Below, in pieces: positions 1-64,000 of a DNA stretch of 64,000 nucleotides. The stretch's first letter is position 1; every line of letters begins with the position of its first letter. A program made the position numbers and the translations under genes. The stretch is from Candidatus Obscuribacter phosphatis (lineage in GTDB: Bacteria; Cyanobacteriota; Vampirovibrionia; Obscuribacterales; Obscuribacteraceae): contig MOYA01000002.1 in assembly GCA_001899315.1 (NCBI GenBank), positions 227,070 through 291,069 on the forward strand, written 5' to 3'. The notes beneath the pieces are model-generated. The model was not told the DNA's origin and did not search any database. It saw nothing but the letters and a program-made list of their open reading frames with translations.

Positions 1-27
1 CCCAAGCCCAAGCCCAAGCCCAAGCCA
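1..27. repeat. CCCAAG hexanucleotide repeat at window edge
   Basis: About 4.3 tandem copies of CCCAAG. In + frame 1 this reads as alternating Pro-Lys and the frame stays open to a TGA at 73-75, so it could be the last codons of a gene that starts outside the window. The other frames are also open across the repeat, so the coding frame cannot be settled here. Confidence 0.5.
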
Positions 28-110
28 ATTCATGCTGTGTTCAACTGGCTGTTCTATGCTTGTAGTGTAGTTTGATTTATTGTTTAGCAATATCCGCCCT
101 AGGGGGTCGT

Positions 111-818
111 ATGAAGAAACTGACCGGTGTTTTGCTTCTTTCCTCCGCCCTAGCGGCCACAGTGGGATTGAGTTACTTGAGCGAGGCGAAAGCAAGCTAC
201 GAAGAACCTAGCTGGAAGAGCCTCAAGAAAGACGGCAAGTTTGAACTAAGGCTCTATCCGTCTGTGGTTGCGGCTTCTGTCACCGTGCCTACGAACAATA
301 AAGATAGTAAAGCCATGAATCAGGCTTTTGGAATGCTGGCCGGCTATATCTTTGGCAAAAATAAGAGTAAAGCCAAGATTGCTATGACTGTGCCTGTCAC
401 TGAAATTCGCAAAGATGAGTCTGAGAAAATCGCCATGACCGTTCCGGTTGTTAGCGCCCAGAGTGGTTCTCGCTCCGATATGACCATGTCTTTCTACATG
501 CCTTCTTCCTACAAGATAGAGGATCTGCCCGAGGCTCTCGATAAGAACATCCAGTTTTCTGTGGTGCCCAGTAAGACTTATGCCACAGTGAGATTTTCAG
601 GTCTGGCCGGGTCTGATTCAATCGCCGCCAATACACGTGAGCTGAAATCGTTCATTGAAAAGAACAAACTAGAGATAATAGGTGAACCGATATCGGCTTA
701 TTACAATCCGCCTTGGACTTTGCCGTTTTTGAGACGAAACGAAGTCTGGCTCGAAGTAAGAGCAGAAGTTAAGGAAGACGGCAAAACAGAAGTCAAAACC
801 GACGGCAAGTCAGAGTAA
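111..818 (+). CDS. SOUL-family haem-binding protein, secreted
   Basis: The protein of about 235 residues starts with a signal peptide (MKKLTG then a hydrophobic run ending SEAKAS) followed by a SOUL/HBP domain. Typical features are the early 'FELRLYPS' strand and the duplicated 'KIAMTVPV' strand, which in SOUL proteins is usually MTxPV. SOUL proteins bind haem or other tetrapyrroles; a periplasmic location is inferred from the signal peptide. The ATG at 111 is preferred over the upstream TTG at 72 because AGGGGG lies just ahead of it and the signal peptide begins there. The C-terminus is a short Lys/Glu/Thr-rich tail. No operon partner is evident. Confidence 0.85.
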   Translation: MKKLTGVLLLSSALAATVGLSYLSEAKASYEEPSWKSLKKDGKFELRLYPSVVAASVTVPTNNKDSKAMNQAFGMLAGYIFGKNKSKAKIAMTVPVTEIRKDESEKIAMTVPVVSAQSGSRSDMTMSFYMPSSYKIEDLPEALDKNIQFSVVPSKTYATVRFSGLAGSDSIAANTRELKSFIEKNKLEIIGEPISAYYNPPWTLPFLRRNEVWLEVRAEVKEDGKTEVKTDGKSE

Positions 819-926
819 TCAGTTCTAGCTTGCTACCGTTCTGCTTGTCGCTAATGAAAGCCAATGACAGCTACTGAAAGCTAATTAAAGCTACTGGTGG
901 CCGCTGCCCATTTCTATAATTCGTTG

Positions 927-1922
927 CTATATGAGTTCTTTGAGAAATTTCTTCAAAGCCAGCTCATAGAGTGGAAGGTCGCAGTCGGCAAGAACGCAGT
1001 GGCCGCTATTGGGTAGCATCAAAAGATAACTGTCCGGCTTAGATGCCCGCTTTAGTTTTAGCGTTTGGCTGGGTGGAATGTAAGTGTCCCTGAGACCGGT
1101 AATCATTAGGCATGGAGGGTGGTCGCTCTTTAGATATTGCAAGTTATCCAGCTTTGGTTCTGGAAAAAGAAAGTCCGGGTAAATTTTCGATATCGGTGCA
1201 ATTTCTCTTGCTAATCTCGCTGGTGAAGTAAATGTGCAGTCCAGAATGATTGCCTTGACTGGTTTAAGCCCTGCCAAAAGGCAAGAAACGCCTCCACCTA
1301 GTGATTCACCATAGAGAACAATCTCTTGGGGTTGATAACCCAAGCTCAAAGCATAGTTGTAGACAGCTAAACAGTCGGGTTTGAGATTGCGCAAGCTAGC
1401 CTTGCCTTGCGAGCGACCATAACCTTGATAGTCGTACATTAAGATATCGAAACCGCTATTGATGAAGAAGCCTAGGCGCGGATTCTGGTTGGAGAATCGA
1501 ATGTCTATACATCCGCCGGTGCCGTGAGAATAAATGACAATGCCCTTTGCTTTGGGCTGTCTGTAAAGTGCGGCTGAAATGAAAAGCTGCTTGTCACCTT
1601 GCTCAATCTTTGCCGGCAGCGCCGCTTGAACTGCTTGAATGGCTTGAACTGTTTGAATGGCTTTTACTGTTTTTACAGATTCTTTCGCCGAATTTGATAC
1701 AGGTATCTTCACCGAAACCGCTGCAACCGCGCCGACGCGGTCTCTTATCTGGTAGCTTTCGGACATTCTCATCGGAAAGAGAATTCTAGAGTCTATGAAG
1801 TCACTGTGGAAAATAGGCGCCAGAAACAAGTAAGTTGAAACAAGAACTATTGCTATTAAGGTGAAGAAGAAAGCCAGTAGACGTAAGACTTTTCTATTCT
1901 GGTTCCGGCATTTTGTCAGCAT
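927..1922 (-). CDS. Membrane-anchored alpha/beta hydrolase
   Basis: Alpha/beta hydrolase of the serine aminopeptidase S33/Bem46-like type. A transmembrane anchor near the N-terminus (residues about 15-35 from this start) is followed by the hydrolase fold: HGTGG oxyanion loop, nucleophile elbow GESLGG, Asp in GLRDTYIP and His in NSGHC. Between anchor and domain is a low-complexity stretch (VKTVKAIQTVQAIQAVQAA) encoded by a degenerate 15-bp repeat at about 1620-1680. The ATG at 1922, preceded by GGGG at a suitable distance, is preferred to the GTG at 1955, which sits inside a perfect hairpin. The substrate is unknown; a lipid or ester is possible. Confidence 0.8.
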   Translation of the reverse strand: MLTKCRNQNRKVLRLLAFFFTLIAIVLVSTYLFLAPIFHSDFIDSRILFPMRMSESYQIRDRVGAVAAVSVKIPVSNSAKESVKTVKAIQTVQAIQAVQAALPAKIEQGDKQLFISAALYRQPKAKGIVIYSHGTGGCIDIRFSNQNPRLGFFINSGFDILMYDYQGYGRSQGKASLRNLKPDCLAVYNYALSLGYQPQEIVLYGESLGGGVSCLLAGLKPVKAIILDCTFTSPARLAREIAPISKIYPDFLFPEPKLDNLQYLKSDHPPCLMITGLRDTYIPPSQTLKLKRASKPDSYLLMLPNSGHCVLADCDLPLYELALKKFLKELI

Positions 1923-1951
1923 AGCAATACCCCGCATCGGCGCTATGATTC

Positions 1952-1973
1952 GCACGGAGCAATCTCTCCGTGC
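1952..1973. promoter_or_regulatory. Perfect 8-bp hairpin in hydrolase 5' leader
   Basis: GCACGGAG, a 6-nt loop, then CTCCGTGC. On the minus transcript it lies about 30 nt ahead of the preferred ATG and occludes the alternative GTG at 1955. It has no T-run, so it is better read as a leader structure than a terminator. Confidence 0.4.
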
Positions 1974-2169
1974 ACCTGCATAATTGCCAATCTAACATTG
2001 CCGCCAGCTTCTCGGGCGAGGCTCAAACAGTTGGTTAAGTGTTGCCGCCAATCAAAATAAGTACATATCAAACTAAGTGCATAACAAAATAAGTACTGGG
2101 CAAATTAGTCGCTAGGCAATTTAAGCGTCAGTCGATTAGATTTGTCAGTCAATTTGATTGGTGTTTAAT

Positions 2170-2793
2170 TTAGCTTGAGGGGCACTCACCCTTTTGCAAA
2201 CGAGGGCCCAGTTCATAATCGCCTTTCTCGGTTTTATAGCCGAGATAGACATCGTTGGTCTGGGGCACCCTTTCAATCCTCATGCCTAGAGCGTCCAGAT
2301 CTTTATTCATTAGCGCTATGGCGCCGTCTTTCTCTCTATCTGGCAGTTTGCGGATACTTTCCTGCAACTGTTCGTATGCCTTGTCGCCCTTTTCGAATCT
2401 CTCGATTGAAAAAGGGCTTTCCTTATCATCAAGAGTCTCTTTGAAGTTTTTGGCACCTTCTACAGCACTTTGAGCCAGTTCCTTTTGCTGCGGGCTGAGA
2501 TTCTGCGGCACGTCCTTTCTCGGTCCGTTGAGAGCGTCGATGCCGGCTTTCTCATTGTCGTTGAATTCCAATGCCATTTTGTGGTCCGGACCGCAATTGT
2601 CATAGCCGGGAATCGGTACTTCATCAAAATCAAGCATGCGCTCTAGAGATGCTGAGTTATGTATTTGGTATTGCCCAATCTGCGATTGATAATTCTGCAT
2701 ATCGTCGGCAGTCACTAAGTCTCTGCTACTGCCATCCAGGAGGGGCGCCTTTTGAGACTCTACTGCGTCGGCAGAATCTTTTCTATCAGCCAT
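2170..2793 (-). CDS. Hypothetical acidic cytosolic protein
   Basis: A soluble, highly charged protein of about 207 residues beginning MADRKDSADAV. No signal peptide, membrane segment or recognised domain is visible. The second half is mostly predicted helix rich in Lys, Glu and Asp. The start at 2793 follows GGGAG with 7-nt spacing; the longer frame from 2844 adds residues not supported by a ribosome binding site. The flanking 1923-2169 region is AT-rich and shows no clear gene. Function unknown. Confidence 0.6.
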   Translation of the reverse strand: MADRKDSADAVESQKAPLLDGSSRDLVTADDMQNYQSQIGQYQIHNSASLERMLDFDEVPIPGYDNCGPDHKMALEFNDNEKAGIDALNGPRKDVPQNLSPQQKELAQSAVEGAKNFKETLDDKESPFSIERFEKGDKAYEQLQESIRKLPDREKDGAIALMNKDLDALGMRIERVPQTNDVYLGYKTEKGDYELGPRLQKGECPSS

Positions 2794-2964
2794 ATTGTGC
2801 TCCCAGAATCGAGGAGATGCCCAAACCGAGAATATTGTACCCACTGAAGAGATTTTCTAAAGAAAAGTAAGACCTGGGACTCTTGGCTTTATAGACTTCG
2901 ATGGTCTTGTCTGAGGCACGCCCGACTTCTTTGCATGTTTAATCTAGCTCAGTCTTAGCGGCTT

Positions 2965-5900
2965 TTAGCGCGCCACTTCGATGGTTTGCTTGATTTGCAT
3001 GAGCGGATAGCTCTCGCGGCTCAAATTGGCGGCTCGACTAATTTGCGAGCGGGCTTTTTCTTCTTTACCGTTTATATGATTCATCAACGCCGATGCCGCA
3101 AGCGATAAGCCGCTTTCTTCGCTTCTGTTTTGCTCAATCAGCTTGGTAAGTACTTCTTTGCTTTTCTCTTGCTTGCCGCTGGAAAGCAAGATGGCCGCTT
3201 CCATGAGGCGGCTTTCTTTCTTGAAGTTCTCGCTTTCTTCGGCTTTCCGGGCATAGTCCAGTGCTTCGTCGTAGCGACCCAATCTCGATAGAGATACAGC
3301 TATATTGAGCCAGCATTCGTGGTCGTTTTTGACCATCTTATCTACCTTTTGAAAGGCTTTGAGGGCGTCTTCCGGTTTGTTTTCGCTGAGAAAATAATGA
3401 CCCAGTTCAAACCAACCGTCGACCCAGTCGGGATTATCTTTGAGTAATTGGTCGCATTTTGTCTTTAGTTCTTCGCGGCGACCGGCTAAATTGGCGAGTC
3501 TTAGATAGACTGCCTGCATGGCCAGATCCTTGGGGCAATAGCCGACATAGGCTGAAGCGGCCTGGAAAGCGCCATTAAAGTCGCCTCTCTGTCTCAATAT
3601 TTTCGACTTGGCCTTCAATAGATTGAAGTTCTCAGGGTCGATACGAGCGGCTTCATCGAGGGTGGCGATGGCCAGTTCTGCTTTCTCAGATTGGGCGGCA
3701 TAGCAGTTGGCTAGGTCGATATAGCTTTCAATTCGTTTAGAATCTGCCTTGATTGCTTCTCTGAATCTTTCGGCGGCTTCTTGATAGCGCTTCAGTCCTT
3801 TTAAGGCGATACCTTCGTTGGTCAGCATCAAGCGAGTGGTCGTCCCCAAATGTTTGGCGGTATGCAGGTCACGCAACAAGCCGGCAAAGTCGCCCATTGC
3901 ACCATATGTGCCACCGCGATTGATATAACATTCCTGGCTTTTGCTCGAAATCTTGAGGGCGGCATTATAGTCTTTCAGAGCGCCTTGGAAATCTTTGAGC
4001 ATGTATTTGCAATTCGCTCTCTGGAAAAGAGCGTCATAAAAGACTGGTCTGATCGTCAGGGCTCTATCGTATGAGGTAACTGCTTTGTCAAAATGTCCAA
4101 GTCGGCGATAGCAATTGCCCAATAGATAGAGGCAATCACTGTTTTCGCCTCCTCGCTTGATGGAGGCAAGCAGGTCATGGGTTGCCTCGCCGAACTGACC
4201 AGATTCGTACAACAGGCGGGCGCGCTCCAGCAAGGCACTGTTGTTGGTGGCATCAAATCTTATGGCGCTATCAAGAGTCTTGAGCGCTTCTCTCTCTTGT
4301 CTGAGGTCTTCTAGATTAATCGCCTTCAAATACAAGAGCTTAGAATAGATATCGGTGCGGCTCCTCTTGTCGGTTTTCAGCATCTGCTCAATCGCTTCTT
4401 CTACGACTTTCAAGGCTTGCTCGGGTGCCTTCAAGTCGTTTAGATAGAGGGCCTTCAACTCGTAGGCATCGAGATCTCCATCTCTTTCAATGGCTTTGTC
4501 GAGATGACTGATTGCTTCGTCTTTTTTTGCTTGTTTTGAAAGAATCTGGGCCTTCAAAATATCGGCAGTACTCGATGGTCCAAGCGATTTTTCCATGTCA
4601 TTGACTGCTTGCATGGCTATGGCAAAGTGACCGCGAGCCAAGGCAATCGCTGCTTCTTGCTTGCATATCAAAAGTTTAAATTCGCCTGGATTTTTGATTG
4701 CTTTCAGTTCATTTATAGCTTTGTCGTAGTTGCCCATGGCCAATCTAGTGTTGCTGGTGCAAAAGGCGAGAATAGCCTGGGCATCGGCATATTCTTTCTT
4801 TTGACGCAGATTGCGCAATAGCTCGAGCAGCTTTTGGTTCTCACCTTTCTTTTCATAGAGGGCGCAAAGTGCATAGATTGCCGCGATATTTTTGTGGTCT
4901 GCAGCAAAGGCCTTAAGATAATCGTCTTTGGCAAATTCGAAGAAGCCCTTCAGAGATAAGCCGTGCTCTTTACTAAAGCGAGCTCTTTCCATATAGTCGG
5001 CGCTGCTTGAAAGAGGCATGGTCATTGCCTTCATTCTTCGCGCTTTGGCGGCATCTTCTTCACCCAGACGGCTCAGTATATCGGCCAGTTGCAGTTCTTC
5101 TTTGAAGTTTGCCGTCTCTCTCAAAGCAAGCAGCTTTTCCAGACTTTCTTTAGCCAGCTCTAAATTACTGTTCTTGAAAGCGATACCGGCGCGTAACTTA
5201 AGGGCAGAGGCATAATCAGGCTTTATTTGTATGGCCTGATCCAGGGCTTTCAGCGCTTCTTGGTCGCGCTTCAAAAGCAAGTCTAGCTCTGCCTTTTCAA
5301 AATATAGTTTGGCCCCTTTGTTTTCTTTTGTCAGGGCGGTGTTGATCAGTTTTTCCGCTTCAGACAGCATGCCTGTTTCTATATAAATCAAGGCGGCATC
5401 GGCATAACCTAGTGAACTTTCTGGAAATTGTTCGATTATGCTATTGAAGCATTCGAGAGCCTTGAGAGGCATGCCGGTGACATAAAAGGCGAAACCACGC
5501 CATTCCAAAAGATTTTCATCAAGAAGGCTGTTTTTAGTGCTGGTTGTGTTTGACTTTTCTTGAGACTTTTGATCTTGCTTTATTATCTTTTCTTGTTCGC
5601 TTAGATAATTGGTGTCATCAATGATGCCCTGCCAGTTCTGGGCGGCAAAATAAGCCGCTACTCTTATCTTGCGTGCTTCGTGATAGTTGGGTGTCAGGGC
5701 CAGAGCCTGTCCGGCTGCCGCTATCGCTTTGTTATATTCGTGGGCGCCCAGATAGGCGCGGGCGATCAAAGTATAAATCGGCGCCTTAGCGGGAGCGTTC
5801 AGGGCGTATTTCTCAAGATCTGAAACTGCGGTTTTGTATTGTCCAAGAGAAGCTTTGGCTGTGCCGCTTGCTAGATAGAGCCAATCATCTTTGTGGCCGC

Positions 5901-7245
5901 TCAAAAGCAATTTGTTCACATCTTTTAGGGCCCGATCATAGTCACCCAATTCAAAAAGCGGCACTAGTCGAGCCGTTAATAGTTCAGTATCTTCTTGCCC
6001 CGATTTAACCAACAGGTCGTAGTCTTCTAAGGCTTCTTTATAGCGTTTTTGGGCGACAAAAAAGCGGGCTCTCAACAAGCGAGGCATGCTGTCGTTGCCT
6101 GCATTCTTGACGGCGCTGTTGAAAGCTTTTTCAGCTTCTTCACTTTTGCCGTTTGTGGCCAAGGCGGTGGCTAAAATCAAGCTGGCGGCCGGGTCATCTG
6201 GGTCCAGTTTGTTTGCTTTCTGCGCCAGTGCCAGTACTTCATCGTTGCGCTCGGTGAGAGCCATAATCGCCGCCTGTCCGCGATAAACTCTGGCATCTAA
6301 AGGGATGGCTTTTTCTAATATTTTGTAGTCTGCCAGGGCTTCTTCATAGCGTTTAAGTTTGAGAAATAGTTCGGCTCTAAACAGTCTCAGTTTGTGGTTA
6401 TCTGGATTCTTCTCTACCGCTTCTTTCAGTTCCTTCAGACCGCTTTCACTCTTGTCGGTACTGAGCTTTAAAAGAGCCTTTTGATAAATAGCTTGGCTAT
6501 TGCCCGGGCTAAGCTGCAAGGCTTTTTCATAGCACTGCAAAGCTTCTTTGGGGTGTTTCAATATGGCTTCCAAGTTGCCTTTGGCCACCCATACTTCAGC
6601 CGTAACATCAGGCGCTTCAATCAGCTTATCTAAAAGTTCTTCGCCGATTTTGTATTGACCTAGAGCGACATGGCATTCGGCCAGCATCAATCTAAAATTT
6701 AAGTCCGGCTTATAGCCGAGCCCTAAAGTTTCTTTGCCATATTTGAGGGCTTTGTTGTAATCATCTAGGTGATAGGCAGTAGAGGCCGCAAGCAGAAAGG
6801 GGAAGTAATCGGTGGGATAGGCTCGGCAGGCGGCTTCTAGATCATGCAGTGCTTCTCTGTAGCGTTTTAGCTCATAAAAGCATGCCCCCCTGACAAGGGC
6901 GACGCGCGGATTATCCGGTGCCTCCTCGAAGGCGCGATTGAAATCTTTCAGGGCGCGCTCTCGCTGATTGAGCTTGACAAAAGCGACACCCCTTTTAATC
7001 AAGGCTTCGAGATTGTGACGGTCGGAAGCAAGAATGCGGTTGAGAATCACTACCGCCGCCTCATAGTTCCCGGCTTCGAAGGCTTCGGCCGCTTGTTTCA
7101 TCGGGTTTTCCAAGTTTGGCAGGGACAAACCCGGAACCGCCTCGGCGGCGAGGGAAAGAAAGCCGAAAGACAGCGCTAGAGAAAGCGGCAGCGCTGCTGT
7201 CAACACAGCAAGTCTTTTGCCTAGGGCTGTCTGTTTAGATGCCAA
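2965..7245 (-). CDS. Giant secreted TPR-repeat protein
   Basis: A 1426-residue protein with a signal peptide (LGKRLAVLTAALPLSLALS... ending AAEA) and tandem tetratricopeptide repeats over nearly its whole length. Repeats show the W/Y-G-A-Y-A-P spacing, for example 'NYEAAVVILNRILASDRHN' near residue 60. A short Ser/Thr/Lys/Gln linker near residues 550-570 breaks the array. TPR solenoids mediate protein-protein contacts; a scaffold role at the cell envelope is inferred. The start is TTG; no in-frame ATG lies near the signal peptide. It stands alone rather than in an operon. Confidence 0.85.
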   Translation of the reverse strand: MASKQTALGKRLAVLTAALPLSLALSFGFLSLAAEAVPGLSLPNLENPMKQAAEAFEAGNYEAAVVILNRILASDRHNLEALIKRGVAFVKLNQRERALKDFNRAFEEAPDNPRVALVRGACFYELKRYREALHDLEAACRAYPTDYFPFLLAASTAYHLDDYNKALKYGKETLGLGYKPDLNFRLMLAECHVALGQYKIGEELLDKLIEAPDVTAEVWVAKGNLEAILKHPKEALQCYEKALQLSPGNSQAIYQKALLKLSTDKSESGLKELKEAVEKNPDNHKLRLFRAELFLKLKRYEEALADYKILEKAIPLDARVYRGQAAIMALTERNDEVLALAQKANKLDPDDPAASLILATALATNGKSEEAEKAFNSAVKNAGNDSMPRLLRARFFVAQKRYKEALEDYDLLVKSGQEDTELLTARLVPLFELGDYDRALKDVNKLLLSGHKDDWLYLASGTAKASLGQYKTAVSDLEKYALNAPAKAPIYTLIARAYLGAHEYNKAIAAAGQALALTPNYHEARKIRVAAYFAAQNWQGIIDDTNYLSEQEKIIKQDQKSQEKSNTTSTKNSLLDENLLEWRGFAFYVTGMPLKALECFNSIIEQFPESSLGYADAALIYIETGMLSEAEKLINTALTKENKGAKLYFEKAELDLLLKRDQEALKALDQAIQIKPDYASALKLRAGIAFKNSNLELAKESLEKLLALRETANFKEELQLADILSRLGEEDAAKARRMKAMTMPLSSSADYMERARFSKEHGLSLKGFFEFAKDDYLKAFAADHKNIAAIYALCALYEKKGENQKLLELLRNLRQKKEYADAQAILAFCTSNTRLAMGNYDKAINELKAIKNPGEFKLLICKQEAAIALARGHFAIAMQAVNDMEKSLGPSSTADILKAQILSKQAKKDEAISHLDKAIERDGDLDAYELKALYLNDLKAPEQALKVVEEAIEQMLKTDKRSRTDIYSKLLYLKAINLEDLRQEREALKTLDSAIRFDATNNSALLERARLLYESGQFGEATHDLLASIKRGGENSDCLYLLGNCYRRLGHFDKAVTSYDRALTIRPVFYDALFQRANCKYMLKDFQGALKDYNAALKISSKSQECYINRGGTYGAMGDFAGLLRDLHTAKHLGTTTRLMLTNEGIALKGLKRYQEAAERFREAIKADSKRIESYIDLANCYAAQSEKAELAIATLDEAARIDPENFNLLKAKSKILRQRGDFNGAFQAASAYVGYCPKDLAMQAVYLRLANLAGRREELKTKCDQLLKDNPDWVDGWFELGHYFLSENKPEDALKAFQKVDKMVKNDHECWLNIAVSLSRLGRYDEALDYARKAEESENFKKESRLMEAAILLSSGKQEKSKEVLTKLIEQNRSEESGLSLAASALMNHINGKEEKARSQISRAANLSRESYPLMQIKQTIEVAR

Positions 7246-7333
7246 AGTCTTATCTCAGGAGGTCTCGCGACGGCTATCTCTTGACGGCGCCCTCTTAAGC
7301 GCGCTGTAAAAGCTATATTTTACTAGATGGTGG

Positions 7334-8146
7334 TCAGTCCGTCAGATCTTTTACTTCGGCAGCTGTCACAGGCGTCATCAACATGGTCGACATATCATCG
7401 GCCATGTCTACCACACCGACGGCTTTCTCTGGGTTCTGTCCCGGCGCATAGACTGCTCCGCCGCTATAGCCTCTGATCGCCCTCATGTTGAAGCGGTCTA
7501 GCTTGCGACTGCCATCGTCGTCGGCCGGCGGTTTTTCCGCTCGCAACTGGCGGCTGGCGTCTAAGCGGGTCAGGGAAGATGAATAAGTGCCTTCAGAAAC
7601 ATAGACTGAACCTGAGCTATAAGGTTGACCAAAAGTGATGGCTTTGTCGCCCGGCTGAAATTGCTTTTCTGAATCTACAAATTCGATAGGGTGGCAGATG
7701 TCGTCGCTTTTCGGTTTTATTGAGACCACAGCCAGGTCTTTTTCTGGCTTGGCTTTGTGAAGGGTGATATCATAGGCGGTGCCGTCGGCGGTCACTGCTT
7801 TGATTTCGTCAATGTTGTGTTTCTTGCGAGTTGCATCCGAGACCACATGATTGTCGGTCAAAATTTTGCAACTGCCGCCGTCGTCTTTGACCATAACCCC
7901 GGTGCCGCCGCCAATTGTCTGCCCCTGGCTCTTTAGTTCAAAAAGTACGGTGGACGGTCTGGTTAGGTTATAGAGGTTGAGCACCTGTTTGTCGTCATCT
8001 GTGCCAGTGAAGTCTTTGAAATTGCAGCCGGGGTCCATTTGCCCCAGTTCCATAACGGGCAGTTCGCCTGCGGCCGGCTGCTTCGGGCAGCGGTTGCCGC
8101 CGATGTCGTTTACTGTATCTGATTTGTGCATAGAGATTTCAGCCAT
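7334..8146 (-). CDS. Trypsin-fold serine protease, cytosolic
   Basis: A 270-residue S1C/HtrA-like chymotrypsin fold with the full triad visible: His100 in TDNHVVS, Asp137 in EKDLAVV and Ser228 in GYSGGA. The Ser motif deviates from the usual GNSGGP. There is no PDZ domain, signal peptide or membrane segment, unlike DegP/HtrA. The first 45 residues are unstructured and contain two Cys. The ATG at 8146 is the only sensible start. Substrate and partner are unknown. Confidence 0.8.
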   Translation of the reverse strand: MAEISMHKSDTVNDIGGNRCPKQPAAGELPVMELGQMDPGCNFKDFTGTDDDKQVLNLYNLTRPSTVLFELKSQGQTIGGGTGVMVKDDGGSCKILTDNHVVSDATRKKHNIDEIKAVTADGTAYDITLHKAKPEKDLAVVSIKPKSDDICHPIEFVDSEKQFQPGDKAITFGQPYSSGSVYVSEGTYSSSLTRLDASRQLRAEKPPADDDGSRKLDRFNMRAIRGYSGGAVYAPGQNPEKAVGVVDMADDMSTMLMTPVTAAEVKDLTD

Positions 8147-8256
8147 AGAGTCAATATCTCACCGGCAATGTGAAAGTTCTGTTCACTGCCCGGCTTTAAT
8201 AGGGGAGAATACGAAGGATCTTAATCTTTTACTTGAAAGACTCAGGCTCGAAAATA

Positions 8257-9597
8257 CTATATAAGTTCTGAGTCTCTAAGCAGAGCCTTCATTTCTCTTC
8301 TTATGTCTTTGATCGAGTCGGTTATCGCTGCCGCCTGATGCCAGTCATTGTTGCGGTTGGCTTGCTCTAGAGCCGCTAGCTCTTCTTCAAATCGATTTAG
8401 CACATTTTCTGTCGAGATTTGATCGTGGCTATGACTGAGTGCAAGGCGCCGCAGCCTGCGCAAGACTTTCGAGGTCTTTTCCAAGCTTGCGTCATTAACT
8501 GGTCGATTTCTATGGGGCGAATCTATCTCAAGATCTTCAGTATTCTCGCTATTTTCAGTTTTTCTTTTGCGTCTCTTTTTTTGATCGGCTTCGATGGCGG
8601 CTGTTTGTTTCATCACTATTTCGGTGATGGCATCATTGCTTGCTTCGCCCTTGGTCGTCTCTTCTTGTGCGTCTTCTTGTTCTTGTTTTGTTTGTTTGCC
8701 GAGTTTCTCTTGTTTTTCTTTTGCATGTTTTTCTAGTGCATGTTTCTCTAGTGCATGTTTTTCTAGCATCTTTTGCAGCATATTGGTCTCGATGCCGAGC
8801 ATATCTATATATTTGCTGAAATCAATAGAGTCGTTGTCTATTAAGGCATTGATTGCCTGGTCTAAGTATTTTCCGGTGGTTGAGTACTGGGCCAGTCGTG
8901 CTTTAGTGGCTTGGTTGATTAATGTCCCGGCGCGGCGGGTGGCCTCTAACAGTCTGCCTAGATTGCGCTTGTCTTTTTTGTCTGTCTGAAAAATTAGAGA
9001 GCTTGGAAAATGACTTTGATCTTCTAGTACCTGAGCTGCTACAAAGCTTAGCCAGACGAGCCCGGCATCGGTTTTGGCGGCGATTTCGCCATCGCTGCCG
9101 GTGTCAATAAGTTCGATGGCGTCTTGCAGGTATTGAGTGGCTAAGCCTAGTTTGTCTTTCAGCTCTTCTGAAACAATTAGGTTCTTGTACTCCACCAAAA
9201 GTTTGAACTCAATCAGAGCTTGCAGCAGTCGTCTAATCTCTGCCCTGACAGGGTTCTTCAGGTCGAGCGTTTCACTAAGCCGGCTATCTTCTTTGTCGGC
9301 ATCGGTCGAAGCGAGATTAGGGCAGGCGGTGGCATGCAGAGCCGCCATGTCTAGATGCAAAAGCGCTCTTTTGGCAAAGACAATTGCCTCTTCAAGATCT
9401 TCTTGCTCTAAGGCTTTGAGAGCTTTCTCATAGGCTCTTTGGGCTTTGCCTCGGCGCATACTGCAAAGAGGGCTGTAAACTCCTTCGTTTTTCTCGTCGC
9501 GTTCACTCAAGCGCACGCTAATCTCTTTCAGAAATTTGCTCAAGTCTTTGCGCAAGCGTCTGTCGTCTTGATTGCTATCGCCTCCGAGAAAGTTCAT
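8257..9597 (-). CDS. Helical/coiled-coil protein of unknown function
   Basis: A 446-residue soluble, mostly helical protein. The first half holds TPR-like helix pairs ('AYEKALKALEQEDLEEAIVFAKRAL'-type pattern, near residues 55-80). The middle carries a short tandem repeat of LEKHA units followed by Lys/Glu/Gln-rich coiled coil and an Arg/Lys tract (KKRRKRK). The start ATG overlaps the stop of the preceding gene by four bases (ATGA), so translation is probably coupled. It shares helix layout with that upstream protein, suggesting a duplicated domain. No function is recognised. Confidence 0.65.
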   Translation of the reverse strand: MNFLGGDSNQDDRRLRKDLSKFLKEISVRLSERDEKNEGVYSPLCSMRRGKAQRAYEKALKALEQEDLEEAIVFAKRALLHLDMAALHATACPNLASTDADKEDSRLSETLDLKNPVRAEIRRLLQALIEFKLLVEYKNLIVSEELKDKLGLATQYLQDAIELIDTGSDGEIAAKTDAGLVWLSFVAAQVLEDQSHFPSSLIFQTDKKDKRNLGRLLEATRRAGTLINQATKARLAQYSTTGKYLDQAINALIDNDSIDFSKYIDMLGIETNMLQKMLEKHALEKHALEKHAKEKQEKLGKQTKQEQEDAQEETTKGEASNDAITEIVMKQTAAIEADQKKRRKRKTENSENTEDLEIDSPHRNRPVNDASLEKTSKVLRRLRRLALSHSHDQISTENVLNRFEEELAALEQANRNNDWHQAAAITDSIKDIRREMKALLRDSELI

Positions 9598-10046
9598 TGT
9601 CTCGGCTCCTGCAGCGGGTCTAGACTGTCATAGATGCAATTTAACTCTTGCTTGAGCTCGTTCATCAGCGCTTTGATTTCACGCTTTATAGACTGCTTGG
9701 TGGGAATCAGGTCAAGAAAAGCATTTTCGCCAAGCTGATGCTCGGTGAATTCGGCCTCTAATATCTTGCGGGCAAAAATTAGATAAAACCAGGCTTTGCA
9801 GCAGTGTTTCTCGGCTCTTTGCGGTTTGTCTAAGGCATAAAATCTCACTGCCTGCGTGAGCGCGGTGCGAGCGTTTTCGCACGATGTACTAACCAGTTCG
9901 CTTTGATGATAGTCGGCTCTAGCGTGTTCTTGCTCAACGTCAAAGAGAGTTTCTTCGGCCAAGACCATGGCCCTTAGTAATTTATCTTTGAACTTGGAAG
10001 AGCGGTCTATAGGCAAGACTTTATTTCCTGAGCTAGTTGACTGCAA
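9594..10046 (-). CDS. Small helical protein coupled to downstream gene
   Basis: Helical soluble protein of 124-179 residues depending on start. The certain part begins at the ATG at 9968 (MVLAEETLFDVEQ). The amphipathic sequence continues upstream without a break, so TTG at 10046 is given here; the open frame extends to TTG 10133. The longest version is disfavoured because it would run over the ribosome binding site and start of the divergent release-factor gene at 10117. Stop and next start overlap as ATGA. Function unknown. Confidence 0.5.
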   Translation of the reverse strand: MQSTSSGNKVLPIDRSSKFKDKLLRAMVLAEETLFDVEQEHARADYHQSELVSTSCENARTALTQAVRFYALDKPQRAEKHCCKAWFYLIFARKILEAEFTEHQLGENAFLDLIPTKQSIKREIKALMNELKQELNCIYDSLDPLQEPRQ

Positions 10047-10103
10047 TAAGTTTATCTCAAAGAGAGAGAAGTTATGTATACTGGCAATATTGCAAGTCGT
10101 GAC

Positions 10104-10108
10104 GGAGG
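10104..10108 (+). promoter_or_regulatory. Strong Shine-Dalgarno fixing the start of the RF-like gene
   Basis: GGAGG with 8-nt spacing to the ATG at 10117. It shows that translation is meant to begin in frame 1, the frame that meets a TAG at 10174-10176, and not in the frame that encodes the conserved release-factor sequence. Confidence 0.7.
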
Positions 10109-10116
10109 TAACGGTT

Positions 10117-10855
10117 ATGTCGAAAAATTGCAAAGATAAAATAGCCGGAAATCTGCACCAGTCCGGGCACCTTTAGCCTTATCATCGATATTCATGCAGG
10201 CGAAGGCGGGGCTGATGCGCGTTCCTTTGCTTTAGAGCTCTTGGGTGCTTATTGCAAGTATGCAGCACTGAATCACTTGCTTAGTGAAGTTGTCTATCAA
10301 TCAGAGTCTTCTTGGTCTCTCTGTATAACAGGGGAGCGCGCCCGCGCTTGCTTTGGCGACGAAGCCGGTAAGCATGTCGTACAGCGCGTTCCTGCCAGTG
10401 AGAGCCGCGGGCGCAGGCATACTTCGGTGGTGGCTGTGGCGATTCTGCCTCTCTCGAAAGAAACGGCAGCTTTTCGCTTGCCCGAACAAGATGTCGAGAT
10501 AAGCACCCAGAAAGGTCATGGTAAGGGTGGTCAGAACCAAAATAAAGTAGAGAGTGCTGTCAGGGTGATTCACAAACCTACCGGGCTTTCGGTCTTTATC
10601 AATGGCCGCGACCAGTATCGCAATAAGGTATTGGCTCTAGAAATCTTGACCGAGAAAGTAAGGGAGCGAGAAAGATGGCTGGCGCAGGAACACCTCAGGC
10701 AGCTCAAAGCTTGTCAGCTCGGAGACGGTGCCCGCAGTGGCAAGCGACGAACTTATAACTTCATCAATTCTTTCGTGCTTGATCATCTCTCTGGTTGCAA
10801 GACCACACGGGTGAAAGAAGTTATGTCTGGTCGCTTTGACCTGTTGAAAGGCTAG
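10117..10855 (+). CDS. Class I release-factor paralogue, read through a +1 frameshift
   Basis: Translation from ATG 10117 gives 19 codons (MSKNCKDKIA...SGHL) and then TAG at 10174-10176. A +1 slip at CTT-T joins this to frame 2, which begins SLIIDIHAGEGGADAR, the equivalent of the RF1/RF2 'RAGTGGDEA' segment. No ATG, GTG or TTG exists in frame 2 between its upstream stop (10142) and 10241, which is downstream of that conserved segment. The fused product is about 245 residues: codon-recognition loop 'VPASES' at residues about 91-96 (RF1 has VPATES; RF2 has SPF), catalytic GGQ at about 137-139, and the C-terminal 'RTYNF...VxDHxSG' region. The N-terminal helical domain 1 of RF1/RF2 is missing. 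It probably hydrolyses peptidyl-tRNA at stop codons or in ribosome rescue. It differs from PrfH in keeping the RF1-type loop. Confidence 0.8.
10166..10177 (+). promoter_or_regulatory. prfB-like +1 frameshift site with UAG
   Basis: The site reads GGG CAC CTT TAG C (with the GGC frame shifted by one). The E. coli prfB site is AGGGGG TAT CTT TGA C; here the G-run, the 3-nt spacer, the CUU slippery codon, the stop and the following C occupy the same positions. The G-run is shorter than in E. coli, so stimulation by anti-SD pairing would be weaker. The stop is UAG, the RF1-specific codon. Confidence 0.65.
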
Positions 10856-10897
10856 CCTGCCGTGGTTAGCTAAATCTGGTATAGCTCTTATGTCTGG

Positions 10898-11737
10898 CTA
10901 AACATTGGGTTTGACCAAGGCAGTCAGTTCTTCCTGACTGAGCGGGCTGACAAAGGTCAGGTCGGTGCCGGCGGCGGTGTACTGCACCACCGCTTGGCGC
11001 CCGATTTTTCCTTGTCTCAGCTTCTTGCCGTTTATCTCTATTTCGGTCGCCTGGGCAATGGTGATGGTGCCGCTCGGCGCCTGGTAGACATCTATGCAAT
11101 TGACTCTTTTATCTGTTTTAGATGTATAGCAAAGTCGAACTAGTTTATTGCCATCTTTCACTTGTACAAGATCGCTACCTGAAAGCTCAAAGCTGCCAAG
11201 CTTTGAGTCAAGTACCGCAAAGCCTGCCAGCTTGGTCATTTCATCACCGGCCTTGCGCCCCACAAAGTTTACCAAGCAGTCTTGGCAGTTGGTGTTGTCG
11301 GTATTATGGCTGGTGGCATCGACTATTTCTGCCAGTCTTTGTGCGGCTGCTTGCTCTTTCGCGTTAGAGCTTATTTTGCTGGAATTTGACTTTTCGGTTA
11401 GACTTTTGCCGTTTAAAAAGGCTAGCCCAGTTAAAGCAACTAAGATGGCAGCCATAGCCATGGTTATTGACTGTCGTCTTTTGCTGCGACCACTTTCTTT
11501 AGCCAGGGCGGCGCTTAAATTTTTCTCTAGATGGGCTGGTACTGGCTCTTTCTCGAGAATATTTTTTATGCCGGCTTTCACCGCAAGAAATTTATCCCAC
11601 TCTTCTCGGCAATGCGGACAAGAGTCTAGGTGACCCATCAGCTCGGCTGTTTCGCCGCTTGATAGCTCATTGTCTAGAGCTGCCCCGATCAGTTCGCGGC
11701 AGTTTCGGCAAGTCTCTCCCTGGCTGGAATTTTTCAT
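10898..11737 (-). CDS. Zinc-finger anti-sigma factor
   Basis: A 279-residue protein with an N-terminal zf-HC2 anti-sigma domain: CRNCRE near residue 12 and the zinc motif HLDSCPHC (HxxxCxxC) near residues 36-43. A transmembrane segment follows at about residues 92-110 (MAMAAILVALTGLAFL). The extracytoplasmic part has a CQDC pair and a beta-rich domain that could sense redox or envelope state. The start overlaps the stop of the sigma-factor gene by four bases (ATGA), the usual arrangement for an ECF sigma and its membrane inhibitor. Confidence 0.88.
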   Translation of the reverse strand: MKNSSQGETCRNCRELIGAALDNELSSGETAELMGHLDSCPHCREEWDKFLAVKAGIKNILEKEPVPAHLEKNLSAALAKESGRSKRRQSITMAMAAILVALTGLAFLNGKSLTEKSNSSKISSNAKEQAAAQRLAEIVDATSHNTDNTNCQDCLVNFVGRKAGDEMTKLAGFAVLDSKLGSFELSGSDLVQVKDGNKLVRLCYTSKTDKRVNCIDVYQAPSGTITIAQATEIEINGKKLRQGKIGRQAVVQYTAAGTDLTFVSPLSQEELTALVKPNV

Positions 11738-12321
11738 TTCTCTCCTCCAGCTTTCTCTCTGGTGGGGTCGCTACTCTCTTTATTCATTATTTCGAAAAGG
11801 GCATTTCTGGCTCGCGAAAGTCTGGACATAACTGTACCAATTGGAATTGAGAGCAAGTCGGCTATTTCTTTATAACTCAAGTCATTTACTTCTCTAAGCA
11901 AAAGCGGTGCTGCAAATTGCTCGGGTAGATTGGCGATGCCCCGCGCTAGCGCTTGGCTTTGTCTTTCTTGCTCATCCTTTTCGATTAATGCTGTCTCGGG
12001 GCTGTTGGCTGGGTCGGGCAATTGACTCAGTAAATCGCTTTCATCTTCAAGCGAAATTTCGCTCATGCCCGACCGGCGCAGGTGGTCTTTGATTGAATTT
12101 GCCAAAATGGTATACAACCAAGCGCGCGGATTGGAACCGCTGCGAAAACCGGCATAGGCGCGATATGCCTTGATGAAGGTGACTTGCACGAGGTCTTCAG
12201 CGTCTTCGCGTTTGTTCACTCTTAAGAGGGCAAATTGATAGAGTTCGCGTGAATATTGTTTGACCCAGTCATTTAGTACCGAATCGGCTGTATCTTTCTT
12301 TTTTTGGCCGAATGCAAACAT
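11734..12321 (-). CDS. ECF-type RNA polymerase sigma factor
   Basis: A 195-residue sigma-70 family protein of the ECF (RpoE-like) group. Region 2 is at residues about 20-90 (YQFALLRVNKREDAEDLVQ; FRSGSNPRAWLYTI) and region 4 at about 130-180 (LPEQFAAPLLLREVNDLSY; GTVMSRLSRAR). The intervening linker is acidic. It is followed by its probable anti-sigma factor. The next genes (MsrBA and the CKGK-repeat protein) are plausible members of its regulon, but only by position. Confidence 0.92.
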   Translation of the reverse strand: MFAFGQKKKDTADSVLNDWVKQYSRELYQFALLRVNKREDAEDLVQVTFIKAYRAYAGFRSGSNPRAWLYTILANSIKDHLRRSGMSEISLEDESDLLSQLPDPANSPETALIEKDEQERQSQALARGIANLPEQFAAPLLLREVNDLSYKEIADLLSIPIGTVMSRLSRARNALFEIMNKESSDPTREKAGGEK

Positions 12322-12347
12322 TATTATCGCAATTACTCAAGTAGCTC

Positions 12348-13460
12348 TCAGTGTCTTTTCTTAGGACGATAGTGACAGCCTTGACCCGGGTGCTTGGCAA
12401 AGTAGTCTTGGTGATACTCTTCCGCCGAATAGAAGTTGGTCAATGGTTCTAGACTTGTGACTATCTTGCCCGGCATTTGCTTTTGCTCTTCGGCGATGGC
12501 TGCCTTTACAACCTCAAGCTCTTTTGCATCATTGTAGAATATCGCCGACCTGTACTGATCACCAATATCGGGACCTTGGCGGTTGAGAGTGGTCGGATCG
12601 TGCAAGTCGAGAAATTCTTTGGTGAGCTGCTTCAAGCTGGTTTTGGTGGGGTCGAAGACTACCCTCACAGCCTCGGCGTGACCGGTTGTATGTGAGCATA
12701 CATCTTCATATGTAGGATCTTGTTTCTTTCCTCCTGTATAACCAACTGTGGTATCAAGTACGCCGGGCAGTTCTTTGAAGGCTTGTTCGACACCCCAAAA
12801 GCAGCCGCCGGCAAAGTAGGCAACATCGTGACCTTTCTTGCGCTCGATGGCATCAGTTTCTTTGTTATAGACCGAATCTTCTGCAGCCCGCGCCTGAGCC
12901 TGAGCAAGTTTTCTGCCTTCATTTTCTTTGGCGCTGGCTATTAGAGCTTCTTTTTTGAAGTCTAAAGAAGCGGAGTTGATGCAATATCTCAGTCCGGTAG
13001 GTGCCGGACCGTCATTGAAAACATGCCCTAGATGCGAGCCGCAGTTGGAACAGACCACTTCGTCTCTTTCCATGCCGTAGCTCATATCTTTCTCTACAGT
13101 GACGCCTTTGTCGGCTGCCGGTTTATAAAATGACGGCCAACCAGTGCCCGAATCAAATTTAGTGTCTGAAGAGAAAAGCGGCTCGCCGCAGCCTACACAT
13201 ATATAGGTACCTTTATCGTGGTTGTTCCAGTATTTGCCTGTAAAGGCGCGCTCGGTACCTTTCTCTCTGGCTACATGGTATTGTTCGGGGCTTAGTTTTT
13301 TGCGCCATTCGGCGTCGCTCATTTTCATTTTATTTGTTTGGGGCTCACTGTTTGCGGCGGGGCTGTCTTTGGCTGTGACATGAGAAGCACTGCAGCCCGA
13401 CAGGGCGAGGCTGAAGACCAGGGCTAGAATGGTCGGCGAATTCGATTCTTTGGTTCTCAT
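12348..13460 (-). CDS. msrBA: MsrB-MsrA fusion methionine sulfoxide reductase lipoprotein
   Basis: A bifunctional enzyme reducing both R- and S-methionine sulfoxide. The order is a lipoprotein signal with lipobox (LALSGC, Cys near residue 23), MsrB, linker, MsrA. MsrB shows zinc pairs CVGC and CSNC and catalytic Cys in RYCINS; MsrA shows catalytic Cys in GGCFWG and the C-terminal GCHYRP Cys. MsrB-first order is the reverse of Neisseria PilB. The start at 13460 is chosen because AGGGA lies 5 nt upstream; ATGs at 13463 and 13478 are alternatives. It should protect envelope proteins. It is divergent from the CKGK-repeat gene. Confidence 0.93.
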
Positions 13461-13519
13461 CATTTTCCCTGCGTTCATTTAGGGGTTCAATCTAATAGTG
13501 TATACGTCCGGCATTTTGA

Positions 13520-13555
13520 TTTATTCCAAAAAATTATTGCCAATTTGGGAATAAA
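13520..13555. promoter_or_regulatory. Inverted repeat between msrBA and the CKGK gene
   Basis: TTTATTCC, about 20 nt, GGAATAAA, extended inward by AAA/TTT with one extra G. It lies in the shared upstream region of two divergent genes and contains the octamer GGGAATAA also found at 17637. A dimeric regulator operator is a reasonable reading. Confidence 0.4.
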
Positions 13556-13620
13556 TCACTTTCACCGCTCGTTTCAGTTTATGTGAGGCTTTGCCTCGGA
13601 CAGAAATGAGGAGATATTAA

Positions 13621-14103
13621 ATGCAAGACAAAGCTAAGTCTAAACTGGCTGCTGCCATAGCTGTCGGTCTGGGTCTTTCCCTAAGTTCAGCCGCCCGCGC
13701 CGGTGGTATTGAAAGTGGTAATGCCGCTCCAAAATCGGCGGCATCTAGTTTGTCGAGCAAGATCCTGCTTGCTCAAGCTGTCGACGACAAGTCTCAGCGC
13801 GGTGTAGAAGCCGGTTGCAAGGGCAAAGAAGGCTCCTGCAAGGGCAAAGAAGGCTCTTGTAAGGGCAAAGAAGGCTCCTGCAAGGGCAAAGAAGGCTCTT
13901 GTAAGGGCAAAGAAGGCTCCTGCAAGGGCAAAGAAGGCTCATGTAAGGGCAAAGAGGGCTCCTGTAAGGGCAAAGAAGGCTCCTGTAAGGGTAAAGAAGG
14001 CTCATGTAAGGGCAAAGAAGGCTCCTGCAAGGGCAAAGAAGGCTCTTGTAAGGGCAAAGAAGGCTCCTGCAAGGGCAAAGAGGGCTCCTGCAAGGGCAAA
14101 TAA
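13621..14103 (+). CDS. Secreted CKGK-repeat protein, RiPP metallophore-like
   Basis: A 160-residue protein with a signal peptide (MQDKAKSKLAAAIAVGLGLSL... ARAGG), a short linker, and 14 CKGK units spaced as GSCKGKE heptads to the C-terminus (13813-14100). Composition is almost only Gly, Ser, Cys, Lys and Glu. Signal peptide plus C-terminal EGxC repeats resemble the HvfA/bufferin class, whose EGKCG cysteines are modified by DUF692-type MNIO enzymes to bind metals. No modifying enzyme is encoded in this window, so that assignment is tentative; a free-thiol metal or oxidant buffer is the alternative. GAGGAG precedes the ATG. Units differ only at synonymous positions. Confidence 0.75.
   Translation: MQDKAKSKLAAAIAVGLGLSLSSAARAGGIESGNAAPKSAASSLSSKILLAQAVDDKSQRGVEAGCKGKEGSCKGKEGSCKGKEGSCKGKEGSCKGKEGSCKGKEGSCKGKEGSCKGKEGSCKGKEGSCKGKEGSCKGKEGSCKGKEGSCKGKEGSCKGK
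13813..14100 (+). repeat. Tandem 21-bp coding repeat, 14 units
   Basis: Each unit encodes GSCKGKE; the first begins with Gly only and the last lacks Glu. Third-position differences (TGC/TGT, TCC/TCT/TCA, GAA/GAG) show a partial 42-bp higher-order pattern, as expected from unequal exchange followed by selection to keep the peptide. Confidence 0.9.
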
Positions 14104-14167
14104 TTTTCAAGCCTGCCCAGGCATGAGGGTGATTGGGGGAGCTTTGCTTGTTTCGGGTGAAGCTTCC

Positions 14168-14704
14168 CTAGCTCACTTTTGACTTCATTTCTTGCCATTC
14201 GCTGCGCAGAATGCTGCCTATGGCGCAATCTAACTTGCGCTCTCTTACGGTCATAAAGCTTCGCAATCTGCCTTCACTGGTGATGCCTGCCTGTCGCCAC
14301 TGCTTTTGCACAATTTCATTGTCGGCGGCTGTAATAGCCTGCACTCTAAAGCAGTTTTGACTTTCGAAAATCAAATCAATAATTTGCCTAAGAAAGTCTA
14401 GACCAAGACCTTTGTTCCGATACTCTTTATCCAGCACCCGTCCAAATTCAAGATGGTCTTCATAGCGATCACAGCGCCAGAAATGTGCATAGCCGAGCTT
14501 GGCTCCATCAGCTCTTTCGTATAGATAGAACCATTCTTCCGGACCAAGCAAGCTTGTTTTGTCGAAGCGCTCCTGCCAGTCGCTAAGGTTATGATCTTCC
14601 GCCTCTACATAAGCACCTAGCTGTTCTATATCGCTAGTCCAACGCAATAAATCAGGCAGATCTTGGCGTTCAAACTTTCGCAGACGCGCTTGCAAGTCAA
14701 CCAC
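14168..14704 (-). CDS. GNAT N-acetyltransferase (RimJ/RimL type)
   Basis: A 178-residue acetyl-CoA-dependent transferase of the GNAT fold with the acetyl-CoA loop RNKGLG near residue 97 preceded by the beta4 strand (DHLEFGRVL). It resembles RimJ/L-like enzymes acting on amino groups. The GTG start lies inside the end of the upstream alpha-oxoamine synthase gene (8-nt overlap), so the two are translationally coupled. In this context it could acylate an aminoketone or amino acid product of the operon, which is inference. Confidence 0.82.
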   Translation of the reverse strand: MVDLQARLRKFERQDLPDLLRWTSDIEQLGAYVEAEDHNLSDWQERFDKTSLLGPEEWFYLYERADGAKLGYAHFWRCDRYEDHLEFGRVLDKEYRNKGLGLDFLRQIIDLIFESQNCFRVQAITAADNEIVQKQWRQAGITSEGRLRSFMTVRERKLDCAIGSILRSEWQEMKSKVS

Positions 14705-15974
14705 CCGCCTTTGCTGCCAGCGGTGTCAGGGGCGCTTTCTGTTTGTTGAGATAATCTCTAATTTGAGAGAAAGCACTAATCAAGTTATCGACTTCGTCTT
14801 CTTCGTTGCTGGCTGTGATTGTGATGCGCAGAGTTTCGTCGCCCCTTCTTACCATCGGATAGGGCGCCAGTGTGATGAGAATGCCGTTATCCCAGAGAAT
14901 TTGCGATGCCTTTACCAAATGTTCGGTGTCGCCAATCCAAACCGAGACGATTGGGAAGTTAGTATCGTTATCTATATAAAAGCCTAAGCCTCGTAGACCT
15001 TTGATGGCGCGGTCGGTGAGCCGATAGAGTTTTTTACGCAGAGAGTCACCGCGACTCTCGTTGACTGCCAGGGCTGCAATCAAGCTTTGCAGCGAGGCGG
15101 TGGGGCAGGGACCGGACAGGTCATAGGGTGTGGCATAAGCTTTGAAAAAGCTCTTTAGGTTAGGGCTGCAAGATATGAAAGCAGCCAGTGATGAATAGGC
15201 TTTAGACAAACCACCCAGGTAGAGTACATTGTCATAATTCCAGTCGAAATGGCGTACAACGCCATTGCCCTTGTAGCCGTATGGTAAGTTCGCATCGGGT
15301 CTTTCACCCACGACGCCCCAGCCATGGGCATCGTCCACATAGACAATGGCATCGTATTGGGCTGCCAATTTAGAGAGAGTCGGAATATCAGCATAATTGC
15401 CGGTCATGCTGTAGGCGCCGTCCACCAGAATCATTTTTTTGCGATTATCTTTGTTCTCTCTTAGCAGAGTTTCAAGCTGATTCATATCGCCGTGGTTGAA
15501 GCTCTTCAGTTTGGCACCGCTGTCTCTCGCCATTTTGGCTGCTTCATACATAGTCATGTGGGCTTGTTTGTCTAGAAACATAATTCCATCATTGCCCATC
15601 ATGGCAGGGATGACGCCGATATGAATGAGCGTCACCGTGGGTAGTATCAGTGTCTCTTCGGCGCCGATAAGATTGGCTAAAAGCTCTTCCGCTTGCACAT
15701 ACAAAGATGGGCTCGCAACTAAGCGGCACCAGCTGGGATGGACCCCCCATTTTTTGAGAGCCGGTTCAATCGATTCGATAATTTCATTGTCTAGATCAAA
15801 ACCTAGATAGTTGCATGAGGCAAAGTCGGCGAACCATTTGTCGCCAAACTTGATCTTGCGCCCGTCGATTGCCTTGGCTTCGGCATCGAACATTGGACTG
15901 GCTTCGAGAACCGACCTGATATCAGACCTCTGTCCTTGCAAGTTAGCTTCAATCAGTTTGTCAAAAATTCCCAT
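14697..15974 (-). CDS. Alpha-oxoamine synthase family PLP enzyme
   Basis: A 425-residue fold-type I PLP enzyme related to 8-amino-7-oxononanoate synthase, glycine C-acetyltransferase and serine palmitoyltransferase. Visible motifs are the substrate loop after 'FASCNYLGF', the cofactor Asp-His motif VDDAHGWG, and the Schiff-base Lys in GGLSKAYS. Such enzymes condense an amino acid with an acyl thioester and release CO2. It follows the adenylation gene by about 13 nt. No biotin genes are nearby, so BioF is not assumed; CqsA-like aminoketone formation is another possibility. Confidence 0.85.
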   Translation of the reverse strand: MGIFDKLIEANLQGQRSDIRSVLEASPMFDAEAKAIDGRKIKFGDKWFADFASCNYLGFDLDNEIIESIEPALKKWGVHPSWCRLVASPSLYVQAEELLANLIGAEETLILPTVTLIHIGVIPAMMGNDGIMFLDKQAHMTMYEAAKMARDSGAKLKSFNHGDMNQLETLLRENKDNRKKMILVDGAYSMTGNYADIPTLSKLAAQYDAIVYVDDAHGWGVVGERPDANLPYGYKGNGVVRHFDWNYDNVLYLGGLSKAYSSLAAFISCSPNLKSFFKAYATPYDLSGPCPTASLQSLIAALAVNESRGDSLRKKLYRLTDRAIKGLRGLGFYIDNDTNFPIVSVWIGDTEHLVKASQILWDNGILITLAPYPMVRRGDETLRITITASNEEDEVDNLISAFSQIRDYLNKQKAPLTPLAAKAGG

Positions 15975-15987
15975 GGTTTCTCCCGAT

Positions 15988-17589
15988 TTAGTTCTTTCTC
16001 GCGCTTAGTTCTTGTGAAAGTCCGACTCTATCTATTTTGCCCGTAGATGTCTTGGGCAGCTCGCGCCGCAAAATATATTCGGCAGGCAGCATATAGCTTG
16101 GCAGCTTCTCTTTTAATTCTTCTTCCAACAGCTCTTTAGATATTTTGTTTTGGCTTGAGACTATAAAAGCATGCAGTGTATTGCTGTACTTTTCGTGTGG
16201 AATGGCTATAACTGCTATTTCATCGACGCCGTCGATACTGCTGATGGCTGCTTCCACTTCTCCAATTTCTACTCTATAGCCGCGCGTCTTCACCATACTG
16301 TCGGCTCGTCCGTGGTAAACAATATTGCCGTCTTCAAGAAAGCGACCAAGGTCGCCTGTGCGGCAGCAAAGAGTGGGATAGTTATGGAATGGACTTTGAA
16401 TCAATCTTTCTCTGGTTCTCTCCGGGTCATTGAAATAGCCGGCAAAGACCGTGCCTCCTCTGATGAGAATCTCACCGATTTGACCAGGGGCAACCGGTTT
16501 TAGATCTTCATCGACTATAAAGGCCTCAGTATCGTGCACCACTTTGCCTATCGGTACCGAATCCCAATCTGGCTTTATGTCTTGGGGTCCATAAAGATGA
16601 TAATAGGTGACGATATTGGTCTCGGTCGGTCCATAGATATTTGATATTTGAGTATGGGGTAGTGCCTGAGCCAATTTGCGCAGATAAGGCAGGGGGAAGG
16701 GTTCACCGGCGTAGAGCAGTAAGCGCAGGTCGGGCAGCCCACGCTCTAAGTCGCCTTTCGAAAGCCAGCCTATATAAGTGGACGGCACAGTGTAGATAAT
16801 GCTGGCCTTTTCTTCTCTCATAAAGTTGAGCACGGCGGTTGGCTCTTTGCTGCTGTCCAAGGGGGCAATAAGCAGTGTGGCACCGGCGGCGAAAGTCGAG
16901 AAAATATCAAAGACCGAGAGGTCAAACTGCAAGGGGGCGCGGTTGAAGACTCTGTCTTTTTCAGTCAGCTTAAATTCTCTCTGCATCCAATCTATAAAGG
17001 TAAAGGCATTGCGGTGGGTGATCATGATGCCTTTAGGGCTGCCGGTCGAGCCCGATGTATAGAGAATGTAAGCGATATCGTCCGCCAAAGTGTTTTGGCA
17101 AGTTGAGTGAGAAAATGGCTGTGCAAGTATCTCTCGGGTGCTTAGGATTTTGCCGTCGGCTTTATTTGGCATTTTGTCGTCGAGGCAAACAAGCTTTTTG
17201 ATGCCGAATTCTCTCAGGGCTAATGCGGTTGCTTCAAACTCAGAGTCATAGAAAAGCACTTCGATACCGGCTCTTTCGATGACTGAGCCAAGCCATTTTG
17301 CCGGTGCCAGGGTATTGAGGGGCACATAGACAACGCCTGCTCTAAGGGCGCCAATCATGAGGGTGATTGCTTCTTTGCGCACTCGCGAGAGAATACCCAC
17401 CGGTTTAGCTTCGCCTTTTGCCGCGCCCGCCTGTTTGTGGCAGTTCTGCTCAATAAAATGAGAGCAGTAAGCTTGGGCTTCTTGGTCTATTTCTCGATAA
17501 GTGAAAGACTGCTTGCCTTGTCTTATCGCCTCGCTATCAGGTCTAGTGCTAAAAGTCTGGTCTATAAAATGTTGGATGAGATACTTCAT
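15988..17589 (-). CDS. Stand-alone amino-acid adenylation enzyme
   Basis: A 533-residue ANL-superfamily ligase of the NRPS A-domain/DltA type. Core motifs seen in order: A3 YTSGSTGSPKG, A4 region FDLSVFDIF with the Asp that normally binds the amino group, A5 NIYGPTETN, A7 CRTGDLG, A8 GRADSMVKTRGYRVEIGEVE and A10 Lys in TSTGKIDR. No carrier-protein or condensation domain is attached and no free carrier protein is seen nearby. It is first in a three-gene operon with the oxoamine synthase and GNAT. The Asp suggests an amino acid substrate rather than a fatty acid. Confidence 0.88.
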   Translation of the reverse strand: MKYLIQHFIDQTFSTRPDSEAIRQGKQSFTYREIDQEAQAYCSHFIEQNCHKQAGAAKGEAKPVGILSRVRKEAITLMIGALRAGVVYVPLNTLAPAKWLGSVIERAGIEVLFYDSEFEATALALREFGIKKLVCLDDKMPNKADGKILSTREILAQPFSHSTCQNTLADDIAYILYTSGSTGSPKGIMITHRNAFTFIDWMQREFKLTEKDRVFNRAPLQFDLSVFDIFSTFAAGATLLIAPLDSSKEPTAVLNFMREEKASIIYTVPSTYIGWLSKGDLERGLPDLRLLLYAGEPFPLPYLRKLAQALPHTQISNIYGPTETNIVTYYHLYGPQDIKPDWDSVPIGKVVHDTEAFIVDEDLKPVAPGQIGEILIRGGTVFAGYFNDPERTRERLIQSPFHNYPTLCCRTGDLGRFLEDGNIVYHGRADSMVKTRGYRVEIGEVEAAISSIDGVDEIAVIAIPHEKYSNTLHAFIVSSQNKISKELLEEELKEKLPSYMLPAEYILRRELPKTSTGKIDRVGLSQELSARKN

Positions 17590-17636
17590 TAATCTTGCTT
17601 TGTTTGGTTTATTGCCGCTTCGTCATTCTTTATGCA

Positions 17637-17687
17637 GGGAATAATACCAAGGTTAATTCTTGGAATTTAAGCAATTATGATATTCCC
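17637..17687. promoter_or_regulatory. Nested inverted repeats upstream of the adenylation operon
   Basis: Outer arms GGGAATA (17637-17643) and TATTCCC (17681-17687); inner arms CCAAG (17647-17651) and CTTGG (17659-17663). The region separates two divergent genes and shares GGGAATAA with the inverted repeat at 13520-13555. A regulator-binding site is likely. Confidence 0.4.
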
Positions 17688-17771
17688 TTAATAGAAATCT
17701 TTGTGTAGACTCTAGGGATGTCAAGAATTCCCTCCCTTACTTTTCCTTTCAATTTATCCGAGGTCTAATCC

Positions 17772-18071
17772 ATGGGTGCATTACTACCAGACGATTCGAA
17801 TTCTTCAAAGCCCAACAGTCCTGAAGACTTCGCCAATCGCTTCGATAATGTTCAGAACCAAGCTCAGGTGGAGGCGAACCTCAACCTACTTTCTGACAGC
17901 CTGAATGGCAAGAGCGCCGCAGATACGCTCAACTTTCTCAGGCAGATTGATAGTAAAGAGCAAAATGGCAAGGGGGCCGATATTAGCCTCAAGAGCGAGA
18001 ATGGCAAAGACTATCTCGAAATCACTTCGCCTTTCAGTAAGCAGCCTATTAGGGCGCAAATTACCGACTAG
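17772..18071 (+). CDS. Small hypothetical protein
   Basis: A 99-residue, soluble, polar protein beginning MGALLPDDSN. The N-terminal third is Asn/Ser/Pro-rich and probably disordered; the rest alternates helix and strand. GAGG precedes the ATG at a good distance. It is divergent from the adenylation operon and ends at a clear hairpin. No domain is recognised. Confidence 0.65.
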   Translation: MGALLPDDSNSSKPNSPEDFANRFDNVQNQAQVEANLNLLSDSLNGKSAADTLNFLRQIDSKEQNGKGADISLKSENGKDYLEITSPFSKQPIRAQITD

Positions 18072-18104
18072 TAGTTAGTTGCACTCTAAACCTGTTAAAT
18101 TAGG

Positions 18105-18136
18105 CGGACATGTTCTCAACTGAACATGTCCGTTTA
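18105..18136 (+). terminator. Hairpin terminator after small hypothetical gene
   Basis: An 11-bp perfect stem (CGGACATGTTC / GAACATGTCCG) with a 6-nt loop, followed by a short TTTAT. It lies 34 nt after the stop at 18071. The T-run is short, so efficiency may be modest. Confidence 0.65.
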
Positions 18137-18160
18137 TGCTGCTAAAAGGGCGTCAAGCTA

Positions 18161-19240
18161 ATGCACATTGATGAGATTTCCTCATTTTATGGTGAAGACC
18201 GCGGCTGGCTCATGTTCGATGCCGAGAAATTGACACCCGAGATTAAGGCTTATCTTGAGGCTGAAGTGGTGGCACTTGGTCAAGTTGTCCACCAAGGAGG
18301 CTACAAGCGCTTGGTGGAAGTAGGCTGCGGCTGGGGGAGATATTTAGATTGGGCGCTTTCTGGTGGGCTTAGTTATGTGGGGCTTGATATTGTGCCCTGG
18401 CTGATTAAGATGGCTGAACTGCGGCTGACGGCTGCCCGGGTGAAGTATCAAAATCCTCTCTGTTCGGTGCATTTGCATGAAGCAGAAAAGCTTGCCGAAT
18501 TGCCTTTCCTAAAGCGCTCGGGGCAAGAGACTTTGGTTTGGTTTCCATTCAATTGTTTTGGTAATGTCTCTAAAATTGACCAAGTTATCGATTCACTTTT
18601 AAGTTTGGGTCTGGATTGCGCCATCTCAACTTTTAAGACCGACGCGGTTTCGACCAAGGCCAGGCGCGAATACTATGAGTCATGCGGCTACAGAAATCTC
18701 AGCACTCGCATAGTCAGATCTGGACTCATCTTTAATTCTGAGGAAGGCTTTCATGCCAATGCCTATAACCGCGCCTTTCTTTCTGATTATTTTGTGAGAA
18801 GGGGCTTCAGCTTGCGTTCTGATCTTGACTTACCAGTCGGTTATCTAATGCATTTCACCCTTAATCACAAGCCCCAGTCTACCCTGAAACCTGACCTCAA
18901 CTTGTGCTCGGCTGTGCAGGCAACAAGGCGAGCCGTTGCCTGTTTTATCGCCAACGATAGCCTGTTTTTGTCAGGGCACGCACCGGCTGATTTGCTGGGT
19001 ATGAAAGAAGTGGTGGGCGAACTGACTCAGCTTACTTTCGGTAGGGTGAGTTTTCTCTCTGCCTGTGCCATAAGCGAAGGTACAGTGCTGCGGCTGCATG
19101 TTTCTTTGCCTGACAGTACGCTGCACGCCGATCTGGTTGGGCATGTTCTCGATAGCGAGTCTTTTGGCGATGGGCGTTTTGAAGCAATTGTTCAAATCTC
19201 CGGAGCCGACAAGCTTCTCTGGGAAACAGTTTTTGGTTAG
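18161..19240 (+). CDS. SAM-dependent methyltransferase with extra C-terminal domain
   Basis: A 359-residue protein. Residues about 40-200 form a class I methyltransferase with motif I VEVGCGWGRYL and an acidic residue ending the second strand (YVGLDIVP). The C-terminal 120 residues form a separate beta-rich domain of unknown type. It is followed 19 nt later by the ATP-grasp-like gene, so an operon is likely. The substrate is not evident; proximity to the adenylation operon suggests small-molecule modification. Confidence 0.75.
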   Translation: MHIDEISSFYGEDRGWLMFDAEKLTPEIKAYLEAEVVALGQVVHQGGYKRLVEVGCGWGRYLDWALSGGLSYVGLDIVPWLIKMAELRLTAARVKYQNPLCSVHLHEAEKLAELPFLKRSGQETLVWFPFNCFGNVSKIDQVIDSLLSLGLDCAISTFKTDAVSTKARREYYESCGYRNLSTRIVRSGLIFNSEEGFHANAYNRAFLSDYFVRRGFSLRSDLDLPVGYLMHFTLNHKPQSTLKPDLNLCSAVQATRRAVACFIANDSLFLSGHAPADLLGMKEVVGELTQLTFGRVSFLSACAISEGTVLRLHVSLPDSTLHADLVGHVLDSESFGDGRFEAIVQISGADKLLWETVFG

Positions 19241-19259
19241 GTTTTGGATGAGAGGTTAA

Positions 19260-20783
19260 ATGGTCACTTCCAAGGAAGAGAATCTCAATTGGCAAGATTA
19301 CAGCGTCAGCAAGAAAGTAAGCCTTGATAATTATGTTGAAAAGCTTCTATTGCCATTGGCGCTCTATAAACAGATGCCCCTCTGTCACGAGGCTGTAGCC
19401 GATTTTTTGCAGAGACCGCAGAGCGAAAGAGTAGAATTGCAAAAGGCTTTTTTCAAAGAGCTGGATGACTCTGCCTTGATGACGCCATATTGTGGCTTTA
19501 TAGCAAAGACCAAGCTCGACGCCTTGCGGTCTGACTTGGAAATTTATAGTCGCTGCATGCTTTATTTGGCTAGATTGGCAGCCCATGGCGGGGCTTTTAC
19601 AATTGAACAAGACAAATATCTCAAAGCACTCAAGCCCGAACGTTTAGCTGCTTTGAAATCGGCTCTGGCCACCTCTAAATTGAATTATGCCGAATGTCCA
19701 GACGGGCAAAGGCTCTTTGCTCACATAGATAGGCAGCCGCTTTATGCTGAGATGGGCATAGACATAATGTCTTCAGGTGATAATTTGGTGCTGGCTGAGT
19801 TTCAAGTTCGCTACACTTCCCCCTATCCACATCTTTTGGCAAAGTTTTTTGATGCATACAAGCGACTGGTGCCAGATCTTTTTGAGCGATTTAAGCCGCA
19901 GCGCGAGCGCTTTGCCGATAGACGGGTGCTCTTTATTGAAACCGCTTACGAGCATATGTCTAGTATTATGGATGGTGCTCCTGAACGGCTTTTGATAGAT
20001 GCTTGGGCCTATTTGGAAAACTACGGTGCTAATTGGAAGGCGCTGGCAGATAGCGCCAACATGACCTATACATTGTTTGATGATTTCAAGAAAGAGCAGA
20101 ATCTTACTGAGCGAAAGTATAGACGCTCCAACATTTTTGTTTTCAATCAGCCGTCTTTGCATCTTTTAGATCCTGACGAAGCTGTTTTTCAGCCAATCAA
20201 TTCAGAAAAGCTGGAGACTTATCCGGAACTGGCTTGGCCTGGGCTGGCCCGCAAAGTCTGCGATGGCAGCGCCTATTTCTTGAACTCACCGGTTACAGAT
20301 TTGATCAACGACAAGGCACTTTATTCATTTTTGCCTGATTTAGCCGCCTTGCTTTATGGCAAAGAGCCGACACTGCCTGTTATCGAGGCCGTCCCCGCCT
20401 GGTCGCTGGCAGATCCAGCCGCCCCAGATCGCGACATGCTCGAAGTGGTAAGAGCAAATCAGGCTGATTACGTCATTACTCATCGCTATTTAGAGGGTGG
20501 CTTGGGCATCAGAGTCGGCGCCAAAGAGACTGAAGAAGAATGGAGCAGTTTTCTGGATACATTCGTAGCCGACAGACCTTATCTCTATGTGTATAGAAAG
20601 TACTTCAAAATGGAACCGGATGTGGCTTTGCGATTGCTTGTCTCTTCTTTGGGGCAAGATGCTCAGCTTAGTTCTGAACCAGAAATGGCATTTACCGATA
20701 CTGTCTACGGACGTTTCTCTCCCGATGGACATATAACAAGCGAGACAGCTTGGTGCTTTGGTGTCTTCGCTGGTGATTTATAG
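19260..20783 (+). CDS. Possible circularly permuted ATP-grasp ligase
   Basis: A 507-residue soluble protein. The segment near residues 325-425 ('FLNSPVTDLINDKALYSFLP' ... 'LYGKEPTLP' ... 'DYVITHRYLEGG') matches the pattern of circularly permuted ATP-grasp proteins, where a 'NPLGSGxxENKALLAxLP' motif precedes a 'YVxKPxxGxGG'-like strand. The nucleotide-binding Lys is not obvious, so activity is uncertain. It is coupled to the methyltransferase gene. If active it would form an amide or peptide bond using ATP. Confidence 0.5.
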   Translation: MVTSKEENLNWQDYSVSKKVSLDNYVEKLLLPLALYKQMPLCHEAVADFLQRPQSERVELQKAFFKELDDSALMTPYCGFIAKTKLDALRSDLEIYSRCMLYLARLAAHGGAFTIEQDKYLKALKPERLAALKSALATSKLNYAECPDGQRLFAHIDRQPLYAEMGIDIMSSGDNLVLAEFQVRYTSPYPHLLAKFFDAYKRLVPDLFERFKPQRERFADRRVLFIETAYEHMSSIMDGAPERLLIDAWAYLENYGANWKALADSANMTYTLFDDFKKEQNLTERKYRRSNIFVFNQPSLHLLDPDEAVFQPINSEKLETYPELAWPGLARKVCDGSAYFLNSPVTDLINDKALYSFLPDLAALLYGKEPTLPVIEAVPAWSLADPAAPDRDMLEVVRANQADYVITHRYLEGGLGIRVGAKETEEEWSSFLDTFVADRPYLYVYRKYFKMEPDVALRLLVSSLGQDAQLSSEPEMAFTDTVYGRFSPDGHITSETAWCFGVFAGDL

Positions 20784-20811
20784 GGGATTGAAGCAGTTGC
20801 CGCCTTGTCTT

Positions 20812-21723
20812 CTAACTGGCTTGCATGCTTAGTTGTTTGAAGCGGGCTAGGTCTTTGCTGGGCGGCTCGCCGAAGAGTCTCTTGTATTCTCGGCTAAATT
20901 GCGAGGCATCGTCATAACCTACTTGAGCCGCAGCGCCGCCCGCATCCATCCCTTCAAAAAGCAAAAGTCTGCGAGCCTCTTGTAAGCGCAGTTGTTTTTG
21001 GTATTGCAGGGGACTCATAGAGGTAACTGTCTTAAAATGCTGATGAAAGCTTGATGTACTCATGCCTAAGTCTTTAGCTAGTTCTTCTATGCGCAGTGGT
21101 TTGTCGAAATTATTGCGCAGAATACTCACCGCTTTAGCCATTCTATTGCTGTGGTCTATGCTGATCATCTGTCTCAGCCGACTTGCCTGGCTGCCGGTTA
21201 AGAGTCTATAAATGATTTCTCTCACTATCAGTGGTGAAAGAATGCGGAAATCACTCTCGCTCTTAAGCAATCTCACTAGGCGCAAAAATGCATTCAAAAG
21301 ATCTTCGTCCAATTCGTTCACTGCTATAGAAGGCACATGACTAGGCTCAACAAGGTTTTCGGCGCCAATTTCGCTGACCATCATGGCAATCAAGGCGGGG
21401 TCTAAATCGAGCTTCAAGCTAAGATAAGGTGCTTCTTTAGTCGCTTCTACCACCCTGCTGATTACCGGCACATCAAGAGAGGAAATGAGATAATTTGCGC
21501 AGTCATAGCGCAAGGTGTCATCGCCCATTTGCACTTCTTTGGCGCCCTGGGCAATTACACAGATAGCGGGCGAGTAAACACCATGTACCGGCTGTGATGG
21601 AGCATCTAATTTGACGAAGTGCAAACCCGGCGCTACTTCTGAAATGCCTTCTTCGGGACGGGCTAGGGCGATGGCGCGGGCTAACTCGCAGCGGTCTGGG
21701 TGTTGTTGATAGTTTAATGTCAT
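20812..21723 (-). CDS. AraC-family transcriptional regulator
   Basis: About 303 residues from the chosen ATG. The N-terminal AraC_N-type sensing domain carries 'YSPAICVIAQGAKEV', and two C-terminal helix-turn-helix motifs lie near residues 200-290 (LRIEELAKDLGMSTSSFHQHF and EARRLLLFEGMDAGGAA..., ending in FSREYKRLFG). The frame is open to TTG 21795; the ATG at 21723 gives the N-terminus typical of this subfamily. It is divergent from an aldo/keto reductase gene, and probably activates it, as YqhC does for yqhD-dkgA in E. coli. Confidence 0.9.
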   Translation of the reverse strand: MTLNYQQHPDRCELARAIALARPEEGISEVAPGLHFVKLDAPSQPVHGVYSPAICVIAQGAKEVQMGDDTLRYDCANYLISSLDVPVISRVVEATKEAPYLSLKLDLDPALIAMMVSEIGAENLVEPSHVPSIAVNELDEDLLNAFLRLVRLLKSESDFRILSPLIVREIIYRLLTGSQASRLRQMISIDHSNRMAKAVSILRNNFDKPLRIEELAKDLGMSTSSFHQHFKTVTSMSPLQYQKQLRLQEARRLLLFEGMDAGGAAAQVGYDDASQFSREYKRLFGEPPSKDLARFKQLSMQAS

Positions 21724-21836
21724 TTGTGCTCTTTCGCCTGCTCTTTTAGCCTGGAGAATTATCCAAGTATTCTGTAATTTTGTCATACCAAACAAGCTCG
21801 TGCTTTCTTATCATTTTAGTATTGCAGCAATTTTAG

Positions 21837-22877
<1,041 letters not shown>

Positions 22878-22886
22878 GAGGATAGG

Positions 22887-23942
22887 ATGCTGAAGACTGC
22901 TATCAAAACAAAAGCTTATGCAACCACCGGTGCCGACCAAGCACTCATTCCCTTTGAGATTGAGCGCCGGGCGCCGCGGGCCGATGATGTTCTAATCGAC
23001 ATTAAGTACTGCGGGGTCTGTCACTCTGATATTCATAATGCGCGTAATGAATGGGGCGGAGCGCTTTATCCGATGGTGCCCGGACATGAAATAGTTGGCA
23101 TAGTAACCGAAGTCGGCAGTGAAGTGACTCGCTTTAAGCCTGGCGACAGGGTCGGTGTTGGTTGTATGGTCGATACCTGTAAAGAGTGCTCGGCTTGCAA
23201 TCAAGGACTGGAGCAGTATTGCCAAAAGCAGGTGGTGCTCACCTATAGCTCTGTGGAGTTGGATGGTGTTACCCGCACCTATGGCGGCTATTCTAGGCAG
23301 ATTACTGTGCGCGATCGTTTTGTGGTAAAGATACCCGACTCTCTGCCTCTGGAGAAGGCTGCACCGCTTTTATGCGCCGGTATTACCACATATTCGCCTC
23401 TCAGACATTCGCAGGCTGGTCCTGGAAAGTCTGTGGCAGTGGTTGGACTTGGTGGTCTTGGGCATGTGGCTGTGCGTTTGGCCGTGGCAATGGGGGCGAA
23501 AGTGACTGTAGTCAGCCGTTCTTTGAATAAGAAAGCCGACGCTGCCGCAATGGGTGCCGTTGACTATATCGCTACTTCTATTGATGAAGATAGGGCGAGA
23601 GGGCAAGAGGCCTTTGATCTAATTATCAATACTGTTTCTTCGAGTGCCGATATGGATAGCTATTTAGGCATGCTCAAGCTAAACGGCACAATGGTGCTGG
23701 TCGGCGCCCCACCCGAGCCTTTATCGGTTAATCCTTTTGGACTATTGATGCGGCGCCGTGCTTTAGCTGGTTCGACCATTGGTGGTATGCCCGAGACTCA
23801 AGAGATGCTTGATTTTTGCGGAGAGCATGGGGTCACCGCCGAGGTGGAAGTGATCAAGATGCAGGATATAAATCAAGCCTATGAGCGCTTGCTTAAGTCT
23901 GAAGTGCGTTATCGCTTTGTGATAGATATGGCTTCTCTCTAG
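22887..23942 (+). CDS. Zinc-dependent alcohol dehydrogenase (YahK/CAD-like)
   Basis: A 351-residue medium-chain dehydrogenase. The catalytic zinc site is formed by CGVCHSD and GHE; the structural zinc Cys are in CKECSACNQGLEQYC. The Rossmann fingerprint GLGGLGH is near residue 190, and following residues (VSRSLNKK) suit NADP. It is close to YahK and cinnamyl-alcohol-type dehydrogenases, which reduce aldehydes. AGGAGG precedes the start. It forms a unit with the aldo/keto reductase and ends at a strong terminator. Confidence 0.92.
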   Translation: MLKTAIKTKAYATTGADQALIPFEIERRAPRADDVLIDIKYCGVCHSDIHNARNEWGGALYPMVPGHEIVGIVTEVGSEVTRFKPGDRVGVGCMVDTCKECSACNQGLEQYCQKQVVLTYSSVELDGVTRTYGGYSRQITVRDRFVVKIPDSLPLEKAAPLLCAGITTYSPLRHSQAGPGKSVAVVGLGGLGHVAVRLAVAMGAKVTVVSRSLNKKADAAAMGAVDYIATSIDEDRARGQEAFDLIINTVSSSADMDSYLGMLKLNGTMVLVGAPPEPLSVNPFGLLMRRRALAGSTIGGMPETQEMLDFCGEHGVTAEVEVIKMQDINQAYERLLKSEVRYRFVIDMASL

Positions 23943-23976
23943 AGAGGAAGCAAGTAGTTGTAGGAATTTGGAGGAG

Positions 23977-23999
23977 CCCCCACCTATAGTGGGGGTTTT
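23977..23999 (+). terminator. Rho-independent terminator
   Basis: A 7-bp GC stem (CCCCCAC / GTGGGGG) with a 5-nt loop followed by TTTTCC, 34 nt after the alcohol dehydrogenase stop. Confidence 0.85.
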
Positions 24000-24067
24000 C
24001 CTCTTTGCGGCATTGGCATTGAAGCTTATGCTTGATACTTATCAGTGTCTAGCAGAGTCTATTTTCT

Positions 24068-24706
24068 ATGTTTCTTAGCGAAAGACAAAAACAAGCCAGA
24101 AAGAAAGTGCAGAGCGTTGTTGTTCAGAACCCCTGTTCAGTTTCTTGGGATGATATGAATGGCGATGAGCAAACTAGATTTTGCAGTCAGTGCAAACTCA
24201 ATGTTTATAATTTGAGCGCCATGTCCGATACCGAAGCTGCTGCGGTTCTAGCTTTGAACGGAGCAGACAAAGCCAGACCTTGTGTTTATTTTTATCGCAA
24301 TAAAGAAGGTCTGATTATCACCGACAACTGTCCACGTCTTTTGCGGCGTCATCGAGCCAGGCTGGCCGTGGCCTGTCTCACCATGCTAACCGGCATAGTT
24401 TGGGGTTTGACTCAGTTTGCTGTGAGCAATGACATCAGCACCCAGGGCTTGTATGTTGATCCCCGTTATGGTTATCAATCCAATCTTAGACCCTGGTATT
24501 CGCTTGACTATGATATTGCCAGAGACCTTACTGCAAAGATGACCATGGTCTCATTTCTGATTTGTTTCTTCTTTCCTAAGGCAAAGCATATTTCGGTCAA
24601 GCGCGCCCTAGTAGAGCTTCTTGTACTGGCAGTGATACCGCTTTTGGTGTACCTCTTGGGCATTTTTGTAATTAACAATACCGGTGGTCTCGGGGGCGGC
24701 TCTTAA
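24068..24706 (+). CDS. Membrane protein with Cys-rich N-terminal motif
   Basis: A 212-residue protein. The cytosolic N-terminal part contains 'CSVSWDDM' and 'RFCSQCKLNVYNLS' near residues 23-55, a small Cys-motif domain seen in many deep-branching bacteria, where it probably binds metal. Three hydrophobic segments follow (about 95-115, 155-172, 182-202). The C-terminus is Gly-rich. Its stop overlaps the convergent TadG-like gene's stop in the shared TTAA. Function unknown. Confidence 0.7.
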   Translation: MFLSERQKQARKKVQSVVVQNPCSVSWDDMNGDEQTRFCSQCKLNVYNLSAMSDTEAAAVLALNGADKARPCVYFYRNKEGLIITDNCPRLLRRHRARLAVACLTMLTGIVWGLTQFAVSNDISTQGLYVDPRYGYQSNLRPWYSLDYDIARDLTAKMTMVSFLICFFFPKAKHISVKRALVELLVLAVIPLLVYLLGIFVINNTGGLGGGS

Positions 24707-26442
24707 ATCTCTCGATTGCCGGTGATCATCTTCATTTTATCCACATCCATTTGAGCTGTAGATGGCTTAAATCCGCCAATTTCGATATCGAGAGCCAAGC
24801 CGCCGCTATAGTAACTTTTGCGCGGCTGTAGGTCGATTTCTTTGCCGTCTATTGAACGAAATAGTCCGTAGCCTTTTTCGGTCTCGCCGGCGTCGCTGTC
24901 GCTGTAGGGGTCAAAAAGAGTGAGGTTTGTGCCTAGACGCCCTTTGCCTAATTCTTTTGCTACTTGTTCGTCGCCGCCATATTCTGATATCTCTGCCCAG
25001 TTTAGTGGATAGCCTGCTAGAGGCTGACCGGCATGTTTGCCTCCGTCTTTCAAGCCCAAGTTAGCGACATCATTTCTAAATATGATCACCGGGGTGACAC
25101 CGGTGTGCACCTGGGTCGATACCATGCACTGAGCTTGCGCATGCGATGTCACCCCTTTGGGAAAGGGATCTTTGTCTAGAATGCGGCGCGAGATTGAACC
25201 GTCGCGGGCAAATTCATAAGTGAATATTTCGTTGGCATTGACTTTGAATTGTTCATTGACCATTTCTAGAACGGCATCAATTTTCGGTTTGGTATGACCG
25301 TTTCGCAGCCAGTAATAGAGATTTTCGGCAAAGATCTGCTCTGTTGATATAGTGGCGTCTTTGGCTTGCTCTACCATGCGCGCCTCACTGTCACTGGGAT
25401 AGTCGCCGCCTTCGACGTTGTATCTGGTGATCTCGCTGTTTTGGAAATTACCCGGTGTGAGAAACTCACGCCAAGAAGATAACCCCGGCACTGGTCCAGC
25501 TGTAAACCGCAAGGTCATGGCGCCCTTTGGTCCGGTCTCGGCAAGGCAGAAAGGCTGCGCACAGGCAACACATTCAATTAGCGGACTCTCTCCAAGGAAT
25601 GAGGTTATTACCGAACTTGCCATATTGTTTAAAGCAATTACGCATTTGAGGCGCACTATCGAGCAAATATGCTCTTTGTCTGCTGGTCTGAAGTTTTTAG
25701 GATCGACCTGGCAAGAGTTGTTGGAAACTGCGGCAAAGGTGAAGGAACGGCCGGCTGCCGGAATATTTATGAAGGGTCGGTATTTGTCGTTATGTACTTG
25801 TTCTGGATGGACTCTAGCTAGATGGCGCGGTGAAGGCAGGCTCTGGCAGCTATCCACCGCCCCTTCCAGCCAACCAGTTTCCATTTCAACCGACTTGAGA
25901 GTGAGACCAGGCGGCAGACCCGCCTCGATCATCTCTTTTACTTGTTTTACAGATTCTATTTTGTTGCCGTGTAGATCCTCCATGGTTGAGCCGCGTTCAG
26001 CTGGTTTCAGAGAGGCTGCCAGAGCCTTGTTTAGTAGCTTTACCGTATCGTCGAGCTTGTCTCTGTCTTGGCTTACATAGCGGTTGATGTAAGTACTGCC
26101 GAGTTCGTCGGCAATAATTGTGTTTTGACGCACCGTGCCCATCAGGGTATTGACGCCTGTCACCGGCAGTGGTTCGCCGTCGTCTGCGCATGTGGCTTTG
26201 CCAATGGGCGGATAATTGCTGAGCGATACATAACCGAAATGAGGATCGTCGACAATTACACGCGATAGATTATTGGCTGCCACAAGGCAGGCGGCTTCAA
26301 CACTGGTTTGGGCGCGAGATCTGTCGATGTAATACAAGGCCAACTGACTGACAGTGATGAGGGTCGGCAAGATTATGAAACAGATCACTGCTACGGTGAG
26401 CAGCATGATACTGCCCCTGGGGGCACGGTGTCGTCTATTCAT
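24703..26442 (-). CDS. TadG-like pilus-assembly protein
   Basis: A 579-residue protein. The N-terminus (RRHRAPRGSIMLLTVAVICF...) resembles TadE/TadG pseudopilin-like proteins: a positively charged head, one transmembrane helix at about 12-34, then an Ala-rich helix (RSRAQTSVEAACLVAANN). The long exported part has scattered Cys and no recognised domain. It begins 14 nt after the GH5 gene stop, with GGGGTGG ahead of the ATG, so the two probably form an operon. A surface or Flp-type pilus role is inferred; no other tad genes are present here. Confidence 0.7.
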   Translation of the reverse strand: MNRRHRAPRGSIMLLTVAVICFIILPTLITVSQLALYYIDRSRAQTSVEAACLVAANNLSRVIVDDPHFGYVSLSNYPPIGKATCADDGEPLPVTGVNTLMGTVRQNTIIADELGSTYINRYVSQDRDKLDDTVKLLNKALAASLKPAERGSTMEDLHGNKIESVKQVKEMIEAGLPPGLTLKSVEMETGWLEGAVDSCQSLPSPRHLARVHPEQVHNDKYRPFINIPAAGRSFTFAAVSNNSCQVDPKNFRPADKEHICSIVRLKCVIALNNMASSVITSFLGESPLIECVACAQPFCLAETGPKGAMTLRFTAGPVPGLSSWREFLTPGNFQNSEITRYNVEGGDYPSDSEARMVEQAKDATISTEQIFAENLYYWLRNGHTKPKIDAVLEMVNEQFKVNANEIFTYEFARDGSISRRILDKDPFPKGVTSHAQAQCMVSTQVHTGVTPVIIFRNDVANLGLKDGGKHAGQPLAGYPLNWAEISEYGGDEQVAKELGKGRLGTNLTLFDPYSDSDAGETEKGYGLFRSIDGKEIDLQPRKSYYSGGLALDIEIGGFKPSTAQMDVDKMKMITGNREI

Positions 26443-26456
26443 GGTTCCACCCCGGT

Positions 26457-28028
26457 TTATTTCTGCTGACGTGATCTGGCTATGGCTTCTCTTTGCTGTC
26501 TGATCAGTTCACGCTGTCTCTCAACCTCAAGTCTTTGCTGCCTAACTATTTCAAGGTTGCGTTGCACGTCAGGAGCGTTGGCGCCAGTGTTTTGTTGGGC
26601 TTGCTGTCTAATCTGCTGGCGTTGTTGCTCGATGCGCAATCTGTCTTGTTCAATCGCCCTTCTTTGCGCTTCTACTGCTTCTCTCATCTTCTGCACGGCT
26701 TGCTGATTGGCGAGATCTTGAGCGCTCTGACCGGGATTAGGGTTTGGATTGGGATTTGGATTAGGGTTTGGATTGGGATTGGGATTCGGGTTGGGATTTG
26801 GATTGGGATTTGGATTGGGATTCGGGTTGGGATTTGGATTGGGATTTGGATTGGGATTCGGGTTGGGATTGGGGTTCGGGTTAGGGTTTGGATTGGGATT
26901 TGGATTCGGGTTGGGATTCGGATTGGGATTGGGATTAGGGGTTGGATTGGGATTGGTAGGTGGAGTGGTAGCTCCCAAGTTTGCCACCAAAACTTTCATC
27001 TGCGGTGTGTCCTGTCCGTTTACTGGGTTGATCAGGAAGATATAGTCAGCCGGATACCAGGCTCCTGCAGTCCAATAGGCATAGCCTGTCCAGGCATTTT
27101 TGTGGGCATGCATGTACTGCAACATCGCCGAGAGTGAAGCGCAGGCACCGGGGTCTTTTGTGACGCCTATTTCAGAGAGAAATGCAGTCTTCCCATTTGC
27201 TTCCAGCCAGTTTGTGAAGCTTGATAGAGTCGCTACCGCGTCTGTGGGTGAGAGATAGTCTGTATGTTTTCCCGAGCCATCAAAGTCTAAATATTGGTGC
27301 ACATCAAAAGAGAAATTATTGATTGGATCTGTGATTTTGATCATCTCTGCGGCATTGAGCTGCAGATAATTGACAGGGTGCATCCAATAGGTGGCGGGCA
27401 CCAAGATCAAGTTAGTGGCGCCTTGAGCTCTGATGCCGTCAATGGCTGCCTGAGCTGTAACACGCCAGGTGGCTGCGGTCATAGAGCCGCCTACCGGTTC
27501 GTTCATCAAGCCAAAGACAACCTTGGGATTGTTCTTGTAATGTATTGCCAGTTTTGCCCAAAAGTCGGCGAACATCGAATTGGGGTGACCGCCGGGCACG
27601 CCCACGGTCTTATTGTAATAAGCCCCGTAGTTGTGTGGGTCGAGAATGACATAGAGTCCTCTTGAAGTGGCGTTGTTGACCACGTTATCTAGCAATGCCA
27701 GCTCTCCCGAGCTGAGCGCGCCGTTGGCTGTAGGTTGCATGCGTTCCCATGAAAAGGGCACGCGCACCACTGTTAGACCTTTCGATTTGAAATAGGAGAG
27801 TTCTGAAACCGAGGGATAGACATAGTTGGTGTTATAGATGCCTGGAACAGTCTGGGTGTTGAACTCACCACCAGATATGTTGACGCCTTGCAGTCCCATG
27901 CCGCCATTACCGGCGGTGGCGGGAGCGCTGGCGATTGTGAAGCCGAGAACGGCGGCGCATAGTCCTGACCAGAATGCACGGACGGCGCCGGCAACCGGCT
28001 TGCGCCGGCTGTTGGAAAATTTTGACAT
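26457..28028 (-). CDS. GH5 glycoside hydrolase with Pro-Asn linker and coiled-coil tail
   Basis: About 523 residues from ATG 28028 (GAGGAA upstream). The protein has a signal peptide ending APATAG near residue 40 and a GH5 (cellulase-type) catalytic domain at about 42-350 with acid/base Glu177 in GLMNEP and nucleophile Glu286 in FLSEIG. A (Pro-Asn) linker follows at about 355-433, and then a Gln/Arg/Glu-rich coiled coil of about 90 residues. GH5 enzymes cleave beta-1,4-glucans and related polymers. A coiled coil instead of a carbohydrate-binding module is unusual and may anchor or oligomerise the enzyme. Confidence 0.9.
   Translation of the reverse strand: MSKFSNSRRKPVAGAVRAFWSGLCAAVLGFTIASAPATAGNGGMGLQGVNISGGEFNTQTVPGIYNTNYVYPSVSELSYFKSKGLTVVRVPFSWERMQPTANGALSSGELALLDNVVNNATSRGLYVILDPHNYGAYYNKTVGVPGGHPNSMFADFWAKLAIHYKNNPKVVFGLMNEPVGGSMTAATWRVTAQAAIDGIRAQGATNLILVPATYWMHPVNYLQLNAAEMIKITDPINNFSFDVHQYLDFDGSGKHTDYLSPTDAVATLSSFTNWLEANGKTAFLSEIGVTKDPGACASLSAMLQYMHAHKNAWTGYAYWTAGAWYPADYIFLINPVNGQDTPQMKVLVANLGATTPPTNPNPTPNPNPNPNPNPNPNPNPNPNPNPNPNPNPNPNPNPNPNPNPNPNPNPNPNPNPNPNPNPNPNPNPNPNPGQSAQDLANQQAVQKMREAVEAQRRAIEQDRLRIEQQRQQIRQQAQQNTGANAPDVQRNLEIVRQQRLEVERQRELIRQQREAIARSRQQK
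26731..26956 (-). repeat. Hexanucleotide coding repeat (Pro-Asn linker)
   Basis: About 37 units of a 6-bp repeat encoding Pro-Asn, with third-position variation (GGATTG, GGATTT, GGGTTC, GGGTTA on the + strand). The opposite strand is open in two frames as Gly-Leu/Gly-Phe repeats, which are shadows. Confidence 0.9.
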
Positions 28029-28382
28029 AATAGTATTCCTCGCAAACCGGAAGTTCCAAGAAGGGAACCCGGAGGTCGTCATAAAAGCGCCTCTTTGTCT
28101 GAGGTCAGAGTGACTTTGCGAAATGACGGATGAACCTGCGAAGACGATTCATCTGAAGTATCTGATTGGTGGAGGGAAAAAGACGCTGTAGAATATGTAA
28201 GCCCGATAGCGAAATGACGGTAACGCTTGGGACTGAAAATTTCTTTTGAAATTCTCTGCAATTGGTGTAAACCTAATACCTGGCACCTTTACAGATGTTG
28301 AACGGCTGGTAAAGAATGTAAATTGTTCTTCGACCGGGTAGAACTAGAGTATGCTCGACATAAACATAGATAGGTCAAATTG
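28029..28382. other. Divergent intergenic region with 12-bp direct repeats
   Basis: A 354-bp gap between divergent genes. It holds two exact copies of GCGAAATGACGG (28118-28129 and 28209-28220), 91 bp apart. It should contain the GH5 promoter and possibly regulator sites. No credible ORF is seen. Confidence 0.5.
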
Positions 28383-29075
28383 ATGAATCTCTCGGAAACC
28401 AGATATAAGCAGTTCTCATTTACTAGATTTCTACTTGTCGGTCTGCAGAGCCTTTCTTTGGCTTGTGCGGCTTCTGCTTTTGGGGTTAGTGGATTAGAAG
28501 TAGAGGCCAAAGAACCGCCCAAGAAAGCTGTTGCTACCTATTTCCCCATGCAAAAGGGCACCTGGTGGAAGTACCGGATTACTCGGGGAGACAGCGTCTA
28601 TGACTTTACTTTACGAGTTGTGGATGTGCAGAAAGAGAACAATGAAGATGTTTATGAGATTGACACAATCGCCCAGCAGACCATAAAAGATTGGTATGTC
28701 AGGCGCGGCGACCAGATTTTGCGTTTGCGCCAGCATTTTGGCGATAATCCCAGTGCTAGAGTTGTTTTTGAGCCTCCTTATTTGCTCATGGTCGATCCCT
28801 TAAAGTTGGCCAGCAATTGGCAATGGCAAGGCAAGGGCATGCTCGGCGTCAAAGTTGTCGACAATAGTCAGGTCGAAGCCTTTGAGGATCTAGATCTTGA
28901 AGTGGGCAAGTTTAATGCCGCCAGAATAGTAAGCAATGTCAAGCAAGACAAGTCGCGCCTGCAAAAGATCTATTGGTACGCTGCCGGTGTGGGTTTAGTT
29001 AAATCAAAAGTGACAAACGGTGATGTGTCCTCCATCACCGAACTTATAGACTATAGCTTCAAGCCCCGCAAATAG
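28383..29075 (+). CDS. Secreted protein of unknown function
   Basis: About 230 residues, with a signal peptide (MNLSETRYKQF... LACAASAFG) then a beta-rich domain beginning 'YFPMQKGTWWKYRI'. The pattern of a 'KGTWWxY' strand, a central 'VVFEPPYLLMVDPL' and 'KIYWYAAGVGLVKS' resembles a widespread family of secreted proteins with 'xW-Y...YwfapGvGlVK' motifs and no known role. The ATG at 28383 follows a weak AGGT. It stands alone. Confidence 0.68.
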   Translation: MNLSETRYKQFSFTRFLLVGLQSLSLACAASAFGVSGLEVEAKEPPKKAVATYFPMQKGTWWKYRITRGDSVYDFTLRVVDVQKENNEDVYEIDTIAQQTIKDWYVRRGDQILRLRQHFGDNPSARVVFEPPYLLMVDPLKLASNWQWQGKGMLGVKVVDNSQVEAFEDLDLEVGKFNAARIVSNVKQDKSRLQKIYWYAAGVGLVKSKVTNGDVSSITELIDYSFKPRK

Positions 29076-29125
29076 CCGAGCTTGAAGCTATGCTTGTCTT
29101 TGCTGCTTTTCTGAGCAAAAGCTCT

Positions 29126-29545
29126 TTACTGGCTTTCGGCTAAACTAAAAGAATCCTCACTGAAGGGGTTTTCAAAGCCGCCAAGCGCCTTTTCTACCCC
29201 AGTGACAAGACCTGTACCCAGTCCGCCAATTACATTCAATGTTTGCCCTGGAATACTGGCGAGCATAAGCGGTGTCGGTCCATCATTTCTAATAGTCTCT
29301 TGGGCTAGGGCTTTGCTGTATTTGCCCATTATTTCGCCTTCTTTTCTTAGGGTCGAGATAGCCGGACCGACCACCAGGGCGGTGCTTACGGCAATTACCT
29401 TGACAGGCAGCATGGCGGTCTCTTGCAAAACTTTCTCGCCTTCATTGCTATCGCCTTTAGCTTCCGCTCCTTCGGCGGCAAAGGCGCCGGGGGCTAGCAT
29501 TAGAAGTGCGGCAAGGCTGGGAATAAGTTTCTTCAGGGGTTTCAT
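29126..29545 (-). CDS. Small secreted hypothetical protein
   Basis: A 139-residue protein with a clear signal peptide (MKPLKKLIPSLAALLMLAP... AFAA) and a second hydrophobic stretch near 48-63 (VKVIAVSTALVVGPAIS). The rest is Gly-rich. AGGAG precedes the ATG. It starts close to the divergent 29561 gene. No domain is recognised. Confidence 0.65.
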   Translation of the reverse strand: MKPLKKLIPSLAALLMLAPGAFAAEGAEAKGDSNEGEKVLQETAMLPVKVIAVSTALVVGPAISTLRKEGEIMGKYSKALAQETIRNDGPTPLMLASIPGQTLNVIGGLGTGLVTGVEKALGGFENPFSEDSFSLAESQ

Positions 29546-29560
29546 GGTAAGCTCCTTTAA

Positions 29561-30832
29561 GTGATTGATTTAACTTGCATACTGGGTTCGCACCATTTGA
29601 GCTTAGCCAAACCGAGAAGAGTATTCGTCGCCCTTTCAACAGTTTGTTTATTGTTGGCAGGCAGCAATTGGTCCTGCGCGCTGGCGCAAGAGGCTCAGGC
29701 AGTGCAGAGCGGGCAAATAGAAGAAAACGTCAATAATCTAGAGGGGGCTTCTAAAACTCGTTTTAGATTGAAGCGTCCCGCACCTGCTAGCGGAACCGGT
29801 TCTGGTGCTGATGCTGGTGTTGGTACTGCCAGCGGTGCTGCTCTTAATGGTGCTGCTCTTAATGGTTCTGCTACTGATAATGCTCCGGCTCTCAGTATTC
29901 CTGGTAATACTAGCCCTGCTGCTTCAACTATATTAAAGCCGGCTACTTTAGGTGTTGATGCTCTCGATAAGTTGGAAAACGCAAAAAAAACAGAGAGTAA
30001 AGATGACAATGCCGGCAAGCAGATATGGCGCCCGGGTGTGATTTTGACCGGAACCGCCGGGACGGAAGTATTGAGCTTGACTTGCGACCTCAGTTTGGCC
30101 GCAAAGCAGGCAGCCGACAACCCCACTAGTCCTGAGGCTGCTTTCATTCATGCAGTCGCCCTGACTCGCTCTACCAAGGTGGAAGAAGCTTTGCAGGAAG
30201 CCCGCCGCGCTAGGCGTCTGGCTCGGGAGACCGGCGACCCTGATTATTTCAACCGAGCTGTGAAAGAGTATGAATTGTCGCTGGCGCACGAACCTGAGAA
30301 TATCTGCGTGCGCTACAGTTTGGCTTGGGCTTATTATATGCAGGCTTATCTGCTATGCGAGCGTGTGCGCAAAGAAGAAGCCGCCGCCAACCCCGTGCCT
30401 GTCCAGCCTCGCAAAAATAAGAAAGGTCTCGGTGGACTCTTGGCTGGAGCGGCCATTGTCGGCTCGGTATTGGTGGGCGAGAAACCGCCGGCTGAATTTT
30501 TGCCTAAGATTCCCAGCGCCTTGCAAGGCGCTCCTGCCTGGCTAATTCCTAATATAAAGTCTTACTATCAAAAAAGTCTGGTAGAGTTGGATGAGGTTGT
30601 GAAAAGAGACCCAAACAATGCTTGGGCCTTGGCTTATCGAACCCACCTTGGCGAAGAATACGACGGCAATGCCGCTGCCGCTTTGCAAAAACTTAAGTCG
30701 TTGAAACAGCGCTTTCCTGATAATCCGGCAGTGGCTTTCTTTTTTGCCGATGCCTCGATGCGCAACGGTGATATTGCCAGCGGTGCCGGTTCTTTGGGGC
30801 AGGCTTTGAAGATGCGCCTGGAGGGCAAATAG
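29561..30832 (+). CDS. Secreted TPR-like protein
   Basis: Up to 423 residues. The signal peptide core (FVALSTVCLLLAGSNWSCALAQ) is preceded by either GTG 29561 or TTG 29597; the latter gives a more usual length and avoids crowding the divergent ribosome binding site. An Ala/Gly/Thr-rich low-complexity stretch at about 70-120 is followed by TPR-like helices (about 190-290 and 330-420) and a hydrophobic glycine segment (GGLLAGAAIVGSVLVG). Its end carries the GGAGG used by the next gene, so the two are coupled. Confidence 0.7.
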   Translation: MIDLTCILGSHHLSLAKPRRVFVALSTVCLLLAGSNWSCALAQEAQAVQSGQIEENVNNLEGASKTRFRLKRPAPASGTGSGADAGVGTASGAALNGAALNGSATDNAPALSIPGNTSPAASTILKPATLGVDALDKLENAKKTESKDDNAGKQIWRPGVILTGTAGTEVLSLTCDLSLAAKQAADNPTSPEAAFIHAVALTRSTKVEEALQEARRARRLARETGDPDYFNRAVKEYELSLAHEPENICVRYSLAWAYYMQAYLLCERVRKEEAAANPVPVQPRKNKKGLGGLLAGAAIVGSVLVGEKPPAEFLPKIPSALQGAPAWLIPNIKSYYQKSLVELDEVVKRDPNNAWALAYRTHLGEEYDGNAAAALQKLKSLKQRFPDNPAVAFFFADASMRNGDIASGAGSLGQALKMRLEGK

Positions 30833-30835
30833 TAA

Positions 30836-32920
30836 TTGCTTGAAGCGAAAAGAGTAATCTGCCCCCATGACTGCCCCGACACCTGTTCGATGATTGCGCA
30901 GGTGGAAGACGGCAAGGTCATCTCTGTAGGAGGCGATGAAACCCAGCCTTTCACCCGCGGCTTTCTTTGCACCAAGACCAATCATTATCTAGAAAGGCTT
31001 TACAGCCCTGATCGCATATTGCATCCCTTGCGCCGAGTCGGTGCTAAGGGCAGCGGTCAGTTTGAACAGATAAGTTTTGATGAGGCAATTGCAACCATCG
31101 CCGATCGCTTCAATAACATTGTCGAAGAGTTTGGCGCCGAGGCTATTTTGCCCTTTAGTTATGGCGGCAATATGGGCAAGCTTGCTTTTGCCTCCATGGA
31201 CCGTCGATTTTTTCATTATCTTGGTGCCAGTCAACTAGATCGCACCATATGCGCCACCGCTGCCACCGAGGGTTATCTTTATACCATGGGGGCAAAGATG
31301 GGCACCGACCCTGAGGGTCTGCCGCATAGCCGACTAATAATTGCTTGGGGCGCCAATCTTGTTTCTTCAAACACGCATATAATGCCCTTCGTCAACGAAG
31401 CAAGAAAGAATGGCGCCAAGTTTGTAGTAATTGACCCTCATAAAAATCAGACAGCTAGACAAGCCGATATCTTTTTGCAGCCTTTGCCCGGCACCGACGG
31501 CGCCTTGGCCCTGGCTGTCATGCATGTGCTCATCAAAGAAAGTCTTTATGACGCAGATTTTGTCGAGAAACATACAGTTGGTTTTGCCCAGCTGAAAGAG
31601 CATGTTGAAAGTTTTACACCAGAGTGGGCGGCTGCTCAGACTGGTTTGACCGCCGCTGAAATAGTTGATTTTGCCAGGCTTTACGGCACAGTAAAGCCTT
31701 CTTGTATCAGGCTCAACTATGGGCTAAGTCGCCATACAAATGGTGGCATGATGGTGCGTGCCGTCAGCTGCTTGCCCGCCTTGGTCGGAACTTGGGGCAA
31801 GGTCGGCGGCGGTGCCGTGCTTAGTGTCAGTGGCACTTTCCCGCTCAATCAGGCGGCTCTAGAGCGCAGTGACTTGTTGAGGCGACACAATAAAATTCCG
31901 CGCACAATCAATATGATCAAGTTAGGCGAAGCTCTTGCCGATAGAGAACAGCCAGTCAAGGCACTCTTTGTCTATAATAGTAATCCGGCGGCGGTGGTGC
32001 CAGATCAAAAACGTGTCATAGAGGGTCTTAAACGGGAAGATCTTTTCACAGTCGTGCATGAGCAGGTGATGACCGATACTGCCCTTTATGCCGATATAGT
32101 CTTGCCGGCGCCGACAGTCTTTGAAGATTTTGATCTCTATGGTTCTTACGGGCACCTATATCTGCAGTTGAATCAGCCGGCGGTGCCACCTCTTGGTGAG
32201 GCGACTGCCAATGTGGAAGTTTTTCGTGCCCTAGCCAAAGCAATGAACTTTACCGACCCTTGTTTTGACGATAGCGCCGAAGACATGGTCAGACAGGCTC
32301 TGCAGGCTGTGGGACCGCACCAAACGCATTTAGACGGCATTACTTATGAACGTCTAAAAGAAGAAGGCTTTGTGCGACTGAATGTGCCCTGCCCCTATGT
32401 ACCTTTTGCCGATGGTCATTATCCGACCCCAAGCGGCAAGATAGAGCTTTACAGCGAAAGCATGCTTAGGGCGGGGCTGCCGCCTTTGCCCGTTCACAGC
32501 CCCAGTCTTGAAAGTCCTGAGGCGGCTCCTACTTTGGCGGCGCGTTATCCCTTGCGTTTCGTCAGCCCGGCTGCCCATCATTTTCTCAATAGCAGCTTTG
32601 CCGACATGCCTACAATGCGCCGTCGCGAAAAGTATCCTATTTTAGAGATGAATAGTTTTGATGCCGAAGCTCGCGGCTTGCAAGACGGCGTTTGGGTGAG
32701 GGCTTTCAACGACCGCGGCGAGACATTTTTTAAGCTGAAGATTACCGATGCCGTCAAGCCGGGTGTCACTTGCCACGTTAGTCTTTGGTGGCGAAAATAT
32801 TCGCCCGGCGGCAACAACTGCAATGTCTTGACCAGTGCCGAGGCGGCTGATATGGGTGGTGGTGCTACTTTTCACAGCTGTCTTATTGAAGTGCAGGCTA
32901 GCGATGAAAACTTCGACTGA
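30836..32920 (+). CDS. Molybdopterin oxidoreductase (DMSO reductase superfamily)
   Basis: A 694-residue catalytic subunit. The N-terminal 4Fe-4S site is Cys9, Cys13, Cys17 (CPHDCPDTC) and Cys45 (GFLCTK). Molybdopterin-guanine dinucleotide-binding domains follow, with 'SFDEAIATIADRF', 'LIIAWGANLVSSN' and the C-terminal 'GVWVRAFNDRG' barrel. No Tat signal is seen, so it is probably cytosolic. The TTG start follows GGAGG (30820-30824) inside the preceding gene. No electron-transfer subunit is adjacent, so the physiological reaction cannot be named; it belongs to the BisC/formate dehydrogenase-like group. Confidence 0.88.
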   Translation: MLEAKRVICPHDCPDTCSMIAQVEDGKVISVGGDETQPFTRGFLCTKTNHYLERLYSPDRILHPLRRVGAKGSGQFEQISFDEAIATIADRFNNIVEEFGAEAILPFSYGGNMGKLAFASMDRRFFHYLGASQLDRTICATAATEGYLYTMGAKMGTDPEGLPHSRLIIAWGANLVSSNTHIMPFVNEARKNGAKFVVIDPHKNQTARQADIFLQPLPGTDGALALAVMHVLIKESLYDADFVEKHTVGFAQLKEHVESFTPEWAAAQTGLTAAEIVDFARLYGTVKPSCIRLNYGLSRHTNGGMMVRAVSCLPALVGTWGKVGGGAVLSVSGTFPLNQAALERSDLLRRHNKIPRTINMIKLGEALADREQPVKALFVYNSNPAAVVPDQKRVIEGLKREDLFTVVHEQVMTDTALYADIVLPAPTVFEDFDLYGSYGHLYLQLNQPAVPPLGEATANVEVFRALAKAMNFTDPCFDDSAEDMVRQALQAVGPHQTHLDGITYERLKEEGFVRLNVPCPYVPFADGHYPTPSGKIELYSESMLRAGLPPLPVHSPSLESPEAAPTLAARYPLRFVSPAAHHFLNSSFADMPTMRRREKYPILEMNSFDAEARGLQDGVWVRAFNDRGETFFKLKITDAVKPGVTCHVSLWWRKYSPGGNNCNVLTSAEAADMGGGATFHSCLIEVQASDENFD

Positions 32921-33704
32921 AGGTCTGATTGTTTATAGAACTAAGTTGTCTGGCTTTTGCCTTTGCTTTCTTGCCCTTTTTCTTTTGACTGCTTGCAGCA
33001 AAGCCGAGCCGCCCAAGCCCGAGTCCGAGATACCGCTCAAGGCGGTTGTGCCGCCGCAGCTCTCTATAGATGCTGTGCAATTTGACACTAGTGGCTTGAA
33101 AGGGCTTGAGTCGACGCCAAATTGCAAACGATGGAGCAGTGGTCGGGCTCTTGAAGTGTCTTTGCGCTGCATTGAGATGCCGCCTGATATTCCTTGTGCC
33201 TTGAGCAATAAAGAAGGAATTAGAGATTACTTTAGACGCTGTGCCATACAAGGCGGCGGCGGTCTTGTGGAAGCTGATGTGATCAAGATTGGGCAAGTGC
33301 CTTGTGCCAGGACAATTGTGAAAGTACCGCAGCAGCCCAGTGGTACTGCCTATGTCGGCTCTATCACTATTCCGCTTGCCCAGGGCAGTTATATCATCAG
33401 GGTGCAGTCTGTAGAAACAGGCATAACGGGTATGCGCGAATCGGCTATTTTGAATAATCTAACTGCGGCCGGCAAGGTCACAATCAGTGATGGTGGCGTT
33501 TTGCAAAATTGGGAACGCGACCCTTATGACCCCAAGATCAAAGGTGATGACTTGGTCTTGCGCAATCAATCTGAAGACGAACGTTATGACAAGCTCTTTC
33601 CTACTCATCCGCTCACCAGGGTGCGAGTGGCGCTTAAGGCTATTTTGCGAACGATCAAGCTTGACAAGTCGGTTTTGATGGCACCACCGTTTTTGGGTCC
33701 TTGA
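32904..33704 (+). CDS. Lipoprotein of unknown function
   Basis: A 266-residue protein with a lipoprotein signal peptide: FLALFLLTAC (lipobox LTAC) followed by SKAEPPKPE. The mature part has several Cys and mixed alpha/beta pattern with no recognised domain. The ATG at 32904 lies 17 nt inside the end of the molybdopterin gene, suggesting coupling. The longer frame from 32835 is not supported. An envelope role linked to the oxidoreductase is only positional inference. Confidence 0.7.
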   Translation: MKTSTEGLIVYRTKLSGFCLCFLALFLLTACSKAEPPKPESEIPLKAVVPPQLSIDAVQFDTSGLKGLESTPNCKRWSSGRALEVSLRCIEMPPDIPCALSNKEGIRDYFRRCAIQGGGGLVEADVIKIGQVPCARTIVKVPQQPSGTAYVGSITIPLAQGSYIIRVQSVETGITGMRESAILNNLTAAGKVTISDGGVLQNWERDPYDPKIKGDDLVLRNQSEDERYDKLFPTHPLTRVRVALKAILRTIKLDKSVLMAPPFLGP

Positions 33705-33708
33705 TCTT

Positions 33709-35139
33709 TTAGTTTTTTCGCAGCACGGCGGCTGCGGCTAGTCCCTCGCTGAATGGGCTAATTTGCTCAAACTTGGGTGCGATAACAAATTTACCTTGGT
33801 GGTTGATGAAACCCATTTTCTTACCATCCGCGCTCACAGGAGCCAGCCCATCTTTGAATGTAGGTGATGTGTATCCATCCAAAAGTGGGTAAATAGATTT
33901 TTGTACTTTGAAGCGGGGAGCGATTACAACGACACCGTTTTTATTGATGAAGCCTAGGGCGCCATTTTCTGTAAACGGGGCAAGCCCTTCTGAAAAGCTG
34001 CCGACGCATTGATATCTGGCAGGGATTTTTACTTTGCCTTGGTAGTCAATAAAGCCAGCGCGGTTCTTAACCACATATGGTATCAGTCCTTCGGCTGGTT
34101 TCCCTAGCTCATCAGCCTCTAGTTTGATAATTGTTCCATCTGCTTTCATAATAGCAGTTCGGTTTTTAGGAGCCATGGCTAGTTCAATTACTGCTATGCC
34201 GTCAGCAAGTTCTTTTGCTTTTGTGCAATAGGGTCCTATCTTTCGACCACTTCTATTGATGAAAAACCATACTTCTTTGTTTTTGAAGAGCCCTTTGACT
34301 AGGGCTAGTCCTTCTTTGAATTGGTGGGCTTCTTGGTAGTTGGCTGCTAGTACGAGCTTGCCTTTGCGATCTATGAAGCCCCAGCGGTTTTCTGCTATTG
34401 AGACCGGCGCCAAGCCTTCGCTGAAGGGTAGTGCATAGATAAATCGAGAGGGTATTATCGAATTTCCGTCCATGTCTGTATAGCCGAATTTTCTGGCAAG
34501 ATTGCATTCAAGAATAAGACCGTTGCCTATAGAGTATTTCTTTTGAAGTAAATTCCTCTTTTTCTCTGGCGCTAGATTGCCTGCTTTGTCGACAAATTCA
34601 GGGTCGTGCCACCGATGATATGGGCTGGCGTTTACAGATGCATAGCCGTCGCTAAAGTCACTTGCATCACGAAAGATTGGTTTTATCGCCCATTGACCAG
34701 ATTTATCTATGAAGCCATAGATGATGTCGTTGCGAGCCAAATAGCTATCCGGGCATAACTTTCTAAGAAGAAAGTGCGGTACTTCAACCTTGTTTGCGCC
34801 GCTTAGAATGCCAATATCTATAAGCTCGCAGGTGCAGGTGTTTTTGGCTTGTGCCAAGGTCAGGCAATCCAAGAAGCGAGGCTGGTAGCCGGTCGATTGT
34901 TCTATCTTCTTCTTTTGAGCAGAGTCTAGCATCAGTTTACTGCAAATATTTAGACTAGCAATTTGAGCTTTATTCAGAGTCAGAACAGATTTTGGGCAGT
35001 CCAGAGTTTTTCCTGAATTTTTGAAAGGAATGCCATCTGCCGTCGCGCTCGGAGCAAGAAGCAAGAGGCAGAGTAGGCTGCTTCGCAGGCTTGCTCTAAG
35101 TTTCTTTCTTTGAGCTTTTAAGATATTGTCAGGCATCAT
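33709..35139 (-). CDS. Secreted WG-repeat protein
   Basis: A 476-residue protein with a signal peptide (about residues 15-35, LLCLLLLAPSATADG) and about eight WG/KWG-type repeats, pattern 'xGFIDxxGxxVIxPxFxxxxxFxEGLA'. Repeats are clearest from residue 140 to the end (YGFIDKSGQWAIKP; WGFIDRKGKLVLA; MGFINHQGKFVIA). WG repeats form beta structures at the cell surface with no established biochemical activity. The Cys-rich segment before the repeats (residues 45-130) is unusual. It converges on the lipoprotein gene. Confidence 0.88.
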   Translation of the reverse strand: MMPDNILKAQRKKLRASLRSSLLCLLLLAPSATADGIPFKNSGKTLDCPKSVLTLNKAQIASLNICSKLMLDSAQKKKIEQSTGYQPRFLDCLTLAQAKNTCTCELIDIGILSGANKVEVPHFLLRKLCPDSYLARNDIIYGFIDKSGQWAIKPIFRDASDFSDGYASVNASPYHRWHDPEFVDKAGNLAPEKKRNLLQKKYSIGNGLILECNLARKFGYTDMDGNSIIPSRFIYALPFSEGLAPVSIAENRWGFIDRKGKLVLAANYQEAHQFKEGLALVKGLFKNKEVWFFINRSGRKIGPYCTKAKELADGIAVIELAMAPKNRTAIMKADGTIIKLEADELGKPAEGLIPYVVKNRAGFIDYQGKVKIPARYQCVGSFSEGLAPFTENGALGFINKNGVVVIAPRFKVQKSIYPLLDGYTSPTFKDGLAPVSADGKKMGFINHQGKFVIAPKFEQISPFSEGLAAAAVLRKN

Positions 35140-35165
35140 TTCTTTTGTCTGTTTTGGTCTTTTCT

Positions 35166-35200
35166 CAAGATAGCAGAGAAAAAGGCGGTCTGCTATCTTG
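35166..35200. terminator. 12-bp inverted repeat between the antitoxin locus and the WG gene
   Basis: CAAGATAGCAGA and TCTGCTATCTTG are perfect arms with an 11-nt loop. Neither strand has a T-run directly after it, so a Rho-independent terminator is only possible; it could also be an operator for the WG-repeat gene. Confidence 0.4.
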
Positions 35201-35214
35201 TACGGCTTGCGAGG

Positions 35215-35436
35215 TTACTCGCGCCGGAGGCGAAGAAGATTCTCCCATGACGACAAGTTGCTTGGCTTGGAATCCCTATCAAAGACTGACAGTGACAATA
35301 TATCGTCCGGCAAGGAATCCGTATTGGATCGAACGAAAAGACTATTCTATGTGTGTTTTCGTGCGACCAAGGATCTCGGATTGTACTCTACACCAATGAC
35401 GTCAACGGCGCCCGGTCGAGGCTGCTGCAATATCAT
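35215..35436 (-). pseudogene. ATGA-coupled ORF interrupted by one in-frame TAG
   Basis: The ATG at 35436 overlaps the antitoxin stop (ATGA). The frame gives 29 residues (MILQQPRPGAV...), a TAG at 35347-35349, then 43 more codons to TAA at 35215-35217 (ending NLLRLRRE). The position is where the toxin partner of a DUF2384 antitoxin normally sits, but no RES-domain motif is visible. A decayed or truncated toxin gene is the simplest reading. Confidence 0.35.
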
Positions 35437-35864
35437 GAGGAAAAAATTCCGTGGGCGATTCGGCCCAATTCTGATTCAACAATTCTTGCACCGTAGTCAG
35501 TACGCAGCAAATACCAAGGCAGATAATTTTTTAGCGCTCGATTCTGTGTCCTGAGCCATTTTCGTGCTCTTTCATGGGTGCCGAATACTTCAACCGCGAA
35601 ATCATGAATCCGAACCAGTCTAGCCACTAGATCAGATTCGTCCGCTGTCAAATGCTTTTTCTTGGTTTTTCTTTTGGCCAGTGTTCTGGCTGGAAGAAAT
35701 GTTTTGAGTTCCGCGCCATCAACTATTCCTTGAGTTTCCAATGCGTCTAGTATTTCATAAGGTAACCCCTGGTTGAGCATGTCGAACATTTCAACCTCGG
35801 AATTGACCGCTTGCGGTAATTTGGCAGTAGCGGATAATGCCCTGATAACTCTTTCTTTGTCCAT
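35433..35864 (-). CDS. Xre/MbcA/ParS-family antitoxin (DUF2384)
   Basis: A 143-residue protein. The C-terminal half matches the antitoxin Xre/MbcA/ParS toxin-binding domain: 'LTADESDLVARLVRIHDFAVEVFG', 'RARKWLRTQNRAL' and 'YGARIVESELGRIAHG' (residues about 70-140). The N-terminal half is a short DNA-binding-like helical region. In known pairs the antitoxin neutralises a RES-domain NAD-consuming toxin encoded next to it. No intact toxin is present, so this is an orphan or remnant. Confidence 0.82.
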   Translation of the reverse strand: MDKERVIRALSATAKLPQAVNSEVEMFDMLNQGLPYEILDALETQGIVDGAELKTFLPARTLAKRKTKKKHLTADESDLVARLVRIHDFAVEVFGTHERARKWLRTQNRALKNYLPWYLLRTDYGARIVESELGRIAHGIFSS

Positions 35865-36074
35865 GATTTCACCGCTTTGCCAACTGCCTTTGTTGTAGCG
35901 TTATTTGGCGTGTGCTGCAAGCGTCTTGAGGGAGCGCTCAGTCTTTGCTTGTTTCGTTGATCATTCTAATCATCAAATCTGGACTGTTTTACAAACCCCA
36001 GCTTTAGTTCACTTTATTCATCCTAGAGTTGCCTCAGCCCCACAACCTCACTTCCCAATCCACTAGAGCCTCGG
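35865..36074. other. Intergenic, no gene seen
   Basis: A 210-bp AT-rich gap upstream of the antitoxin and downstream of the LRR gene. It should hold the antitoxin promoter. No ORF, repeat or strong hairpin is apparent. Confidence 0.4.
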
Positions 36075-37145
36075 TTAAAGCTTCCGGTCTCTCGAAAGTG
36101 GTCCAAAGATTGTTTCGTATTCTTTTGTTTTAGATTTATTCTCTTCACTAGACTTGCTGCGCTTTTTGTCTAGGTAGGTCATTATTGTCAGGTCAGGGCG
36201 TGCTTTCTTTATCTGTTCCAAGCCAGCTTGGGTGAGACCGGCTCTTCTGATATCCAGCAAACCAAGATTCTTTAAGGGGACAACCAAGGGGACGAGATCG
36301 TCTTTGACATTCTCATTGCCCGATAAACTCAATATTTCAAGCGATGGTGTTTGCGTTAGAAATTTCAGATTTCTGGTGGAAATTCTGGTGTGTGCCAGGT
36401 TGAGCACTCGAAGACTTTTGTACTGTGAAAAATACTCGAGGTTTTCTTCCTTTAGAGTGTTGTTGCTTAGAATAATGATTCTAAGCATCTTTAGGTCGGT
36501 TAGGTCTTTTAGAAAGCTGCCATCTATTTCATTAGCAAAGAGTCCAAGGTACTGAAGATTCTTCATGCTTTTCAAGGCTTTTAGTCCCGCATCACTCATC
36601 TCCGACTTTTCTAAATCCATCACTACGACACTGGTAAATCTAGCTAGAAAAGGCATAGCCTGGGCTGACCTGCCTTCGTCGGCATCGTCCATCGAAGCGT
36701 AACGCATGACAATTCCATCAAATGCGTTAGCCGGTAGGCTATTTACTGAAGACGGATTCAAGAAGAAATTGTGGTTGGGGAAATAGAAGACAAATTCACC
36801 AGGCGCAATCTCAACTGTTCCTTGCGCCTTGACTGAGCGACCTAGTTTTTCATCGTGGTTGAAACAGGGCTTGTTGAAAATGGCTAGACCGCCAATTGAC
36901 TTGTCTTTGGGAAAATTGAGCAGGCGTTTGGGATATGGCTTCCAGGCGAGGTTGCCCCACTCATATTGATTGACAATTCTTTTCTTCTTTCTTGCCTCGG
37001 GCTCTTTGGCGCCTACCCACAAGGGCGCTAGGCAAGAGCTGGAAAGAATTAGACCAACTAGGCTCAAAACAAAGACTGCCTGCTTTCTGCAAGGGCTGTT
37101 TTGGTACCTGATATTGAATATTTGCTCTATTAAACGATTATTCAT
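36075..37145 (-). CDS. Leucine-rich-repeat protein, exported
   Basis: About 356 residues from ATG 37145. The hydrophobic N-terminal segment (QAVFVLSLVGLILSSSCLAPLW, near 24-45) is a signal peptide or lipoprotein-like anchor (SSSC). The C-terminal half has five to six LRRs with pattern 'LxxLxxLxxLxLxxNxI' (LKSMKNLQYLGLFANEI; YKSLRVLNLAHTRI). The long upstream frame to 37373 overlaps the divergent monooxygenase and is not supported. The LRRs resemble those of the two kinases at 46-50 kb, suggesting a shared domain family. Confidence 0.78.
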   Translation of the reverse strand: MNNRLIEQIFNIRYQNSPCRKQAVFVLSLVGLILSSSCLAPLWVGAKEPEARKKKRIVNQYEWGNLAWKPYPKRLLNFPKDKSIGGLAIFNKPCFNHDEKLGRSVKAQGTVEIAPGEFVFYFPNHNFFLNPSSVNSLPANAFDGIVMRYASMDDADEGRSAQAMPFLARFTSVVVMDLEKSEMSDAGLKALKSMKNLQYLGLFANEIDGSFLKDLTDLKMLRIIILSNNTLKEENLEYFSQYKSLRVLNLAHTRISTRNLKFLTQTPSLEILSLSGNENVKDDLVPLVVPLKNLGLLDIRRAGLTQAGLEQIKKARPDLTIMTYLDKKRSKSSEENKSKTKEYETIFGPLSRDRKL

Positions 37146-37208
37146 GGCTAAGGCTTTGTTCGACAGTAATATTATTGCATTCGTTTGTTTCGTAAGCTGC
37201 CTAGAGAA

Positions 37209-38687
37209 ATGAGAATTGCCATTATTGGTGCGGGGTTTGCCGGTCTTGCCGCGGCATACCGGCTTAGGCAGGCAGGCTTTAGCAACTTTTGTCTCTTTGA
37301 GCGCAGCAGCAAGCCCGGCGGCACCTGGCGAGACAATACCTATCCGGGTTGCCAGTGTGATGTGCCTTCGCATCTCTATTCGCTTTCCTTCTTTCTCAAG
37401 CCTGATTGGTCTCAGTTATATGCCCCGCAAGCCGAAATCCAAGAATACTTGGAGAGTTTTATTGCTCATAGTCAGCTTGATGAAAATATAGAGTTCAATA
37501 GCTTTGTGCGCGCTGCTGAGTTTTTAGAAGATAGCCGCCAATGGCGCTTGACCATAGAGCGTTTGGGCGATGATGGTCCCCAAGTGCAGTTATTCGATAG
37601 TGTCATATGTGCCACCGGACCCCTTAATCGCCCTGTTATTCCTGCTTTGCCAGGGCTTGATACTCTTCGGGGTCAGTATTTTCACTCTTCCGCTTGGCCC
37701 CAGTCTCTCGACCTCAAGGGCAAGAAAGTTGCTTTAGTGGGAACCGGTGCCAGTGCTATTCAAATTGGACCAGGTATTGCAGAAACAGTGGAAAAGCTAT
37801 TTATATTGCAGCGCACCCCGGCCTGGATTATGCCACGCCAGAGCCATCCCTATGGTGCGTTCTGGCAAAAGCTATTTGCTGCTTTTCCTATGCTCATGCG
37901 TCTGCACCGCTATTTTCTCTACTGGCAGCAAGAGGTGCGGGCAGTTGGCTTTCTTGGTCTTGGTCCGCTTTCGGAAATGGCGCAGCTTTTGGCTCGGCAG
38001 ATGGCTCTATGGCATCTAAACAGAGCCGGTCTTTCTAGAGAGCTTAGAGCTTCGCAGATACCTGATTATAAGTTGGGTTGTAAGCGCATTTTGCTTTCCG
38101 ACGACTGGTATAAAACCCTGAGGCGTGCCAATGTGGAATTGATACCGCAGGCGGTGGTAGGCTGCAGCGAGCAGGGCGTCCTTTTGGCAGATGGTGTCTT
38201 GAAAGAGGTCGATACTATTGTCTTTGCCACTGGTTTTGCCGCCACCGACTATTTCGCTCCTCTTACGGTCAAGGGCTTGGCTGGTATAGACCAAAAGACA
38301 GCTTTCGCTCAAAGCGCGGCCAATTATCTCGGCATCTGCAAAAAAGATTTTCCCGACTTTTATATGATGGTCGGACCAGGCACTGGGCTGGGTCACAATT
38401 CTATTATCTTTATGATGGAATGTCAGCTGCACTTTATTTTGCAGGCATTGCAATATAAAAAGAAAGTCTCGGGTTCGGAAAAGAAGGCGCTGAGAGTGAG
38501 TGAAAAGGCGCAGTCTAGATATTACGAGGCCATACGTAGACGTATGAAAAATACTGTTTTTGAGAGTGGCTGCAAAAGTTGGTATCAGTCAAAAGACGGA
38601 TTTGTCGATATACTGTATTCAGGTTTCACATTTGAGTATTGGTTGGCTACCCGTCGTTTTAAGGCACAAGATTTCATTTTTGACTAA
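37209..38687 (+). CDS. Flavin-dependent (Baeyer-Villiger-type) monooxygenase
   Basis: A 492-residue class B flavoprotein monooxygenase. The FAD-binding GxGxxG is at the very start (IIGAGFAGLAA), the Baeyer-Villiger fingerprint appears as LRGQYFHSSAWP near residue 160 (usual FxGxxxHxxxWP, with Leu for Phe), and a second NADPH-binding motif is VGTGASAIQ. Such enzymes oxidise ketones to esters or lactones using NADPH and O2. ATG 37209 is chosen over TTG 37185 because the FAD motif begins there. It is divergent from the LRR gene. Confidence 0.88.
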   Translation: MRIAIIGAGFAGLAAAYRLRQAGFSNFCLFERSSKPGGTWRDNTYPGCQCDVPSHLYSLSFFLKPDWSQLYAPQAEIQEYLESFIAHSQLDENIEFNSFVRAAEFLEDSRQWRLTIERLGDDGPQVQLFDSVICATGPLNRPVIPALPGLDTLRGQYFHSSAWPQSLDLKGKKVALVGTGASAIQIGPGIAETVEKLFILQRTPAWIMPRQSHPYGAFWQKLFAAFPMLMRLHRYFLYWQQEVRAVGFLGLGPLSEMAQLLARQMALWHLNRAGLSRELRASQIPDYKLGCKRILLSDDWYKTLRRANVELIPQAVVGCSEQGVLLADGVLKEVDTIVFATGFAATDYFAPLTVKGLAGIDQKTAFAQSAANYLGICKKDFPDFYMMVGPGTGLGHNSIIFMMECQLHFILQALQYKKKVSGSEKKALRVSEKAQSRYYEAIRRRMKNTVFESGCKSWYQSKDGFVDILYSGFTFEYWLATRRFKAQDFIFD

Positions 38688-39468
38688 GTCTGAGTATTGT
38701 TCGAATAAAGCGAATTTGGCGATCTCTTTTAGTGTGCTCGCTATTTTGTTCGTTTGCCCGGCACTTTCTAAAGATGTCGTTCGCTCATCTAAAACCAGCG
38801 CCAACAGGCTTAAGGTCTGGACTCTTGAACAGAAAGGGCATGCCGGAGGCAACTTTACCGTCAATATTTGTCCCGAGGCAATTTGTATTAGAGCGCGAGA
38901 TTTCGATTTTTATATTGTTTCGCGCGCGCCGCTCTGGGATGTTTATGCATACAATCCAAAAGCAAAGACCTACTTTAAATGGAGGCTCGATCAGTATGAC
39001 GGTTTGCGCAAAGATATGATCTTTGCCTCTTGGTTGCGTGACTATCGTTGGGTCAAGTTTGGCAAGAGTTTCGACAAGAAAAGCAAATTGTCTTTGTTGT
39101 TATACAAGGTCGATACTGCAAGTGATACCGTGTATGGTGAGTCTATAAAGGCTGCCGTCTTATCGGGGGCTGCCGATATTCCTGTCTCTGCCTCGGCCTT
39201 AAGAGTGCATTGTCGCACGGTGAAAGTGCCGCAGGTGAAAGAATTGACTGTTGCCGGTGATATACCGCGCTCTTTGTTTGGTCTGCGTTCAAACGGCGCC
39301 TATTTTGCCACATATTCCGCCAAGCCCGAGATTATAGATGGCAGTCACTTCGACTTGCCTAAAGGCTATAACTTAGTTGCTACCGACACCTTGGTTAGTG
39401 GCGGTGGTGATGCCGGTTTTGCCGAGTTGATACCCGATCTTGATCTCAAAGACAAGAAAAAGCACTAG
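38680..39468 (+). CDS. Exported hypothetical protein
   Basis: About 263 residues from TTG 38680, which overlaps the monooxygenase stop. A signal peptide (LAISFSVLAILFVCPALSKD) follows. The mature part is beta-rich and aromatic ('DFDFYIVSRAPLWDVYAYN', 'YFKWRLDQYD') with no recognised domain. The open frame from 38560 overlaps the monooxygenase and is not likely translated. Coupled expression with the monooxygenase is probable. Confidence 0.6.
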   Translation: MTKSEYCSNKANLAISFSVLAILFVCPALSKDVVRSSKTSANRLKVWTLEQKGHAGGNFTVNICPEAICIRARDFDFYIVSRAPLWDVYAYNPKAKTYFKWRLDQYDGLRKDMIFASWLRDYRWVKFGKSFDKKSKLSLLLYKVDTASDTVYGESIKAAVLSGAADIPVSASALRVHCRTVKVPQVKELTVAGDIPRSLFGLRSNGAYFATYSAKPEIIDGSHFDLPKGYNLVATDTLVSGGGDAGFAELIPDLDLKDKKKH

Positions 39469-39487
39469 ATTTTCAATTGACTTAGAC

Positions 39488-41176
39488 TTAGGTGCCCGAC
39501 TCTAGCGCCTTGGCGTTGGCGCTCAGGCTCATGCTTTCAAGCTTGTCTAGGTCGGTGGGTAGGTGCTCGGCTTGGCTATAGTTAGAAATTTTGGGTTGCC
39601 CGAAAGAGTTGTTCTTTGTATCACCAATTAGGGCATCATTGCTGTGTTTCACCGATGGTGCTGCATGAGCTGTATGCGGTGCCTGGGTGTGATGCGGGGC
39701 AGCATGAGCTGTATGCGGTGCCTGAGCGTGATGCGGGGCTGCATTATGACTTGGGGCTGCATGGCTATTATGATTGAGATGGGCTGTGTGCTGCGGTGCA
39801 TGATGCGCCAAAGAGGCGGTATGTTTACCGCTCTCGGCTAGATGCTCGCCTGAGGGCATCTGCAGTTTGTCGCCTGGATGAATCAGGTCTGGATTAGCGC
39901 CGACCACGTCATGATTGGCTTGATAAAGGTCTGGCCAGTGTTCACCGCCGCCTAGATGCTCTTTAGAGATATCCCAGAGATTATCGCCTGGTTTGACTGT
40001 GTACTCGCTGGCCGCCGAGGCGATGTTTTCGCCGGCGGCACCCGGCAATTGCAGTTCCGCTCCCGGCATAATCAGTCTGGGATTTTCGCCAATCACACTC
40101 TGATTCATTTGATAGATTTCGGTCCAGCGTGTGCCGTCACCGAGTTTCTCGCGGGCAATGTCCCAAAGGTTATCGCCGCTCTTCACAGTATAGTTTGTGG
40201 TTTCGGGCTGAGCTTCTGCTTGTGCTTCAGGTTGTGCCCCCGCCTGTGCTTCTGGGTTAGCTTCTGGTTGAGCTTCGAGTGGGGCTTGTGAGCCGGATTG
40301 TTGTCCCTGTATCTGGCTATAGTTTGCTTGCTGTCCGTTTACAGCGCCTTGAGAATAGCTATTCTGAAAACTAGAGCCGAAGTTGTTTGGATCATTACCG
40401 CCCGCACCCATGGCACCATAAGCATTGTATCCACCTTGACCTGGCGCAAAGTTGAGATTGCTGCCTTCAAAAAGGGGCTTGCCGGCTGGGTAGGGTCCGT
40501 TAACATTGAGCTTAGGCGCATTGGCGAAGCTTTCGCTGAGAGGGCTGCCGCCTGCCAAGCCGGCTGAGTTGGCATTGGCGAAGAAGTCTTTACCGGCGCC
40601 CAGCTGTTGGAAAATAGGGGCGTTCTCGGGCAGCATAGAAAGATTACTAGTGATGTCTCCGCCGTCGGCATCGAGTAGGCTGAGATCGCTGCCCCCGTCT
40701 CCATCAATAAGACCGCCGTCGCCTCCGCCATCGGCCAGTCCGTCGCCTAAAGCGCCGTCTAGACCATCAGGGAAGAAGGTGGATGGGTCGAAAACATTGG
40801 TGAGGGCTTCTTGCACCGGGGCAAAGAAAGCGCCGAGGGCTTCAAAAAAGTTACCCAAAAGGCTTATGTGCCCGGGCATTTTGAGAATCATCTGAATGAG
40901 CGGCGACATCTGCTCGGCGCCAGGGGTCAGACCGGGTGCGCTGCCTATAAGTGATTCGCCGCCGGGGCTGACTGCGCCCAAGTCAAAGTGGTCCATTCTA
41001 GGCAAGAATTTGTCGGCACCGCCGCCTGCACCAGCACCTTTAAAGAATGTATTGGCGGCAGAGACGTCCTGAGGTTGGCTCAGTTCTGCATTGAGATTGA
41101 GCGAACCAGCACGAAAATCTGAAACGCCTTTGAGAGCGTCCGCATTTTCAACGGGTAGCTGTTTATCTAAAGACAT
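39488..41176 (-). CDS. LysM-domain protein with His-rich tail
   Basis: A 562-residue protein with two LysM domains in the C-terminal half ('YTVKSGDNLWDIAREKLGDG' and 'YTVKPGDNLWDISKEHLGGG', near 330 and 390), which bind peptidoglycan or other GlcNAc polymers. Before them is Gly/Asp-rich and Gln/Glu/Ala-rich low-complexity sequence; after them is a His/Ala/Pro-rich repeat (HAAPHHTQAPHTAHAAP type). There is no N-terminal signal peptide, so export by another route or intracellular function must be assumed. It is monocistronic, with a hairpin in its leader. Confidence 0.85.
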   Translation of the reverse strand: MSLDKQLPVENADALKGVSDFRAGSLNLNAELSQPQDVSAANTFFKGAGAGGGADKFLPRMDHFDLGAVSPGGESLIGSAPGLTPGAEQMSPLIQMILKMPGHISLLGNFFEALGAFFAPVQEALTNVFDPSTFFPDGLDGALGDGLADGGGDGGLIDGDGGSDLSLLDADGGDITSNLSMLPENAPIFQQLGAGKDFFANANSAGLAGGSPLSESFANAPKLNVNGPYPAGKPLFEGSNLNFAPGQGGYNAYGAMGAGGNDPNNFGSSFQNSYSQGAVNGQQANYSQIQGQQSGSQAPLEAQPEANPEAQAGAQPEAQAEAQPETTNYTVKSGDNLWDIAREKLGDGTRWTEIYQMNQSVIGENPRLIMPGAELQLPGAAGENIASAASEYTVKPGDNLWDISKEHLGGGEHWPDLYQANHDVVGANPDLIHPGDKLQMPSGEHLAESGKHTASLAHHAPQHTAHLNHNSHAAPSHNAAPHHAQAPHTAHAAPHHTQAPHTAHAAPSVKHSNDALIGDTKNNSFGQPKISNYSQAEHLPTDLDKLESMSLSANAKALESGT

Positions 41177-41206
41177 TTATTGGTAAGGTCTGGCGAAAAT
41201 TTAGGA

Positions 41207-41226
41207 AGCCCCCCATTATTGGGGCT
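41207..41226 (-). promoter_or_regulatory. Hairpin in the LysM gene leader
   Basis: AGCCCC, an 8-nt loop, GGGGCT, about 30 nt upstream of the LysM gene start at 41176. It could be a leader structure affecting initiation or the end of an upstream transcript. Confidence 0.3.
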
Positions 41227-41580
41227 ATTCCGGGGTGTTGTCAAGTGAATTCTAAGCTTAGACGATCGGTCTAGAGTCTAGGCTTTGCTTTGTGTTTAGT
41301 ACGACTTTCTTTTCTCGTACTTACCCCACTGAATAGCTTGTCAAGAATCTCTTTTTGATCACAATAGTATACATAAGCGAACCGCACAAACTGGCGTTTG
41401 TAGGGAAATTCGGAGACCTAATAGGAAGCACTTCAGAAAATCCAAAAGATTTAGGAGATTTAGGAAACTCATCTGGCGTAATGGTTCGCTGCAACCCCCA
41501 GACAAAAGAATAAGGAGGCATGCTCAAGAAATTTTCACGTTGTTTCGTTTAAACATGATTCAAGGAGTAATCACCACATT
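41227..41580. other. Intergenic stretch with long-range pairing
   Basis: No convincing gene. AGCGAACC (41376-41383) and GGTTCGCT (41483-41490) could pair and close a loop of about 100 nt. A 68-codon minus ORF (41321-41527) spans this but has no domain or clear ribosome binding site. An AAGGAGG at 41511-41517 abuts a 10-codon + ORF with too little spacing to be a normal start. Confidence 0.35.
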
Positions 41581-41800
41581 AGCGAAAACCTGGCGCAAGC
41601 CAGAGTGAGAGTTTCTCTCCGGTGAGTTGGTACCCGCAGGAGGCGTGGCACCGTAAGAGCCGGCTTAACCTAAAGAGTATGGCTATTTTTAACCAGCTGC
41701 TACCGGGAGGTGAGACGCAGCTGGTTTTGTCCCCTGATACCGTATGAGGTGGCGCCTCATCGGCAGGTAAAAGTATATTGGCGGCAGCATTTTCGGGGAA
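41581..41800 (+). ncRNA. Structured RNA or riboswitch-like leader, class unknown
   Basis: Upstream of the gene at 41811 are successive hairpins: CTGGC-GCAA-GCCAG with a GNRA tetraloop (41590-41603), GAGAG-TTT-CTCTC (41607-41619), CGGTG...CACCG (41620-41653), a 10-bp stem AACCAGCTGC/GCAGCTGGTT (41691-41726) followed by TTGT, and ATGAGG/CCTCAT (41744-41760). The density is far above chance. The consensus of the cobalamin, SAM, c-di-GMP, ydaO and M-box classes was compared by eye and not matched. Confidence 0.45.
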
Positions 41801-41810
41801 TTTATAGATC

Positions 41811-42191
41811 ATGAAAACTGCACCGAGAATATCGGTTCATGTCGGCACGCATTTTCAAAAAGAGGAGAAGCCAAAGAGCAATACTGCAGATCTTTTCAAA
41901 GGTTATTCTGAAAAGGTTATAGCCGCAGGTTACAGAGCATATTTGCGCGGTGACCGTCTAGATAGTCGCTGCTTTGAACACTTTGTCGACAAGAGCAGAC
42001 AGCATAGAGAGAAACAAGAAAGGCTCGGTGCCAAGCCGCACCGCGTAGTGAAAGTCACCCAAGAAATAAGCGATGGTCGTTTGCGTCGGTTGGAGGGGCG
42101 CCACGTCTGGGCTTTGACTTTGAGAGAAAATATTTCGCAGTTTCTGCTCTCGATTTTTCGACTAGACAAAAATGTTAGAAGGCGAGGTTGA
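41811..42191 (+). CDS. Small basic hypothetical protein
   Basis: A 126-residue, strongly basic, soluble protein (MKTAPRISVHVGTH...) with no recognised domain. Arg/Lys-rich helices in the middle and a C-terminal 'ISQFLLSIFRLDKNVRRRG' suggest nucleic acid or membrane contact. It lies directly after the structured leader and its end overlaps the convergent Tyr/Pro-rich gene by 17 nt. Function unknown. Confidence 0.55.
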   Translation: MKTAPRISVHVGTHFQKEEKPKSNTADLFKGYSEKVIAAGYRAYLRGDRLDSRCFEHFVDKSRQHREKQERLGAKPHRVVKVTQEISDGRLRRLEGRHVWALTLRENISQFLLSIFRLDKNVRRRG

Positions 42192-43002
42192 AAGAACGCC
42201 ACATACTTTGTGTGTAAGGGGCTTGAGCAGGGCTGAACAAACTGCCGCCAAAATTGCCCAGGCGGAAGTTTAAGGCAGTGCCGCCATAGGGAGCCATGGC
42301 GCCATATGGCGAATAGCCTGAATATGGCGAGTAATTGCCGTATGGTGAGAAATTGCCATAGGGCGAATAGCCTGTATAGGGCGAGTAGCCTGAATATGGC
42401 GAGACTCCGTATGGAGAAAAAGTGCCATAGCCGGGCGTATAGCCGTAGTACATCGGGTTTGGAATGAAATTGCCGGTGCCGTATGGTCCTATGCCGTATG
42501 GACTATAGCCTGTATAAGCATTGCCGCCGAATCGTTCTGCCAGACCGCGATAAGAAGGTGTAACGGCATAGCCCAAGGGTGGTGCACCAAATGGAATACC
42601 ATAGCCATAGGTGTATGGGCTGGTAAATCCTGGAGCGACTGGGAAAACCGGGTTTATCTGCCAGGCATTCGGCAGGGCTTGAAACGAAGTTTCAAGTTTG
42701 TTGGTAAACGGTTTGACCCCACCGGGAGTATCATCTTTTAGTGGAATTATGCGCCCATGTTCGTTGGTGGAAACGCCGACGCGGCTCAAATCAATCGGCA
42801 GGGTTTTTGGTTTGGCTTTCTTTTCAGGAGTAACATCCTCCATAAAAAGATTGCCGCTATTATCGAAAAAGCCCTGTCCTGTTTGATTCTCTTGTTCAGG
42901 CGGCACCTGATTGGTTACCTGTGCCAAAATCGGCAAGGCTGAACCATTTAGCCAAAGCGCAGCTAGTGAGGCTAGGGAAACGAGCCTAATCTTGCTATTC
43001 AT
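42175..43002 (-). CDS. Secreted Tyr/Gly/Pro-rich repeat protein
   Basis: About 275 residues from ATG 43002. The protein has a signal peptide (MNSKIRLVSLASLAALWLNG... ILAQ), a short linker, then a long low-complexity region of YSPYG, GYSPY and YGYG-type repeats (residues about 155-245). Such sequences occur in adhesive, matrix or condensate-forming secreted proteins; no enzyme domain is present. Its start overlaps the end of the upstream secreted TPR-like gene by 8 nt, so they form an operon. Confidence 0.72.
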   Translation of the reverse strand: MNSKIRLVSLASLAALWLNGSALPILAQVTNQVPPEQENQTGQGFFDNSGNLFMEDVTPEKKAKPKTLPIDLSRVGVSTNEHGRIIPLKDDTPGGVKPFTNKLETSFQALPNAWQINPVFPVAPGFTSPYTYGYGIPFGAPPLGYAVTPSYRGLAERFGGNAYTGYSPYGIGPYGTGNFIPNPMYYGYTPGYGTFSPYGVSPYSGYSPYTGYSPYGNFSPYGNYSPYSGYSPYGAMAPYGGTALNFRLGNFGGSLFSPAQAPYTQSMWRSFNLAF

Positions 43003-44014
43003 TAGAATTGGCTGGACTATTATCAGCTGGGGCTTGAGGCTGCAGACTTGGGTCGACAGCCGGCTGCGTGCCGGAGTTGACCACTGGTACAATCTCGGTT
43101 GAGGCAGCATTGCCGCCGCTTTGAGCGCCGCCTGAGGCGACGTTTTCGTAGGTGCTGCCGGGACCGGCGTTGTCACTGAAGACATTTTTGACCTTGCCGA
43201 TGAGAGCGATGATGGGCTGGTAGATTTCGTCTGGCAGTTTAGTTGAGACCGACTGGCTGATGCCCATCTTGGCGCCGGTCACTTGGGCAACCGGCTTTTG
43301 TTCGGCATCTAGACTTAGTTTAGATGCGATGATGTCTACCCATACTTTCACCTTTGCTTTCAAGCCGCTGATATTGCTTATCTGCACTGTGCCGTCGGGT
43401 GTTTCGTTGAAGTCGAAAGTGATGGTTTTGTCAAAGCCCACATGCGATACGCCTGGGGCATTAATGGGCTTGACCACTTTTTCGCTCAAGGTGACTTCGA
43501 TATGCTCGCCGCCATCTGTTTTGGCGACGCCAATTTTGCTGGCTCCCACTTCTTTGAGAGCGGCTGAGGCTTCGGTGCCGAGTGTGCTTGGATCTATTTC
43601 TCTATAATTAGCGCTCAGTTCGGCAAAAGCCTTGTCTAAATCGCTATCGGCTTGAGCTAGTTCAACTGAGGCTTCTCTTGCTTTATTGAGTAAATCTGTG
43701 GCGCTGACGAAATCTTTTTGAGCCAAAGCGCATTGACCCAATCGGCGCATGGTTTTCATTGCCTGCTGCTTGCGGGCGGTCTGGGCGTCTTTGTCGAGGC
43801 TGTCGATATCTTTGTTCAGCTCAGTCAAGAGCTTGTTGAAGCTGGTGCTGGCTCTTTTGTAGTCGCCCTGATCGAAGGCGGCCTGGGCTGTGGCATCCAT
43901 GCGGTCTAGTTTACTTTCCTGGGCTAAAGCCCCCTGCTGAAAGGTCAAGCAAAGTCCGAGAGATAGTGCCAGGGAAAGGTTTATGCAATTTCTTGAAGCG
44001 CGCATCGATTTCAA
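42995..44014 (-). CDS. Secreted TPR-containing hypothetical protein
   Basis: A 339-residue protein with a signal peptide (LSLALSLGLCLTFQQGALAQ), TPR-like helices at about 40-135 ('AQAAFDQGDYKRASTSFNKLL', 'GQCALAQKDFVSATDLLNKA') and a beta-rich domain at about 165-275. The C-terminus is Ser/Gly/Pro/Asn-rich. It precedes and overlaps the Tyr/Pro-rich gene. An envelope role is inferred from the signal and pairing. Confidence 0.7.
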   Translation of the reverse strand: MKSMRASRNCINLSLALSLGLCLTFQQGALAQESKLDRMDATAQAAFDQGDYKRASTSFNKLLTELNKDIDSLDKDAQTARKQQAMKTMRRLGQCALAQKDFVSATDLLNKAREASVELAQADSDLDKAFAELSANYREIDPSTLGTEASAALKEVGASKIGVAKTDGGEHIEVTLSEKVVKPINAPGVSHVGFDKTITFDFNETPDGTVQISNISGLKAKVKVWVDIIASKLSLDAEQKPVAQVTGAKMGISQSVSTKLPDEIYQPIIALIGKVKNVFSDNAGPGSTYENVASGGAQSGGNAASTEIVPVVNSGTQPAVDPSLQPQAPADNSPANSNE

Positions 44015-44174
44015 TAGCCTCGTCTAACTCTATAGTTGTCTAACTCTATATTGGATAACAGCATTATTGCCAACAAGATAAATGTTACTCTAGATGCACC
44101 CCGACTTGCATGAGATTGTCTTTGTCTGAAGCCAAAACCAGCCCAAATAGGCTAAAAAAGAGGACTAGCGCTAG

Positions 44175-45524
44175 GTGTCGACTGACAACGAGTTGGATTC
44201 GGTAGAGCTGGCTCCCAGGCGAGAGATCGTCTCCTGGGCTATGTTTGACTTCGCCAATTCCAGCTATACAACGGTTGTCACTACCGCCCTCTTTAACCAA
44301 TATTTTGTGGGTACAATTTGCCGAGGCTTGAGCAGCGCCGAAGCCACAGTCGCCCTCACCAATTCACTTGGTCTGGCTAATTTGTTGGTGGTGCTCACCG
44401 CTCCTGTTATCGGTGCCTTGGCTGACGCCGGCGGTCTAAAAAAGAAACTGCTTTTCATCGCCACTGCGGTCTGTGTTGTTGCCACCGGCTGTCTGGGCTT
44501 TATGCAGCAAGGCGATGTGTGGCAAGCCATGGCTCTTTTGGTCGTCTCGGCTTTTGCCTTTGGTTCGACTGAATATTTAATTGCCGCCTTTTTGCCTGAA
44601 ATTGCGCCCAAAAGGCTGATGGGCAAAATCTCAGCCTTTGGCTGGACCCTCGGTTATGTCGGCGGGCTCATCGTGCTTGCTTTCAGCTTGCTTTATGTTT
44701 GGTTTGCCCAAAAGCAAGGGTTGACTGCCGGCGACTATGTACCGATTATTTTGTTCGGCGTGGCAGTGGTCTTTGCCCTTGCTGCTTCGCCCACATTTTT
44801 ATTTCTAAAAGAGCGCAGCGCTAATATTAGTGCCGGTAATAGTACTAATACCAATACCGGTGTCAAATCGGCATCCCTTTGGCTTGATATCAAGGCATCT
44901 TTTCTGTCTGTGGTCGGCACCATATCCAGTGCAAGACGTTATCGAGATCTCTTTGTTTTTCTAATTGCTCTTTTCTTTTTTAGCTGCGGCACCACCACCG
45001 TTGTGGCGATAGCGGCTGTCTATGCTGGTCAAGTTATGTCATTTACAACCCAAGAAACTCTTGCCATGGTCATGCTCGTGCAGGTTGCCGCCGCTGTTGG
45101 TGCCTTTGGCTTAGGTCTATTGCAAGATAAGATTGGCTCGGTTCGTACTCTGGCGCTTGCTCTAATACTTTGGACTGTTTCAATTGCCATGGCTTATTTT
45201 GCTCTTGATAAGCCTGTGTTTTGGTTGGCTTCCACCTTGATGGGGGCGGCAATGGGGGCTACCGGTGCCGCTTCCCGGGCTCTGGTCGGGCTCTTGTCGC
45301 CAGCCGCTAAAGCAGCTCAATTTTTTGGTCTATGGGGGCTGACTGTAAAACTTGCCGCCGTGGTGGGACCGATTACATATGGTCAGATAACCGCATTAAC
45401 TAAGGGAAATTACCGCGCCGGCATACTTTCAACATTGAGCTTTTTTGTCATCGGGCTATTGTTAATTTTCTTTGTGAACGAAAAGCGCGGCAGGAACAAA
45501 GCTGCAGTCACCACTGTCAGTTAA
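44175..45524 (+). CDS. MFS transporter, UMF1/Atg22-like family
   Basis: A 449-residue membrane protein with about twelve transmembrane helices. The signature 'SWAMFDFANSSYTTVV' at residues about 20-36 is diagnostic of the UMF1 family, related to vacuolar Atg22 amino acid effluxers. A charged loop with Asn/Thr repeats (about 215-235) separates the two halves. The start is GTG, with GAGGA upstream. Substrate is unknown, perhaps amino acids. It ends at a clear terminator. Confidence 0.88.
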   Translation: MSTDNELDSVELAPRREIVSWAMFDFANSSYTTVVTTALFNQYFVGTICRGLSSAEATVALTNSLGLANLLVVLTAPVIGALADAGGLKKKLLFIATAVCVVATGCLGFMQQGDVWQAMALLVVSAFAFGSTEYLIAAFLPEIAPKRLMGKISAFGWTLGYVGGLIVLAFSLLYVWFAQKQGLTAGDYVPIILFGVAVVFALAASPTFLFLKERSANISAGNSTNTNTGVKSASLWLDIKASFLSVVGTISSARRYRDLFVFLIALFFFSCGTTTVVAIAAVYAGQVMSFTTQETLAMVMLVQVAAAVGAFGLGLLQDKIGSVRTLALALILWTVSIAMAYFALDKPVFWLASTLMGAAMGATGAASRALVGLLSPAAKAAQFFGLWGLTVKLAAVVGPITYGQITALTKGNYRAGILSTLSFFVIGLLLIFFVNEKRGRNKAAVTTVS

Positions 45525-45531
45525 CTAAGTG

Positions 45532-45552
45532 GCGGCAATTGCCGCAGTTTTT
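45532..45552 (+). terminator. Rho-independent terminator of the UMF1 gene
   Basis: GCGGC-AATT-GCCGC hairpin followed by AGTTTTT, 8 nt after the transporter stop. Confidence 0.8.
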
Positions 45553-45565
45553 AAAGGAGGTAGGT

Positions 45566-45937
45566 ATGAAGCAAGTACCTCGCGAGTATATAAGAGTCGG
45601 ACGCCCTGACGTGACCGAGAGCACCCTCAATGGCTTTGTGATTGATGGTGAAGATATGGTACGTAGACGTATCGCCGAAAGTGAAAGGGCCACTGCCGAG
45701 ATGCTTGAAAAGCTGGCAGGGGACCATTCTAGAGCTGTTAGAAAAGCGGTGGCGGCTAATAAAGCGACACCACTATCGGTGCTAAAAATATTGGCCCGCG
45801 ATTTTGATGTAGATGTGCGCTTTTCTATGGCTGAGAATAACAATCTTCCAGAGTCGGTGCTTTTTATACTGGCAAAAGATGAAAATCCTTATGTCAGTGC
45901 AAGAGCGCAAGCGGCGCTGGCGCGCAAGGCTAGCTAG
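45566..45937 (+). CDS. LRV-like repeat protein
   Basis: A 123-residue soluble protein with two to three leucine-rich-repeat-variant/HEAT-like units: 'TAEMLEKLAGDHSRAVRKAVAANKATP' followed by 'VLKILARDFDVDVRFSMAENNNLP' and 'VLFILAKDENPYVSARA'. The Azotobacter LRV protein has an iron-sulfur Cys cluster, which is absent here. ATG 45566 is fixed by AAAGGAGG. Probably a small binding scaffold. Confidence 0.75.
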   Translation: MKQVPREYIRVGRPDVTESTLNGFVIDGEDMVRRRIAESERATAEMLEKLAGDHSRAVRKAVAANKATPLSVLKILARDFDVDVRFSMAENNNLPESVLFILAKDENPYVSARAQAALARKAS

Positions 45938-46042
45938 TTGGGCAATAAACTAGAGTAAAGTCGGCTTAGAGAGCAGAGATTTGTTTGACTGATTTTGAAG
46001 GAAATTCTTGAAAAAATCATGCAAATAATCACGTAGATCTAT

Positions 46043-48316
46043 CTATCTCATTTCGATGAGTTGTATTTCTTCGTGCTCTCTAGCCGGCTTGCGCTCTTGC
46101 AGCACCACTTTTACCGAGGGCAATTGCTTCTTGATGAAACTGCAACCTGAGCGGTGCAAACCAACCGGCTTGGCAATGATCAGTTCTTTCAGATTTTTCA
46201 AATAGCCATAGTCTTTGAGATTGGCATTGTCACTGGCGCAGTTATAGAGTGTAAGCTCTTCTATATTCTTCAGCGAGCCCAGTGTTTCAAGATGCTGGCT
46301 CTTCAAAAGTGCCGAATCAAGCTGTAAGCATCTCAGCTTGCCGAGGTCTTGTATCAGTGCTAAACCCTCGGCGCTGACGGGTCCGGTAAGGGTGAGATTG
46401 GTTAGATTTTTCGCCTCTTTCAGTTTGCTTAATAGTGCAGGGAAATCTTCATCGGTGCTGCATTTTAGCTCGGTTAGATTATTCAATATTTTTAGTTGAG
46501 CCACTGCCCGGGTTGCCACCGTGCTTTCATCAAGTGCCAGTAAGCGCAAATTAGTTAGCTGGTCCAGTGCCCCTAGTTGTGAATCATTGAGAACGACATT
46601 TCTTAGTACCAACCCACGCAGTCCCTTTAGTTTTGTTAGGGGTTTTAGATCGGCATTGCTTAGATTGACATTGGAAAGTGTCAGCTGAAACAGATCGTTA
46701 GGCTGAAAGCCCGCCAGCATGGCAAAGCTTGAGTTGAATGAGCTACTGGTAAAGGCCAGGGGGATACCCTTGTCTATACTAATGCGCCCTCTGGCAGTGA
46801 TTGGAATGCTCAGTAATTCCTGCACGGCTTTGTTATAGATAGAGGCTTCTTGGGGAAATTTGTATAGACTGGGGTGCACGGCATAATTGAGTGTGCCGAT
46901 AGAGTATTTGGTGGGAAAGTCAAAGACTAGTTCGGTACTTTCTTTTGATTCGCGCTCGTTTTTGTATGACGCTGCAGGAATCGAAGTCAGATCATTTTCA
47001 ATCATCGTGTCCGGCACTGGCAAGCTCGATTGGAAGCTTGAGCTAAGTTCGTCACGGTTAACTTCCGAAAGCTTAGCGCCCCGGCTATTAGTTTGAAGAC
47101 TAACTTTATTGCTATTTTGATTACTGTTTTGGTTATTGCTTTCGTCGCTTTTGCCGTCTTTGGGCAAGAGAGAAAGAGCAGTAACAGTCATAAGCACCAT
47201 AGAAATCAGAACAGTGGCGGCTAGTATCCAGGGACCGGAACTTTCAGCTTTAGCTGTATCAGGTTCGCCTTCGCTTCTCTTTTTCTTCTTGTTTTTGGGA
47301 AGGCGGTTTGGTTCTTTAGATCTGGCTGCGCTGGCATAACTGGTTTGTGAAAGATCTTTGCCGGCTAAGATGCGCTTTAGATCTTCCGCCATTTCTTGGG
47401 CGCTTTGATAGCGATCTTGCGGCAGCTTCGCCATCGACCTGGCTACCACGGTCTCTATTGATTTGGGAAAGCTTCTGCCGCTCTTTTCTGATAGCGATTT
47501 TGGCAGTTCTTCTAGGTGCAGCATAACTGTATCTAGAGGACTGCCGCCGTCTAAAGGAACTTGTCCGGTAAGCATTTCATAAAGAGTGCAGCCGATAGAA
47601 TAGATATCAGATCTGGTGTCCACGGTTTCGCCCATGCATTGTTCAGGGCTCATATAAAAAGGGCTGCCGAAGATCTCACCGGTGCTGGTCATATATTGGT
47701 CTTCTGATTCGTCGTCAAGCCCAGCTAATTTGGCAATGCCGAAATCGAGTATCTTTACACTGGTTTCGCCGTTTGCTTCACTGGTCAAAAGTATATTGGC
47801 CGGCTTTAGATCTCTATGAATGATGCCGTGTTTATGGGCATAGGCGATGCCGTCTAATAGCTTGAGAACCAGCTTGACGGTGTCGATAAGATTGAGCGGA
47901 CCCTTCTTGAGAATGCGTGTTTCTAGGTCTTCACCTTTCAAAAGATCCATAGCATAGAAAGGTAGTCGATTGTTATGAATGCCTAAGTCATAGATGTGCA
48001 CTAGGCTGGGATGTGATAGTCCGGCAATGGCTTTGGCTTCTTTCTGAAAACGTTTCCAGTTAACTTCATTGACCAATTCGGGCGATAAAATTTTGAGAGC
48101 GCATTTTCTGCCTAAAGCCAAATGATTGACTTCATAAACAGTGCCCATGCCGCCCCGACCGATGGGTTTGGCAATTTGAAAGGCGCCACCAATTATGGTG
48201 CCTTCGGGAATGTCTTGCGTCTTTCGCTGCGGCTTGGCGTTATTGCCCCAGGCACGAGTGATTGTGCGCCGCCTTCTGTCGTCAATATTTATTTTGGGTT
48301 GACGGGGCGGCTCCAC
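46043..48316 (-). CDS. Ser/Thr protein kinase with TM and LRR domain
   Basis: A 757-residue receptor-type kinase. The Hanks kinase domain is at about 42-315 with GRGGMGTVYEV, Lys in CALKIL, HRDLKPANILL, DFGIAK and GSPFYMSPEQ, all catalytic residues intact. A Lys-rich juxtamembrane stretch, a transmembrane helix (about 362-386) and an Asn/Ser linker lead to an extracytoplasmic domain ending in several LRRs (about 560-735). It likely phosphorylates cytosolic targets in response to an external ligand. GTG start. It follows the paralogous kinase gene by about 50 nt. Confidence 0.93.
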   Translation of the reverse strand: MEPPRQPKINIDDRRRRTITRAWGNNAKPQRKTQDIPEGTIIGGAFQIAKPIGRGGMGTVYEVNHLALGRKCALKILSPELVNEVNWKRFQKEAKAIAGLSHPSLVHIYDLGIHNNRLPFYAMDLLKGEDLETRILKKGPLNLIDTVKLVLKLLDGIAYAHKHGIIHRDLKPANILLTSEANGETSVKILDFGIAKLAGLDDESEDQYMTSTGEIFGSPFYMSPEQCMGETVDTRSDIYSIGCTLYEMLTGQVPLDGGSPLDTVMLHLEELPKSLSEKSGRSFPKSIETVVARSMAKLPQDRYQSAQEMAEDLKRILAGKDLSQTSYASAARSKEPNRLPKNKKKKRSEGEPDTAKAESSGPWILAATVLISMVLMTVTALSLLPKDGKSDESNNQNSNQNSNKVSLQTNSRGAKLSEVNRDELSSSFQSSLPVPDTMIENDLTSIPAASYKNERESKESTELVFDFPTKYSIGTLNYAVHPSLYKFPQEASIYNKAVQELLSIPITARGRISIDKGIPLAFTSSSFNSSFAMLAGFQPNDLFQLTLSNVNLSNADLKPLTKLKGLRGLVLRNVVLNDSQLGALDQLTNLRLLALDESTVATRAVAQLKILNNLTELKCSTDEDFPALLSKLKEAKNLTNLTLTGPVSAEGLALIQDLGKLRCLQLDSALLKSQHLETLGSLKNIEELTLYNCASDNANLKDYGYLKNLKELIIAKPVGLHRSGCSFIKKQLPSVKVVLQERKPAREHEEIQLIEMR

Positions 48317-48366
48317 TTCGATCCTTGTTTCAGCCTTTATTCTTGTTTCAGCCTTTATCTTTGATT

Positions 48367-50736
48367 TTATCTCAGACTTTTAGGTAAGCCTAGTTTTTGC
48401 CAGTCTTCTGCTTCCATGACCTCAGTATAGCGCGTGTTGGGGATGATCGTTTTCAGTTTGATCCAATCATTTTTGCTCCATGATTCACGCGGAAAACAAA
48501 CTGCAAGCGATTCCAGCTTGCTGAAATGGTTCTGGAAAGTTGTCAGAGAGGCTGGTGTCAGTGCCACTCTAAGCAGAGTCAGGCGCCTTAGCTTCTTGAG
48601 GCTCTTCAGTTTGGCTAGTTGCTTATCGGTCAATTCAGATCGATTGAGGTCCAACTCTTCGAGATTTTGCAGGGTTGCTAGATTATCTATATCTCTGTCG
48701 CTGGCTTTGCCCTGTATCTTCAGTACGCGTATATTCCTTGAGTTTCTCAGCTTTTCCAACAACTGCGAATAGGAACCTGGCAGTTCTTTCACATTCAAGA
48801 CTTGTAGGTTTTGCAAAGGCTTAAGGCTAGCCAACTTCTCAAGTGTAATCTTGGTTTTCTTAATTTCTAGCTCTTCTAGTTTGGTTAGTTTGCTCAGATA
48901 GTCGATTGATTGATCTGAAAGATTGGTTTCTGATGCATTGAAATATCTCAGCCCTGTCAGCTTAGCTATGTTGGGCATCAGCTCGTTTACGTTCGCCTTT
49001 AGCTCTATAAGTGAAATCCCCCAGAGTGCATCTGCATCAAAGCCGGTGATTGCCCTTGAATCTATGCAGACATTGGGGTGTGCGATAAATAGAATGCTGG
49101 CATCGGCTGGTACCGAGACTGTGTCTTTGCATGCGATATTTCTGGAATAGAGAATCGCACCTTTGGCGTTCTTGGTTCTGCAGACAAGCTTGCCAATCTT
49201 CACTCCGGGAATGAAAGAAAAGACCTTTTCTTTCTTATCTTCACTGAGTGTGGGGCCAAATCTTTGACCTGTATATCGAAGATTTTCTATTGATTCTGAT
49301 GTAAGACCAAGGTCGTAGACATTGCTGTCTTTCAGCTCAACTGCCGTATTTGGCTCTGCAACTTTGCTTTCTGGTGCAATCTTTGTTGCAATCTCTAGAT
49401 CTTTGGGCTTTTCTTTAGGCGCTGGCTGCGATGTTTCTTTCGCTTGAGTGTTTTTCGTTGCAGCATTCTTCGCTTGAGTGGCTATGCGTGGGGCGTCGGT
49501 TAGTGCCTCACCTTTGACGTTGAAGTTTTTTAGTGGGCGATAGAGCATCAAAGAAATACATAGAGCGCAGGCAAGAGCCGTTACTATGCCGGCTGAAATC
49601 AAGACTTTAGCTGCTTTCTTTCTTTCAGGCTGGCTAGTATCTTCCTCTTCGTTTTCCACCGAGTTGAACTTGAGTGTTTGCCTGATGGTCACCCTGCCGC
49701 TGTCTAGATTCTCTAATTTGCCGTCTTCTATAGAGTTCAAATAAATTGGCTGCAGACCTTTGCCCTGCTCGATTCTCTTGAGGTCGACCGCCAGGTCTTG
49801 CATGCTTTGATAGCGGTCGTCTGGGCGTTTCTTCAGGCAGCGTGCAACCAGGTGTTCGATTCCTTCGGGAAAGTCTTTACCGGTCGCCTCTTTGAGAGTC
49901 GGCGGGGTTTGCGACTGGTGCATACTGATAGTGATGAAGGCGTTCTCGCCCTGAAAGGGCAACTTGCCTGTAAGAGACTCAAATATGGCGCAGCCGAGTG
50001 AATAGACATCTGAGCGGGTGTCTACTTTGCGACCTGTGCACTGTTCGGGGCTCATATATAGAGGGCTGCCAAAAATTTCGCCTGGGGCGGTCAGTCCTTG
50101 ATTGGCGAGTGTCTCAATGCCCGATTGTTTGGCAATGCCGAAGTCAAGTAGCTTAACTGTAGGGCGGTCGTCGTTTTCAACCACCAGCATTATGTTGGCC
50201 GGCTTGATATCTCTGTGCACAATGCCGTGGCGGTGTGCGTAAAAAAGACCATCGGCGACCTGTTCGATAATCGGTATCAGGTCTGAAAGCGGCAAGGGAC
50301 CAAGGCGACTGAGAACGCTGTCCAGTCCTTCGCCTTCTAGTAAGTCCATGGCATAGAAAGGCAGGGTTCCTTCGTGCAGTCCGAGGTTATAAACTTTGAC
50401 GATATTGGGGTGGTCGAGCTTGGCAATCACCTTGGCTTCGGCTTGAAAGCGCAGCCAGTTCTGATTCTCGGCATCTTGCTCGGTTAAGACTTTGAGGGCA
50501 AAGTCCTTCTCTAAAACTTCGTGGCGAACGCGGTAAACGCAGCCCATGCCGCCCTTGCCTAGTTTGCTCAAAACGCGGTAGGCGCCACCCACGAGGGTGC
50601 CCCGCTTCAGTTCATTGCCGGCTTGGCGAGGGGTTTTGCGTTCTTGAAATTGGCTATTGAAATGACCGCTGCAAACCGTCGAGTCGGCTTCCGGTAAGTT
50701 TAGTAAGCGTTGTCCGCTGCTTTCCTGGGATTCCAT
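48367..50736 (-). CDS. Ser/Thr protein kinase with TM and LRR domain (paralogue)
   Basis: A 789-residue protein with the same architecture as its neighbour. The kinase domain is at about 48-320 with GKGGMGCVYRV, FALKVL, HRDIKPANIML, DFGIAK and GSPLYMSPEQC. A transmembrane helix lies at about 373-395 (KVLISAGIVTALACALCISLML), then a Lys/Ala/Pro-rich linker and five to six LRRs near 590-760. The close similarity and tandem position indicate duplication followed by divergence of the sensor halves. ATG 50736 is a clear start. Confidence 0.93.
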   Translation of the reverse strand: MESQESSGQRLLNLPEADSTVCSGHFNSQFQERKTPRQAGNELKRGTLVGGAYRVLSKLGKGGMGCVYRVRHEVLEKDFALKVLTEQDAENQNWLRFQAEAKVIAKLDHPNIVKVYNLGLHEGTLPFYAMDLLEGEGLDSVLSRLGPLPLSDLIPIIEQVADGLFYAHRHGIVHRDIKPANIMLVVENDDRPTVKLLDFGIAKQSGIETLANQGLTAPGEIFGSPLYMSPEQCTGRKVDTRSDVYSLGCAIFESLTGKLPFQGENAFITISMHQSQTPPTLKEATGKDFPEGIEHLVARCLKKRPDDRYQSMQDLAVDLKRIEQGKGLQPIYLNSIEDGKLENLDSGRVTIRQTLKFNSVENEEEDTSQPERKKAAKVLISAGIVTALACALCISLMLYRPLKNFNVKGEALTDAPRIATQAKNAATKNTQAKETSQPAPKEKPKDLEIATKIAPESKVAEPNTAVELKDSNVYDLGLTSESIENLRYTGQRFGPTLSEDKKEKVFSFIPGVKIGKLVCRTKNAKGAILYSRNIACKDTVSVPADASILFIAHPNVCIDSRAITGFDADALWGISLIELKANVNELMPNIAKLTGLRYFNASETNLSDQSIDYLSKLTKLEELEIKKTKITLEKLASLKPLQNLQVLNVKELPGSYSQLLEKLRNSRNIRVLKIQGKASDRDIDNLATLQNLEELDLNRSELTDKQLAKLKSLKKLRRLTLLRVALTPASLTTFQNHFSKLESLAVCFPRESWSKNDWIKLKTIIPNTRYTEVMEAEDWQKLGLPKSLR

Positions 50737-50774
50737 TTTGAACTCCGTATAGAGTCAGACGAGCACAATTAGAG

Positions 50775-50790
50775 TCGGTTGGCAAACCGA
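50775..50790. promoter_or_regulatory. Inverted repeat between kinase and xdh genes
   Basis: TCGGTT-GGCA-AACCGA, a 6-bp palindrome in the divergent region between the kinase pair and the xanthine dehydrogenase operon. It could be an operator; neither side has an obvious sigma-70 box next to it. Confidence 0.3.
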
Positions 50791-50986
50791 ACTGCAGTTT
50801 TCTACTCTTCTAATATCTATTTACCCGGCTGATATATTTATTCTGTATCCTTCGCCCATGTTTAATTCTTCGGCAAATGCCTTCTCATTTTTCGTTTTTG
50901 GGCGCTATCAATGTTTTTAGCCTTTGCGCTATCATAGGCAGACTTTAGATTTAATTTTGCGAGCTGTTCAGGCGGAGTACTGACCG

Positions 50987-52630
50987 ATGAGCCGGGCTAA
51001 TTTAGTTTTTTATATAAACGGTAAGAAGCACGAGGTGGGCGGTCAGGCTGCCTTCCAGCCACTTACAGACTATCTGCGCTATGGTCAGTCTTTGTGCGGC
51101 ACCAAAGTAGTTTGTGCCGAAGGTGACTGCGGCGCCTGTACAGTTCTAGTCGGGCGTGCCCGCACTGTCGGAGCGCCCGGGTTTAGCTATGTGCCGGTTA
51201 ATGGCTGCATTCAATATCTCTATCAGCTGGACGGCTGTCATATTTTGACCGTCGAAGGGGTGACCGGTTGTCAATCTGATGATGCGGCCGCTTGTCGGCT
51301 CAACCCCGCCCAAGAGGCGATGGTGGTTGAGAACGGTTCGCAGTGCGGCTTTTGTACGCCTGGCTTTATCATGTCATTGTCGGCTTTAGCCTATTGCGAT
51401 TATTACAAAGACTATATTGGCAAAGACAGTCTTGCTGAAGACAGTCTCGCTAACCAGACCGATAGTCTAAAGTCGGCATTAACCGGCAATCTCTGCCGTT
51501 GTACCGGTTACGAAGCCATAGTACAGGCGGCGGTCTCTGCGCGTTACGAGCAGTTTCAGGCGCTTTCGCAAGTCTATGACGAGCAGGCTATTTTGAAAGA
51601 TCTTGAGCCTTTGCTCTCTGTCGATGTCTCTGTGCAATGGCAAGACCCAGGGCAATCTGGACCGGTAAAATCTGGACCGGCAAAATCAGAACCGGATCAG
51701 GCTGCGACAACGCCATTGTCGCAACGTCAAGTTTTCATACCCTCATCGGTGGCTTCCTTGTGCAGTTATCTGGCTGAAAATCCAGATGCGGTGCTTGTGT
51801 CGGGCGGCACCGATGTTTCAGTCAATATGAATAAACGAGAGTTTAAGCCGCTTAAATTGGTCAGCACCGCTCGCCTTGGGCTAGACCAGCTAAAACAATT
51901 AGACAAAGACGAGCTAGAAAAATCAGGACTAGTTAAATTAGGGCTAGGCAAATTAGGGTCAGGCATTTTAAAAGTCGGCGCCAGTGTCAGTTTGGCTCAG
52001 TTAGAAGATTACATGAAAGAAGCCTGCTCCGAGTTTTACAAAATACTCTGGGTATTCGGTTCGCCCCAAATTAGACATGCCGGCACCCTGGCCGGCAATA
52101 TCGCTAATGGCTCGCCCATTGCCGATAGTGTGCCCTTCCTTATGTTGGCGCAGGCTTCTATCGAGGCAACTTCAGCCCAGGGAACGCGGCTTGTGCCTAT
52201 GAGCGAGTTTTATTTGGGTTATAAAAAATTGGCTCTCAAACCCGGTGAGTTTATCAGTGCTGTCTATATACCTATGCCGGTCGCTCAAGAGAAAATCAAA
52301 CTCTACAAGGTCTCTCGCCGAGAGCATCTAGACATTTCAAGTTTCACAGCTGCCTTTGCTCTACAAATTGAAAGCGGACTGATCAAGCAAATTAGGGTGG
52401 TGATGGGCGGTATGGCTGCCACTGTTATGAGGCTTGGCGAGGTTGAGAACTTCCTCATCGGTAAGCCCTTCAAGCTGGAAACATTTAAACAAGCAGGCAA
52501 ACTAGCTGCTTCCAGTCTGGCGCCGCTCACCGATGTGCGCGGTTCGCGAGAATATCGTCTAAAGCTGGCTGAAAATATTTTTTCGAAACTTTATCATGAG
52601 ATTGAAGAAGAAAGTCTGGTGAAGAAATGA
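50987..52630 (+). CDS. xdhA: Xanthine dehydrogenase small subunit (2Fe-2S/FAD)
   Basis: A 547-residue subunit. The ferredoxin-type 2Fe-2S domain carries CGTKVVCAEGDCGAC (about residues 37-51), the second 2Fe-2S domain carries CGFC and CRC, and the FAD-binding domain starts near 260 with 'VLVSGGTDVSVNMNK'. It passes electrons from the molybdenum subunit to NAD. Two low-complexity inserts are notable: a GP-KS repeat near 223-235 and a Gly/Leu/Lys repeat near 305-325, both encoded by short near-perfect repeats. Start and stop overlap the next gene as ATGA. Confidence 0.93.
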   Translation: MSRANLVFYINGKKHEVGGQAAFQPLTDYLRYGQSLCGTKVVCAEGDCGACTVLVGRARTVGAPGFSYVPVNGCIQYLYQLDGCHILTVEGVTGCQSDDAAACRLNPAQEAMVVENGSQCGFCTPGFIMSLSALAYCDYYKDYIGKDSLAEDSLANQTDSLKSALTGNLCRCTGYEAIVQAAVSARYEQFQALSQVYDEQAILKDLEPLLSVDVSVQWQDPGQSGPVKSGPAKSEPDQAATTPLSQRQVFIPSSVASLCSYLAENPDAVLVSGGTDVSVNMNKREFKPLKLVSTARLGLDQLKQLDKDELEKSGLVKLGLGKLGSGILKVGASVSLAQLEDYMKEACSEFYKILWVFGSPQIRHAGTLAGNIANGSPIADSVPFLMLAQASIEATSAQGTRLVPMSEFYLGYKKLALKPGEFISAVYIPMPVAQEKIKLYKVSRREHLDISSFTAAFALQIESGLIKQIRVVMGGMAATVMRLGEVENFLIGKPFKLETFKQAGKLAASSLAPLTDVRGSREYRLKLAENIFSKLYHEIEEESLVKK

Positions 52631-55053
52631 GCGCGCAGAGTAAAGATAAAGGCGGACTCAATCATGATTCGGCACGTTCGCATGTGAGCGGTCGTTCGAT
52701 TTACATAGACGACATGCCCTGGCAAAAAAACGAGCTTGTCGTCGATTATTTCGGCTCACCTGTGGCTCACGGCAAGATAAAGTCTTTAGATCTTTCTCTG
52801 GCGAAAGCAGTGCCAGGGGTAGTGGCGCTTTATACCGCCGCCGACTTGCATCACAACAAATTTGGACCAATATTGCAAGACGAAGTGCTTTTGGCGGAAG
52901 AGCAAACCGAATTTATCGGGCAGCCGATTGTGGTTATCGCTGCTGAAAGTTATGAGTCAATCAAGCAAGCAAAGAAGCTTATCAAACTTGATATAGAAGA
53001 GCTTCAGCCGCTTTTGAATGTCGATGATGCCATCGCCGCCGGTGCATTTATCGATCGTGAATATGTGATTGAAAGAGGCGATGTGGCTCAGGCTTTTTCC
53101 GTCGCCGAGCACATACTGGAAGGGCGCCTGGTTATGGGCGGTGCCGATCATTTTTATCTTGAGTCGCAGTCATGTTTGGTTTATCCGGGGGAAAATAAGC
53201 AGCTGGTGGTGCATTCTTCCACCCAGGCGCCCACCGAAGTTCAGCATGTTGTCGCCCATTTGCTTGGTTTAAATATGAATCAAGTGGTGGTGATAGTGAA
53301 GCGCATGGGCGGCGGCTTTGGCGGCAAAGAGTGTCAAGCTACTCATCCGGCTGTTATGGCTGCTCTTGTTGCCTTGCGCACTGGTCGTCCGGCGCGCTTG
53401 GTGATGAATAAAGACGACGACATGATGTACACCGGCAAAAGACATCCCTTTCAGAACGACTACAAAGTAGCCTTTGACGGCGAGGGGCGAATTCTCGCTC
53501 TAGAAGCGAGGCTGTATGCCGATGGCGGCGCTTACAACGACCTTTCTACTGCAGTTTTAGGGCGAGCCCTCACCCATATCGATAATGCCTATTATCTGCC
53601 TAATGTTAGTGTCAAAGGGCGCATCGCCAAGACTAATTTTCCGCCGAACACCGCCTTTAGAGGTTTTGGTGGTCCGCAGGGTGTGCTTACCATCGAATGC
53701 ATAATGGAAGAAATAGCCGCCTATCTCAAGGTCGACCCATTTAAAGTTCGTCGCGTCAATTGTTATGGTATCGAAGAGCGCAACACTACTCACTATGGAC
53801 AGCTGCTCGAAAATAACAGTTTGCCTGAATTGTTTGACCGTCTGGCCCAAAGCAGTGACTATGAAAAACGACTGGCTGCCGTGCAAGAGTTTAATCGCAA
53901 CAGCAAGACCCATTTGAAAGGCTTGTCTTTGACTGCGGTGAAATTTGGTATTTCATTCACCAATAAATTTCTCAATCAAGCCAATGCCCTAGTCAATATC
54001 TATCTTGACGGCAGTGTCCAGGTTTCAACCGGTGCCACCGAAATGGGGCAAGGTGTGAATACCAATATAAAGGCTATAGTCGCCGATGAATTTGCCATCG
54101 ACTATGAGCGCGTCATTGTCATGGCCACTTCCACCGAGAAAAATAACAATACTTCGGCTACGGCTGCGTCTTCGGCGACAGACTTGAACGGCTCGGCGGC
54201 ACAGTTGGCTTGTCGAGCGATTAAGGGGCGCATGCAGCAAGTGGCGGCTGATTATTTTGCCACTCAAGAAGTGGGCATCGGTGCTTATCCTGAGCGCATT
54301 CGCTTTCAAGACGGCATGGTCTTTGACGAAAGAAAGCCGCATCTTAAGCTGTCTTTTGATGACTTGGTCGGGCATTGTTATCGCAGCCGCGTCAGTCTGG
54401 GCGAGCGCGGGCATTATGCCACACCGTCCATTTCATTTGATTGGTCAAAAGGAAAGGGCACACCGTTTCTTTATTACACCAATGGCACCGCCGTCAGCGA
54501 AGTAACCATCGACCGTTTCACCGGTGCCCTCAAACTGGATAGAGTCGATATTCTGATGGATATCGGCAAGTCTATCAACGAAGGGCTGAACCGTGGTCAG
54601 ATAGCCGGAGCTTTCTTTCAGGGTATGGGCTGGCTGACCATGGAAGAATTGCGTTATTCGACCAAGGGCGCCTTGCTCAGTCATTCACCCACCACTTATA
54701 AAATCCCCGGCATATTCGATCTGCCCGAGCACTTTAAAATTGATCTTTTAGATCGCGAGAACAAAGTCAATGTGCGCGGTTCAAAAGCTGTGGGTGAGCC
54801 GCCTCTTTTGCTTGGCATATCAGTTTGGACTGCCGTCAAGCACGCCCTTTCTTTTCTTTCAGGCGAAAATATTCCGGTGCTGAATTCCCCGGCATCGGGC
54901 GAAGAGATTTTGCAGCGCCTAACCCATTATTTGGAAGGTGCCGAAGGCGGCTTGCCCAGTTCTGATAGCGCTTGGGGCGTGGGCGGTTCGGTTTTATTGC
55001 GGGGACGCTCGACCAGCCGAGTTAAATCTAAAGTAAGCGAAGCAAGGCGATAA
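52627..55053 (+). CDS. xdhB: Xanthine dehydrogenase molybdenum subunit
   Basis: An 808-residue subunit oxidising hypoxanthine and xanthine to urate. Molybdopterin-binding motifs seen: GGGFGGKE near 230, AFRGFGGPQG near 345 and the catalytic Glu in GEPPLLLG near 722. The Gln/Gly-rich 'GATEMGQGVNTN' loop that contacts the cofactor is present. A 30-residue Ser/Gly-rich C-terminal tail is extra. It overlaps xdhA by four bases and precedes the XdhC gene by 17 nt. Confidence 0.93.
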   Translation: MSAQSKDKGGLNHDSARSHVSGRSIYIDDMPWQKNELVVDYFGSPVAHGKIKSLDLSLAKAVPGVVALYTAADLHHNKFGPILQDEVLLAEEQTEFIGQPIVVIAAESYESIKQAKKLIKLDIEELQPLLNVDDAIAAGAFIDREYVIERGDVAQAFSVAEHILEGRLVMGGADHFYLESQSCLVYPGENKQLVVHSSTQAPTEVQHVVAHLLGLNMNQVVVIVKRMGGGFGGKECQATHPAVMAALVALRTGRPARLVMNKDDDMMYTGKRHPFQNDYKVAFDGEGRILALEARLYADGGAYNDLSTAVLGRALTHIDNAYYLPNVSVKGRIAKTNFPPNTAFRGFGGPQGVLTIECIMEEIAAYLKVDPFKVRRVNCYGIEERNTTHYGQLLENNSLPELFDRLAQSSDYEKRLAAVQEFNRNSKTHLKGLSLTAVKFGISFTNKFLNQANALVNIYLDGSVQVSTGATEMGQGVNTNIKAIVADEFAIDYERVIVMATSTEKNNNTSATAASSATDLNGSAAQLACRAIKGRMQQVAADYFATQEVGIGAYPERIRFQDGMVFDERKPHLKLSFDDLVGHCYRSRVSLGERGHYATPSISFDWSKGKGTPFLYYTNGTAVSEVTIDRFTGALKLDRVDILMDIGKSINEGLNRGQIAGAFFQGMGWLTMEELRYSTKGALLSHSPTTYKIPGIFDLPEHFKIDLLDRENKVNVRGSKAVGEPPLLLGISVWTAVKHALSFLSGENIPVLNSPASGEEILQRLTHYLEGAEGGLPSSDSAWGVGGSVLLRGRSTSRVKSKVSEARR

Positions 55054-55070
55054 GAATTGCAGGTGCACAG

Positions 55071-55868
55071 TTGACTGACGATTTACTGAACACTGCTCTA
55101 TCGCTTAGAGACAAACAAGAACCTTTCGTATTAGTCAAAATTGTGCAAACTGTCGGCAGTGTGCCGCAAGAAGCCGGTGCCGGCATGATTGTCTCTAAAG
55201 CCGGTCGTGTTGATGGTACTGTTGGTGGTGGCAAGCTGGAAGCCCGATGTCTTTTAGAGTGTGAAGACATGCTCAGTGGGCAAAAGAAAGAGACGACACG
55301 TTTTCATAAGTGGAGGCTGGATAGTGATATCGGCATGACTTGTGGCGGTTCGGTGCAGGTATATTTTGAGCTTTATGCGGGCAGTACTTGGCGTGTGGTC
55401 ATCTTTGGTGCCGGTCATTGCGCTCAAGCTCTTTGTCGAGTTTTGTCTGTTTTGCCTTGTCGTATTGTAGTGGTCGACAACCGCAGCGACTGGCTGGCAA
55501 AGCTGCCTGAACATGCCCATATAGAAGCTGTGGCGGTGAACACTTATGCCGATTATGTCGAGAATCTCGCTGAGACTGACTTTGTTGTATTGATGACCAT
55601 GGGGCACAGCACCGATAGTCCGGTTCTGGTCAAAATCTTGCAACGCTTCCAGGCTAGTTTGCCATATCTTGGCGTCATCGGCAGCAAGGCTAAGCGCGCT
55701 CGGCTGGTGCAAGATTTGCAGGCGGCACACTTGAGCGAACGCAGTGATTCCTTCTTTTGTCCGGTCGGCTTAGACATAGGCGGCAATACCCCGGGCGACA
55801 TCGCTATTTCAGTAGCCGCTCAGCTTTTGGCCGTAAAAGATAAGCTTGGCTCAAAAACTGAGCCTTAA
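55071..55868 (+). CDS. xdhC: XdhC molybdenum-cofactor chaperone
   Basis: A 265-residue protein with the N-terminal XdhC/CoxI domain ('VKIVQTVGSVPQEAGAGMIV', 'TVGGGKLEARC', 'MTCGGSVQVYFE') and the C-terminal Rossmann domain ('VVIFGAGHCAQAL', 'YLGVIGSKAKRARL'). XdhC binds and sulfurates Moco and delivers it to XdhB. The TTG start lies 17 nt after xdhB. It converges with the HAD gene, with the two stops sharing TTAA. Confidence 0.92.
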   Translation: MTDDLLNTALSLRDKQEPFVLVKIVQTVGSVPQEAGAGMIVSKAGRVDGTVGGGKLEARCLLECEDMLSGQKKETTRFHKWRLDSDIGMTCGGSVQVYFELYAGSTWRVVIFGAGHCAQALCRVLSVLPCRIVVVDNRSDWLAKLPEHAHIEAVAVNTYADYVENLAETDFVVLMTMGHSTDSPVLVKILQRFQASLPYLGVIGSKAKRARLVQDLQAAHLSERSDSFFCPVGLDIGGNTPGDIAISVAAQLLAVKDKLGSKTEP

Positions 55869-56578
55869 ACTAATTTTGGCACTTCGAGCCAATCTTCAAT
55901 GCAATATTTTGCCCCTAAAGCAAGCAGCTTTTCCGACTGCTTGGCTCTGTTCTGCGGCGGGCAAAAGCCTAAATAAGCAATGGTGGTCAAGCCTGCTGCC
56001 ACCGCTGCCTTTACACCAGTGGCGCTGTCTTCCACAGCAAAACTAGTCTCTTTCTGCGCCCCGGTTTGTTCAAGCGCCCGCAGATAGACTGTGGGAGACG
56101 GCTTTTGTATATCGGTGGCTTCAAAAAAATTGGTCCCGAAAAACTGGGCTAGTTTATTGCCTTGCCCATTGCTGCTGTAGCGCATGGCTGCTAGTCCTCT
56201 TTGAATTGGATTGTTTGATACAAATGCAAATTGAAAGCCGGTCTCTTTTAGTATGGTCAAGGCTTCGATCAGGTGCGGTGCCATATCTACTCCACTTGCC
56301 TGCAAGGCTTGCATCATGCGCCATTCGCGTTGATCGTAGAGTGCCTCAAAGGTGACTGCAATATTGAAATGCTTAGCAAGGTTTTGACAGAGCGTTTCTC
56401 TGCCTTGCCCATGAAAGTGTTCTTGAAATTCATCGACAGTTAGCTCTCTGCCGGCATTTTGACTGTAGAGTTGGTTGAAGCGCGCCACCAAGGACGGTAT
56501 TGCCATCGCCTCTGTGCCGAGCATGGTATTGTCGCAGTCAATGAAGAGCCACCGCCCTTGTCCAGCTTTCAAATTCAC
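55865..56578 (-). CDS. HAD-superfamily phosphatase
   Basis: A 237-residue haloacid dehalogenase-type hydrolase. Motif I is FIDCDNTML (DxD nucleophile and acid), motif II VSNN, motif III Lys in IQKPSP and motif IV VEDSATGV. The helical cap at about 20-95 matches phosphoglycolate/beta-phosphoglucomutase-type enzymes. Substrate unknown. The start overlaps the stop of the upstream membrane-protein gene (ATGA). Confidence 0.88.
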   Translation of the reverse strand: MNLKAGQGRWLFIDCDNTMLGTEAMAIPSLVARFNQLYSQNAGRELTVDEFQEHFHGQGRETLCQNLAKHFNIAVTFEALYDQREWRMMQALQASGVDMAPHLIEALTILKETGFQFAFVSNNPIQRGLAAMRYSSNGQGNKLAQFFGTNFFEATDIQKPSPTVYLRALEQTGAQKETSFAVEDSATGVKAAVAAGLTTIAYLGFCPPQNRAKQSEKLLALGAKYCIEDWLEVPKLV

Positions 56579-57126
56579 CTGTCTTCTTCCTGTGGGGCTT
56601 CGATGCCTTTTTCATGGGCTTTCTGCACAAGCATCTCATAAAAAGCTGGAAAACCTTGCATGACTGGGAAAATCCAGATGGTTTCTCGCGATTTTGACGA
56701 TATTCTAAAACCTTGGGCCCAGCCTATATAGTCGACGGCAGCGATGTCTTGCCACTTTATGCTGCGCCTTCTGCCAAAGGCGTCCGAGCCCTTTATTTCG
56801 TCTTGATTGTAGTATGTCGCACCGCGGCTCATAGCTAAGATGGTAAAAAAGCTGAGAGCGACAAAAAAGCCGAATACACAAAGCACCCAGACCATGGTTT
56901 CGGGTTTTGTTTTGCCTGGGTGCAGATAGGCAATTACTGAAATGCCTGAAAAGAAAGCCATGGTGACATACATAGCGGCATAATAGCCCTTACTATAGTC
57001 GAGTTTGAAATATCCATCTTTCGCCTTGGCTGCGCCCTCTTTAGGGGCGATGGCTTTCATTATCATCGGTGTCACCACCGAGACGACAAGCATTGTTCCG
57101 GCGGCGCTCAAGAGGTCTGCTGGCAT
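56575..57126 (-). CDS. Membrane protein with PH-like domain
   Basis: A 183-residue protein with three hydrophobic segments (about 7-24, 50-68, 80-98) and a C-terminal cytosolic domain ('SIKWQDIAAVDYIGWAQGFRI', then 'ETIWIFPVM') reminiscent of bacterial PH (YdbS-like) domains. The middle gene of an overlapping trio with the SelW-like protein and HAD phosphatase. Function unknown. Confidence 0.7.
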   Translation of the reverse strand: MPADLLSAAGTMLVVSVVTPMIMKAIAPKEGAAKAKDGYFKLDYSKGYYAAMYVTMAFFSGISVIAYLHPGKTKPETMVWVLCVFGFFVALSFFTILAMSRGATYYNQDEIKGSDAFGRRRSIKWQDIAAVDYIGWAQGFRISSKSRETIWIFPVMQGFPAFYEMLVQKAHEKGIEAPQEEDR

Positions 57127-57500
57127 TGGCCCGAATCTCCTTCTCGCTTTTGCCTGTCACCCATATTGAGCAACTGCTCTCTAATTATTTCATCGGCTGA
57201 TTTGCTGTTGACGGCGCTGTATCGTGCTTTCAAAATATCAATTATCTCGCCGTCATGCGGAAAGCGCCCAAGCATCATCTTTGAGAAAATGCGTTCTTGA
57301 CCGGCATCTATTTCAAACAAGCCGCCAACCGTTTTGTGCAGTTCGACTCTAATGCCAAATTCGCGCCCAATTGCAAAAGCAAGGGCTTCAGCCCTCGGCT
57401 CATAGCCGCAGCCGCCGCAATAAGTTATAGAAAGGGCGCTCAGTTTTGGTTTGGGGCTGTTCACTTTGTATTGAGGTGACTGGCGTTGTTTGACGATCAC
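57108..57500 (-). CDS. SelW/Rdx-family thioredoxin-like protein
   Basis: Up to 130 residues. The Rdx core begins 'LSITYCGGCGYEPRAEALA' with the redox CxxC (CGGC), followed by 'RVELHKTVGGLFEID' and 'GRFPHDGEIIDI'. SelW-like proteins are small glutathione- or thioredoxin-linked redox proteins; here Cys replaces selenocysteine. A 20-residue basic N-terminal extension and a polar C-terminal tail are extra. It heads the overlapping operon. Confidence 0.85.
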   Translation of the reverse strand: MIVKQRQSPQYKVNSPKPKLSALSITYCGGCGYEPRAEALAFAIGREFGIRVELHKTVGGLFEIDAGQERIFSKMMLGRFPHDGEIIDILKARYSAVNSKSADEIIREQLLNMGDRQKREGDSGQCQQTS

Positions 57501-57692
57501 TAAAGTAAAGACTATTTATCGTCTAGTCTTCTGTTTAATTGTACCCGCTTAGGTTTTCTTTCGTTCTGAACGAGGAAACTTGGGCTCGATTGTCAGGGCT
57601 CTTCTTGAGAGTAGCGATTACCTGACTTTAGGTACGGGTATGACCATAGAACATTGGAATCTCTTTTCTTTGGCAATTAAAGTAAAAAGACT

Positions 57693-59768
57693 GTGAGCAA
57701 TTTAAATCAAGAAAACCCCCGCTTCAGGGCTACTGGAGAGATGGCTGCCCTTTCGGCGGCAACTATATTGGAGGCGGCGGGACCGAGCCCGGCAGAGGCG
57801 TCTAGGTCGGAAGCCGAGAAGCTTTTTATCAAACGCATGGCGGCTGCCGAAGAATTAGCTAAGACAAGCCCTGCACTTTATCAATTGAAGATTGTCTCGT
57901 GGGCTGTGCTCGGCTACTCGTTCATGATTGTTATGCCGATCATTTTATTCTCGTTGATTTTGGTCCTGATATTTTTCGCTGTTAAGTTTCATCTTGGTGT
58001 TTATGCCATTAAGCCCTTGGGGCTGGCTGTCATTGCTATGTTGGCGGCCATTGGTTGTTATTTCAAAGCATTGTTTGTGCCCTTTCCCGAGACTGAAGGC
58101 ATAGAAATCAAGGCTGCCGATTATCCTGATTTGTTTAGGCAGGTGCGCGAACTAGCCAGTCAGGTAGGGGTGAAAATAGACAGAATCTATTTGGATTACC
58201 AGATTAATGCCGCCGTGGTTGAGCGTCCGCGCTATGGACTTTTGGGCTTTTACGAGAATCACCTCATACTTGGTTTGCCTTTGATGATGATTCTCACCCC
58301 TGATGAGTTTAGATCTGTTATTGCCCACGAATTTGGACATTTGGCAGGCGAGCACAGTCGAAAGACTGGCTGGATATACAAGATGATCGGTCGCTGGCAG
58401 ACTATTTTGCAGGCGCTTAGTGCAAGCGACTCACTATTGCTTTCAATCAATCTCAGATTTTTTAGTTGGTTTTATCCTTATTTTCAGGCTTTAGCAAGTA
58501 TCGTCACCAGGCAGCATGAAAGAGAGGCCGATAGATTGGCGGTTGGCATAGCTGGTGCCGAGAGTCATGCCAGGTCTTTCTTGCAGATCATAGTGAGAAG
58601 TGACCGTCTCTCCAGCTACGATACCAGAGAGCTGCTGCGGCAATATCCCCATGACGGACCGGTACCCAGTGACTTTTATCGACGTTTGCAAGAGCACATG
58701 AGGGCGCCTATTAGCGACAAGATTGCCGCTATCGATTCTGTAGAAGCTGATTTGTTGTCTATACCTTCACCCTATGATAGTCACCCTCCCCATGCCGAGC
58801 GCATAGCTTGCTGTCAAAAGGTGAGCACCCTCGATAATCTTTTGCCGAGGCTGAAAGCTGAGAAATTGATCGATAGATTTGACTTGATGGCCCCTGTTAA
58901 AGAAACGGCTATAGAAAGCTTTTTTGGAGCACAGTACGAGAAGCTGATGGAATTCTGCTGTCAGGATTTTGTCAAGGTGAACGAAGAGAACTGGAAAGAG
59001 CGCTCTAAAAATTTCAAGCAAATGGAAGAGCGTAATGCTGAACTCGAGAAGAAGCGCAGCGAGGGACAGACCCTTACTGCTGAAGAAGAATTAGAGATGG
59101 TTGTGAACGTGCATTTGCTGAAAGGCGTGTTTGAAGCGGCGCCGCTCTATGAAGAATTGCATGATCGTTATCCTGATAATCTTGAAGTCTCATACCAGTT
59201 GGCTGTGCACAACTATTACGAGATGCACGATAAAGACCGTGGTCGTCAACTCTTGGAAGTGGTGGCAAGAGGCGGCAAACAATTTCGCTCTGAGGCCTGT
59301 GCCCTCTTGATGAGTCACTTCAACAAAGCCAATGACCATGCCAAATATCAAGAGTTTGAAGAGCTCTACAACAAGTATGCCGAAGAAGATTATTTCTATC
59401 AGGCTGAGCGCAATCAGGTCAGCGGTGCCGATAAGTTCAAGGCTCATTCGGCAAGCAGTGAGGAAGTAGAAAAAATCAGAGCAGCGGTGGCTTTGCAGCC
59501 GTCTGTCAAAGCTGCCTATTTGATAGAAAAAGAACTGAAGATTAGTCCGGAAGATCGTCTCTTTGTGCTGGTGGTGCGCCTCAAGGTCGACCCCGAAGGT
59601 TTTGGCGGCGATTCCAATCTTACCGTTGCGCAAGCAACATTCAATAGCCTTTGCACTGCAGTTCCTTTTCCTGCCGGAGGCTATATCTACATCATTTCTT
59701 CCGGCAGTGATGCCCTTTTGAAAGTGGTCAAGTCTATCGATAATGCTCTCATTCTGGGGCGAAGCTGA
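57693..59768 (+). CDS. M48-family zinc metalloprotease
   Basis: A 691-residue protein. A membrane region with two to three helices is at about 65-130, then the M48 peptidase domain: zinc motif HEFGH near residue 212-216 and third ligand in HEREAD near 275-280. The second half has TPR-like helices (about 470-590), a common feature of BepA-like quality-control proteases, and a C-terminal domain of unknown type. The start is GTG. It probably degrades or assembles envelope proteins. Confidence 0.9.
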   Translation: MSNLNQENPRFRATGEMAALSAATILEAAGPSPAEASRSEAEKLFIKRMAAAEELAKTSPALYQLKIVSWAVLGYSFMIVMPIILFSLILVLIFFAVKFHLGVYAIKPLGLAVIAMLAAIGCYFKALFVPFPETEGIEIKAADYPDLFRQVRELASQVGVKIDRIYLDYQINAAVVERPRYGLLGFYENHLILGLPLMMILTPDEFRSVIAHEFGHLAGEHSRKTGWIYKMIGRWQTILQALSASDSLLLSINLRFFSWFYPYFQALASIVTRQHEREADRLAVGIAGAESHARSFLQIIVRSDRLSSYDTRELLRQYPHDGPVPSDFYRRLQEHMRAPISDKIAAIDSVEADLLSIPSPYDSHPPHAERIACCQKVSTLDNLLPRLKAEKLIDRFDLMAPVKETAIESFFGAQYEKLMEFCCQDFVKVNEENWKERSKNFKQMEERNAELEKKRSEGQTLTAEEELEMVVNVHLLKGVFEAAPLYEELHDRYPDNLEVSYQLAVHNYYEMHDKDRGRQLLEVVARGGKQFRSEACALLMSHFNKANDHAKYQEFEELYNKYAEEDYFYQAERNQVSGADKFKAHSASSEEVEKIRAAVALQPSVKAAYLIEKELKISPEDRLFVLVVRLKVDPEGFGGDSNLTVAQATFNSLCTAVPFPAGGYIYIISSGSDALLKVVKSIDNALILGRS

Positions 59769-59807
59769 TAAACTTGGTTTTGAATTGCGCTCTGTGGGAG
59801 ACCTTTT

Positions 59808-60368
59808 ATGGCGAAGAAAGCAAATAGCAAGAAAGTTCAGGCAACTGTAGCCGCTAGTGCTCAGCCTGCTCATGATCCAGAAGTGCACGAAGCGAAAGAG
59901 AAAAACAACAAAGAAAAGAACGGGCACAAACAGAAGAAGCAATTCAAAGAGCTAGGCAAAGAAACCGCTGCCGTTAAGCAGAATTATGACAATCCAGATC
60001 CTGAGATTTTGGAAGTCTTTGATAATCCGTTTAACGATAAGAAAGCTAATCGCAATAACGTCTGCGGCACTATTCATATCGAAGCACCTGAGTTTACGAC
60101 TGTCTGTCCCATTACCGGTCAACCCGACTTTGCCAACATCGTTATCGACTATTGCCCCGACAAGCTCTGTGTGGAAAGTAAGTCACTCAAGCTCTATCTT
60201 GGTGCTTTTAGGCAACTACCAGAATTTCACGAAGCCTGTGTCAACCGTATCGCCAACGACTTGATTGACAAGCTTAAGCCTCTTTCACTTACTGTAGAGG
60301 GACGCTTTACGCCCCGGGGTGGAATTCCATTTTGGCCCAAAGCCTTTTATGAAAAGTCGCGCAAATAG
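59808..60368 (+). CDS. queF: NADPH-dependent 7-cyano-7-deazaguanine reductase QueF
   Basis: A 186-residue type I QueF. The catalytic domain (about 75-180) has nucleophile Cys in [11 protein letters not shown], substrate-binding Glu in CVESKSLK, and 'FTPRGG' near the end. It reduces preQ0 to preQ1 using NADPH. The first 70 residues form a Lys/Glu/Asn-rich extension not needed for the fold; this is longer than usual. GGGAGA precedes ATG. It begins the queFCDE cluster. Confidence 0.93.
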
Positions 60369-60503
60369 ATAATCTTTCCAGCCAACAGTTGACTGTTTGA
60401 GGCGGCTGTCAGGAGGTCGGGTGCTTCTCTGGCGTCTACGGCTCTGCTTCGCTCCTTGCAATTCGTCTTTACTAATGCCCACTTTACGAATGCCCTCTTG
60501 GGC

Positions 60504-60577
60504 TTGACATTTTGCTAAAATGATTGCTTCGTATATATCGTGCCAATAGTATTTATGTTTATGTCTATGAGGGACGC
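60504..60577 (+). promoter_or_regulatory. Possible promoter and leader of queC
   Basis: A TTGACA box at 60504-60509 is followed by AT-rich sequence; the best -10-like matches (TATATA) are too far for canonical spacing, so this is weak. GAGGGA precedes ATG 60578. No preQ1-riboswitch consensus was recognised in 60369-60577. Confidence 0.3.
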
Positions 60578-61282
60578 ATGGCTTCGGCTTTGGTTGTATT
60601 TTCGGGCGGTCAAGACAGCACAACCTGTCTTTATTGGGCTAAGTCTCAGTATGAGCGGGTGCATGCCGTTACCTTTTGCTATAACCAGAGACATGCAATC
60701 GAGATAGACAGCGCCCGCAAAATAGCAGCAATGGCTGGGGTGAGTCATGAAGTTATAGATCTTGGCGCCATTTTTAAGGGGCTGAGCCCCCTTACTGATC
60801 ACAGCTTGCCTGTGGATCATTTTGCCGTGGAAGATTCTAAAGAGCCCGCGCTGCCATCTGGTGTAGCAACAACTTTTGTCCCGGGACGCAATATTCTTTT
60901 CTTTACCATCGCCGCCAATCGCGCCTATGTGCACAATGTCGATAGTATCGTGGTTGGTGTGGCCCAGCAAGATTATGGTGGCTATCCTGATTGTCGACAA
61001 GACTTTATCAGCAAGCTGGAAGCCGCACTGGTAAGCGGTCTTGATCGCAAGCTGGAAATCGTTACGCCTTTGATGAATATGACCAAGAAAGAAACAGTTG
61101 AGCTTGCTCAAAGCTTGCCTGGCTGTCTTGATGCTTTGGCTTATTCCACCACTTGTTATGAGGGTCATTATCCGCCCTGCGGTAAGTGTCATTCGTGTGT
61201 TTTGCGTGCCAAGGGTTTTGCCGAAGCCGGTTTAAATGATCCTCTTTTGGAAAGAGCTGCAATTGCGATAAGTAAGGTGTAA
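60578..61282 (+). CDS. queC: 7-cyano-7-deazaguanine synthase QueC
   Basis: A 234-residue ATP pyrophosphatase-type enzyme converting carboxydeazaguanine to preQ0. The PP-loop SGGQDSTT is at about 9-16 and the C-terminal zinc-binding Cys are in CYEGHYPPCGKCHSC. ATG 60578 with GAGGGA is chosen over TTG 60524. Followed 17 nt later by queD. Confidence 0.95.
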   Translation: MASALVVFSGGQDSTTCLYWAKSQYERVHAVTFCYNQRHAIEIDSARKIAAMAGVSHEVIDLGAIFKGLSPLTDHSLPVDHFAVEDSKEPALPSGVATTFVPGRNILFFTIAANRAYVHNVDSIVVGVAQQDYGGYPDCRQDFISKLEAALVSGLDRKLEIVTPLMNMTKKETVELAQSLPGCLDALAYSTTCYEGHYPPCGKCHSCVLRAKGFAEAGLNDPLLERAAIAISKV

Positions 61283-61299
61283 GAATAAGGTGTAAGGAT

Positions 61300-61800
61300 A
61301 TGGAACTGGTTAGTCGTATGCAGTTTAATGAGAGCGAAGAGCGTCTGGCTCTCTCTACCGTTACGGCTTCGCGGCGACTGCAGTTTTGCGCCGGTCATAG
61401 AGTTTATGGTCACGAAAGTAAGTGTGCCAATCTGCATGGTCATAATTATGTCGTCTTTTTGTATGCGCGCTCAGAGAATGAACTGAACGGAGATGGGCTT
61501 GATAGCCTGGGGCGCGTCGTAGATTTCGGGCAGCTTAAGTCGCTTTTTGCCCCTTGGATCGAAGACAATTGGGACCATGGCTTTATTGTTTCCAGAAATG
61601 ATCTAGAAGCACAGCAAGCACTGAATGTGATACCGGGGCAAAAATTGTTTGTCATGGACAACAACCCCACTGCAGAAAATATGGCTCGCTATATTTTGCT
61701 GGAATTGGCACCGCATCTGCTTAAGGGCAGTGGTGTTCGTCTTACCAAAGTGGTGCTTTGGGAGACCGAGAACTGCTTTGCCGAAGTGGAGTTGGTTTAG
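61300..61800 (+). CDS. queD: 6-carboxy-5,6,7,8-tetrahydropterin synthase QueD
   Basis: A 166-residue PTPS-family enzyme producing carboxytetrahydropterin from dihydroneopterin triphosphate. Zinc ligands are visible as His in FCAGHRV and the HGHNY pair; the catalytic Cys lies in KCANLHGHN. The late 'NPTAENMARYI' and 'VLWETENCFAEV' segments are typical. The first 20 residues are extra. It sits between queC and queE. Confidence 0.95.
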   Translation: MELVSRMQFNESEERLALSTVTASRRLQFCAGHRVYGHESKCANLHGHNYVVFLYARSENELNGDGLDSLGRVVDFGQLKSLFAPWIEDNWDHGFIVSRNDLEAQQALNVIPGQKLFVMDNNPTAENMARYILLELAPHLLKGSGVRLTKVVLWETENCFAEVELV

Positions 61801-61805
61801 GTCGT

Positions 61806-62495
61806 ATGTTTGGAACCAATCCGGTCAGGGGGCAAGAAGCCGGAGACGGAAACAGTCTTTGGGTGCAGGAAATTTTTTACACCCTGCAAGGCGAGGGACC
61901 TTTCACCGGTGAACCCTCAGTCTTTATTAGGCTGGGCGGCTGCAATCTTGCTTGTTATTTTTGCGACACCGACTTTGAATCGTCCACATGGCGCCCTACT
62001 CTTGCTGAGATATTCGATAAAGTGGCGGCTTTACAAGCTAAAGCCAAGCTGGTTGTTATCACCGGCGGCGAGCCCTTTCGTCAAAACATAGCGCCTTTGG
62101 TCGGCGGTCTTTTAGAGCGTGACTTTACCGTGCAGCTTGAGACCAATGGCACACTCTATCAAGACTTGCCCTGGTGCTCTGACTTGTTTGTGGTTTGCAG
62201 CCCCAAAACACCACTTTTAAATGAGCAGCTGGCGCTGCATATCGATGCCTATAAGTATCTAATAAAAGAGGGTGAGACTGATGAAAGAGATGGTCTGCCT
62301 TCTTTTTCGACCCGTCAAAGCGGCGCCCCCGGCGCTATTGCCAGACCCTTGCCCGGCAAAAGTGTCTTTGTCATGCCTCTAGACGAGCAAGACGAAGAAC
62401 GTAATGTTCTCAATATCAAGGCGAGCATGAATGCCGCTCTTAAGTTTGGATATCGGCTAACATTGCAAACTCACAAATATTTGGGGCTGCGCTGA
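61806..62495 (+). CDS. queE: 7-carboxy-7-deazaguanine synthase QueE (radical SAM)
   Basis: A 229-residue radical SAM enzyme. The 4Fe-4S cluster motif CNLACYFC (CxxxCxxC) is near residue 43, preceded by the family motif LQGEGPFTGEPSVFIRLGGC; the SAM-binding TGGEP follows. It forms the deazaguanine ring from carboxytetrahydropterin. ATG 61806, 5 nt after the queD stop, is chosen; the longer frame overlaps queD. An insert near 160-185 (Asp/Arg/Gly-rich) is not conserved. Confidence 0.95.
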   Translation: MFGTNPVRGQEAGDGNSLWVQEIFYTLQGEGPFTGEPSVFIRLGGCNLACYFCDTDFESSTWRPTLAEIFDKVAALQAKAKLVVITGGEPFRQNIAPLVGGLLERDFTVQLETNGTLYQDLPWCSDLFVVCSPKTPLLNEQLALHIDAYKYLIKEGETDERDGLPSFSTRQSGAPGAIARPLPGKSVFVMPLDEQDEERNVLNIKASMNAALKFGYRLTLQTHKYLGLR

Positions 62496-62574
62496 ATGCT
62501 GTTTGCTAAAATTAGGCAAGTCGATAAAGACGGCTTTCTTATCGTCGAGAGCAGTACCGTCGAGAGCAGTACTA

Positions 62575-62973
62575 ATGAACACTACTGAGAACGCCAAAGA
62601 GGCGCAAAAGAGATCGAAGAAGTCAGGACTCTCCTTGCTGGTTGTCCTGGGTAGTTTGCTTATTTTCATTGCTACTATTTCGATTGCATATTATGTTGGT
62701 TGGTCAAGCACTTGGGACAACTACCGCAAGCAGCCGCTCATAGGCGAAGCGCCGATTCAAATTCAGCTGGTTAAGGTCGTGAAGAATATTCCGGCGGGCG
62801 GCAAAATAGACTCTGACAATGTTGAAGAAGTGAGAGTGGTGATGCCCAAGGTCTATAGTGACTCATTCGGATTTGCTGCCGACTGTATGGGCGGGCGCCT
62901 CAAGTGGAGTTTGCGAAGAGGCGAGTATGTCTCAAGACATGACCTTCTGCCTGAAGTGGGAGGAGATGAATGA
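62575..62973 (+). CDS. Membrane protein with SAF domain (CpaB-like)
   Basis: About 132 residues. A Lys/Arg-rich cytosolic head is followed by one transmembrane helix (about 20-42) and an exported SAF domain ('VKVVKNIPAGGKIDSDNVEEV', 'RLKWSLRRGEYVSRHDL') as found in pilus-assembly protein CpaB and antifreeze/flagellar FlgA. A tandem 15-bp duplication lies just before the start. Its stop overlaps the next start (ATGA). Confidence 0.75.
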   Translation: MNTTENAKEAQKRSKKSGLSLLVVLGSLLIFIATISIAYYVGWSSTWDNYRKQPLIGEAPIQIQLVKVVKNIPAGGKIDSDNVEEVRVVMPKVYSDSFGFAADCMGGRLKWSLRRGEYVSRHDLLPEVGGDE

Positions 62974-63374
62974 GCGACCAAACCGTGCAAAATATTGAGC
63001 AGGGCGCTGCCGCTGTAAAGGCTAAGACCTATAAGCCCTTTGCTTTGTACATGTTGCTTTTGCCTTTTATGGCCAGCTCGGGCTTTCTTGCTGGTAAAGA
63101 AATCGCCCAAGGCGAATACAATTCGCAGAAGATGGAAAAGATTAGCAAGCAGGTGCGCGTCGTTAAGCTAAAAGTTGATGTGCCACCGGCAGTAGTGCTA
63201 ACCGAGGCGATAGTCATGCCGGCGCAAAAGGCTGATGTAGTTTTTGAAGAAGTGGATATATTTGTTAATCGTGCCATCGGTGATGAAGTAACTAGCCTTA
63301 AGTCTATTGTCGGCAGAAAGACCAAGTATGGCTTGAATAAAGGACAAGTACTCGTGCAAAGAGATCTTGAGTAA
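62970..63374 (+). CDS. Second small SAF-like membrane protein
   Basis: A 134-residue protein with one hydrophobic segment near 25-42 (ALYMLLLPFMASSGFLAG) and an exported domain with 'VVLTEAIVMPAQ...VVFEEVDIFV' and 'LNKGQVLVQRDL', the SAF-type ending. It appears to be a divergent partner or duplicate of the upstream gene, with which it overlaps by four bases. Confidence 0.65.
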   Translation: MSDQTVQNIEQGAAAVKAKTYKPFALYMLLLPFMASSGFLAGKEIAQGEYNSQKMEKISKQVRVVKLKVDVPPAVVLTEAIVMPAQKADVVFEEVDIFVNRAIGDEVTSLKSIVGRKTKYGLNKGQVLVQRDLE

Positions 63375-63383
63375 GGGCATATA

Positions 63384-63767
63384 TTGTGGTTTAGGCTCTA
63401 TTTCTATGCCAGTCTCACTGCTTATGCGGTGCAGTCTGTTTATTGGATACTACGCCTTCTCTTTGGTTTGAACAGCTTCTTTTGGTTTGGCTTTATTCCT
63501 TATGTCTGGCTTGGGCTTTTGCTCTGGTCGGCACTGGCTTTGCTTGCTTTATTGTTGAACGGGCATTTGAGGCGGGCAATGGCGCCTCTGGTTTTTATTT
63601 TGGGTACAGGCTTGGCTTTTGGCATCGAACAGTTGGGCGTATTGGCTGTCTTTTCCGATACTCTACCGACATACAATTTTGGTCTGCTTACCCCCTATCT
63701 AGAGCTGGCTGTGCTTTTCGGTTCGGCTTTCGCTTTATTTGTATTTGCCAAAGAGCCGTTTACTTAG
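63384..63767 (+). CDS. Small polytopic membrane protein
   Basis: A 127-residue, very hydrophobic protein with about four transmembrane helices and no recognised domain. TTG start with AAGG upstream, 9 nt after the preceding gene, so it belongs to the same operon as the SAF proteins. Confidence 0.6.
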   Translation: MWFRLYFYASLTAYAVQSVYWILRLLFGLNSFFWFGFIPYVWLGLLLWSALALLALLLNGHLRRAMAPLVFILGTGLAFGIEQLGVLAVFSDTLPTYNFGLLTPYLELAVLFGSAFALFVFAKEPFT

Positions 63768-63845
63768 GGGCGCGGCGTTTACATTTCTTTTACGGGGTGC
63801 GGGCTAATCTAAGCCCATACCCCACCAAAATAACGCGAGTTTTCT

Positions 63846-64000
63846 ATGACCAAAGCAAGCGCCGACCTGGTTGAGACGCAGAGCAAGCGTCCGCAAGATG
63901 CACTTATCGGTACGAATGTTGAAGGCGCCAATAAGAACGGTGCTTTGCAGACAGAAGCCGATAATTTGAGGTTTGCCAAGCCCAATGGCGATAAGGAAGC
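63846..64000 (+). CDS. Partial hypothetical gene cut by window end
   Basis: ATG 63846 opens a frame that runs to the edge (MTKASADLVETQSKRPQDAL...). The visible 51 residues are polar and probably disordered. No clear Shine-Dalgarno precedes the start. Nothing can be said about function. Confidence 0.45.
   Translation, partial: MTKASADLVETQSKRPQDALIGTNVEGANKNGALQTEADNLRFAKPNGDKE

Follow-up and report, generated by a model that had tools for sequence, protein, structure and literature searches.

The window analysed here, a stretch of 64,000 nucleotides from an Obscuribacterales genome of 8 contigs and 5.5 Mb, carries on its forward strand a class I release factor (RF) gene that is divided between two reading frames (10117-10855). 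A Shine-Dalgarno (SD) sequence, GGAGG (10104..10108), lies 8 nt 5' of the ATG at 10117, and GGAGG or AGGAGG precedes the same ATG in the four other genomes with the gene. This ATG opens a 0-frame leader ORF of 19 codons and a TAG (10117..10176), whose predicted peptide is MSKNCKDKIAGNLHQSGHL and whose end forms a putative frameshift site, CTT-TAG-C (10171..10177; CTT 10171-10173, TAG 10174-10176, C 10177), with the sequence CTTTAGCCT being the same in five of five genomes. The +1 frame is open from AGC at 10175 to TAG at 10853-10855 and encodes a body of 226 amino acids (10175..10855) that begins SLIIDIHAGEGGADAR and contains the PCRF and RF-1 (GGQ) domains without domain 1; the fused product would have 245 residues. 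No ATG, GTG or TTG is found in the +1 frame of the window gene 5' of the conserved domain. The initial annotation, which had described an ATG with an ideal GGAGG, a stop after 19 codons and a release factor continuing in the +1 frame with no start codon of its own, was thus accurate in its coordinates and frames.

Complete prfA and prfB genes are also present in this genome, making the window gene a third class I factor, and the prfB gene carries the ordinary CTT TGA C. The neighbours of the window gene code for a sigma factor, zf-HC2, Msr and trypsin-like proteins. We considered a prophage location and rejected it, as none of the six scanned neighbours is a phage gene and the neighbours vary between genera. 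Elsewhere in the window (13621-14103) there is a protein with about a dozen tandem CKGKEGS units.

To establish how widely the arrangement is conserved, we searched for orthologues in 60 relatives and then in the whole order (53 genomes). Full orthologues were recovered from four other Obscuribacteraceae genomes (G002, G012, G003 and G029), with protein identity ranging from 94% down to about 61%, and a partial one (L008) lies at a contig edge in G025. Every full orthologue has the SD-ATG, a leader of 17-19 codons, CTT TAG C and the factor in the +1 frame. By profile, the gene is patchy, being found in 5 of the 53 genomes of the order and absent from one genome of the same genus; the sixth profile match in this set is an ordinary prfA. 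A contig scan returned a 94%-identical relative of the protein in JAIETF010000026 ('Candidatus Obscuribacterales bacterium'), its other matches being short GGQ proteins of other families. Beyond the order, three other phyla, sampled with 333, 346 and 345 genomes, yielded no other cellular carrier at E<=1e-72, and neither, at E<=1e-65, did a sample of 386 genomes of its own phylum besides the window's own genome; these searches covered genome samples, and absence from them is no proof of true absence.

A frame break after 19 codons can resemble a decaying gene, and a pseudogene or a sequencing or assembly error might by chance have landed on a prfB-like heptamer. Comparison with the relatives makes this reading practically negligible. 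The junction is identical in five separately assembled genomes from three genera, none of which shows an intact single frame, and this rules out an indel or assembly error, in line with the earlier argument that an indel would hardly fall on such a site. When the window is compared with G002, dS is 0.85 and dN 0.033 for the +1-frame body (dN/dS 0.039), a ratio of about 0.04 that rules out gene decay; hence, the downstream gene passes the check for decay that the initial annotation had proposed. The RF body is under strong purifying selection. In the same comparison, the leader with its 5' region is 93% identical at the nucleotide level vs 86% for the body; together with the low dN/dS, this indicates constraint on a regulatory leader and a protein that functions. 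Moreover, the same arrangement recurs in 26 viral loci.

These viral loci emerged from scans of viral contigs and a phage collection, which placed the gene in a family found on large phage contigs. The viral relatives lie on presumed phage contigs of up to 533 kb and on two records of huge phages, LR756511 (595 kb) and LR745208 (485 kb); neighbouring genes match phage families, a tail protein and a Dda-like helicase among them. A CTT-stop +1 slip is needed in 26 of the 30 distinct viral loci with the standard code. Our survey comprises 37 CTT-stop sites in 31 distinct loci (26 viral and 5 bacterial), where the stop is UGA at 24, UAG at 11 and UAA at 2 sites, and C directly follows it at 27 of the 37, as in prfB. 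All five bacterial loci and 26 viral ones contain a path from an ATG through CTT-stop to the domain, with either one site or two in tandem; dinucleotide shuffles of the 150 bases 5' of the domain produced such a path in 0.17% of cases for the window locus and in 0.34% when averaged over 20 loci.

The sites occupy four different positions in the gene. Most precede the domain; others fall within it, near codon 22 (L140, L141, L150, L183, L187, L189), codon 28 (L281) or codon 36 (L168, L288). In these nine inside-domain loci, three of whose fusions were written out in full, the fused product is a seamless release factor, and neither frame alone makes one. This bears directly on the alternative that the leader peptide is followed by re-initiation at a non-standard codon (AUC, AUU or CUU) just past the UAG, yielding an RF without the leader. 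In-frame AUC and AUU codons do occur downstream of the stop in the window, and the orthologue in G012 has a TTG three codons 5' of the domain motif; however, no start codon is conserved past the stop, and re-initiation requires neither the CTT before the stop nor the +1 phase, yet both are preserved. Nor can it join the two halves of the nine inside-domain genes, where a GEGG-type stretch lies 5' of the stop and the rest 3' of it. We therefore regard re-initiation as very improbable, and +1 frameshifting at the site, as judged from sequence, as nearly certain to be the way in which the window gene is expressed.

Six viral loci would need two successive +1 shifts, with UAG and UAG (L050), UAA and UGA (L054), UAG and UGA (L057), UAA and UAG (L059) or UGA and UGA (L113, L117) as their tandem stops. 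In L050 (2860-2960; IMGVR 3300005613_000001, 527 kb), two near-identical prfB-like cassettes stand in series before one release factor, AGGGGGTGT CTT TAG C and then AGGGGGTGC CTT TAG C. Four standard-code viral members are without a CTT-stop site: L119 begins at its own SD-ATG, whereas a short leader is followed by an in-frame UGA in L048 (2940-3000) and L121 (1970-2000), and L269 (1940-2110) has an in-frame UAG. Stop-codon readthrough or a local loss of the site may account for these four. A recoded genetic code behind the in-frame TGA of L048 was rejected, with long neighbouring ORFs reading normally with standard stops. Huge phages that use UGA as a sense codon (L055, L109, L110 and L169, with L303 looking alike) encode a domain-1-less RF that starts at an ordinary ATG and lacks the site, which is what a gate dependent on the standard stop codons would predict.

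In six loci the release factor gene sits among tRNA genes (L045, L047, L071, L121, L150, L140). A tRNA-Leu(GAG), the decoder of the slip codon CUU, is encoded in L047, L071, L150 and L140. In L059, ARAGORN identified a tRNA (8594-8671) with the anticodon CUA, predicted to read UAG; it lies about 4 kb away from the release factor gene, in which UAG is the stop of the second shift site.

With regard to stimulatory elements, phage and bacterial sites were compared by the pairing of the 13 upstream bases with the anti-SD. SD-like elements are enriched upstream of the phage sites: the mean over 25 of them is -6.7 kcal/mol vs -4.3 for shuffles, with -5.4 kcal/mol as the lowest of 300 shuffle means. 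The five bacterial sites have a mean of -2.3 kcal/mol, no better than shuffles, and the prfB sites of the same bacterial family have a mean of -2.9 kcal/mol, the E. coli prfB site reaching -10.6. An SD-like AGGGGG three bases 5' of the CUU is absent from both the window (CCGGGCAC) and its 94%-identical sister (CCGGACAC); the G-run of the window is GGA in that sister and is missing from the three other orthologues. Thus, the window does have the GGG-NNN-CTT spacing, but of the position-for-position match to the E. coli prfB site claimed at the outset, the CTT, the stop and the C are conserved, and the G-run is a feature of the window that its relatives do not share. With the G-run varying and no significant anti-SD pairing, we rejected a conserved G-run as the stimulator of the bacterial site; downstream RNA structure was likewise rejected, the segment 10177-10240 folding no better than shuffles. 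In 18 of 20 checked genomes, the CTT TGA of prfB is preceded by a conserved stretch that is not SD-like. The Obscuribacteraceae prfB leaders (L075-L094) are without AGGGGG and have in common a conserved GAAAGTCnGnGAnTAT before CTT TGA. Given the weak SD-like pairing at both prfB and window-type sites, frameshifting in this bacterial family apparently involves no strong SD-like element in either gene. For want of a conserved SD-like stimulator, the efficiency at the window's site could be low.

The product has the two domains of a class I release factor, a PCRF decoding domain (PF03462, 65 bits) and an RF-1 domain with GGQ (PF00472, 75 bits), both above the Pfam cut-offs. Against NCBIfam, its best family is RF1 at 180.7 bits; this is below the cut-off of 400 because domain 1 is absent, the match covering model positions 106-333 only. 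The RF2 score (124.8 bits) is also below cut-off. An AF2 model of the +1-frame body has a pLDDT of 89.6, and its best PDB matches by Foldseek are ribosome-bound RF1 structures (TM 0.84-0.87, normalised to the query); the predicted fold is RF1-like. In alignments, the catalytic GGQ motif (10526..10534) is invariant in 22 family members and RF1. The decoding tripeptide of the window protein is P-A-S (10391..10399), in place of the P-x-T of RF1; it is PPT in G012 and in most phage members.

In a tree of 45 rows with RF1 and RF2 as outgroup, the five bacterial copies form one clade (100/99) nested in the phage clade, on the RF1 side. The main family and the codon-22 group come together at 99/98, and the wider domain-1-less set (85/99) stands beside RF1. 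The topology fits a single capture from phage, its direction hanging on the outgroup and several inner branches being weak. The RF1-side placement, the RF1-like fold and the five genomes together support the original proposal of a shortened RF1-type paralogue made through a prfB-like +1 shift.

Such a factor might instead rescue stalled ribosomes, like PrfH or ArfB, and not read stop codons, in which case the gate would sense stalled termination generally. Domain 1 is absent as in PrfH, the decoding tripeptide has drifted in some members (PAS, PPS, PHL, PDN, PKN), and the stop codons differ among sites. Against this, the window protein scores only 56.1 bits with PrfH (TIGR03072; cut-off 166.65) and 26 bits with ArfB (cut-off 100), the PxT-type loop, H-T-S and the surrounding decoding residues are mostly retained, and the nearest fold is canonical ribosome-bound RF1. 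Membership in PrfH was rejected on the sub-cut-off score and the absence of rtcB alongside, the only RtcB gene found in the genome being on another contig; in the tree, the PrfH pair forms a long branch on the side of RF2. A rescue role is thus unlikely, though it retains some weight.

The reading that we favour, with a probability of roughly 0.8, is that of an accessory, domain-1-less, RF1-type factor of phage origin, with slow termination, in this case at UAG, as the gate on its synthesis. In prfB, slow termination at a stop codon in the A site favours the slip from CUU to UUU. Ribosomes that begin at the ATG at 10117 would likewise come to the UAG just after CUU. With ample RF1-type activity they would terminate and free a 19-residue peptide; when termination is slow, with UAG in the A site, the peptidyl-tRNA-Leu would slip from CUU to UUU, AGC would be read next, and the full 245-residue factor would be made. 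In bacteria UAG is read by RF1 only, and a response of the window gene to RF1-type activity is therefore to be expected. As the decoding (PCRF) and GGQ hydrolase domains are kept, the factor should release chains at RF1-type stops and so shut off its own synthesis, the window product presumably closing the loop by reading UAG. Such a function in sensing and feedback is probable. Several phage members with P-P-T use UGA, which an RF1-type factor should not read, and a simple self-feedback therefore cannot hold for all; where phage members combine UGA sites with RF1-like loops, either RF2 would be what the gate senses or the factor would have a wider specificity. The general principle across the phages, whatever the stop and with the tandem sites and tRNA arrays included, may be that the gate opens as host termination capacity drops. 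On balance, we lean slightly towards a still broader picture: a widespread phage family of minimal RFs under a stop-codon logic (one or two prfB-like +1 sites, any stop, four positions, absent from UGA-recoded phages), produced only upon failure of host RF1, host RF2 or both, from which the Obscuribacteraceae captured one member and wired it to UAG and hence to RF1 alone.

RF autoregulation by frameshifting has so far been a story of RF2 and UGA; here it would extend to an RF1-type gene with UAG. The use of all three stops and of two-site gates offers a natural test of stop identity, next base and SD-like element as switch settings, and suggests a reason for the presence of release factors in large phages. 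Gene callers will miss or truncate such genes. A survey of huge phages mentions RF1 and RF2 genes, its main text being without frameshifting (PMC7162821), and we found no report of a frameshift in this minimal RF family in the open-licence literature.

Several known systems invite comparison. As in prfB, a short 0-frame leader ends in CUU before an early stop with C after it, a class I RF follows in the +1 frame, and dependence on termination speed is expected; the window gene differs in its RF1-type protein without domain 1, its UAG in place of UGA and its want of a conserved SD-like element, and the phage relatives in their use of all three stops and tandem sites. The initial annotation had treated a shortened, RF1-looped paralogue with UAG as undescribed. 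In prfB, none of 8,164 motifs surveyed in 2025 has UAG (PMC12421855); among release factors at large, the Mimivirus factor R726 undergoes a UGA readthrough and then shifts to +1 at CUU UAG C (PMC3521657). A 2016 review described an early in-frame UAG in RF1 genes as unknown while mentioning the giant-virus case, and recounts the dissection of the RF2 shift site CUU by mutation with UAG next to it (PMC5009743). The Megavirus release factor mg280 has a +1 shift at CUU UAA C (PMC3521657). The Mimivirus factor is the nearest precedent for CUU UAG C in a release factor gene: these giant-virus genes share with the phage family a virus-encoded RF, a +1 shift at CUU-stop-C and two recoding events per gene, but they are of the eukaryotic/archaeal type, not homologous, and serve in a eukaryotic host, and their first event is a UGA readthrough, whereas both events at the tandem phage sites are +1 shifts. 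PrfH (RFH), as far as the consulted part of its description goes (PMC1586002), is similarly without domain 1, has a GGQ domain and is accessory to RF1 and RF2, with no frameshifting reported there; it sits elsewhere in the tree and has an rtcB neighbour, which the window gene has not, and the decoding loop of the window protein looks RF1-like. RF1 (prfA) itself is the closest family by sequence and by fold, from which the window factor differs in being without domain 1 and in standing beside an intact prfA that the genome keeps as its own.
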